Source: Gemmatimonadaceae bacterium
GTDB lineage: Bacteria; Gemmatimonadota; Gemmatimonadetes; Gemmatimonadales; Gemmatimonadaceae
Assembly: GCA_020853635.1 (NCBI GenBank)
Contig: JADYYN010000189.1
Coordinates: 1 to 35,347 of the forward strand
DNA: 35,347 bases
Direction: 5' to 3'
Shown here piece by piece: positions 1 to 35,347 of the stretch. A program made the position numbers and the translations under genes. The notes beneath the pieces are model-generated. The model worked only from the letters and a program-made list of their open reading frames with translations, searched no databases and had not been told where the DNA came from. How positions within the stretch are numbered: position 1 is the first letter of the stretch; each line of letters begins with the position of its first letter.

Positions 1-576
1 GACCTGCAGGGCGCCGATGTCATCATCCTGCCGGGCGGCTTCAGTTACGGCGACTATCTCCGTGCTGGTGCCATCGCACGGTTCTCGCCGATCATGCAGG
101 AGGTCGTGGCGCATGCGAAGCGTGGCGGCCCGGTGATCGGCATCTGCAACGGATTCCAGATCGCCTGCGAGGCCGGACTGCTGCCGGGCGCGCTGCTGCG
201 CAACGCGAGCCTGCAGTTCCGCTCGATGCCAGTGACGTTGCGCGTGGAGAACACGAACACGGTGTTCACACGCGCCGCCACCAAGGGTGCCACGCTCACC
301 ATGCCGATCGCGCACGGCGACGGCCGCTACACCGCGGACGCCGAGACCCTCAAGCAGCTCGAGGGCGACGGTCGTGTGGTCTTCCGCTACGTGGACGCCA
401 AGGGTGAGGCCAGCGAGACCGCCAACCCGAACGGATCGATGAACAACATCGCCGGCGTCACCAATGAGTCCGGCACCGTGGTCGGTCTGATGCCGCACCC
501 CGAACGCGCGATGGAGCCGCTGCTCGGGTCGGTCGATGGGCAGGTGCTCTTCGAATCGTTGCTGAAGCAGATGTAA
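1..576 (+). CDS. purQ: Phosphoribosylformylglycinamidine synthase subunit PurQ (5' partial)
   Basis: Glutaminase subunit of FGAM synthase, the fourth step of de novo purine synthesis; it releases ammonia from glutamine for PurL in the cytoplasm. The reading frame is open from base 1, so the N-terminus lies outside the window; the ATG at 94 is internal, because the codons before it encode the conserved [15 protein letters not shown] segment. The class I amidotransferase nucleophile elbow is visible as GICNGFQ, with Cys as the nucleophile, and the His-Glu pair is in PHPERAMEP near the C-terminus. The stop is TAA at 574-576. It heads a co-directional run with a zinc-ribbon gene, purL and purF, which supports the small-subunit (PurS/PurQ/PurL) form of the enzyme. 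PurS would be expected just upstream but is not in view. Confidence 0.96.
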
Positions 577-590
577 GAGCCGTTCTCCAC

Positions 591-618
591 CATCTCACAT
601 CCCACATCTCCCATCTAA
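591..618. repeat. Heptamer tandem repeat in the purQ - zinc-ribbon gap
   Basis: Four consecutive 7-nt units read CATCTCA, CATCCCA, CATCTCC and CATCTAA on the plus strand (591-597, 598-604, 605-611, 612-618). They fill most of the 41-bp gap after purQ and run into the ATG at 618. On the minus strand the units read GATGGGA, GATGTGG, GATGTGA. The same unit family recurs at 30930-30950. The repeat leaves no room for a Shine-Dalgarno site before the next gene. Function unknown. Confidence 0.75.
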
Positions 619-932
619 TGTCCAAAGACTTCAACCCCAGCCGCAACGAAGACGAATACTTCCTCAAGCAGGACGCGGAGCTCATCAAGGAGCATCGCGC
701 TAAGCTTGACGCCGAGCGCAAGGCTGCGGAGCGCAAGGTGCATTACATGAAGTGCCCCAAGTGTGGCGCCGATCTCAAGGAGACGGACTTCCACCACGTG
801 AAGATCGATACCTGCCCCGACTGCAAGGGCCTCTGGCTCGACGCCGGCGAGCTCGAGATGGTCGGCCGCGTCAATGAATCCGCGATCGGCGGATTCCTCA
901 GCGATCTCTTCAAGGGACTGCGCAACAAGTGA
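618..932 (+). CDS. TFIIB-type zinc-ribbon protein within the pur operon
   Basis: Small cytoplasmic protein of 104 residues. Residues 10-45 are charged and look helical or coiled. A single zinc ribbon follows, with ligands CPKC (Cys46, Cys49) and CPDC (Cys66, Cys69), then the [10 protein letters not shown] segment typical of the bacterial zf-TFIIB family. No enzyme motif is present. The family is widespread and poorly characterised; binding of zinc is the only safe statement. The start ATG at 618 has no SD because a heptamer repeat abuts it, so translation may depend on the repeat leader or on coupling to purQ. Its stop overlaps the purL GTG by 4 bp (GTGA, 929-932), so it is probably translationally coupled to purL. 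An accessory or regulatory role in purine synthesis is inference from position only. Confidence 0.9.
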
Positions 933-3244
933 CCACTGGAGCCACGCCCCGTCCGGGCGATCCGACCATCACGCCTGCGCTCGTCGCCGAGCACGGGCTC
1001 ACGATGGATGAGTACGACCGTTTGGTGAAGATGCTCGACCGCACGCCGACCTTCACCGAGTTGGGGATCATCAGCGCGCTGTGGAGCGAGCACTGCTCGT
1101 ACAAGCACTCGCGCCCCGTACTCAAGACGCTGCCGACCAAGGCCCCGTGGGTGCTGCAGGGCCCGGGCGAGAACGCTGGTGTGATCAGCATCGGCGACGG
1201 ACTGGCCGTGGCGTTCAAGATCGAGTCGCACAACCACCCGTCGGCGGTGGAGCCGTACCAGGGCGCGGCGACGGGCGTGGGCGGCATCCTGCGCGACGTC
1301 TTCACCATGGGCGCGCGACCGATCGCGATGCTCAACTCGCTGCGCTTCGGTTCGCTGGAGACGCCGCGTGTGCGCTACCTCGTCGCCGGCGTCGTGAAGG
1401 GCATCGGCGACTACGGCAACTGCGTGGGCATCCCGACGGTCGCGGGCGACGTGATGTTCGACGCCGCGTACGAAGGTAACCCGCTCGTCAACGCGATGTG
1501 CGTGGGCTTGCTCAAGGAAGAAGAACTCATCCGCGCGAAGGCCGAGGGTGTGGGCAACCCGGTGATCGCCGTGGGCGCGCGCACGGGCCGTGACGGCATC
1601 CATGGCGCGTCGTTCGCCTCCGAAGACCTCTCCGAGGAGAACGAAGCGAAGCGCCCGCGTGTGCAGGTGGGCGATCCGTTCACCGAGAAGCTGCTGCTCG
1701 AGGCCTCGCTCGAACTCATCCGCTCGGGTCACATCGTCGCCATCCAGGACATGGGCGCCGCCGGCCTCACGTCCTCCAGCGCCGAGATGGCCGAACGCGG
1801 CGACGTCGGCGTGACGATCGACACCATGAAGGTGCCGGTGCGCGAGACGGGCATGACGCCGTACGAGATCCTGCTGTCCGAGTCGCAGGAGCGCATGCTG
1901 GTCGTAGCCAAGAAGGGCCACGACGCCGAAGTGAAGAAGATCTTGAACAAGTGGGACCTGGTGGCCGAGGTCATCGGCGAGGTGATCGCCGAGCCCGTGT
2001 ACCGCGTGACGGAGGGTGACAAGATCGTCGCCGAGTTCCCCGGCACGCGACTGGTGACCGACTGCCCGATGTACACGCCAGAGGCGAAGGAGAGCGACGA
2101 GGCCGTCGCGCGTCGCGAGCGTGACGTGCACGCCATCGCGCCGTTGCCGAGCGAAAGCGACCCGGCATGGACGCTGGAGCGCCTGCTGCAGGCGCCGACC
2201 ATCGCGAGCAAGCACTGGATCCATCGGCAGTACGACTCCACCGTGCGCACGAACACCGTCGCCGGCCCGGGGCACGCGGACGCCGCGGTGGTCCGCGTGC
2301 GCGGCACCAAGAAGGCGCTCGCGCTCAAGACGGACTGCAACGGACGCTACGTGTTCCTCGACCCGCGGGTCGGCGGACGCATCGCGGTGGCCGAGGCAGC
2401 GCGCAACGTCGCGTGTGCCGGTGGCACGCCGCGCGCGATCACCAACTGCCTCAACTTCGGCAATCCCAAGAAGCCCGAAGTGTTCTTCCAGTTCCGCGAA
2501 GCCGTCTTCGGCATGGGCGATGCCTGCCGCGTGCTCGAGACGCCGGTGACCGGCGGCAACGTCTCGCTGTACAACGAGAATCCGCAGGGCGCGGTGTATC
2601 CCACGCCGACCATCGGCATGGTGGGCGTGCTCGACGACGCCGCACATGCGACGCGCCTGAACTTCACCACCGCGGGCGATGCGATCATCCTCCTCGGTGA
2701 GAACACCGATGAGATCGGTGGCTCGGAGTACCTCGCGTGGGTGCATGGTGTGGTGGCCGGTGCGCCACCGCGTTGTGACCTCGAAGGTGAGAAGAAGTTG
2801 ATCGATGGCCTGTTGGCGGCCATCCGCGCCGGTCATGTGAGTTCGGCGCACGACTGCAGCGAAGGTGGATTCGCGGTCGCGCTCGCCGAGAGCTGCATGG
2901 CGGACCGTACCAAGCCGATGGGTGCTACGGTGGACCTGAGCGCGTGGTCTGCACTGCCCACCCGTGCGTTGCTGTTTGGCGAGGCGCAGGGCCGTGTGAT
3001 CGTCTCCACGGCGAACGCCGAGGCGGTGCTCGCGATCGCCAAGCAGCATGGCGTGCCGGCGCGGGTGATCGGCAAGGTCACCAACGCCGCCGACGGACTG
3101 CACATCACCAGCGGCACGACGAAGCTCAACGCGCGCATCGCGACACTGAGCGAGGCTTACCACGAAGCCCTGCCCCGCGCCATGCAGCGCGCAGCGGCCG
3201 AGGCTGTCACGAAGGACCCCGCGATGGCGGGAGGGACCGCCTGA
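929..3244 (+). CDS. purL: Phosphoribosylformylglycinamidine synthase subunit PurL
   Basis: Synthetase subunit of FGAM synthase: it converts FGAR, ATP and ammonia from PurQ to FGAM. The 771-residue length fits the small bacterial PurL (around 740 residues), not the fused 1,300-residue form. Visible motifs include SEHCSYKHS near residue 50, the [14 protein letters not shown] and [20 protein letters not shown] blocks of the first AIRS-like half, the central [18 protein letters not shown] stretch, and the second-half blocks [18 protein letters not shown] and [15 protein letters not shown]. The GTG start at 929 overlaps the upstream TGA by 4 bp; the internal ATG at 1003 would cut conserved N-terminal sequence. 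The stop overlaps the purF ATG by one base (TGATG). Long minus-strand open frames inside this gene are GC-driven shadows. Confidence 0.97.
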
Positions 3245-4617
3245 TGTGTGGCATCTTCGGAATCAGTGGGCACAAGGACGCTGCGGCGCTCACGCACCTC
3301 GGCCTCTACTCATTGCAGCACCGCGGGCAGGAGTCGGCGGGTATCGTCGCGACGGAACGCGGTGACATCCACGCCATCCGCGCGATGGGGCTTGTGTCCG
3401 ACCAGTTCTCGCCTGAGAAGATGGCGACACTCGTTGGGCCGGTCGCGATGGGCCACACACGCTACTCCACGGCGGGCTCGAGCACCATCGAGAACGCGCA
3501 GCCGGCGCTGGTGCGGTTCAAGGGCGGACACATCTCGCTCGCGCACAACGGCAATCTGACCAATGCGACCGAGATCCGGCACGAGCTCGAGGACGAAGGT
3601 TCGATCTTCAGTTCGACGATGGACTCCGAGGTGATCGTGCATCGGCTCGCCAAGTCGCGCGCCGAGAAGCCCGAGGAGAAGCTCGCCGAGGCCCTCACGG
3701 GCGTCGAAGGCGCGTACTCGCTGCTGTTGATTATCGGCGACACCCTCGTGGCCGCGCGCGACCCGTTCGGCTGGCGGCCGCTCGTGATGGGGCGGCTCAA
3801 CGGCGCGGTGGTGTTCGCGTCGGAGACCTGCGCGCTCGACATCGTCGGCGCGACCGTGGAACGGGAGATCCAGCCGGGCGAGATCGTGGCCGTGGAGCCC
3901 GACGGCAGCTTCCGGACCCTCAACCGGGCGGCGGCACCGAACTTGCACCGCTGTGTCTTCGAATACGTGTATTTCGCGCGCCCGGACTCGCGGGTGTTCG
4001 GCGGCTCGGTGGACCGGGCCCGGCGGGCGCTGGGGCGGCAGTTGGCGAAGGAACACCCCGCTCCCGGGGCCGACTTCGTCTTCTCGGTACCAGACTCGTC
4101 CAACTCGGCGGCGCTGGGCTTCGCCGAGGCGAGCGGGATCCCGCTGGAGCTGGCGCTCATCCGCAACCACTACGTGGGGCGGACGTTCATCCAGCCCACG
4201 CAGAGCGGGCGTGATGCGAAGGTGAAGGTGAAGTACAATGCGGTGCGGGAGATCCTCGAAGGGAAGTCCGTGGTGATGGTCGATGACTCCATCGTCCGCG
4301 GCACGACCACTCGTGGGCTCGTCGCGCTCGTGCGTGCCGCTGGTGCGCGCGAGGTCCATATGCGGGTCTCGTCCCCCCCGATCACGGGACCCTGCTACTA
4401 TGGCATCGATACACCCGACCGCGAGCAGTTGATCGCGGCCAACAATAGCGTGGCGGAGATCGCCAAGAAGATCGGGGTGGATTCGCTCGGCTACATCTCG
4501 CTCGACGGGATGTTGCAGTCGGTCCCCAACGGCCCTGACGGCTTCTGTCACGCGTGCTTCAGTGGGCAGTACCCCACCAAGCCGCCGTCCGTCCCGGAGA
4601 AGCTCCGGCTCGGGTAG
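3244..4617 (+). CDS. purF: Amidophosphoribosyltransferase PurF
   Basis: First committed enzyme of purine synthesis: PRPP plus glutamine gives phosphoribosylamine. The 457-residue protein starts Met-Cys-Gly-Ile-Phe, so Cys2 becomes the Ntn-type nucleophile after Met removal. The glutaminase half shows LQHRGQESAG and HNGNLTN. The PRPP loop is VVMVDDSIVRGTTTRG (residues 343-358). Four cysteines match the [4Fe-4S] ligands of the Bacillus-type enzyme: Cys237 (before VFEYVYFARPDS), Cys384 (GPCYYGID), and Cys435 and Cys438 (FCHACFSG). Unlike Bacillus PurF, no propeptide is evident. The ATG at 3244 has a good SD (GGGAGG, about 8 nt upstream) and overlaps the purL stop by one base. The frame is open further upstream, but that stretch is purL shadow. 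Confidence 0.97.
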   Translation: MCGIFGISGHKDAAALTHLGLYSLQHRGQESAGIVATERGDIHAIRAMGLVSDQFSPEKMATLVGPVAMGHTRYSTAGSSTIENAQPALVRFKGGHISLAHNGNLTNATEIRHELEDEGSIFSSTMDSEVIVHRLAKSRAEKPEEKLAEALTGVEGAYSLLLIIGDTLVAARDPFGWRPLVMGRLNGAVVFASETCALDIVGATVEREIQPGEIVAVEPDGSFRTLNRAAAPNLHRCVFEYVYFARPDSRVFGGSVDRARRALGRQLAKEHPAPGADFVFSVPDSSNSAALGFAEASGIPLELALIRNHYVGRTFIQPTQSGRDAKVKVKYNAVREILEGKSVVMVDDSIVRGTTTRGLVALVRAAGAREVHMRVSSPPITGPCYYGIDTPDREQLIAANNSVAEIAKKIGVDSLGYISLDGMLQSVPNGPDGFCHACFSGQYPTKPPSVPEKLRLG

Positions 4618-4647
4618 CGGCGCACCGCTCCTCGCGGAGGCGCAGTC

Positions 4648-7308
4648 GTGACGCAGTCAGTGTTCTTCTTCGGCAACGGAAAGGCCGAAGCGACGAAGGA
4701 CGATAAGGATCTCCTGGGCGGCAAGGGCGCGAACCTCGCCGAGATGACCAATCTCGGCGTCCCCGTGCCGCCGGGCTTCACCATCGCCTGCAATCTCTGC
4801 GACGCGTATCTCGCCACGCGCACGATCCCGGCGGGATTGCGCGACGAGGTGGAGCGCGCGCTCACACGGCTCGAAGAAGCCGCCGGCAAGCGCTTCGGCG
4901 ACCCGACCAATCCCCTGCTCGTCTCCGTGCGTTCCGGCGCGCGCGTCTCCATGCCTGGCATGATGGAGACCATCCTCAACCTCGGGCTCAACGATGAGAC
5001 CGTGGTGGGGCTGGCCAAGCTGAGCGGAAGCCCGCGCTTCGCGTACGACTCGTATCGTCGCTTGCTGCAGATGTACGGCGATGTGGTACTCGGCGTGCCG
5101 ATGCACGACTTCGAACATCTGCTCGCGGCCAAGCGACTGACGACGGGCGCGAAGACCGATGCCGAACTCCCGGCCGAAGCCCTGCAGACGCTGGTGCTCG
5201 AGTATCAGCAGCTGATCAAGAGCGCGACCGGCCAGCCTTTCCCGCATGACCCGCGGGCGCAACTCTGGGGCGCCACCGAAGCGGTGTGGAAGTCGTGGAC
5301 GCTCAAGAAGGCGGTCGACTATCGCCGAGTGAACGGCATCGCCGAGTCACCGGGCACGGCCGTGAACATCGTGTCGATGGTGTTCGGCAACCTCGGTGAG
5401 GACTCGGGCACCGGCGTCGCATTCACGCGCGACCCGTCGACGGGCGAGAAGATCTTCTACGGCGAATTCCTCGTGAACGCGCAAGGTGAGGACGTGGTGG
5501 CGGGCATCCGCACGCCGCAGCCCATCACCGAGATGGCGACCAAGCTGCCCGAGGCCTACGGCGACCTGCTGCGCACGCAGTCGCTGCTTGAGCGGCACTT
5601 TCGCGACATGCAGGACCTCGAGTTCACGGTGGAGCGCGGCAAGCTGTATCTGCTGCAGACGCGTATCGGCAAGCGCACGGCCGCTGCGGCGGTGCGTATC
5701 GCGCGTGACCTGGTGAACGAAGGACTGATCTCTCGCCCTGAAGCGCTGCAGCGTGTGCCCGCGAGTCAGCTCGACCAGCTGCTGCATCCGATCATCGATC
5801 CGTCATCCAAGCCGGAGGTCCTTTGCGTCGGTCTGCCGGCGAGCCCGGGTGCGGCGAGCGGCATGGCCGTGTTCGATGCGGACGAGGCGGAGTTCAAGGC
5901 GGCGCGTGGCGAATCGGTGATCCTGGTGCGCGACGAGACGACGCCGGAAGATTTCCACGGCATCGTCGCGGCGCGTGCGGTGCTCACGGCGCGCGGTGGC
6001 ATGACGAGTCACGCGGCCGTGGTGGCGCGTGGCATGGGCAAGTGCGCCGTGGTCGGTTGCGGTGCTATCCGCGTGGACGCGACGCACCGTCGCTTCACCG
6101 TGGGTGAGGTCGAGGTGCACGAGGGCCAGTGGCTCACGCTCGACGGCGGCACGGGTGAGGTCTATCTCGGCGACCTGCCGACCATGCCGAGCGAAGTGAT
6201 GCAGGTGAACGCCGGCACGCTGTCGCAGGAGGACGCGCCGGTGTATCGCGGCTTCGCCGAGCTGCTTGGCTGGGCAGATGCGCGTCGCCGTCTCAAGGTG
6301 CGCGCCAACGCCGACACGCCGCACGACGCGCGCGTCGCGCGCGGCTTCGGAGCCGAAGGCATCGGGCTCTGCCGCACCGAGCACATGTTCTTCGATGGCG
6401 ACCGCATCCACTCGATGCGCGAGATGATCGTCGCGCACGATGAAGGTGGTCGTCGGCGTGCACTCGCCAAGCTGCTTCCCATGCAGCGGGCGGACTTCGA
6501 GGGGATCTTCGAGGCGATGGACGGATACCCCGTCACCATCCGCCTGCTCGACCCGCCGCTGCACGAGTTCCTCCCGCACGGCGGCGAAGAGGCCAAGCTG
6601 TTGGCGCGTCGCGTGGGCGTCACGCGCCGCGAGATGATGCGCATCGTCGAGTCGCTGCGCGAGTCGAATCCGATGCTCGGGCATCGTGGCTGCCGATTGG
6701 GTGTGACGTACCCCGAGATCACCGAGATGCAGGCGCGGGCGATCTTCGAGGCGGCGTCGGCGATGGCGAAGCGCGGCGTGATCGTGCTCCCCGAGGTGAT
6801 GATCCCGCTGGTCTCCACCGTGAAGGAGTTCTCGCATCAGCGCGCGATCGTCGATCGCATGGCGGCGCAGGTGGCGAAGGAGTCGGGTACCAGTGTGAAG
6901 TACTTGGTGGGCACGATGATCGAGTTGCCGCGCGCCGCGCTGACCGCGCGCCAGATCGCGGGCGAGGCCGAGTTCTTCTCGTTCGGCACAAACGACTTGA
7001 CGCAGACGACGTTGGGATTGAGCCGAGACGACGCGGGGCGGTTCCTGCCGCTCTATGTGGAGCGCGGGATCTATCGCGACGACCCGTTCCAGGTGCTGGA
7101 CGAAGAGGGTGTGGGGCGGTTGATCGAGATGGCGACCAAGGACGGTCGCGCGGCGCGCGACGGTCTCAAGGTGGGCATCTGCGGCGAGCATGGTGGCGAG
7201 CCGCGTTCGGTGGCGTTCTGCCACCGCACGGGGCTGGACTATGTGAGCTGCTCGCCGTTCCGTGTGCCGATTGCGCGGTTGGCGGCGGCGCAGGCCGTGG
7301 GGAGCTGA
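4648..7308 (+). CDS. ppdK: Pyruvate, phosphate dikinase
   Basis: Reversibly interconverts pyruvate, ATP and phosphate with PEP, AMP and PPi in the cytoplasm. The 886 residues match the usual 870-900. In order: N-terminal ATP-grasp motifs (GGKGANLAEMTNLGVPVPPGF; VSVRSGARVSMPGMMETILN), the swivelling phosphohistidine domain with GGMTSHAAVVARGMG (phosphorylated His455, same number as in the Clostridium enzyme), and the C-terminal PEP/pyruvate barrel with GIGLCRTEHMFF, GTMIELPRAALTA, FFSFGTNDLTQTTLG and ICGEHGGEP (catalytic Cys845). The Thr before Ser-His455 is the position phosphorylated by PDRP regulators in other species. The GTG start at 4648 has a GGAGG SD at 4636-4640 and lies 30 bp after purF, so it is probably in the same transcript. 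The stop lies 4 bp from the stop of a convergent gene. Confidence 0.97.
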   Translation: MTQSVFFFGNGKAEATKDDKDLLGGKGANLAEMTNLGVPVPPGFTIACNLCDAYLATRTIPAGLRDEVERALTRLEEAAGKRFGDPTNPLLVSVRSGARVSMPGMMETILNLGLNDETVVGLAKLSGSPRFAYDSYRRLLQMYGDVVLGVPMHDFEHLLAAKRLTTGAKTDAELPAEALQTLVLEYQQLIKSATGQPFPHDPRAQLWGATEAVWKSWTLKKAVDYRRVNGIAESPGTAVNIVSMVFGNLGEDSGTGVAFTRDPSTGEKIFYGEFLVNAQGEDVVAGIRTPQPITEMATKLPEAYGDLLRTQSLLERHFRDMQDLEFTVERGKLYLLQTRIGKRTAAAAVRIARDLVNEGLISRPEALQRVPASQLDQLLHPIIDPSSKPEVLCVGLPASPGAASGMAVFDADEAEFKAARGESVILVRDETTPEDFHGIVAARAVLTARGGMTSHAAVVARGMGKCAVVGCGAIRVDATHRRFTVGEVEVHEGQWLTLDGGTGEVYLGDLPTMPSEVMQVNAGTLSQEDAPVYRGFAELLGWADARRRLKVRANADTPHDARVARGFGAEGIGLCRTEHMFFDGDRIHSMREMIVAHDEGGRRRALAKLLPMQRADFEGIFEAMDGYPVTIRLLDPPLHEFLPHGGEEAKLLARRVGVTRREMMRIVESLRESNPMLGHRGCRLGVTYPEITEMQARAIFEAASAMAKRGVIVLPEVMIPLVSTVKEFSHQRAIVDRMAAQVAKESGTSVKYLVGTMIELPRAALTARQIAGEAEFFSFGTNDLTQTTLGLSRDDAGRFLPLYVERGIYRDDPFQVLDEEGVGRLIEMATKDGRAARDGLKVGICGEHGGEPRSVAFCHRTGLDYVSCSPFRVPIARLAAAQAVGS

Positions 7309-7312
7309 GGGC

Positions 7313-7846
7313 TCAGGGCGCAGGCGGGACGTACGGCGTCATGCCGTACGGTTGCGTCGTATCGGGGAGCACGCGGAAGCTGACTCGCGTGCTCCCTGTT
7401 GCATCAAGGAACTTCACGAGACTGTCACGGCGCACGTAGCGGACGGACGCGCCGAGTGCGTCGTAGATGCGCGCATCGAGTGCCAGCATCCGGTCGGAGC
7501 ATCCGATGCGCGTGCCGCCCCCGTCGATGAATCGCAACGAATCGCCGCGAGCCTCGAAGCGTCCACCGATGCCGTTACACCCGACGTACCACCCGACTCG
7601 GACGGTGTCACGCCAGCGTTGATAGCTGAAGCGTCCGCCTCGGACGCCGGGCACGGTGTCTGGCATGAGCCCATCGACCTCAATCGCTCGCCACCACTCA
7701 ACGACGGCGAGGTCTTCGGAACGCCCGGCCAACCCGAACGTGCCGTCCCCTTGGCAGGCGGTCGCGGCGACGACAGGCAACGCGAGCGCCGCAGCCAGCG
7801 CCGCCCGTCGGACCCTTCGAGATGGAGCTGCACGTCTCGAGATCAT
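7313..7846 (-). CDS. META/HslJ-like lipoprotein
   Basis: Predicted exported protein of 177 residues. The N-terminus has two arginine pairs, a hydrophobic stretch and a lipobox-like ATAC ending at Cys31, suggesting an outer-membrane or periplasmic lipoprotein. The rest resembles a META domain: VEWWRAIEVDGLMP near the start, then VGWYVGCNGIGGRFEARGDSLRF and GTRIGCSDR, matching the GCN...G.Y....D.L.F...TTRM.C pattern of HslJ. In other bacteria such domains are linked to heat-shock or novobiocin resistance phenotypes; no specific role can be claimed here. I chose the ATG at 7846 because the longer frame adds 54 residues without signal-peptide character. It is convergent with ppdK with only 4 bp between stops, so no separate terminator fits. 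Confidence 0.72.
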   Translation of the reverse strand: MISRRAAPSRRVRRAALAAALALPVVAATACQGDGTFGLAGRSEDLAVVEWWRAIEVDGLMPDTVPGVRGGRFSYQRWRDTVRVGWYVGCNGIGGRFEARGDSLRFIDGGGTRIGCSDRMLALDARIYDALGASVRYVRRDSLVKFLDATGSTRVSFRVLPDTTQPYGMTPYVPPAP

Positions 7847-7871
7847 GGCATCGGATCGGGCGAGTGGTGAT

Positions 7872-8291
7872 CTACCCCTGATGGCGTCGCCGGTAGGCCA
7901 GCCACCCCAGCAGGCTCCCTCCTCCGAAGAATACCCCGCTGACCACGAGCGCTGCCACACGACCGAGCTCGTCGAGGTGGGCCGAGATCCACAGCGCGAG
8001 CGCCACACCGCCCAGCCCTACCGCGATGTCCAGCACGCGATTGATGAACTGTTCACGGACCCCTCGCGCATACTCGGCTATCTCCCAGAGGGTCATGAGC
8101 CCGAAGCCGACCATGTAGACCTGCGCGGTGGTCAGGCCGAAGAGCAGGTTCGAGAATCCACCGGCGACCCCGCCCATGAAATGGACCAGCATCCACAGGT
8201 CGAAATACCGACCTTCATCGAAGGTCGTGCTGATGGCGGGCGTCTTGGGCACATTTCCAATGTAGCTCGCGGGCGGCGGACAGACGGGCAC
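7872..8291 (-). CDS. Small integral membrane protein, VanZ/DUF2238-like topology
   Basis: Protein of 139 residues with about four membrane segments: LWMLVHFMGGVAGGFSNLLF, a segment around TAQVYMVGFGLMTLWEIAE, one around ILDIAVGLGGVALALWISA-like sequence, and VAALVVSGVFFGGGSLLGWL, ending in a basic tail. The order His-Phe, then Trp-Glu-x-x-Glu, then Asn-Arg-x-x-Asp in successive helices recalls VanZ-like and DUF2238 membrane proteins, but I cannot assign it firmly. The GTG at 8291 is the only start that keeps the region before the first helix; a later Met at the first helix is possible. It lies 25 bp upstream of the META lipoprotein on the same strand, so the two may be cotranscribed, and is divergent from the large propeller gene 102 bp away. 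Confidence 0.65.
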   Translation of the reverse strand: MPVCPPPASYIGNVPKTPAISTTFDEGRYFDLWMLVHFMGGVAGGFSNLLFGLTTAQVYMVGFGLMTLWEIAEYARGVREQFINRVLDIAVGLGGVALALWISAHLDELGRVAALVVSGVFFGGGSLLGWLAYRRRHQG

Positions 8292-8370
8292 ACCGAGCTC
8301 GGCGAGTCAAGGCTGGCGAGCGACCCGCGCCGGCGGCACGTTTCTCGTCGGTCCCCGCGGTCGGACCCGG

Positions 8371-8393
8371 CCCCCACCCCTCGCCCCTTCGCG
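8371..8393 (+). promoter_or_regulatory. C-rich leader without SD before the Asp-box propeller gene
   Basis: CCCCCACCC at 8371-8379 is followed by pyrimidine-rich sequence up to the ATG at 8394, with no purine-rich SD. TTTCTC lies at 8341-8346. A similar TTTCTC plus CCCCCACCC arrangement precedes the gene at 26701, and two CCCCCACCT copies precede the gene at 24514. The 102-bp divergent gap also holds GGTCC/GGACC arms around an 8-nt loop. Promoter elements could not be assigned. Confidence 0.4.
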
Positions 8394-11300
8394 ATGTCTT
8401 CCGTCTTGCGTCTTCCCAGCGTGCTCGCTCTCGCCGCGACCCTCGTCGCCACCTACGGTCCGGCGACGCTCCTCGCCCAGACCCCGTCGGTGGAACTGAC
8501 CGGCGGCCTGCAGCCGCGCACCATCGGCCCCGCAGCGATGTCCGGCCGGTTCGTCGACCTGGCGGTGATGGAAACGTCGCCGTCTGTGTTCTACGCGGCC
8601 GCGTCCACCGGAGGCCTTTGGAAGACCACGAACAACGGCAGCACGTGGACGGTGCACTTCACCAACGAGGGGACACACTCCATCGGCGCGATCGCGCTCA
8701 ACCAGCGCGACACCTCGATCATCTGGCTTGGCTCAGGCGAGCGCGCCAATCGCCAGAGTTCGTCGTGGGGCGACGGCGTGTACCTCTCGCGCGACGGTGG
8801 GCGCACGTGGAAGAACACCGGGCTCCGTGAGTCCGGACACATCGGCCGCATCGTCCTGCATCCCTCGCGACCCGAGGTCGCGTACGTGGCCGCGATGGGG
8901 CAACTCTGGAGCGCCAACAACGAGCGCGGCCTGTACCGCACCGACGACTTCGGTGCGACGTGGAAGCGCCTGCTCTACATCGATGACAACACCGGTGTCG
9001 TGGACGTGGCCATGGACCCGACCGACCCGAACATCCTCTACGCCGCCGCCTACCAGCGCCGTCGCACCGCATTCGGATTCAACGGCGGTGGTCCCGGCAG
9101 TGCGCTCTACAAGTCCACGGATGGTGGCACCACGTGGCGCAATATCACGAAGGGATTGCCGGCCGGTGACTACGGCCGCATCGGCATCGGCATCTTCCGC
9201 GGCGACCCGCGCATCGTGTATGTGAGTGTCGAGCAGGGCCAGCGGTACACCGCGTCGACCGCGTACGAGCAGCCAGAGGCCGGTCTCTACCGCTCCGACG
9301 ACCGCGGCGAGTCGTTCACACAGCAGAGCACGTGGAACCCGCGGCCGATGTACGGCAGTCAGGTCATCGTAGATCCCGTCGATCCGTGCCGGATCTACAT
9401 GATCAACTTCTTCTCGATGTCCACCGATTGCGGCAAGACGTCGCGGCAGATGCGACAGTCGCTGCACGGTGATGATCGCTTCATGTGGATCAACCCCGCG
9501 AACCCGTCGCATCTCATCAAGGCCGACGACGGCGGCATCGGCATCAGCTATGACCGCGCGGTGACGTGGCAGTTCATGGCGCACCTGCCGGTGAGCCAAT
9601 GGTATCGCGTGGCGGTGGACATGCAGAAGCCGTATCGCGTGTACGGTGGCCTGCAAGACAACGGCAGCTGGGCGGGCCCGTCGTCGGTGTATCGCAGCGA
9701 AGGCATCACCAACGCCGATTGGGTGAAGTGGGGCGGCGGCGACGGGTTCTTCAACGTCGTCGACACCAGCGACAACCGCACGCTCTACTCCTCCTCGCAG
9801 TTCCTCGGCCTGTCGCGGATCGACATGCGCACGGGCGAAGAACGCAGCATCCGTCCGGGCGATCCCACCGGTGCCATCGCTGCGCGCCGCAACTGGACCA
9901 CCTGGGGCGATCCCTCGGTGCCGCCGCAGCGCCTTGGCAACGCGATGGCGCCGGCCAACTGGGACGCGCCGATCATCATCTCGCACCACGACACCAAGAC
10001 GCTCTACACCGGCACCAATATCCTGTGGAAGAGCAGCGACCGCGGGAACACATGGACCGCGCTGGGTGACCGCACCACGGGCATCGACCGTCGCACGCTG
10101 CCCATCATGGGCGAACGTCCCACGGCGAGCACGCGCTCGCTCGACGACGGTGTGCCGTACTGGCCCTCGGTGAGCGCCATCGCGGAGTCACCGACGAAGA
10201 AGGGCACGCTTTGGATCGGCACCGACGACGGCAACCTGCAGCGCAGCACCGACGACGGACGCACCTGGACCGAACTCGCTGGCAGTCTCGCGGGGCTCCC
10301 GCGCGGGAGCTGGCTCAACGGCATCGAGCCCTCGCGTCACGTGGACGGCCGCGTGTACGTGGTCGCCAACAACTACCGCAGCGGCGATTTCGCCAACTAC
10401 GTCTACCGCACGGATGACAACGGCCGCACATGGACGCGGATCGACGGTGGGCTGCCGGCCAAGCGCGTGGCGCGCACGCTGCGCGAGGATCCGCGCAACG
10501 CGGACGTCCTCTACCTCGGCACCGAGCTCGGGTTGTTCTGGAGCAACGATCGCGGTGCGACCTGGGCGGAACTCCGCGGTGGAATGCCGCTGATGGCGTT
10601 CAACGACCTCGTGGTGCACCCGCGCGAGCATGACCTCGTGCTGGGCACGCACGCGCGCGGCATCTACATCCTCGATCACGCTCGCACGCTCGCTGAACTC
10701 ACGCCGCGCGTGACGGCTTCGGCGCTGCATGTCTTCTCTTCGCGGCCGGCCGAGCAGATCCGCTACCGGGACGCGATCGGACATGTGGGAGAGATCTTCT
10801 TCACCGGAGAGAACGCGCCGGCCGGTGGCATCATCGACTTCTGGTCGAAGACGCCGGGCGTGGCTCGGCTCGCCTTCAAGGACGCCGGTGGACGCACGGT
10901 GGCGGAGATGCAGATGAATGCACGCGCTGGTGTGAATCGCGCGGTGTGGAACCTCAGCTACTCCGAGACCGGTGCACCGGTGGAGCGTGCGCCGAGCGGG
11001 CCGTTCGTGCTGCCGGGCACGTACAAGGTGGAAGTGCGCGTCGGCGCGAACGCCGCCGCGGCAGCGAGCAGCTCCGTCGCCACAGGCTCCATCGAGGTCC
11101 GCGATGACCCGCGCATCGTAGTGGCTGCCGATGTGCGTCGCGCGTGGGACGCGGACATGCGGTCTCTGGCCACGTTGCGCGGCGAGAGCCGCGCGCTGGC
11201 GGGTCGTGCGAGCGCGGCACTGCGCGCGCTGGCGAACGATGCACCGGCCGCGCGGCGCGCCACGCTCGCGGAGTTCGCACGGCAAACGGGGGAACTGGCG

Positions 11301-11438
11301 TCCCGCGCGCAGCGGCTCTACGGGGATGTGAACGGTGCCATCGGCCCACTCACAGGTCTGCAGGCCGAGCAGAAGGCCTACTACACGCGGATGGTCGGCG
11401 AACTCACGCGCGAGATGGCGGCGGCAGACGTGCGCTGA
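8394..11438 (+). CDS. Secreted Asp-box (sortilin/VPS10-like, BNR) beta-propeller protein
   Basis: Large exported protein of 1014 residues. A clear Sec signal peptide covers about residues 1-29, ending in LLAQ. At least nine Asp boxes mark propeller blades: TTNNGSTW, SRDGGRTW, TDDFGATW, STDGGTTW, SDDRGESF, SSDRGNTW, STDDGRTW, TDDNGRTW and SNDRGATW. The number suggests two propellers or one ten-bladed VPS10-like ring. After about residue 780 there is a beta-rich region (IDFWSKTPGVARLAFKDAGG, then FVLPGTYKVEVRVG) like FlgD/Ig-type domains, then an Ala/Arg-rich helical end. Proteins like this are often labelled glycosyl hydrolase, but no catalytic residues can be assigned. I chose the ATG at 8394 because it begins the signal peptide; the longer open frame upstream is shadow. 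The 3' end overlaps the convergent kinase gene by 58 bp. Confidence 0.9.
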   Translation: MSSVLRLPSVLALAATLVATYGPATLLAQTPSVELTGGLQPRTIGPAAMSGRFVDLAVMETSPSVFYAAASTGGLWKTTNNGSTWTVHFTNEGTHSIGAIALNQRDTSIIWLGSGERANRQSSSWGDGVYLSRDGGRTWKNTGLRESGHIGRIVLHPSRPEVAYVAAMGQLWSANNERGLYRTDDFGATWKRLLYIDDNTGVVDVAMDPTDPNILYAAAYQRRRTAFGFNGGGPGSALYKSTDGGTTWRNITKGLPAGDYGRIGIGIFRGDPRIVYVSVEQGQRYTASTAYEQPEAGLYRSDDRGESFTQQSTWNPRPMYGSQVIVDPVDPCRIYMINFFSMSTDCGKTSRQMRQSLHGDDRFMWINPANPSHLIKADDGGIGISYDRAVTWQFMAHLPVSQWYRVAVDMQKPYRVYGGLQDNGSWAGPSSVYRSEGITNADWVKWGGGDGFFNVVDTSDNRTLYSSSQFLGLSRIDMRTGEERSIRPGDPTGAIAARRNWTTWGDPSVPPQRLGNAMAPANWDAPIIISHHDTKTLYTGTNILWKSSDRGNTWTALGDRTTGIDRRTLPIMGERPTASTRSLDDGVPYWPSVSAIAESPTKKGTLWIGTDDGNLQRSTDDGRTWTELAGSLAGLPRGSWLNGIEPSRHVDGRVYVVANNYRSGDFANYVYRTDDNGRTWTRIDGGLPAKRVARTLREDPRNADVLYLGTELGLFWSNDRGATWAELRGGMPLMAFNDLVVHPREHDLVLGTHARGIYILDHARTLAELTPRVTASALHVFSSRPAEQIRYRDAIGHVGEIFFTGENAPAGGIIDFWSKTPGVARLAFKDAGGRTVAEMQMNARAGVNRAVWNLSYSETGAPVERAPSGPFVLPGTYKVEVRVGANAAAAASSSVATGSIEVRDDPRIVVAADVRRAWDADMRSLATLRGESRALAGRASAALRALANDAPAARRATLAEFARQTGELASRAQRLYGDVNGAIGPLTGLQAEQKAYYTRMVGELTREMAAADVR

Positions 11439-13222
11439 GGTGGGAGCGGGTAGGGGGCGGCGTCGACGTTGATCTTCGTCGTCCCCACCTTCCCGTCGAC
11501 GCGCGCGGCGACGAGCACCTGACCCGATTTGAGTGCGGTGAGCACGCCGTCTACCGAGATCGCGGCGATGCCGGGGTCCGAGACGTCCCAGCGAACGGGG
11601 TACCCTTCCAAAGGGTGCCCCTTCGTGTTCTCGGGCGTCGCCGCAAGCCGCATGCGCTCACCCATCGTCAGTCGCGGCGCCGGCGCGGTGATGCTCACGG
11701 CGGCGATCATCGCATGCGTCACGCGCAGCGTAAGCGTCGACTGCGCGCCGCCGGTCCGCGCGGTGATCTCGCAGGTGCCCTCGGAGCGGACGTGCAACTT
11801 CCCTGCTCCGTCCACGGCGGCGATGCTCGGGGCCGAGCTGCTCCACGCCACAAGCCGTGGATCCGCGATCAGTCCCGCCGCCTCACCCGTGTTCACCGAG
11901 AGCGGAATGCGGTCGCCGACCTCCACGGTGGTCAGACGCGGCATGATGGCGAGTTGACGCACCCCGGCACGCGTGATGGTGACGGTCAGCGACGCGCGAG
12001 GCGCGGCGTCGCGCGGCACGTCCGCGTCGCTGTCCACCACGGTCGCGGTGATCGTCGCGCGTCCCGTACCCACCGCGGTAACGCGTCCGCCCGCGGAGAC
12101 TCTCGCGATCGTGGGCGCTGACGACTCCCACACCACTCCTGCGTGCGGCACCGCGGCCCCCTTGTCATCGCGCACGTCTGGGACGAGATCGAGCGTGTCG
12201 TCGATCGTCATGGTCCCGGCGTGCGTGTGCAGCGCGATGGAGAGTTCGCTGAGCGACGGGAGCACCGCCGTGGGCGCCGAGGGGACGCGTGTCGCGGGCA
12301 GGGCCGCCGACGCGCGTACGTCGTGCGAACTCGTGGCGAGCCGCACCAGCGAGGCGCGTACCGGGTCGTTGGGGCCAAGCGTGAGCTCCGGCAACGCGGC
12401 AATGGCGTCGGACACGGAGGCGAATCGTTCGTCGGCCTGACGCGCGAGCATCCCGTGCACGGTGTGCGCGATGGTACCCGCCGCGTCCGGGCGTTTCGCA
12501 TCGACCGGCACGAAGGGCTCGTGCACCATCTTCCATACGATCTGCATGAGTGAGTCGCCGACGAAGGGCGGCGCACCCGTGAGCAGCTCGTACGCGACCA
12601 CGCCGAGTGCGTATTGATCGGCCGCGCCAGTGAGCGGTTCGGCGGCGCACTGCTCGGGGCTCATGTAGGACGGCGTGCCGACGGTCTGTCCGATCTGTGT
12701 CTTGCCCGGCTGTTCACTGAGGCGTGCAATGCCGAAGTCCGCCACGACGGCGTCGCCGTGTTCATCGAGCAGGATGTTTGCGGGTTTGATGTCGCGGTGG
12801 ATCACCCCGCGGCGGTGCGCGGCGTCGAGGGCCGCACCCACCTGCGTGAGGATGGCGCGGACCTGCGGCACGCTCAGCGGGCCGTGCTGCGCGAGGATCT
12901 CGTCGAGCGCGCGCCCCGCGACGTACTTCATGACGAAGAACAGCAGGTCGCCGGCGCGATCGACCGCGTAGATGGGGATGATGTGCGGATGGGACAGCGC
13001 GGCGGCCACGCGCGCCTCCTGCACGAAGCGCTCGGCCATGCCTTCCACGGCCATGAGCTGCGGGGCCATGACCTTGATGGCGACCGGACGGTCGAGCGCA
13101 CACTCGCGCGCGAGGAAGACCGTGGCCATGCCGCCGCGGCCCAACTCGTGGGAGATGTCGTAGCGCCCCGCCGTGGCGACCCGGAGGCGCTCGAGCAGGT
13201 CGCTGGGTGCAGCTGTGGTCAC
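11381..13222 (-). CDS. Hanks-type Ser/Thr kinase fused to three Ig-like (Big_2) domains
   Basis: Protein of 613 residues. The kinase domain spans about residues 20-275: glycine loop LGRGGMATV, VAIK with Lys50, HRDIKPANIL with catalytic Asp144, DFGIAR with Asp162, and the GTPSYMSPEQ activation segment, so it should be active. After a 55-residue linker come three Ig-like repeats at about 331-427, 428-510 and 511-590, each with the Big_2 pattern WxSSAPxIAxV...G.V.A...G.A.I.A (VVWESSAPTIARV, VAWSSSAPSIAAV, VRWDVSDPGIAAI). I see no hydrophobic segment long enough for a membrane helix and no signal peptide, so the Ig domains should be cytoplasmic, which is odd. The GTG start at 13222 has a GGAGGG SD. 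A secreted six-bladed propeller gene lies 69 bp upstream on the same strand. Confidence 0.92.
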   Translation of the reverse strand: MTTAAPSDLLERLRVATAGRYDISHELGRGGMATVFLARECALDRPVAIKVMAPQLMAVEGMAERFVQEARVAAALSHPHIIPIYAVDRAGDLLFFVMKYVAGRALDEILAQHGPLSVPQVRAILTQVGAALDAAHRRGVIHRDIKPANILLDEHGDAVVADFGIARLSEQPGKTQIGQTVGTPSYMSPEQCAAEPLTGAADQYALGVVAYELLTGAPPFVGDSLMQIVWKMVHEPFVPVDAKRPDAAGTIAHTVHGMLARQADERFASVSDAIAALPELTLGPNDPVRASLVRLATSSHDVRASAALPATRVPSAPTAVLPSLSELSIALHTHAGTMTIDDTLDLVPDVRDDKGAAVPHAGVVWESSAPTIARVSAGGRVTAVGTGRATITATVVDSDADVPRDAAPRASLTVTITRAGVRQLAIMPRLTTVEVGDRIPLSVNTGEAAGLIADPRLVAWSSSAPSIAAVDGAGKLHVRSEGTCEITARTGGAQSTLTLRVTHAMIAAVSITAPAPRLTMGERMRLAATPENTKGHPLEGYPVRWDVSDPGIAAISVDGVLTALKSGQVLVAARVDGKVGTTKINVDAAPYPLPPQRTSAAAISRVSSPTIRV

Positions 13223-13291
13223 GGGGAACCCTCCGAACTTGGTATCGGCGGGAGGGCGACCGCACTTGAGACCTGCGGGCGATTCACCCGT

Positions 13292-14428
13292 TCAGCGTCG
13301 GGGCACCATGGGCCAGCCGCGGAGGGTCAGCGTGAAGGTCCGCACGCGCGGGATGTCGTCGTCGCTCCACGAATCGTAGACACCGATCGTCGCATCATCG
13401 AGGACGTAGGTCGCCGGGAGATCGAAGCGCTGCCGACTGATCACGCGCCATGTCTTTGTGTCGATGACCTCGATCATGGTGTCGTAATAGCGGTCGCGTC
13501 GCAGAATCTCACTCGCGCTGCGTCCTTCGATGATGCGTTCGGGGCCGAGTGCGCGGGCCCAGTTCGGATCTTCGATCAACGCGATCACCCACAGCAGTCC
13601 GTTCGCATCCTCCCACACATCCTGCAGCTCGGTACTCGGCTTCTCGTGCGGCGAGGGCGCGCGATCGCCCTCCCCCGCGGTGAACCACGACGAATGCCCC
13701 ACGTAGTTCCGCAGCGGCCGACCGTCGGCGTCCCATCGGTGGATGACGTAGGCTCCGAACCCGGCAACGGACCATAGCCCGCCGTCTCGCGCCGGGTGCG
13801 GCTGCTGCCAGCGTATGAATCCGAATCGCGACACGAGCTGATCGGCGGTGCCCATCGACCCGATCCGTTTTCCATCGCGGCCATACCGCTGCAGTGCGGC
13901 GCTGCGCCCGTCCGCCCCCGCGATGCCGCCCGAGAGCGCGATGCCGCCGCCGAATGCGCTGGCGTAGGGCGCGTTGATCGGCGGATCGAGACGCACTTCG
14001 CGGACGACGCCGCTCGTCGGTCTGACGACAGACAACCGAGCGTTCACGACATCCACGAGGTAGACGGAGTCGCCTTGGACGAATCCGGCGCGCACGAACT
14101 GGAACTCGCGCGGACCTGCACCGAATCGTCCGACGGTCCGCACGTATCGGCCACGGGCATCGAAGAAGCGAGGCGCCTGGTCCTCTCGGCCGCCACCCGC
14201 CAGCACGAGGGATCCGGATGGCATACGAAGGACCACGTTGGGGTAGCCGCCCAGGATCCCCGGGCCGTCGTCGTCACCGATGGAGATCGAGGGCTTCACC
14301 TCGATACGACATCGTGGGCAGGCGACGTTCGGTGAGAGATGCGTGACCGGGATCGGCGACTGCGTCTCGCCGATCGTGCTTCCGAGCGCGAGGAGTACCA
14401 AGACGACGAGAGCGGTAGAAGATCGCAT
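13292..14428 (-). CDS. Secreted six-bladed beta-propeller protein
   Basis: Protein of 378 residues with an N-terminal signal peptide (about residues 1-22, STALVVLVLLALGSTIGE then TQ). The mature part carries the signature VGRFGAGPREFQFVRAG (around residue 100), the G-x-G-x-GP-x-EF motif of NHL/6-bladed propellers of the BF3886 kind, with further Asp- and Gly-rich strand repeats such as GDSVYLVDVVNARLSVV. A CPRC pair lies near residues 37-40 of the precursor. No enzyme motif is visible; such proteins are taken to be periplasmic or surface ligand-binding scaffolds. A near-perfect inverted repeat abuts the ATG at 14428. The Ig-domain kinase gene follows 69 bp downstream. The same type of gene precedes the second kinase at the end of the window. 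Confidence 0.85.
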   Translation of the reverse strand: MRSSTALVVLVLLALGSTIGETQSPIPVTHLSPNVACPRCRIEVKPSISIGDDDGPGILGGYPNVVLRMPSGSLVLAGGGREDQAPRFFDARGRYVRTVGRFGAGPREFQFVRAGFVQGDSVYLVDVVNARLSVVRPTSGVVREVRLDPPINAPYASAFGGGIALSGGIAGADGRSAALQRYGRDGKRIGSMGTADQLVSRFGFIRWQQPHPARDGGLWSVAGFGAYVIHRWDADGRPLRNYVGHSSWFTAGEGDRAPSPHEKPSTELQDVWEDANGLLWVIALIEDPNWARALGPERIIEGRSASEILRRDRYYDTMIEVIDTKTWRVISRQRFDLPATYVLDDATIGVYDSWSDDDIPRVRTFTLTLRGWPMVPRR

Positions 14429-14429
14429 G

Positions 14430-14454
14430 GTGGTACGCTGGTCCAGCGCACCAC
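14430..14454. promoter_or_regulatory. 25-bp inverted repeat abutting a start codon in a divergent promoter region
   Basis: Arm GTGGTACGCTGG (14430-14441), one central T, then CCAGCGCACCAC (14443-14454). The arms pair at 11 of 12 positions. It sits one base outside the ATG of the propeller gene (14428-14426 on the minus strand), in the 100-bp gap to the divergent gene at 14529. It could be a dimeric repressor operator or an mRNA hairpin limiting initiation. No T-run follows, so a terminator is unlikely. Confidence 0.6.
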
Positions 14455-14528
14455 GATCGGCAAGTTTGCGGACTCCCTGTGAGGAAATCCCGCATTCCGC
14501 CCCCCGCCCCGTCGTCTCATCTTAGGGG

Positions 14529-15515
14529 ATGGCCCGCCTCCACGTCCTCGAGCCGGCCCCGGCACGCGATGCGCTCTGGACCGCCGGGCGCGCAGCTGGG
14601 ATCGTCGGGCTCGCCGCACTGATCGTGACACTGGTGTGGTCGCCGCGGATCGCATTGCTGACCCTTTGGAACATTGCGGTGCCGCTGCTGCCGGCCACGT
14701 TCTTCCTCTCGCCGGCGCTGTGGCGCGGGGTCTGCCCCTTGGCGACGCTCAACGCGTGGGGCAATCGCGTGGGGACGCCGCGCCTGCTGACCGAACGCGA
14801 GACGTGGTGGTTCGGCGTGGGAGGCCTCGTGCTGTTCCATCTCATCGTGCCGGCACGTCATCTGTCACTCAACACCGACGGCCCGCTGCTCGCCTCCACG
14901 CTGCTGGCGATCGGCGCGATCGCGCTCGCGTGCGGTGCGCTGTTCACGTCGCGCAGCGCCTTCTGCAACGCGCTCTGCCCCGTGGCGCCCGTCGAGCGGC
15001 TCTATGGGCAGGCCCCGCTGCTGCGCGTCCCGCGGGGTCGCTGTGCGACCTGTGACGTGTGCACGCCGCGCGGCTGCCTCGATCTCGCGGGGCCGAAGGC
15101 GATGCGGCAACTGATCGGCACGGCGCGCCATGACCGGCAGTGGCTGCGCACACCGTTCGGCGTGTTCGCGGCGGCGCTGCCGGGATTCATCATCGCCCAT
15201 GCGCTGCTCCCCGACACGCGCGGCACCGATGCCATCGTGGTGTACGCCACGACCCTCGGCGCGTCGCTGGCGAGCTACCTCACCGTCATCGGCGTGGTCA
15301 CGGTGCTGCGCACACCAGCGCTGGGCGCCGTCGCCGGGCTCGCCACCATCAGCGGCGCGCTGTACTACTGGTTCGCCTCGGCCACGGTCGCCGCGGCGCT
15401 CGGCGCGCCACCGGTGGTGGTCCCGTTGGTGCGCGCGACCGCGATCGCGCTGCTGACATGGTGGATGTCGCAGGTCAGTCGGCCGCTGCAACACGCCGCG
15501 CCACTTCCGCACTGA
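14529..15515 (+). CDS. NapH/NosR-like membrane protein with Fe-S cysteine motifs
   Basis: Integral membrane protein of 328 residues with about seven to eight hydrophobic helices. Cysteine motifs lie between helices: RGVCPLATLN (Cys69), FCNALCP (Cys146, Cys150) and CATCDVCTPRGC (Cys172, Cys175, Cys178, Cys183). The FCxxxCP element resembles WCGYLCP of the NapH/NosR/CcoG polyferredoxin family; the last cluster is ferredoxin-like, but its final spacing is x4 rather than the usual x3. Binding of one or two [4Fe-4S] clusters and a role in membrane electron transfer are inferred. No partner reductase genes are adjacent. The start is ATG at 14529 with TTAGGGG directly before it, too close for a standard SD; a leaderless transcript with CATCTT as a -10 is possible. 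The next gene starts 71 bp downstream. Confidence 0.72.
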   Translation: MARLHVLEPAPARDALWTAGRAAGIVGLAALIVTLVWSPRIALLTLWNIAVPLLPATFFLSPALWRGVCPLATLNAWGNRVGTPRLLTERETWWFGVGGLVLFHLIVPARHLSLNTDGPLLASTLLAIGAIALACGALFTSRSAFCNALCPVAPVERLYGQAPLLRVPRGRCATCDVCTPRGCLDLAGPKAMRQLIGTARHDRQWLRTPFGVFAAALPGFIIAHALLPDTRGTDAIVVYATTLGASLASYLTVIGVVTVLRTPALGAVAGLATISGALYYWFASATVAAALGAPPVVVPLVRATAIALLTWWMSQVSRPLQHAAPLPH

Positions 15516-15586
15516 CTGACGTCGTCGCGGCGATTCCCTTACGGCTATCCCGCGACGCGCATCCGAGATTGGGCACGGAGGTCATC

Positions 15587-16444
15587 ATGCGTGCCCTGAT
15601 CATCGTCGGCATCCTCTGCGTCACGATCCTCGTCGCACTCGGCGTCTACGCCGCGCTCCCGAGCTCGAACCTCGAAGCGGAGTACCGGAGCACCCGACGC
15701 AGCATCCTGCGCGACACCGCGGCCCCACCCTTGCTCCTCGACACCGACACCGATTTCATCCGGCTGCCCGCACCGGTGCAGCGGTACCTTCGCGTGAGCG
15801 GCGCCCTCGGGCGCCCGCGCGTCGTGAACTTCCGCGCCCACATGCACGGCGAGATCCGCAGTGGCCCCAACGACCCGTGGATGACATTCACGGCTGAGCA
15901 GCTTAACCTCGTGCAGGAGCCCACGCGACTCTTCTTCATGCGGGCGCGGATGTTCGGCATCCCGACGCAGATCTATCATCGCTTCATGGGCCCATCGGCG
16001 ACCATGCGCGTGCGGCTGCTCCGGCTGTTCACGGTCGTGGACGCGAAAGGACCGGAGATGGACATCAGCGAGACCGTCACGCTGTTCAACGACCTATGCA
16101 TCCTCGCGCCGGGCGCGTTGGTCTCGCCGACGATCACTTGGGACGAAGTCAATGAGACCCATGTGCGCGCAACGTTCACCAACGCGGGGCGTCAGGTACG
16201 CGCGCTCATCCGGTTCAGTGCGGCTGGCGACCTGATCGATTTCCGTTCGGAGGACCGCCTGCAGATCGACACCGACGGCACACACTACACCAAGGCCGGG
16301 TGGTCGACGCCCATGTCCGCCCACGGACTGCTCGGCGCGCATCGTCTCGGGGTCCGCGGCGAGGGACGCTGGCACACGCCATCAGGGGACTATGCGTACA
16401 TCCGGCTGACGTTCGACTCGGTGGCGTACAACGTGTCGCAGTGA
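15587..16444 (+). CDS. DUF6544-like membrane-anchored protein
   Basis: Protein of 285 residues. One N-terminal hydrophobic segment (about residues 3-25) acts as anchor or uncleaved signal. The rest matches the pattern I know from DUF6544-type proteins: LPAPVQRYLRVSGALG, then WMTFTAEQLNL, FFMRARMFGIP, and a C-terminal SGDYAYIRLTFDSVAYN. These proteins have no assigned function; the fold looks beta-rich, possibly lipid- or polymer-binding (inference). The ATG at 15587 has a strong SD (GGAGG, 6-7 nt upstream); the open frame reaching upstream is shadow of the preceding membrane-protein gene. It lies between the Fe-S membrane protein and the NagB-LmbE gene on the same strand, but no functional link is evident. 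Confidence 0.75.
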   Translation: MRALIIVGILCVTILVALGVYAALPSSNLEAEYRSTRRSILRDTAAPPLLLDTDTDFIRLPAPVQRYLRVSGALGRPRVVNFRAHMHGEIRSGPNDPWMTFTAEQLNLVQEPTRLFFMRARMFGIPTQIYHRFMGPSATMRVRLLRLFTVVDAKGPEMDISETVTLFNDLCILAPGALVSPTITWDEVNETHVRATFTNAGRQVRALIRFSAAGDLIDFRSEDRLQIDTDGTHYTKAGWSTPMSAHGLLGAHRLGVRGEGRWHTPSGDYAYIRLTFDSVAYNVSQ

Positions 16445-16494
16445 GCGCGGAATCAAGCCTCGACGCACGCCCCGCCCGGCCCCAGATTCCACGC

Positions 16495-18366
16495 ATGTCC
16501 ACCTCCCGCGAACGCATCCCGACCGTCGTCGTCGCCACGCACGACGACCTCGCCCGCGAAGTCGCGGGCCGCATCGCCGCACTCATCCGCCATCGCGCCG
16601 CCGAGCAGCGACCGGTGGTGCTCGGCCTCGCCACCGGATCGACGCCGATCGGCGTGTACCGCGAACTGATCCGGCTGCACCGTGAGGAGGGGCTGAGTTT
16701 CCGCAACGTGACGACGTTCAACCTCGACGAGTACTGGCCGATGGCCAAGTCGAGTATCCACTCGTACCACCGCTTCATGTGGGAGAACCTCTTCTCCCAC
16801 GTCGACATCGACCCGGCGCAGGTGCACATCCCCGACGGCGGCTGGTCCCGCGACGAGATCGAAGCCAAGTGTCAGGCGTATGAGGCCGCGATCGTCGCCG
16901 CCGGCGGCATCGACTTCCAGCTGCTCGGCATCGGCAAGACGGGACATATCGGCTTCAACGAACCCGGCTCCGGCGAAACGAGCCGGACGCGGTCGATCCA
17001 CCTCGACAGCGTCACACGCCGCGACGCGGCAGCCGATTTCTTCGGCGAAGCCAATGTGCCGCGCGAAGCGATCACGATGGGCATCGCGACCATCCTCGGC
17101 GCACGCGAGATCGCCATCCTCGCCACCGGCGAGCACAAGGCCGGGATCGTGCGACGCTCGGTGGAGGGCGAGATCGACCGCGCGGTGGCCGCGACGTTCC
17201 TGCAGCGCCACGCCAACACCACGTTCTACGTCGACGACGCAGCGGGCGCCGAACTCACGCGGATCGCGACGCCTTGGCTGCTCGATGAGATCACCTGGAC
17301 ACCAGCGCTGGAGTTGCGCGCCGTCACCTGGCTCGCGCGCACCACCAAGAAGGCGATCCTCAAGCTCACCGAGCGGGACTACGCGGAGCATCATCTCAAC
17401 TCGCTTGTGGCGAAACACGGGAGTCCCGGTGCGGTGAACGGGCTGGTGTTCAACGCCCTCGGCGCGAAGATCCGCGGCACGAGCACACTGCCGCGCGGCA
17501 AACGGGTGATCTGCTTCTCGCCGCACCCCGACGACGATGTGATCTCTATGGGCGGCATCCTGCGCAAGTTCGTCGAGAACGATAACCAGATGACGGTCGC
17601 CTACATGACGAGCGGCAACATCGCCGTGTTCGACCACGATGTCCGGCGCTACATGGATTTTCTGGAGCGTCTGGAGTCGGAGCGCATTGGCGACGGACAC
17701 AGCGGCGGGATCGGCGGCGCGTCCGTGACGGCGCTCGCACAGAAGGTCGACGCCTTCCTCGACGCCAAACGCGCCGGCGAGGTGGATATCCCGGAAGTGC
17801 AGGACCTCAAGCGCATCATCCGCGAGTCCGAAGCGGTGAGCGGCATCGAGGTGATGGGGCTCTCGCGTGACCACGCGCGCTTCTTGAATCTGCCGTTCTA
17901 CCAGACGGGCAAGGTGCGCAAGGATCCGATCGGGCCGGCGGATGTCGCGATCGTCGCCGCGCTACTGCGCGAGCTCAAGCCGGAGATCGTATTCGTCGCG
18001 GGCGACCTCTCCGACCCGCACGGCACGCACCGCATGTGCAAAGAAGCGATCGACGCGGCACTTGCCGAAGTGTACGGTGCGTCCACCGCGCCGCCGCGGC
18101 CCGAGGTGTGGTTGTATCGCGGAGCCTGGCAGGAGTGGCCGATCACCGAAGCGACCGTGCTCTGCCCGATGTCGCAGGAAGAGTTGAGCCTCAAGATCCA
18201 GGCGATCTTCAAGCACCAGTCGCAAAAGGACTCGATGCCCTTCCCGGGGCAGGACGAGCGGGAGTTCTGGCAGCGTGTCGAGCAGCGCAACAAGGGCACC
18301 GCGGCCGAACTCGACCAGCTCGGTCTCGCCGAGTACTTCGCGATGGAAGCCTACGTGATCGTGTGA
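16495..18366 (+). CDS. Glucosamine-6-phosphate deaminase - PIG-L/LmbE deacetylase fusion
   Basis: Two-domain cytoplasmic protein of 623 residues. Residues 10-275 are NagB-like: LATGSTPIGVY, FNLDEYW (Asp78, the proton-transfer Asp72 of E. coli NagB), and GIGKTGHIGFNEPGSG with His151 and Glu156. The residue matching E. coli Asp141 is Thr149. Residues 335-610 are a LmbE/PIG-L metal-dependent N-deacetylase: VICFSPHPDDDVISMGG (His344, Asp346, Asp347) and the downstream DPHGTHRM providing another His ligand. This pairing could deacetylate and deaminate an amino sugar in succession, feeding fructose-6-phosphate (inference from domains). Similar long NagB proteins are known in Bacteroidota. The ATG at 16495 has no clear SD and a C-rich leader. 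The gene ends 10 bp before the stop of the convergent ketosynthase gene. Confidence 0.93.
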   Translation: MSTSRERIPTVVVATHDDLAREVAGRIAALIRHRAAEQRPVVLGLATGSTPIGVYRELIRLHREEGLSFRNVTTFNLDEYWPMAKSSIHSYHRFMWENLFSHVDIDPAQVHIPDGGWSRDEIEAKCQAYEAAIVAAGGIDFQLLGIGKTGHIGFNEPGSGETSRTRSIHLDSVTRRDAAADFFGEANVPREAITMGIATILGAREIAILATGEHKAGIVRRSVEGEIDRAVAATFLQRHANTTFYVDDAAGAELTRIATPWLLDEITWTPALELRAVTWLARTTKKAILKLTERDYAEHHLNSLVAKHGSPGAVNGLVFNALGAKIRGTSTLPRGKRVICFSPHPDDDVISMGGILRKFVENDNQMTVAYMTSGNIAVFDHDVRRYMDFLERLESERIGDGHSGGIGGASVTALAQKVDAFLDAKRAGEVDIPEVQDLKRIIRESEAVSGIEVMGLSRDHARFLNLPFYQTGKVRKDPIGPADVAIVAALLRELKPEIVFVAGDLSDPHGTHRMCKEAIDAALAEVYGASTAPPRPEVWLYRGAWQEWPITEATVLCPMSQEELSLKIQAIFKHQSQKDSMPFPGQDEREFWQRVEQRNKGTAAELDQLGLAEYFAMEAYVIV

Positions 18367-18376
18367 GCGTGTGCGC

Positions 18377-19654
18377 TCAGCAGCGCCACTCCTCGCGACG
18401 GAGCACGATGGAGGCGTTGATGCCGCCGAAGCCGAACGAGTTGGAGATGGCGACGTCCATGGCGCGTTCCTCACCCTCGCCGGTGACGCAGGCGAGGTCG
18501 CAGGCATCGTCGCGCAGCTCGAGGTTGAGCGTCGGCGGGATCCAGCTCCGATTCAAGGCGAGTGCGGAGATGGCGATCTCCCACGCGCCGGTGGCACCGA
18601 GCGCGTGCCCGTGATGCCCCTTGGTGCCGCTCACCGGCACGATGGACGCGATGCCGCCGAGCGCCGCGCGGATCGCGAGTGTCTCGGCCGGGTCGTTCAG
18701 TGGCGTGGAGCTCGCGTGGGCGTTCACGTAGTCGACCTCGTGCGGCGCGAGGTGTGCATCCTCCAACGCAAGGCGCATGGCGCGCGCGGCCTCACGGCCG
18801 TCCTGACGCGGTGCGGTCATGTGCGAGCCATCGCTGGTGGTCCCGTATCCGACGAGTTCACCATAGATCGGTGCGCCGCGGGCCACCGCGCGCGCCCGTT
18901 CCTCGAGCACGAGCACCACAGCGCCTTCCGCCATCACGAACCCGTCACGCGCCGCATCGAACGGCCGTGACGCGCGTTCGGGGGCGAGATTCCGCGTGCT
19001 CATGGCCCGGATGAGCGAGAACGAGCCGAAGCAGAGCGGGAAGAGCGGCGCTTCGACACCGCCGGCGAACATCACATCTGCGCGTCCGGCGCGGATCTCG
19101 CGCATGGCTTCACCGATCGCCATGGTGCCCGACGCACAGCTCATGGCATTGGTGGAGTTCGGTCCTGAGATCCCGAACTCGATCGCCACGTTGCAGCTCG
19201 CTGAGCCGGCGAACACCGTGAGGGCGAGCAGCGGATCGACCGACTTGACGCCTTCGGAGAGGTAGCGAGCAAACTGCACTTCGGCGTAGCCGATCCCGCC
19301 CAACGCGCTGCCCATCATGGCCCCGATGCGTGAGCGGTCCTCGCGCGCCACTTCGAGACCGGAGTCGGCCGCGGCGTACAGCGCGGCGACCACGGCGAAG
19401 TGTCCGAAGCGATCCAAGCGTCGCGCGCGCTTGGCTTCGAGGTGGTCGGCGGGGACGAAGTCGTTCACCTGCGCCGCGACGTGCGTGCGGAAGGGCGACG
19501 GGTCGAAGCGGTCGAGGGTACGCACCGCGGAGCGGCCCGACTTGAGTCCACTCCACAACGCTTCATGGCCGATGCCGTACGGGGTGATGGCCCCGATCCC
19601 GGAGATCACCACGCGGCGTGGCGCGCGGGTGGGGTCCTTCACGTGCATGATCAT
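18377..19654 (-). CDS. Beta-ketoacyl-ACP synthase II-type ketosynthase
   Basis: FabF-type condensing enzyme of 425 residues that would extend an ACP- or CoA-bound acyl chain. The Cys-His-His triad is intact: Cys173 in NAMSCASGTMAIGEA, His313 in YVNAHASSTPLND and His350 in SGTKGHHGHALGATG, with Lys345. The C-terminal NSFGFGGINASIVL replaces the usual FGFGGTN. It lacks the partner genes of housekeeping fatty-acid synthesis (acpP, fabD, fabG) and instead ends an operon with a flavoprotein, a methyltransferase and a SRPBCC protein, so a specialised lipid or polyketide role is likely. The ATG at 19654 overlaps the upstream stop as ATGA and has a GAGGA SD; a second ATG lies at 19648. The longer frame to 19768 is shadow. 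Confidence 0.9.
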   Translation of the reverse strand: MIMHVKDPTRAPRRVVISGIGAITPYGIGHEALWSGLKSGRSAVRTLDRFDPSPFRTHVAAQVNDFVPADHLEAKRARRLDRFGHFAVVAALYAAADSGLEVAREDRSRIGAMMGSALGGIGYAEVQFARYLSEGVKSVDPLLALTVFAGSASCNVAIEFGISGPNSTNAMSCASGTMAIGEAMREIRAGRADVMFAGGVEAPLFPLCFGSFSLIRAMSTRNLAPERASRPFDAARDGFVMAEGAVVLVLEERARAVARGAPIYGELVGYGTTSDGSHMTAPRQDGREAARAMRLALEDAHLAPHEVDYVNAHASSTPLNDPAETLAIRAALGGIASIVPVSGTKGHHGHALGATGAWEIAISALALNRSWIPPTLNLELRDDACDLACVTGEGEERAMDVAISNSFGFGGINASIVLRREEWRC

Positions 19655-20181
19655 CGTTCCTCGAGTTCTGCGGCGCGCGCGAGTCCCGCGAGCGTCAGCG
19701 TCGCGATGGCGTGGACGAATACCGGGCCGATGACACGCGTGGCCGCGAACGTGCGCACGAAGGGCCACGGGGGTCCGTCCCAGCTATGGACCAGGGTGAT
19801 GTGCGTCCCGCGCTCGGCGGCCTCGAAGGACCAGTCGACGTCCATCCCGGTGGTGACGCCGCCGATGTGCCGGAAACGCACGGCCGGTCGCGCGTGGTCG
19901 ATTTCCATGAGCGATCGCCACCACGTCGGCCACTTGAGCGCACCGAACGCCCGCACCGCGGACATATCGACGATGCCACCACCGGCGGCATCGCGTTCGA
20001 TGATGCGCACATGGCGATAGTGCGGCAGCAGCCGCGGCCATGCTTCGACTGCACGCACCTGGTCGAAGACCGTGCGCACCGAGGCATTGGCGAAGCCGAG
20101 ATCACGCGTGATCATCCGGCGCGCCAACGGCAGCGGTCCGAGCGCGACATTCGCGGCGAGTTGCCCGATCGGTGCGTACAT
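19651..20181 (-). CDS. SRPBCC (START/COQ10-type) cyclase-like protein
   Basis: Protein of 176 residues. A hydrophobic N-terminal stretch (ANVALGPLPLA) precedes a helix-grip SRPBCC domain: FANASVRTVFDQVRAVEAWPRLLPHYRHVRI at its start, the central WWRSLMEIDHARPAVRFRHIGG, and THITLVHSWDGP before a C-terminal helix. Such domains bind hydrophobic ligands and include polyketide cyclases/aromatases and COQ10; which applies here cannot be read from sequence. The ATG at 20181 overlaps the methyltransferase stop by one base (TGATG); an in-frame GTG at 20208 would add nine residues. The stop overlaps the ketosynthase start by 4 bp. Coupling to a ketosynthase and a methyltransferase favours cyclisation or carriage of a polyketide or prenyl-quinone-like intermediate. 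Confidence 0.82.
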   Translation of the reverse strand: MYAPIGQLAANVALGPLPLARRMITRDLGFANASVRTVFDQVRAVEAWPRLLPHYRHVRIIERDAAGGGIVDMSAVRAFGALKWPTWWRSLMEIDHARPAVRFRHIGGVTTGMDVDWSFEAAERGTHITLVHSWDGPPWPFVRTFAATRVIGPVFVHAIATLTLAGLARAAELEER

Positions 20182-20882
20182 CAGGAGCGGACCCGGGCGG
20201 CGGACCACGACGCCGTGACGCGGAATCCCAGGCGATCGACGGCATGCGGCACCACCCCCGTCGCGCGGGTCACAAGCGCGGCGAGTTCACCGCGTCGGTA
20301 CCCCCGAAGCACCGACCGCACGCCAGCGTGCCGGCTCGCCGGATGGAACCCGAGCGGGAATGACGCGAGCCACACCCCGATGACCGCGAACCACGACCGA
20401 CGCAGGTCCGCCACGATCACGAGCGACCGGGCCACACGGTCCAACTCGCGCAGCAGTACGACGGCGTCCGCATCGTCGAAGTGGTGCAGCACCTCGGAGC
20501 AGATCACGATGTCGATGCTCTGGTCCTTGAAGGGCAACGCCAGCGCGTCCCCGACGCAGACCTGACCCGCTGGCCACGCCGCGCGACTCGCGATCGCGAC
20601 CGTGTGCTCGAGACCCAAGGTCTCCAACGCGACGTCACGGCGCGCCGCGAAGACCCGCGCACGCTCCGGGATGTCCCCCGCGCCGATGCCGACGTCAAGC
20701 AGCGTCATCCATCGACGCCGCGTGCGGAACACCGGACCGAGGCACGCGAGGACGGCGCGTGTTCCCCCAAACCAGGCATTCGCCTGCGCGACGTCCCGCA
20801 GGCGGCGCTCGACCAACGTTGGGTCGACGTCGGAACGATGCAGATCGACGCCGCGCCGGCGTTGCGGCGCCAGAATGCCCAT
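20181..20882 (-). CDS. SAM-dependent methyltransferase (UbiE/class I type)
   Basis: Protein of 233 residues. The SAM-binding motif I is LLDVGIGAGDIPERA (residues 61-75), followed by the acidic GLEHT segment, VCVGDALALPF and IDIVICSEVLHHFDDADAVVLLREL, the standard order of a class I methyltransferase. The N-terminal ERRLRDVAQANAWFGGTRAVL resembles methyltransferases encoded next to flavoproteins in type III polyketide (alkylresorcinol/alkylpyrone) loci; I recall this from family knowledge and cannot check it here. The substrate is unknown. The ATG at 20882 has a GAGGA SD about 8 nt upstream and lies 28 bp after the flavoprotein stop; the long open frame upstream is shadow of that gene. The stop overlaps the SRPBCC start. 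Confidence 0.88.
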   Translation of the reverse strand: MGILAPQRRRGVDLHRSDVDPTLVERRLRDVAQANAWFGGTRAVLACLGPVFRTRRRWMTLLDVGIGAGDIPERARVFAARRDVALETLGLEHTVAIASRAAWPAGQVCVGDALALPFKDQSIDIVICSEVLHHFDDADAVVLLRELDRVARSLVIVADLRRSWFAVIGVWLASFPLGFHPASRHAGVRSVLRGYRRGELAALVTRATGVVPHAVDRLGFRVTASWSAARVRS

Positions 20883-20910
20883 CAGCGCGTCCTCGCGCGG
20901 GCCGGCGGCA

Positions 20911-22146
20911 TCACTGCGTCCGCGCGAACAGGTCGAACAGAAAGCGCGGACGAAGCACTTCGGCGTGCGGCACGAAGTCGCCGGTGACGCCGACCAGCAT
21001 ATCGGCCATCTCCCGTCGACGCGCCAACATCCGCGCGGCGCGATTGAACACCCACGGCGTGCCGACCGCCGCGCCGATGAGCCGTTCGACGACACGCTTG
21101 GAACGGAACGTCGACTCGTGTGCGCGCGCGTAGCCGCGGAGCGCGAGATCCGCGTACCGGGGATCGTCCGCCGCGGCCGCGCGCGAGACGAACGGCGCGA
21201 GGAGTTCTCCGCCACGGAGCGCGGCATAGATGCCCTCGCCGGTGAAGGGATCGAAGTACTCCGCCGCGACACCGACCAACGCCGCGCCGGGTGCCCACAC
21301 GCGCCGCGCGCGCGATCCGAACGGACCCGTCGCCTGAACGGGGGCGACGCGGGACGCTCGTGCGAACCGAGGCGCCAACTCCGGTTGCCGCTCCAACCAC
21401 GAATGCAGAAACGCCGCCGGGTCGCCCGACGAGGCCGCAAGCGATGCGGACGGCACCACGAGTGCGACGTTCGTCAGACCACCGCCGACGTCGGCCAAGC
21501 CGACGTACCCATCGCTCGTCACGTGCAACTCACCAGCGCGCCCTATGCCCTTCACACCCGTATAGTGTGTGACCACGGCATAGCGCTCCATGAACGTCGA
21601 TCGCTGTGCGAGCTTGAGTCCGTGCGAGACCATCGACCGCAACCCGTCCGCGCCGACGACGATGCGAGCCCCGTGCACCATCGATGCACCGGACGCATCC
21701 ACCCCGCGCACTCCCGTGACCCGTCCGTCTTCGTCGCGGACGAGTTTATCGGCGCGGAACCGCTCGACCACCTGCACGCCTGCAGCCCGCGCGGCGTCCA
21801 GGAGGATCGCGTCGAGCGTCACCCGCGGCAACGCGAGTCCCTGATCGCGGAACGCACGGTAGCCATGGTCCGCGACGAATCGACCCTCGAACACGGTGCC
21901 ATCTGGCGATCGCACGCGCAGCCCATCAAGCCGCGCCGCGCCCGCCGCCTCGACGCGATCGAGCACGCCCATCGCATCGAGACACCGCGACGCCTCAGGG
22001 CTCAGGTACTCGGCGCAGGCCTTGCTGCGCGGGAACCGTGCCCGATCGAGCAGCGTCACCCGCACGCCCGCACGCGCGAGCCAGAAGGCGGTGGTCGAAC
22101 CCGCGGGACCGGCCCCGACCACGACGACCTGCGCCGGCGACGTCAC
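20911..22146 (-). CDS. FAD-dependent oxidoreductase, geranylgeranyl-reductase-like
   Basis: Flavoprotein of 411 residues. The N-terminal Rossmann dinucleotide motif is VVVVGAGPAGSTTAFWLARAG (residues 7-27), with an acidic LLDRARFPRSKACAEYLSP segment, IVVGADGLRSMV (the GD motif) and YFDPFTGEGIYAALRGGELLAP binding the FAD ribityl/pyrophosphate. This layout fits the GGR/p-hydroxybenzoate-hydroxylase superfamily, whose members reduce prenyl double bonds or hydroxylate aromatic rings; the substrate is unknown. The start is GTG at 22146, overlapping the stop of the upstream gene by 4 bp (GTGA). It is chosen because the Rossmann motif begins within ten residues; the 39 extra upstream codons are shadow. 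The next gene, a methyltransferase, starts 28 bp downstream. Confidence 0.9.
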   Translation of the reverse strand: MTSPAQVVVVGAGPAGSTTAFWLARAGVRVTLLDRARFPRSKACAEYLSPEASRCLDAMGVLDRVEAAGAARLDGLRVRSPDGTVFEGRFVADHGYRAFRDQGLALPRVTLDAILLDAARAAGVQVVERFRADKLVRDEDGRVTGVRGVDASGASMVHGARIVVGADGLRSMVSHGLKLAQRSTFMERYAVVTHYTGVKGIGRAGELHVTSDGYVGLADVGGGLTNVALVVPSASLAASSGDPAAFLHSWLERQPELAPRFARASRVAPVQATGPFGSRARRVWAPGAALVGVAAEYFDPFTGEGIYAALRGGELLAPFVSRAAAADDPRYADLALRGYARAHESTFRSKRVVERLIGAAVGTPWVFNRAARMLARRREMADMLVGVTGDFVPHAEVLRPRFLFDLFARTQ

Positions 22147-22601
22147 TGAGAAACGCGGGTCCAGGCGTCCCGGATCGCGAGCCGCGCCACAGCCCACGGC
22201 ATGCGACGAGCGGGAAGCGTGTGCTCCCACAGCGACTGCAGATCGGACTCGACCTCCGACCACGCCTTCCCGTCCAGCCCCGCGCGCGCTTCCCAGCCGA
22301 AGGCATAGGCCGCACCATAGGTGTCGTAGTCATCATCCGACTTCGCATACGGTCGCATGCCGAAGTTCGCACGCCAGTAGGCGTCCTGCTCGACCGGGTC
22401 GATCTGCCCAAGCCGGCTGCGCAGATCGCTGCCCACGGTCGCACCGAGGTCGGAGACCTGTGGGATGTTGCCCGGGAATCCTTGAGCGCGCGTGGGTGCA
22501 TTGCTCCCCGTGCTGGGGCGGCGGCGGTCCACCCCGGACCGCTGAGCGCGAGATCCGTCGGCTTGCTGGGTGGCGTCAGAAGGAACGGCAGGCTGTGTCA
22601 T
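22143..22601 (-). CDS. Conserved hypothetical protein with YWRANF..RPY / AYAFGW motif
   Basis: Protein of 152 residues with no signal peptide or membrane helix. Residues 1-55 are low-complexity, rich in Ser, Arg, Gln and Pro. The rest carries AYWRANFGMRPYA, an acidic Asp/Tyr stretch, YGAAYAFGWEAR, then WSEVESDLQSLWE and ending AIRDAWTRV. I recognise this pattern from uncharacterised proteins of other bacteria that sit near stress-response genes (memory of the family, not verified); no activity can be assigned. The ATG at 22601 is clear but lacks a strong SD. It heads the five-gene run and overlaps the flavoprotein start by 4 bp, so the two are probably translationally coupled. A 10-bp palindrome, GATCGCGATC, lies at 22656-22665 in the 75-bp gap upstream. 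Confidence 0.75.
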   Translation of the reverse strand: MTQPAVPSDATQQADGSRAQRSGVDRRRPSTGSNAPTRAQGFPGNIPQVSDLGATVGSDLRSRLGQIDPVEQDAYWRANFGMRPYAKSDDDYDTYGAAYAFGWEARAGLDGKAWSEVESDLQSLWEHTLPARRMPWAVARLAIRDAWTRVSQ

Positions 22602-22676
22602 GGTCGGCGAGGGCTGAAGTGTGGTCGGCAGAGCACCGGAGGGTGTCTGCGGGTTGATCGCGATCGGTGCCTTCCC

Positions 22677-22904
22677 TCACCCCGTCTTGCGCGTCAGGCC
22701 GACCGCGAGGAGCCCGATGCCGGCGACGATTCCGAGTCCGGCCATCCACGGTTGCACCACGTGGCGCTCGGACGCGGTGATCTGCAGGGAGCCGATCTCC
22801 GCCACCTTCTGTTGAGTGCGGAACGACCCTCCCGTCGCGAGCAGGTACGCGCCCAGGATGACCAGCAGCGACCCGAACATGTAGAACGGAGTGGTGCGCT
22901 TCAT
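22677..22904 (-). CDS. Small two-helix membrane protein, DUF3185-like
   Basis: Protein of 75 residues with two membrane segments: YMFGSLLVILGAYLLATG near the N-terminus and WMAGLGIVAGIGLLAVGL at the C-terminus, joined by a polar loop (KVAEIGSLQITASERHVVQ). The helix-loop-helix layout and loop sequence recall DUF3185-like small membrane proteins. Function unknown. I chose the ATG at 22904, which starts with a basic MKRT; an in-frame GTG at 22955 would add 17 polar residues and cannot be excluded. It lies 75 bp before the hypothetical gene that heads the ketosynthase operon, on the same strand, and may or may not be cotranscribed with it. Confidence 0.6.
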   Translation of the reverse strand: MKRTTPFYMFGSLLVILGAYLLATGGSFRTQQKVAEIGSLQITASERHVVQPWMAGLGIVAGIGLLAVGLTRKTG

Positions 22905-23007
22905 GCGGGAGGTTCCCGAGGGGAATGAGGACTCAGGCACGATACGTGGCCGCACGAAGCCCGCCCATCGCCAGATGGGACTACTTCCTTCGTGCAGGGT
23001 TGTGCGG

Positions 23008-23039
23008 CAGCAGCCGTCGCAGCAGCCGTCGCAGCAGCC
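23008..23039. repeat. 12-nt tandem repeat (2.7 copies) at the end of the 7TM-PAS gene
   Basis: CAGCAGCCGTCG occurs at 23008-23019 and 23020-23031, followed by a partial CAGCAGCC at 23032-23039. The copies are exact. The array lies directly downstream of the stop codon (23041-23039) of the minus-strand sensor gene. It looks like replication slippage in GC-rich DNA; no hairpin with T-run is seen. The rest of the 134-bp gap (22905-23038) holds only a weak TTCCC/GGGAA inverted repeat at 22913-22925. Confidence 0.8.
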
Positions 23040-24313
23040 TACGTCGCGGACTCGGGATACAGATGCGACGCGCAGTTGGGGCAGATCCCGTGCGTGAACT
23101 CCGCATCGGTCCGCGCCCGGATGTACTGCTCCAGGTCCGACCAGTTGCCCTTGTCGTCGCGGATCTGCTTGCAGCTCGCGCAGATCGGCAGGAGCCCGGT
23201 GAGCGTGCGCACCTCCCCGAGCGCGTGCTGCAGCTCGTGGATGAGCCGCGCCTGCTCGGCGAACCAGGTCTGCCGTGCGGTGACGTCGCGCAGCATGACG
23301 ATGCGGGCCGCGGCGCCGTCGACGCGCTGGCTCACGGGGACGATCTCGATGTCAAAGACCCGTGTGCCGATGGTGATCGGCTCCAGCGTGACTCGGGTGT
23401 TCGCGGCGCCCGACGACGTCAGCGAGAGTGTCGTCGCCCGCACGAGGGCATCGCGCGCTTCGGGCGCGCTCACGCGGGCTTCCAGCAAGGTGCGCCCGAG
23501 CAGCGTGCGCCCCTCATCGCCGACCAGGGTCGCCATCGTGCGGTTCAGGTCGATCACGCGCCCGAGGTCATCGAGGATCATGATGCCGTGATCCAGTGAT
23601 TCCACCAGCGCGCTGCGCGCGATGGGGACGAGATCCAGCAGCCCGTGTCGGAAGACCGCGGCCCACAGTACCACCCCGCAGACCGCGTGGCCGAGCGGCA
23701 TGGGGTCGTACTGTCGCGGCGCGATACCGCTGATCAGCAACAGATTGGCGAACAACGGCGCGAACGCGCCAACGATGAGCAGACTGCCCTGCACCTTCGC
23801 GAGGCGCCCACCCCGCACCATCGCCGCGATGACGAAGGCCACACCACCGAGGGTGAGTGCGAAGTTCACGCCGACGAACAGGAGATAGAGCGGACCGATC
23901 TCGAGCGTCGAGATGTATGTCAGGCCGTCCAGCCGAGAGAACTCGGTGGCCGCGAGCATCCCCGCGCCGTCCCTCCACGTGATCACGGCCCCGAACACCG
24001 CCCATAGCGCCATCGCGCCAAGACGCGGCGGCGTCAGTCGCATCGCCCGCGCGTGTGCGCCGAGGAACACGAACGTCGTCGCCGCACTCCCGGCGATGAA
24101 GAACGCCTTCACGCCGAGCAACGGGCGCGCCAGTTCGGGGGGCACCACGGCCATCAGGGCCACCAGCACGGCCCAGCCGAACGACATGGCGATGAGCGCG
24201 ATGAACAGCCAGCCGCTCCGCGTCTGTCGATGCTGCCATCCGATGATGACCAGCCCGCCCAAAATGATAGCGGCGAGTACGGTCAACAGGAGATACGCGA
24301 CTTGAGGAATCAT
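23039..24313 (-). CDS. 7TM-PAS sensor with C-terminal CxxC zinc-like motif, no kinase domain
   Basis: Protein of 424 residues. Residues 1-225 hold about seven membrane helices in the style of the 7TM histidine-kinase N-terminal domain, starting VAYLLLTVLAAIILGGLVII. Residues 228-345 form a PAS domain (ALVESLDHGIMILDDLGRVIDLN ... VFDIEIVPVSQ ... VMLRDVTARQ). A short helix (HELQHALGEVRTLTGLLP) leads to ICASCKQIRDDKGNW ... FTHGICPNC, a cysteine motif often seen at the C-terminus of PAS and response-regulator proteins (CAxCKxIR...W...E.Y......FSHGICPxC). There is no H-box, ATPase, GGDEF or other output domain. How it signals is unknown; the cysteine element may bind metal or dock a partner. The ATG is at 24313. 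Confidence 0.82.
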   Translation of the reverse strand: MIPQVAYLLLTVLAAIILGGLVIIGWQHRQTRSGWLFIALIAMSFGWAVLVALMAVVPPELARPLLGVKAFFIAGSAATTFVFLGAHARAMRLTPPRLGAMALWAVFGAVITWRDGAGMLAATEFSRLDGLTYISTLEIGPLYLLFVGVNFALTLGGVAFVIAAMVRGGRLAKVQGSLLIVGAFAPLFANLLLISGIAPRQYDPMPLGHAVCGVVLWAAVFRHGLLDLVPIARSALVESLDHGIMILDDLGRVIDLNRTMATLVGDEGRTLLGRTLLEARVSAPEARDALVRATTLSLTSSGAANTRVTLEPITIGTRVFDIEIVPVSQRVDGAAARIVMLRDVTARQTWFAEQARLIHELQHALGEVRTLTGLLPICASCKQIRDDKGNWSDLEQYIRARTDAEFTHGICPNCASHLYPESAT

Positions 24314-24387
24314 CGGCAGGCTGCTCCCGAGCGTCCCGACGGGCCGCGGACGCGCGTCCCATCGCGTGGAGAAGTCTAGTCGAATCA

Positions 24388-24405
24388 GGAAGTGGACGCA
24401 CTTCC
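24388..24405. promoter_or_regulatory. Perfect 7-bp inverted repeat in a 200-bp divergent intergenic region
   Basis: GGAAGTG (24388-24394), spacer GACG, CACTTCC (24399-24405). It lies 75 bp from the sensor gene start and 109 bp from the phosphatidyltransferase-like gene start. No T-run follows, so an operator is more likely than a terminator. The gap 24314-24513 otherwise holds a TCTAGT that could be a -10 and the C-rich leader described separately; nothing else is seen. Confidence 0.45.
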
Positions 24406-24487
24406 CGTGCGCCGAACGACGGCCACGCGCCTCGCCTCCGCGTGCGCTGGAGGCTAAGCTACGCGCGGAGCCCGAGCCGTCGCGCGA

Positions 24488-24513
24488 CCCCCACCTGCCC
24501 CCACCTCACCTGA
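24488..24513 (+). promoter_or_regulatory. Tandem CCCCCACCT leader without SD
   Basis: Two exact CCCCCACCT copies (24488-24496 and 24498-24506) end 7 nt before the ATG at 24514. There is no purine-rich SD. The sequence resembles the 16S rRNA 3' tail (CACCTCC) rather than its complement, so it cannot act as an SD. Compare 8371-8379 and 26683-26691. Confidence 0.45.
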
Positions 24514-25233
24514 ATGCCACCCGACACGACGTCACCCGCGTTCGCCGGAGACAAGAAGGTCGGACGCCCGCTGCTCTATCGCCCGGAGCGCGCGCTGGTG
24601 GCATGGGGAACGCCACGCGTCCCGCGGTGGCTCGAGACGTACCACCTTACCTTGCTCACCTTGCTCTGGAGCGGCCTCAACGCCGTCTTCGGCGTGCTCG
24701 CGCAACGCGACCTGCGATGGTTCTGGGGCGTCTCGGCGATGATCGTCCTGCAATACCTCACCGATCTCTTCGACGGCGCCGTCGGACGCGCGCGTGGCAC
24801 CGGGCTTGTGAAGTGGGGATTCTACATGGACCACTTCGTCGACTTCATCTTCCTCGGCTCGCTCGTACTCGCAGGATACCTAGTCGCACCGCCTGGCGTG
24901 GCGCATTGGTTCATCGTACTGCTCACCCTCAACGGCGCGTTCATGGTGAGCTCGTTCCTCTCGTTCGCGGCGACCAACGAGTTCGAGATCTACGTGAGCG
25001 GCGTCGGCCCCACCGAGGTGCGACTGCTCATCATCACGATCAACACGGTGATCATCTACACTGGCACCAGCCACTTCCCGGTCACCGTGCCGCTCATCTG
25101 CGCCGCCTGCCTCATCGGGCTGGTGGTGGTGGTCTGGTCGGCGAGCCGGAAGCTCTGGGCGATCGATATGGCGAATCGGGCAGCGCACGAAGCAGCCGAT
25201 CAAGCCCCGCACGATCGGTCGAGCGCACCGTAG
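24514..25233 (+). CDS. CDP-alcohol phosphatidyltransferase-like membrane protein
   Basis: Membrane protein of 239 residues with about six helices. The catalytic-type motif is DLFDGAVGRARGTGLVKWG followed by FYMDHFVD. The canonical motif is D-G-x2-A-R-x8-G-x3-D-x3-D. Here the DG, G-x3-D-x3-D and a basic dipeptide are present, but the spacing is DG-x4-AR-x7-G (or DG-x2-GR-x9-G), one residue longer overall. The final acidic residues are intact, so metal binding and phosphatidyl transfer remain plausible; the acceptor alcohol is unknown. The start ATG at 24514 follows a C-rich leader. The last 122 bp overlap the 3' end of a convergent minus-strand gene; the hydrophilic C-terminal tail (about residues 215-239) is encoded there. 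Confidence 0.78.
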   Translation: MPPDTTSPAFAGDKKVGRPLLYRPERALVAWGTPRVPRWLETYHLTLLTLLWSGLNAVFGVLAQRDLRWFWGVSAMIVLQYLTDLFDGAVGRARGTGLVKWGFYMDHFVDFIFLGSLVLAGYLVAPPGVAHWFIVLLTLNGAFMVSSFLSFAATNEFEIYVSGVGPTEVRLLIITINTVIIYTGTSHFPVTVPLICAACLIGLVVVVWSASRKLWAIDMANRAAHEAADQAPHDRSSAP

Positions 25234-25849
25234 CGATGCGCTGCGCGATGGCGGCGGCCGTCGCCTCGACATCACGCTGCGCCTTGCGCTTGATCACGCC
25301 GAGTCCGGCGATGCGTCCACCCGGCACGACGAGATTGCGATACGTGAAGAGCGTGCCACCCCGATACGCCTCGAACTGCGCCTCACCGTCGGCCGCCTTG
25401 GTGGAGCTGGCGCGCACGAGCGTCCACGCGATGCGGTAGCTGCTCGATGCGCCCGAGTCCGGTGCCGCGAAGTGTGAGACACGATTGCGCACGGTGTACG
25501 ACTCATCGGAGACGATCGGCACGCTCAGCACGTAGCTGACCTCGGCAGTGACCGAGTCCACCACGCGCGAGACCTCGGACCGCAGTACGTTCGGCAGGAA
25601 ACTCGCGTGTCGCGCGTAGTCGGCGAACACGGCGGCCGCGTCGTCCGGAGGCCCGGGGATGACGCGCAGCACAGTCACCCGCGGCCACGCGACGCCGGCG
25701 ACGTCGTCGGTGATCACCACCGGGCGCCCAGCGTCGAGCGCGTCGCGCTGTGATGCGCTGAGTACGGGCATCGTCGGCTGGGCCCCGGCCACCGCTGATC
25801 CGATCACGAGCGCGAGGAGCGTGGCAAGAACGGATAGGCTAGGGCGCAT
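25112..25849 (-). CDS. Exported START/SRPBCC-like protein
   Basis: Protein of 245 residues with a signal peptide (VLATLLALVIGSAVAGAQ, cleavage near residue 23). The mature part looks like a START/SRPBCC fold: VIPGPPDDAAAVFADYARHASFLP, then VSYVLSVPIVSDESYTVRNR, YRIAWTLVRAS, FEAYRGGTLFTYRNLVVPGG and a long C-terminal helix (QRDVEATAAAIAQRIATV). It probably binds a hydrophobic ligand in the periplasm; no catalytic motif. The last 40 residues, including SGSPTRPPPPAR, are low-complexity and lie in the 122-bp overlap with the convergent phosphatidyltransferase-like gene, so they may be a read-through extension. The ATG at 25849 overlaps the DUF1275 gene by 11 bp, which suggests cotranscription. 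Confidence 0.75.
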   Translation of the reverse strand: MRPSLSVLATLLALVIGSAVAGAQPTMPVLSASQRDALDAGRPVVITDDVAGVAWPRVTVLRVIPGPPDDAAAVFADYARHASFLPNVLRSEVSRVVDSVTAEVSYVLSVPIVSDESYTVRNRVSHFAAPDSGASSSYRIAWTLVRASSTKAADGEAQFEAYRGGTLFTYRNLVVPGGRIAGLGVIKRKAQRDVEATAAAIAQRIATVRSTDRAGLDRLLRALPDSPYRSPRASGSPTRPPPPAR

Positions 25850-26639
25850 TCATGTCCCCCTCGTCCAGGTCGTGCGGCGCCGCGGTGCCCGCGAACGCGT
25901 GGCGCACATCATCGACCGCGGGAACCGCCGCCAGCACCAGCAGCACCAGCGCCAACGGGACTGTCGCGATGAACCCAGCACGACTGAACCCGAACGCGCC
26001 TGCCACCCCGCCGATGAAGAACGCGAGCAAGAGCAACGAGAGTACGCGCAGCCGCGCGCGATCCGCATGTACCGCCGGAATCCCTTTGGCGCGATTCACG
26101 TACACGCCCTTCCCGAGCTCGATCCCGATATCCGTCACGATGCCGGTGACGTGCGTGGTGCGGATCTCCGCACTGGAGAGCTTGGTGACCACGGCGTTCT
26201 GCAGCCCCATGGTGAACGTCAGCAACACCACCGTGACCGGCACGAACGCACTGTGGATCCCCTCAAGCCGCGCACCGAGGAAGCCGAAGACCAGCAACAG
26301 CACGGCTTCGACCATCAACGGCAGCGCGAACGCACTGCTGAGCCCGCGCCGCCGTGCGAAGTTCACCATCACCGCCGTGGTCGCCGCGCCGAGCATGAAG
26401 GAGAGGAGCGCGGCGAACCCCGTGACGAACACCGACATCCGGCCGAGTCCGAGTGCGTCCGCCATCCCGGACACCATGCCGGTCATATGCGAGGTGTATT
26501 CGCCCACCGCGAGGAACGCGCCGGCGTTCGTGGCACCCGCGACGAACGCGAGCCCGACGCCAACGTGCAGGTTCGTCCGGCTCGTGCGATCCTCGGCGGT
26601 CAAACGACGCGCGTAGTCGATCGGCATGCGGTGAAGCAT
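25839..26639 (-). CDS. YoaK/DUF1275 family membrane protein
   Basis: Integral membrane protein of 266 residues with about six helices. Hallmarks of DUF1275 are visible: FVAGATNAGAFLAVGEYTSHMTGMVSG in the first helix pair, FTMGLQNAVVTKLSSAEIRTTHVTGIVTDIGIELG in the middle, and FFIGGVAGAFGF near the C-terminus. The family is common in bacteria, and its function is not established. The start is either ATG 26639 (MLHRMPID) or ATG 26627 (MPID); a GGGAGA purine stretch lies about 15 nt before the first. The long open frame further upstream is antisense to the amidohydrolase gene and is shadow. The start region faces the amidohydrolase gene 61 bp away (divergent promoters). It is followed by the exported START-like gene with an 11-bp overlap. 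Confidence 0.85.
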   Translation of the reverse strand: MLHRMPIDYARRLTAEDRTSRTNLHVGVGLAFVAGATNAGAFLAVGEYTSHMTGMVSGMADALGLGRMSVFVTGFAALLSFMLGAATTAVMVNFARRRGLSSAFALPLMVEAVLLLVFGFLGARLEGIHSAFVPVTVVLLTFTMGLQNAVVTKLSSAEIRTTHVTGIVTDIGIELGKGVYVNRAKGIPAVHADRARLRVLSLLLLAFFIGGVAGAFGFSRAGFIATVPLALVLLVLAAVPAVDDVRHAFAGTAAPHDLDEGDMNAP

Positions 26640-26682
26640 ACTCGATTGCGCTACTTTCTCCCACGTTCGCCCTCGCCTCCCG

Positions 26683-26700
26683 CCCCCACCCGACCGCCCT
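26683..26700 (+). promoter_or_regulatory. C-rich leader without SD before the amidohydrolase gene
   Basis: CCCCCACCC at 26683-26691, then a pyrimidine-rich stretch to the ATG at 26701. TTTCTC lies at 26655-26660, overlapped by a possible -10-like TACTTT (26652-26657). The arrangement resembles that before the gene at 8394, although the two genes are unrelated. Confidence 0.4.
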
Positions 26701-28215
26701 ATGCGCCTGCGCGCGTTCGTCCCCGCCCTTCTCCCGCTGGCACTCGCGTGCTCCGGCACCCCTGCCGCAGGTGACCGGGACGCCGTCGATCTGCTCATCA
26801 CCAACGGCACCGTGATCACCATGGATGCGACGCGCCGGGTCATCGACTCGGGGGCCGTCGCGATCCGTGCGGACCGCATCGTCGCCGTGGGCACCACCGC
26901 CGAGATCACGGCGAAGTACGCCGCGACCGAGACCATCGACGCCACGCGCAAGATCGTCATGCCCGGCCTCATCGATGGCCATGGGCACGCCGGGCACGGC
27001 CTCGTGAAGACCCTCGGCATGGATACCGAGCAGTGGTACGGCGCGACCGAGCAGGTGTATGCGCGCGGATCGACGGTGGACTTCTGGCGCGCCGAGGCGC
27101 TGCTGACCGGCGCGGAGCGCGTGCGCTTCGGCGTCACGACGGCGCTGTCGTTCTTCGGCGGCGGCGACATGATCATCCGCACCGATGACCCGCGGTACGG
27201 CGAGGCGTACCTCAAAGCGACCGAGGAGGTCGGCCTGCGGTTCATCCTCGCCGTCGGTCCGCGGCGGCCGCCGTTCCCCAAGACCTACACCGATTGGAGC
27301 GGCGACACGGCCCGCGAGGTGCTCGTCCCGTTCGAGAAGCAGCTTGAGGTGTCCGAGACGCTCATCACCCGCTGGAACGGTGCCGCCGGCGGTCGTATCC
27401 ATCTGGCGATGATGTTCCCCACGCACGACCCGAAGGAGCGTCAGCTCACGGGCGCCGCCCTCGACGAGATCAAGACCCAGGCGCAAGCCACGCGAGCGCT
27501 CTCACGCAAGCACAAGCTGCTGTTCACGCAGGACGGCCACACCACGGGCACGGTGAAGTTCGCGCACTCACTCGGCTTGCTCGGCCCCGATGCGCTGCTG
27601 TCGCACGCGACCGAGTTCACCGACGAGGAGATCCGCATCCTCAAGGAGACCGACACGCGCATCGTGCATAATCCGAGTGCGAATGCGGCCACACGGCGGC
27701 GGTTCCAGCTCGTAGAGTTGCTGGATGCCGGCGTGACGGTGATGCTCGGGTCCGACGGCGTCGCGCCGGACCGCAGTTACGACATGTTCCGCCACATGTT
27801 CCTGGCCATGCGTTACCATCGCTTCCACTGGCGTGACACCAAGGTGCTGCCGGCCGGCAAGGTGCTCGAGATGGTCACGGTCGACGCCGCCAAAGCGCTC
27901 GGCATGGAGAAAGAGATCGGGTCGCTCGAGGCCGGCAAAAAGGCGGACGTGATCCTCGTCGACTGGTGGCGCCCACACATGGTACCGATGAACATGCCGC
28001 TCTACCGCGTGGCCTACTTCGCCAACGGCAACGATGTCTCCACGGTGGTCGTGGACGGCCGCGTGCTCATGCGCGACCGTGTGCTGCTGAGCGTCAACGA
28101 GAACGAGGTCCTCACTCTCGCGCAGCGCGAGGCCGAGGCCGCGATCTCCCGGATGGGCCTCGAGACGCTCGCCGAGACGCCGGAGGGCTTCTGGGGGCGC
28201 AGTCGGTTCCCCTGA
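26701..28215 (+). CDS. Amidohydrolase-superfamily lipoprotein (MTA/SAH-deaminase/chlorohydrolase-like)
   Basis: Exported metal-dependent hydrolase of 504 residues. The N-terminus is a lipoprotein signal with lipobox ALAC (Cys17). The amidohydrolase scaffold follows: LLITNGTVITMDATRRV (beta-sandwich start), MPGLIDGHGHAGHG with metal ligands His94 and His96, LFTQDGHTTGTV, LSHATEFTDEEIRIL, VHNPSANAATRRRFQ and MLGSDGVAPDRSYDMF with the metal Asp. The HNPSxN and LGSDG...DMF elements resemble methylthioadenosine/adenosylhomocysteine deaminases and triazine chlorohydrolases, but those are cytoplasmic, so the substrate of this exported enzyme is open. The C-terminal LEAGKKADVILVDWW completes the composite domain. 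The gene is divergent from the DUF1275 gene. The 130-bp gap after it contains GACGCTGG/CCAGCGTC arms (28214-28221, 28264-28271) 42 nt apart. Confidence 0.88.
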   Translation: MRLRAFVPALLPLALACSGTPAAGDRDAVDLLITNGTVITMDATRRVIDSGAVAIRADRIVAVGTTAEITAKYAATETIDATRKIVMPGLIDGHGHAGHGLVKTLGMDTEQWYGATEQVYARGSTVDFWRAEALLTGAERVRFGVTTALSFFGGGDMIIRTDDPRYGEAYLKATEEVGLRFILAVGPRRPPFPKTYTDWSGDTAREVLVPFEKQLEVSETLITRWNGAAGGRIHLAMMFPTHDPKERQLTGAALDEIKTQAQATRALSRKHKLLFTQDGHTTGTVKFAHSLGLLGPDALLSHATEFTDEEIRILKETDTRIVHNPSANAATRRRFQLVELLDAGVTVMLGSDGVAPDRSYDMFRHMFLAMRYHRFHWRDTKVLPAGKVLEMVTVDAAKALGMEKEIGSLEAGKKADVILVDWWRPHMVPMNMPLYRVAYFANGNDVSTVVVDGRVLMRDRVLLSVNENEVLTLAQREAEAAISRMGLETLAETPEGFWGRSRFP

Positions 28216-28295
28216 CGCTGGCTCGGGCGCGCCCCGGCCGTCCTCGCCCCCGCACCGCCCGTCCCAGCGTCTGGCGGCTGGTCGGCGTTACGGGC

Positions 28296-28301
28296 TAGTA
28301 T
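28296..28301 (+). promoter_or_regulatory. Possible -10 element of the S9 peptidase gene
   Basis: TAGTAT lies 44 nt before the ATG at 28346 and is the only AT-rich hexamer of -10 type in the 130-bp gap. No matching -35 hexamer is seen at the usual 16-18 nt spacing, so the call is tentative. Confidence 0.3.
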
Positions 28302-28345
28302 CCCTGCGGTTGTTTCCCCTCTGGTCGCTCTCTGGAGATCACTCG

Positions 28346-30925
28346 ATGCGCCTTCGCACGTCCGCCACGCTGGCCCTGTTGCTCACCTTCGCGGCCAGCG
28401 CCGCGTACTCGACGGTGGAGGCGCAGCTTCCCGTTGCCGCCGCGCCCGCCAAAGTCGACGAAGCCAACTATCGGCTGGCGGCACGCTTCGCGCCATACAA
28501 GATGCGTCGCCTCATCTACTCGACGACGCTCACTCCGCGGTGGATCAAGGGCAGCGAGAAGTTCTGGTACGAGTGGGATACCGCCGAGGGCAAGCGGTAC
28601 ATGATCGTCGATCCGGTCGCCGGTACCAAGAAGCAGCTGTTCGACAACGATCGCATCGCCGCCGAACTGACGCGCATCACCAAGGATCCGTGGGATGGGC
28701 GTCATCTCCCGATCCGTTCGATCAAGTTCATCGACGTCAACACGCTGCAGTTCGAGGTGGAGTCGTCGCAAGACGAAGAGGTCGCCGATGCCGAAGCTGA
28801 GCGCGGCAATCAGCAGGGCGGTCAGGCTGCGCGACGGCCCGCGCGTCCGAAGAAGAAGGTCTGGCATTTCAAGTACGACATCGCCACGCAGACCCTGACC
28901 GAGATCCCGGACTGGAAGCACCCCGACAACCACCCGCAGTGGGCAAGTGTGTCGCCGGACGGCCAGACCATCGTCTACGGCCGCAAGCACAACCTCTACA
29001 AGATCACCAAGGCCGAGTACCAGAAGGTGCTCGACGCGCGGCGCGGGAAGACCGGCGCGGCCGCGGACAGCGCGGACTGGCGGGTCGAAGTACAAGAGGT
29101 GCAACTCACGACCAACGGTGAGGAGCACTACAGCTGGATGCAGAACAACTTCAACATGTCGGACGACGAGGCCGAGAAGGCGAAGGACCGCCGCAAGCGC
29201 GCCAATATCACCTGGTCGCGCGACTCCAAGCGCTTCACGGCGCAGCGCAGCGACCAGCGGAAGGTGGGGGACCTCTGGGTCATCCGTTCGGTGGGCAACA
29301 AGCGGCCGCAGCTCGAGACGTACAAGTATGACATGCCTGGCGAGACCAATGTGAGCCAGCCGGAGGTGGGCGTGTTCGACCTCGCGGCCAGCCAGATGGT
29401 CATGATCAAGGCCGCGGGCTTCAAGGACCAGACCATGGGTCTCTTCACCGCTCGGCAGTTCAACTATCCGGATAGCGAAGAGCCCACGCGCGCGCTGTGG
29501 CTCGCCGAGAACTCCAATCAGGTCTGGATGTGGCGGCGCAGCCGCGACCAGCACAAGGTCGACGTGCTCGTGGCCGATGCGGCGACGGGCGAGGTGCGCG
29601 TGGTCATCGAGGAACGGCTCAACACGTATGTCGAGCATCAGCGGCTGGAGATGCTCAAGTCGGGTGATCTGCTCTGGTGGTCGGAGCGCGATGGCTGGGC
29701 GCACCTATATCGCTTCGGGCAGGACGGCAAGCTCAAGAACCGGCTCACGGAAGGCCCTTACCATGTGAGCGGCGTCGCCGGCATCGATGAGGCGCGCGGG
29801 CTCGTGTATTTCGCGGCCAACGGCCGGGAAAAGGGTGAGGACCCGTACTACGGTCATGCGTACCGCGTCGGGCTCGACGGATCGGGCCTGACCCTGCTCA
29901 ACCCGGGCAACTTCGATCACGCGACCACGCTGGGCGAATCCAATCGCTTCGCGGTGAACACCTTCTCTCGTGTGAACACCGTTCCGGCGGTGACGCTGCA
30001 CGATGTGACGACCAGCCGGAAGATCCTCGATCTGGAGACAGCGGACTTCTCGAAGTTGGTCGAGGCAGGCTTCAAGTTCCCCGAGCCCTTCACCGTCAAG
30101 GCAGCGGACGGCATCACCGACCTCTATGGCGTGATGTACAAGCCGTTCGACTTCGACTCGACGCGCAAGTATCCCATCGTGCAGTACGTCTACCCTGGCC
30201 CGCAGACGGAATCGGTCGCGAAGGCGTTCGCGTCGAGTGCCTCTGAGGTCTCGCTCGCGCAGTTCGGCATGGTGGTGATCACCATCGGCAACCGCGGTGG
30301 CCACCCGGATCGCTCGAAGTGGTACCACAACTACGGCTACGGCGACCTGCGTGACTACGGCCTCGAGGACAAGAAGGTCGCGGCCGAGCAGTTGGGCGAC
30401 CGGCACAAGTTCATCGATCTGGATCGCGTGGGCATCTACGGCCACTCGGGCGGCGGCTTCATGTCGACCGCCGCGATGCTCGTGTACCCGGACTTCTTCA
30501 AGGTCGCCGTGTCGTCCTCAGGCAACCATGAGAACGACGTGTACAACCTGAACTGGTCGGAGAAGCACCACGGCGTGAAGCAGACGCAGAAGGGCGACAC
30601 CATCACGTTCGAGTACGCGATCGAGCGCAACTCGCAGCTCGCGGCGAACCTGAAGGGTCACCTGATGCTCACCACCGGTGACATCGACAACAACGTGCAT
30701 CCGGCTGGCACGCTGCGCATGGCCGACGCGCTCATCAAGGCCAACAAGCGCTTTGATTTCTTCATCTTCCCGGGCCAGCGTCACGGCTACGGGAACATGA
30801 GCGACTACTGGCACTGGTTGCGCGCGGAGTACTTCGTGCGGCATCTGCTCGGCGACACGCGGTGGAATGCGAACGTCGACGAACTGAACGTCGAGAAGGC
30901 GCCGCCGGGTGGGGCGCGGCCGTAG
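28346..30925 (+). CDS. Secreted S9-family serine peptidase (DPP IV-like)
   Basis: Exported peptidase of 859 residues. The signal peptide (TLALLLTFAASAAYSTVEAQ) ends near residue 27. Residues 50-610 form the DPPIV-type N-terminal propeller; a Gln/Arg/Lys-rich insert (AERGNQQGGQAARRP) lies near residue 155. The alpha/beta hydrolase domain has the triad Ser701 (YGHSGGGFM), Asp781 (GDIDNNVHP, aligned to Asp708 of human DPP IV) and His813 (PGQRHGYG), so it should be active, probably removing N-terminal dipeptides or cleaving oligopeptides in the periplasm. The ATG at 28346 has a GGAGA SD; an upstream in-frame ATG at 28310 would spoil the signal peptide. It is followed by a heptamer repeat and a strong terminator. 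Its role is probably nutritional proteolysis (inference). Confidence 0.93.
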   Translation: MRLRTSATLALLLTFAASAAYSTVEAQLPVAAAPAKVDEANYRLAARFAPYKMRRLIYSTTLTPRWIKGSEKFWYEWDTAEGKRYMIVDPVAGTKKQLFDNDRIAAELTRITKDPWDGRHLPIRSIKFIDVNTLQFEVESSQDEEVADAEAERGNQQGGQAARRPARPKKKVWHFKYDIATQTLTEIPDWKHPDNHPQWASVSPDGQTIVYGRKHNLYKITKAEYQKVLDARRGKTGAAADSADWRVEVQEVQLTTNGEEHYSWMQNNFNMSDDEAEKAKDRRKRANITWSRDSKRFTAQRSDQRKVGDLWVIRSVGNKRPQLETYKYDMPGETNVSQPEVGVFDLAASQMVMIKAAGFKDQTMGLFTARQFNYPDSEEPTRALWLAENSNQVWMWRRSRDQHKVDVLVADAATGEVRVVIEERLNTYVEHQRLEMLKSGDLLWWSERDGWAHLYRFGQDGKLKNRLTEGPYHVSGVAGIDEARGLVYFAANGREKGEDPYYGHAYRVGLDGSGLTLLNPGNFDHATTLGESNRFAVNTFSRVNTVPAVTLHDVTTSRKILDLETADFSKLVEAGFKFPEPFTVKAADGITDLYGVMYKPFDFDSTRKYPIVQYVYPGPQTESVAKAFASSASEVSLAQFGMVVITIGNRGGHPDRSKWYHNYGYGDLRDYGLEDKKVAAEQLGDRHKFIDLDRVGIYGHSGGGFMSTAAMLVYPDFFKVAVSSSGNHENDVYNLNWSEKHHGVKQTQKGDTITFEYAIERNSQLAANLKGHLMLTTGDIDNNVHPAGTLRMADALIKANKRFDFFIFPGQRHGYGNMSDYWHWLRAEYFVRHLLGDTRWNANVDELNVEKAPPGGARP

Positions 30926-30929
30926 TTGA

Positions 30930-30950
30930 GATGGCAGATGGGAGATGTGA
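30930..30950. repeat. Heptamer tandem repeat, second copy
   Basis: GATGGCA (30930-30936), GATGGGA (30937-30943) and GATGTGA (30944-30950) on the plus strand, between the S9 peptidase stop and its terminator. This is the same heptamer family as at 591-618, there in the opposite orientation; the two share AGATGGGAGATGTG. Confidence 0.75.
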
Positions 30951-30952
30951 GG

Positions 30953-30978
30953 GGGGCGCCCATGCGGGCGCCCCTTTT
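30953..30978 (+). terminator. Rho-independent terminator of the S9 peptidase gene
   Basis: GGGGCGCCC (30953-30961), loop ATGC, GGGCGCCCC (30966-30974), then TTTT (30975-30978). The stem is a perfect 9 bp, followed by a T-run in the plus direction only. It lies 27 bp after the stop of the S9 peptidase and 16 bp before the stop of the convergent gene. Confidence 0.9.
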
Positions 30979-30993
30979 GCATCCCAGCAGGCC

Positions 30994-31665
30994 TCAGAGC
31001 ACCGGACGCCCGTCGCGCACCTGCTCGGCGTAGGCGCGCAGTCGGGGCTCCAATCCCGCGCGTGACGCGAGGAAGCCCCGCACGACCTCAGGAGTGGCTT
31101 CGTGCCGGAGGTGGCCGAGTCCGTGCAATGCCGCGTACTGGCACTCGGTCGAATCGAGGGCCAAGATCTTCTCCAGCACCGGTAGACTGGTCTCGCGCAC
31201 GAGCCGTTGCCGTGCGGCGTCCGGGTCATCAGGGCTCAGGAGACATTCGAGCAACAGATCCCAGAGCATGAAGGTTGCCGTATCGGTCTCGATATGCTGC
31301 AGGAGGTCCGCATAGAGCGGGTGGAGCGAAGTGATGACATCGACGATGCGATCATCCGATGTCTCCCGTCGCGCCAGCGGCCAGCCGAACCATTCGTTGC
31401 CCGCCGGACCGAAGAGGAACCACAACCCTTGCTCGATCTGTGCGGGAGAGAATCGCGTCCTCAAGGACCCCGCGTCGCGGAGCATCGCGGCCACCAACGC
31501 GAGATGATGCTCCGGGTCGATGTCGAACTCCCGATCGTCCCAGAACCACGCGGGACCACCTTGGTCGTCCGACTCGGCGGCGGCCGGGTGATCGAACACG
31601 AACGCGATGAGATCCTCCCGCGTGTGCGTGCGAAAGTCGATCATCGGCTCGATGGGATCACTCAC
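30994..31665 (-). CDS. Uncharacterised acidic protein with HEAT-like C-terminus
   Basis: Cytoplasmic protein of 223 residues with no signal peptide and no membrane helix. I do not recognise the family. It is rich in Trp, Asp and Glu (PAWFWDDREFDIDPEHHLALVA; GLWFLFGPAGNEWFGWPLA). Much of it looks helical, and the C-terminal VLEKILALDSTECQYAALHGLGHLRHEATPEV resembles a HEAT repeat (helix - GLGHL - helix), so a protein-binding role is possible. The start is uncertain: GTG at 31665 (chosen; 20 bp after the TIM-barrel gene stop) or ATG at 31644 (MIDFRTHTRED); neither has a good SD. It is co-directional with the TIM-barrel gene and convergent with the S9 peptidase. Confidence 0.7.
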   Translation of the reverse strand: MSDPIEPMIDFRTHTREDLIAFVFDHPAAAESDDQGGPAWFWDDREFDIDPEHHLALVAAMLRDAGSLRTRFSPAQIEQGLWFLFGPAGNEWFGWPLARRETSDDRIVDVITSLHPLYADLLQHIETDTATFMLWDLLLECLLSPDDPDAARQRLVRETSLPVLEKILALDSTECQYAALHGLGHLRHEATPEVVRGFLASRAGLEPRLRAYAEQVRDGRPVL

Positions 31666-31684
31666 GTGCGACGACGATGCGGTT

Positions 31685-32551
31685 CTAGTACCCAGCCGCG
31701 CGCATGAACAGCACGTTCTTGCGCGCGCTCTCCATCGCGTCCGCGGACCCTTCCTGCTCCACGAACAGCGGCTTGTCCGTGAAGTCCCCGACCTCGCGCA
31801 GGAAGCGCGGCACGTCCATGATGCCCTGCCCGAGGTCGACATCGTGTTTGCGATCGGCGACCACGTCCTTCAAGTGGAACGACCAGTAGCGCGCACGATG
31901 TTTGGCGAGATACGCGAACGGATCACCACCGCCCATGAGCATGTTGCCGGTGTCGAGCTGCAGCCGCACCGCCGACGGATCTGTGCGCTCGATGAACACG
32001 TCGTACGGCACCACGCCATCGATGGGCTTCTGGTGGTTGGGCTCATTGTGGAACGCGAGCCAGAGCCCGGCTTTCCGCGCCTCGGCACCGGCCGTGTTGA
32101 AATGATCGGCCCAGCGCTTCCACGCGTCGAGTGAGGTGTTGGTCTCGGACGGCAGCGACGGCACGATCAGATACTGCTGGCCGATGACATGTGCCATCTC
32201 CAACGACTTGCTCCAATCCTTCAGCAGCACATCGGGGGCCATGTGGCACGACGGGGCCTTGAGGCCCGTGCTGTCGAGCGTGGCGCGTACCTGCGCTGCG
32301 GTGCGACCGAAGTTGCCGAACGACCAGAGCAACTCCACGTCGTCATAGCCCATGGCCCGCACGGCGGCCATGGTCCGCTCCGGGTCGGCGCGCATCGCGG
32401 TGCGCACTGAGTAGAGCTCGAGGCCGAGTCGGCCGGCGCGGCGACGCGCGGACGCGCTGGCGCGCGCGGCGTCGTCTTGAGCGAGCCCGGGGAGCGAGGT
32501 GCACGCGGCGGTCGCCGCGGCGAGAGACTGGAGGAAGTATCGACGGTCCAT
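31685..32551 (-). CDS. Tat-exported sugar phosphate isomerase/epimerase-like TIM-barrel protein
   Basis: Protein of 288 residues with a twin-arginine-type signal: MDRRYFLQSLAAATAACTSLPGLAQ has Arg-Arg-x-Phe-Leu and a hydrophobic stretch; the Cys in ATAAC could also be a lipobox. The mature part is a xylose-isomerase-like TIM barrel (AP_endonuc_2 fold): LGLELYSVRTAM, MGYDDVELLWSFG, LAFHNEPNHQK, VRLQLDTGNMLMGG, WSFHLKDVV and PLFVEQEG. Glu, Asp and His residues at the strand ends fit a divalent metal site. Exported members of this family are common in Planctomycetota and related phyla, and the sugar substrate is unknown. The start is ATG 32551 (chosen for the Tat motif) or ATG 32563; neither has an SD. 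The gene is followed 20 bp later by the HEAT-like gene. Confidence 0.87.
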   Translation of the reverse strand: MDRRYFLQSLAAATAACTSLPGLAQDDAARASASARRRAGRLGLELYSVRTAMRADPERTMAAVRAMGYDDVELLWSFGNFGRTAAQVRATLDSTGLKAPSCHMAPDVLLKDWSKSLEMAHVIGQQYLIVPSLPSETNTSLDAWKRWADHFNTAGAEARKAGLWLAFHNEPNHQKPIDGVVPYDVFIERTDPSAVRLQLDTGNMLMGGGDPFAYLAKHRARYWSFHLKDVVADRKHDVDLGQGIMDVPRFLREVGDFTDKPLFVEQEGSADAMESARKNVLFMRAAGY

Positions 32552-32595
32552 GGGAGAAAGCATGGGCAGAAAACGGACGCGGCGGAAGAGCGCGT

Positions 32596-34170
32596 CTACC
32601 GACGGCGCTCCAGCGCATCCACCCGATCGCGCAGCGCGGCGACCTCGCCAGCGAGCGAGACGTCGGTATCCACTCGCTTCGAGGACGCAGCCGTGACGCG
32701 TGTCGAACTGGCTGCACCATCAGCTGCCGAGGCGCGCGGACCGCGGATCGAGAGCAGCATCCGACCGAGCCGCCCCAGCCAGAAGAAGCTGAACAAGTGT
32801 TCCGCGACCGTCCGGCGGAACGGGCTGGAAACGAGGACCGTGATCGCCGCGGCCAGCCCGAGCAACGACGCGAAGAACATGATGGTCTGCGCCGTGCCTT
32901 GTATCTCACCACGCACGGACACTTCGTCGCCGAACCGGATGGTGACGATGCGGCTCGCCAACCAGATCGCGAGCCCCGCCGAGATCCACATTCGCGTGGT
33001 ACGCCGCTTGACGAGGGTGACGTCCGTCGCACGTCGCGCGCGCTCCTCGTCGCGCTCTGCGAGGGTGAGCGCGAGCAGCCGTTGGATCTCGGCCACATCG
33101 AACCCCATGCCACGCAAACGTCCGACCTCGCGCAACGCCGTCACGAGACCCACCCAGAACATCGCGAAGACGATCACGCCGATCGCCAGCATGTTGCCGT
33201 TGCCGTTGCTGAGGACCATGCCGGTCCCATTGAGCAGCAGCGCGAATGCCACGACCGCCCGGGTGCTCGCGGTCGAGAGCTCCGGCGCGAGCAATCGTAT
33301 CGCGACGGGGATCTCCGGCGTGGCGAGCTGTGTCGCGTCGAGCGCTTCGACCAGGGCTTCGGCGGTCTGGAAACGGGCCGCGGGTTCTTTGGCGCAGCAG
33401 GTGTCGATGACGTCGCTGAGGGCCTTCGGCAGATCGGTCCGGAACGTCGTGACCGAGGGCACCGCTTCGGTGAGTTGCCGCACGAGGATCCGCTGCGTGC
33501 TTTCTCCCATCATCGCCGTGCGACCGGTGGTCGCGAACCACGCGACCAAGCCGAGCGAGTAGAGATCCGAGCGCCCGTCGACGGTGTCGCCGGTCGCCTG
33601 CTCCGGACTCATGTACTCCGGCGTCCCCACCACTTCACCGATGCGTGTGAGCCCTGCAGCCTCGTTGACCGGCGTGATCGCCCGCGCGATGCCGAAATCC
33701 ATGACCAGCGCACGACCGGTCGCGCGTTCGATCATGATGTTGTCGGGCTTGATGTCGCGGTGCACGACGCCACGTCCGTGCGCGTAGGCGAGCGCGTACC
33801 CGACGTCCTGCAGCAATCGCACCGTGTCTCGGCGCGAGAGCGGGCCGTCGCGGGTGACGCGCGCCGAGAGCGATTCGCCTTCGACGAATCCCATGGCGAA
33901 CGCCAGCACCTCGTCCGACTCCTCGACCGCGAACACCGGGACGATGTTCGGGTGTGAGAACCCAGCGGCGAGTCGGGTTTCGCGCAGGAAGCGTTCGCGG
34001 AGGTCGGCGACGGATGCGAACTCCGGCGGCAACACCTTGAGGGCGACGGGACGGTCGAGCCGTCGATCGCGTGCGAGGTACACGGTCCCCATGCCACCCC
34101 GACCGAGTTCGCGCTCGATCAGATAGGTCTCACCTAGAGTGCGACTGACTGCGGCGACGTCGGCGTGCAT
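32596..34170 (-). CDS. Hanks-type Ser/Thr kinase with four membrane helices and C-terminal coiled coil
   Basis: Protein of 524 residues. The kinase domain covers about residues 16-280: LGRGGMGTVYLA, VALK with Lys45, VHRDIKPDNIM with catalytic Asp139, DFGIAR with Asp158 and GTPEYMSPEQ, so it is predicted active. After that come four hydrophobic helices at about 304-321, 327-346, 393-411 and 428-448. The loop between helices 2 and 3 (about 347-392) is charged and helical (EIQRLLALTLAERDEERARR). The C-terminal end LAGEVAALRDRVDALERRR looks like a short coiled coil for dimerisation. There is no extracellular sensor domain, so the input may come through the membrane region or a partner. The start is ATG 34170. 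A six-bladed propeller gene ends 90 bp upstream on the same strand, mirroring the arrangement at 11381-14428. Confidence 0.93.
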   Translation of the reverse strand: MHADVAAVSRTLGETYLIERELGRGGMGTVYLARDRRLDRPVALKVLPPEFASVADLRERFLRETRLAAGFSHPNIVPVFAVEESDEVLAFAMGFVEGESLSARVTRDGPLSRRDTVRLLQDVGYALAYAHGRGVVHRDIKPDNIMIERATGRALVMDFGIARAITPVNEAAGLTRIGEVVGTPEYMSPEQATGDTVDGRSDLYSLGLVAWFATTGRTAMMGESTQRILVRQLTEAVPSVTTFRTDLPKALSDVIDTCCAKEPAARFQTAEALVEALDATQLATPEIPVAIRLLAPELSTASTRAVVAFALLLNGTGMVLSNGNGNMLAIGVIVFAMFWVGLVTALREVGRLRGMGFDVAEIQRLLALTLAERDEERARRATDVTLVKRRTTRMWISAGLAIWLASRIVTIRFGDEVSVRGEIQGTAQTIMFFASLLGLAAAITVLVSSPFRRTVAEHLFSFFWLGRLGRMLLSIRGPRASAADGAASSTRVTAASSKRVDTDVSLAGEVAALRDRVDALERRR

Positions 34171-34260
34171 GACCTGACTCGGGGCTGGGAGCGCGGGGAC
34201 GTCGGACGCGACGCCGCAGAAGCTTGGTCCTTTCGGCGTACCGAGGCAAGCCGCAGGGCG

Positions 34261-35347
34261 TCACGGCCATGCGTGCCGGCGCAGCCGTTGCACCCCGTCC
34301 GTATCGATCACACTCACGTAGATCGTCTTGGCGCCGAAGCCGACGACGCGCTCCTGCAGCGGCAACTGCAACTGCGCCTCGATCACGCCAGCGCGTGACA
34401 CGATGTCATAGCGATGCATCCGCGCGGCGGCGCTGGGCAGACGTGCCACCATCGCGCGCCCGTCAGGCATGGCGAGCACGGCACTGCCGTCGATCCCGCT
34501 CGGCGACGCGAACGGTGGGACATAGGACGGCCAGTTCGCGGTCTCATCCACCTTCGTCGTGGGAGGCCAGCTGTGCGTGATCTTCGCTGCGTCGAGATAC
34601 GCCTGCTTCTCCTGCGTCGTCATGGCGGGCTTCTCGTACCCCAGCGGCTTCCCCTCGGTGCAGCGGCCGTCGGGCCGGCACCAGTCGACGCGATACGGAT
34701 CCGGGCGCGCGATTGCCACCCAACTGTCGGCGAAGACCGCGACTTGGTCCGGCGCCATCAACGCGATGCTGTAGCGCTTCGGTGCATTCGGCACACCACC
34801 GGCCGCACGTTCCGCCATGGGCGGCGTCGCCAGTCCAGCGCCCCGCTTCCAGAGCTCCTCGTGCTGCAGGCGTGCCATCGTGTCCACGCGCGCGCTGCGG
34901 CGATCGACTCGGATCAGGACCAGCGGATCTTCGATCGACGGGACGCCACGCGCGTTCTTCGCGAGCGTGGTCGCGTAGACACGACCCACCGCGTCGCTTC
35001 CTTGCAGCGGTCCCATCGCCACCGCCGTGAGCGCGGGATCGGACGCGCCGATGGTCGCCACGACTTTGTCGCCCACCAGCATCATCCAGCGCGGGGCGTA
35101 GGGTTCCTTCACCAACGTGCTATCGCCACCGAGCGCCCAGATTCGTGCGACCTGGCGGTACTCGCCGGGTCCGCTCCCCTTACGACCGATCTGTCGGACG
35201 GTGCCGGCCTTGAAGTCCGTCACCACGAGCCGCCCCTCCCGCACATCCGTCACCAGCACTCGCCCGTCGCGCAGTTCGCGCAGCCCCGACAGCTCCGTGA
35301 ACTCCTCCGCCAGCACCACGCCGGCGCCGCTGAGACGGAGCACGGGA
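34261..35347 (-). CDS. Six-bladed beta-propeller protein (5' partial)
   Basis: The frame is open to the end of the window, so the N-terminus and any signal peptide are missing; the GTG at 35343 is probably an internal Val codon. The visible 361 residues carry IGRKGSGPGEYRQVARIW, the same G-x-G-x-GP-x-E signature as the propeller at 13292-14428, preceded by LSGLRELRDGRVLVTD and further strand repeats (GDSTLVKEP; GSAVLAMPDGRAMVARL). CRPDGRCTEG holds two nearby cysteines that could form a disulfide if exported. No enzyme motif is seen. By analogy with its paralogue it is probably secreted. The gap 34171-34260 before the kinase start shows no clear hairpin with a T-run, so cotranscription with the kinase is possible. 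Confidence 0.82.
   Translation of the reverse strand, partial: PVLRLSGAGVVLAEEFTELSGLRELRDGRVLVTDVREGRLVVTDFKAGTVRQIGRKGSGPGEYRQVARIWALGGDSTLVKEPYAPRWMMLVGDKVVATIGASDPALTAVAMGPLQGSDAVGRVYATTLAKNARGVPSIEDPLVLIRVDRRSARVDTMARLQHEELWKRGAGLATPPMAERAAGGVPNAPKRYSIALMAPDQVAVFADSWVAIARPDPYRVDWCRPDGRCTEGKPLGYEKPAMTTQEKQAYLDAAKITHSWPPTTKVDETANWPSYVPPFASPSGIDGSAVLAMPDGRAMVARLPSAAARMHRYDIVSRAGVIEAQLQLPLQERVVGFGAKTIYVSVIDTDGVQRLRRHAWP

Follow-up and report, generated by a model that had tools for sequence, protein, structure and literature searches.

Big_2 immunoglobulin-like (Ig) domains are usually taken as a sign of secreted or surface proteins. A gene from a Gemmatimonadaceae bacterium, lying within a 35,347-nucleotide stretch of one contig (hereafter the window), therefore raises a question of location. 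Its product was read in a preliminary description as a Ser/Thr kinase with three Ig-like domains, no membrane helix and no signal peptide. We asked whether this architecture is real, on which side of the membrane the Ig domains lie, and what they might do there. The features of the gene are as follows.

11381-13222, reverse strand: whole gene, 613 amino acids, with a GTG start and the stop codon at 11381-11383; kinase and three Big_2 domains
13229..13234, reverse strand: probable ribosome-binding site GGAGGG, six bases 5' of the GTG, read from the sequence
12383..13168, reverse strand: Hanks-type kinase domain, residues 19-280 (Pfam Pkinase 21-235; PknB matches 18-276/283; AlphaFold2 and Foldseek)
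12245..12382, reverse strand: linker, residues 281-326; a short helix at 287-297, then disorder, with no transmembrane (TM) segment; 34.0% mean orthologue identity
12014..12244, reverse strand: Ig-like domain 1 (Ig1, Big_2), residues 327-403, placed by the Big_2 profile of relatives
11720..11962, reverse strand: Ig-like domain 2 (Ig2, Big_2), residues 421-501, placed by the same profile
11465..11707, reverse strand: Ig-like domain 3 (Ig3, Big_2), residues 506-586, placed by the same profile; the most conserved Ig domain
11384..11458, reverse strand: C-terminal tail, residues 589-613, with low model confidence and likeness to the orthologue of genome G069 only

Domain content and predicted structure

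A Pfam scan of the 613-residue protein identified a protein kinase domain (PF00069, E 1.3e-48). Residues K50, E69, HRD 142-144, N149, DFG 162-164, E190, D202 and R266 all belong to the positions that are 90% invariant in a 20-row alignment. The catalytic lysine, alpha-C glutamate, HRD and DFG motifs and APE-type glutamate by which Hanks-type kinases are recognized are all present, and the catalytic residues are intact. The domain is closest in both sequence and structure to mycobacterial PknB, the top Foldseek match being 5u94 (35% identity, TMt 0.90). No zinc ribbon N-terminal to the kinase was detected by the Pfam scan, and PASTA was not among the 11 Pfam families found at E<=1.

The Big_2 family (PF02368) matched in three stretches with an E-value of 6.7e-21 and 74.5 bits against a cut-off of 22.8. 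Domain borders were taken from a Big_2 profile built in this analysis on relatives, to which each of the three Ig domains scored 67-81 bits. Ig-type families at E<=1 comprised Big_2, Big-like, Big_1 and the NUP210 Ig model; I-set Ig was not found at that threshold. The signature WxSSAPxIAxV that had been attributed to the repeats holds in part: W-x-S-S-A-P is exact in Ig1 (W365) and Ig2 (W460), and Ig3 reads WDVSDPGIAAI (W545).

A full-length AlphaFold2 model built from the 20-row alignment (mean pLDDT 86.5) shows a kinase domain, a linker and three beta-sandwiches. Its pTM was 0.52, and the mutual placement of the domains is not fixed by the model. In the linker, an 11-residue helix (287-297) is followed by a disordered stretch at 301-319 with pLDDT below 50. 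When modelled alone, the tail reached a pLDDT of 90.2. Its best structural match was a Big fragment of LigA (8gyr; Z 13.4, 165 residues aligned, rmsd 7.5), and a Big_2-CBM56 structure (7quz) aligned over 85 residues with Z 12.7 and rmsd 2.1.

Absence of a membrane helix and signal peptide

The preliminary description would have been overturned by a TM segment in the linker at about residues 275-330. None was found there or elsewhere in the protein. The best 19-residue Kyte-Doolittle window scored 1.28, below the usual cut of 1.6. As that cut overlooked clear Trp-rich TM segments in relatives (L025, for example) and so undercounted them, we used instead an insertion-energy-like scale made for this analysis, on which lower values are more TM-like and 0.9 is the TM cut. 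The best window of the query scored +2.19, and most TM-bearing relatives fell below 0.9. The scale was applied to 104 kinases whose tails have at least 150 residues. The query and the four other full-length orthologues scored 2.07 to 4.14, and all five sit among the eight least TM-like proteins. The others above 2 were two kinases of L087, plus L133, which belongs to a second TM-less group considered below. As a control, only 1 of 80 kinase domains fell under the cut. In 156 of 200 shuffled versions of the query tail the score was at or below that of the real tail, which is therefore less TM-like than its composition predicts.

An overlooked TM segment in the linker was thus ruled out by the Kyte-Doolittle scale, the insertion-energy scale and the AlphaFold2 model, which places only the 11-residue helix and disorder where one was sought. 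A signal peptide missed through a wrong start was likewise ruled out, as the 23 in-frame codons from the GTG back to the preceding stop encode no hydrophobic leader. The Ig domains are likely to be cytoplasmic together with the kinase domain, as the preliminary description had proposed.

Orthologues and conservation

The genus set comprised 17 genomes, including that of the query (G000). Any match at E<=1e-70 was found in 10 of these, and orthologues were present in six. Five genomes (G000, G069, G059, G065 and G023) encode the full-length protein of a kinase and three Ig domains; in G064 the orthologue is in two halves, each at a contig end. A TM segment is absent from all five full-length proteins, and the four other than the query are 56-72% identical to it.

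The G064 tail (L114), whose frame begins at the contig edge, has one Kyte-Doolittle window that reaches 1.96, where Ig1 begins. This candidate TM segment was discounted, since the window contains an arginine and aligns with the first Ig1 strand of the other orthologues. Apparent in-frame stops in the alignment rows of G065 (one TGA) and G023 (two TAG) proved to be gene-end stops where the alignment overran the end, and both frames are complete.

These orthologues bear directly on whether the architecture arose from an assembly or gene-call error in which a TM segment was lost by frameshift or contig truncation. The host genome is a 4.17 Mb assembly in 295 contigs, estimated at 83.66% complete, where such errors could occur. 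However, the same complete layout recurs in G069, G059, G065 and G023, no extra Big_2-bearing frame lies next to the orthologues, and the 3' end of the query gene overlaps a convergent gene. A TM-removing frameshift is excluded by the agreement of the five full-length frames. For the architecture, an artefact is refuted by the orthologues, and the chance that one is nonetheless at work is negligible.

Mean pairwise identity among the five proteins was 75.3% in the kinase domain and 34.0% in the linker. Within the tail it rose from 44.0% in Ig1 (326-418) to 50.6% in Ig2 (419-502) and 65.6% in Ig3 (503-588). Invariant columns in the six available tails followed the same order (15 of 93, 23 of 84 and 35 of 86), with N532, G535 and H536, in a loop around residues 532-536, among the conserved residues of Ig3. 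The outermost domain, Ig3, is the most constrained of the three. This climb in identity argues that the tail has been retained for use, although strong identity in Ig3 could come from folding constraint alone.

Kinase-Ig proteins across Gemmatimonadota

We surveyed 395 Gemmatimonadota genomes, 66 of which gave a match, and typed the full frames of all 80 kinase matches at E<=1e-84. Big_2 domains were present on 47 of the 80. By layout, 16 of these carried Ig only between the kinase and the TM segment, 13 on both sides, nine only beyond the TM segment, and nine had no TM segment; three candidates were scored per genome with a query bearing kinase-adjacent Ig, which skews the proportions towards that layout and keeps the numbers low. 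The remainder were 32 kinases with a TM segment and no Ig, and one cut frame. In total, 70 of the 80 kinases had a TM segment. One of the nine entries with Ig and no TM segment (L226) ends at a contig edge and was not counted as TM-less. The eight complete TM-less proteins are the five orthologues and three members of the second group.

An earlier survey of 133 kinases, gathered by separate searches and partly overlapping this set, found 86 with a TM segment and no Ig, and 20 with Ig: five on both sides, five on the inner side only, four on the outer side only and six with no TM segment. In that motif-limited scan, the records behind the 20 Ig-bearing kinases included none named for another phylum. 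The other long kinases on C19 of the host genome, considered as candidate kinase-Ig proteins, proved to lack Ig domains. Four proteins of the main survey (L178, L179, L180 and L183) flank a single TM segment with three Ig domains on either side, a mirror-like arrangement.

The preliminary description implied that the Ig domains of such kinases would normally lie outside and that a TM segment was missing from the linker. This did not hold for the nearest kinase relatives, which run kinase, Ig and then TM. Among TM-bearing kinase-Ig proteins, 29 of 38 have Ig between the kinase and the TM segment. The cytoplasmic-side Ig row is thus a common layout in Gemmatimonadota, not an exceptional one. The search for homologues with and without a TM segment, which had been suggested as a check, returned both the TM-less orthologues and these TM-bearing relatives.

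The linker points in the same direction. From kinase to Ig1 it spans 28-42 residues in the five orthologues; in relatives it spans 24-66 residues if Ig precedes the TM segment and 105-196 if all Ig domains follow it. In the 85-row kinase tree, the clade of the query (six rows, support 100/100) joins four proteins (L020, L134, L127 and L017), all of kinase-Ig-TM(-Ig) layout, at 91/82 (not starred). The support for this apparent sister relation is good but not decisive. Given the layout of the nearest relatives and the similar linker length, the query looks like the cytoplasmic, inner half of a kinase-Ig-TM(-Ig) kinase and not like a receptor whose linker once held a TM segment.

The Ig sequences themselves were scored against a pre-TM profile (77 domains) and a post-TM profile (55 domains). 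In the five orthologues, Ig3 leans towards the pre-TM profile by 4.5 to 6.8 bits, Ig1 leans towards the post-TM profile in four of the five by 3.3 to 8.5 bits, and Ig2 is neutral to slightly post-TM. As Ig sequences do not separate pre-TM from post-TM domains, descent of the query's Ig domains from the pre-TM set cannot be claimed.

A second TM-less group

A kinase with three Ig domains and no TM segment was also found in 4 of 11 genomes of another genus, g13 (L148, L149, L150 and L151/L152), in one case split across two contigs. These proteins carry an N-terminal cysteine pattern that by eye resembles a zinc ribbon. Their linker of 103-113 residues is as long as in kinases with Ig beyond the TM segment, which suggests a route different from that of the query clade. 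In the kinase tree the g13 group branches away from the query clade, although a single TM-less clade was not rejected (p-AU 0.251).

Relation to known systems

The PASTA-type Hanks kinases (PknB, PrkC and StkP) resemble the query in having a PknB-like catalytic domain and repeated beta-rich C-terminal domains. In these kinases a TM segment follows the kinase and the repeats lie outside (PMC6213207, in part). The query differs in having Big_2 in place of PASTA and no TM segment between kinase and repeats. Closer to it are the Gemmatimonadota kinase-Ig-TM and kinase-Ig-TM-Ig proteins (for example L178-L181, L183, L217 and L219), which share the kinase-adjacent Big_2 domains and the linker length. 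Those proteins go on to a TM segment and often to further outer Ig domains, whereas the query stops after Ig3. A zinc ribbon precedes the kinase in the relatives scanned with Pfam (L012, L013, L015, L016, L017 and L020) and is lacking in the query.

Soluble bacterial Hanks kinases have precedents in Pkn5, SpkC and PknG, listed in a table of PMC6213207. Like the query they have no membrane anchor, and the sections of that source that deal with them mention no Ig-like row. The same source describes both membrane and cytoplasmic bacterial kinases and nowhere uses the term 'Ig-like'. A survey of kinase architectures in Planctomycetota (PMC11032199) locates the most frequent accessory domains largely to the periplasm, and none of the terms 'Ig-like', 'Big_2' and 'immunoglobulin' appears in it. 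A presumed intracellular bacterial inhibitor with an Ig fold is described in PMC3901451 (in part), where the authors question its intracellular nature. In titles and abstract openings of the open-licence literature, we found no description of Big_2 on a bacterial Ser/Thr kinase, which is weak evidence that none exists.

Leptospira LigA and the Big_2-CBM56 proteins are surface or secreted proteins, as their structure titles partly indicate. They have the Ig fold in common with the query tail but contain no kinase. Among eukaryotes, titin, twitchin and smooth-muscle MLCK are cytoplasmic kinases with I-set Ig domains and mechanical regulation. They share with the query a kinase and Ig folds in the cytoplasm, with Ig domains of another family; the likeness is one of layout, not kinship.

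Neighbourhood of the gene

In the stretches read around each orthologue, no neighbouring partner gene recurs in every case. The 3' ends of the kinase gene and of a convergent BNR/sortilin-like gene (7656-11438, forward strand) overlap by 58 bases (11381-11438). The C-terminal tail of the kinase falls in this overlap and is common to G069 only, whose convergent neighbour is the same. A pyruvate phosphate dikinase gene (4648-7308) is more than 90% identical in G069 and G065; in these two genomes and in G000 it lies near the kinase gene and points towards it, and it does not occur in the sequence read around the orthologues of G059, G023 and G064 (two contigs). In G000, a gene at 13292-14428, located behind the start of the kinase gene, encodes an N-terminus that looks like a leader and weakly matches a family of 6-bladed propellers. 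No match to it turned up in G069, where the rest of the locus is collinear.

Elsewhere in the window, a single frame at 16300-18366 matches glucosamine-6-phosphate isomerase and then the PIG-L deacetylase family, and is likely a fused enzyme. A second Ser/Thr kinase (32596-34170) has two Kyte-Doolittle TM windows and no Ig.

Possible roles of the Ig row

Hanks kinases in general are activated by activation-loop phosphorylation, often upon dimerization. We infer from the sequence that the query is a cytosolic Hanks-type kinase. Its row of three Big_2 domains, carried on a flexible linker, would act as an intracellular protein-protein interaction arm. The protein would descend from, or share a common ancestor with, the kinase-Ig-TM(-Ig) membrane kinases, and would correspond to their cytoplasmic half minus the TM segment and outer domains. 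The Ig row would stay in the cytoplasm beside the catalytic domain, and the distal Ig3 may dock a partner, either a substrate or another Ig-type kinase. Docking would concentrate or pair the kinase domain, which would be turned on by autophosphorylation of its activation loop as in the kinase family in general. We give this whole scheme about an even chance of being right. A scaffold or substrate-recruiting role had been put forward in the preliminary description; it is plausible and consistent with how strongly the distal Ig3 is conserved.

The main rival to a docking arm is that the Ig row regulates its own kinase and recruits no substrate. It would either bring two copies together through contacts between Ig domains or keep the active site covered until ligand binding. 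The best structural matches include Big_2-CBM56 constructs whose titles call them 'dimeric' and 'octameric'. Bacillus YabT, which is activated via its DNA-binding juxtamembrane region, provides a precedent for a cytoplasmic accessory region that switches a Hanks kinase (PMC6333020, in part). On the other hand, the poor conservation of the linker and its disorder in the model give no hint of a fixed contact between kinase and Ig row, and the pTM of the full-length model leaves the placement of the domains unfixed. We consider such regulation a serious possibility, though a somewhat unlikely one.

Decay offers another explanation, with the query a receptor that lost its anchor and kept a functionless Ig tail. 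Most close relatives do keep a TM segment in both surveys, but the TM-less form has been retained in four further full-length orthologues as divergent as those described above, Ig3 is nearly as conserved as the kinase, and all frames are open; we regard decay as improbable. It is more doubtful still, and in our estimate very improbable, that some unusual route, or a partner, carries the Ig tail into the periplasm. Big_2 is known mostly from secreted and surface proteins, the structural neighbours of the tail included, which would favour an outside location. Against it, the protein has neither signal peptide nor TM segment, the kinase requires cytoplasmic ATP, and pre-TM Ig domains are common among its relatives.

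Significance

Gemmatimonadota have few cultured members. Tentatively, and with rather less confidence than the scheme for the query itself, we suggest that the phylum has a large kinase family with intracellular Ig rows, often mirrored (kinase-3Ig-TM-3Ig), in which soluble kinase-Ig proteins may have arisen on at least two occasions, each by its own route. In the query genus all parts beyond the inner Ig row would have been lost (short linker), and in g13 the TM segment between kinase and Ig (long linker). In bacteria, these proteins would parallel the muscle kinases whose Ig domains work in the cytoplasm, and their Ig row would be the docking arm.

Annotation by Big_2 would put these tails outside the cell; here the same domain lies on the kinase's side in many membrane proteins and also occurs in soluble kinases. 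The kinase-Ig set permits asking whether one type of Ig-like domain serves both sides of the membrane. If the docking arm is real, the soluble form would be a handy route to the binding partners and phosphorylation targets of these kinases.
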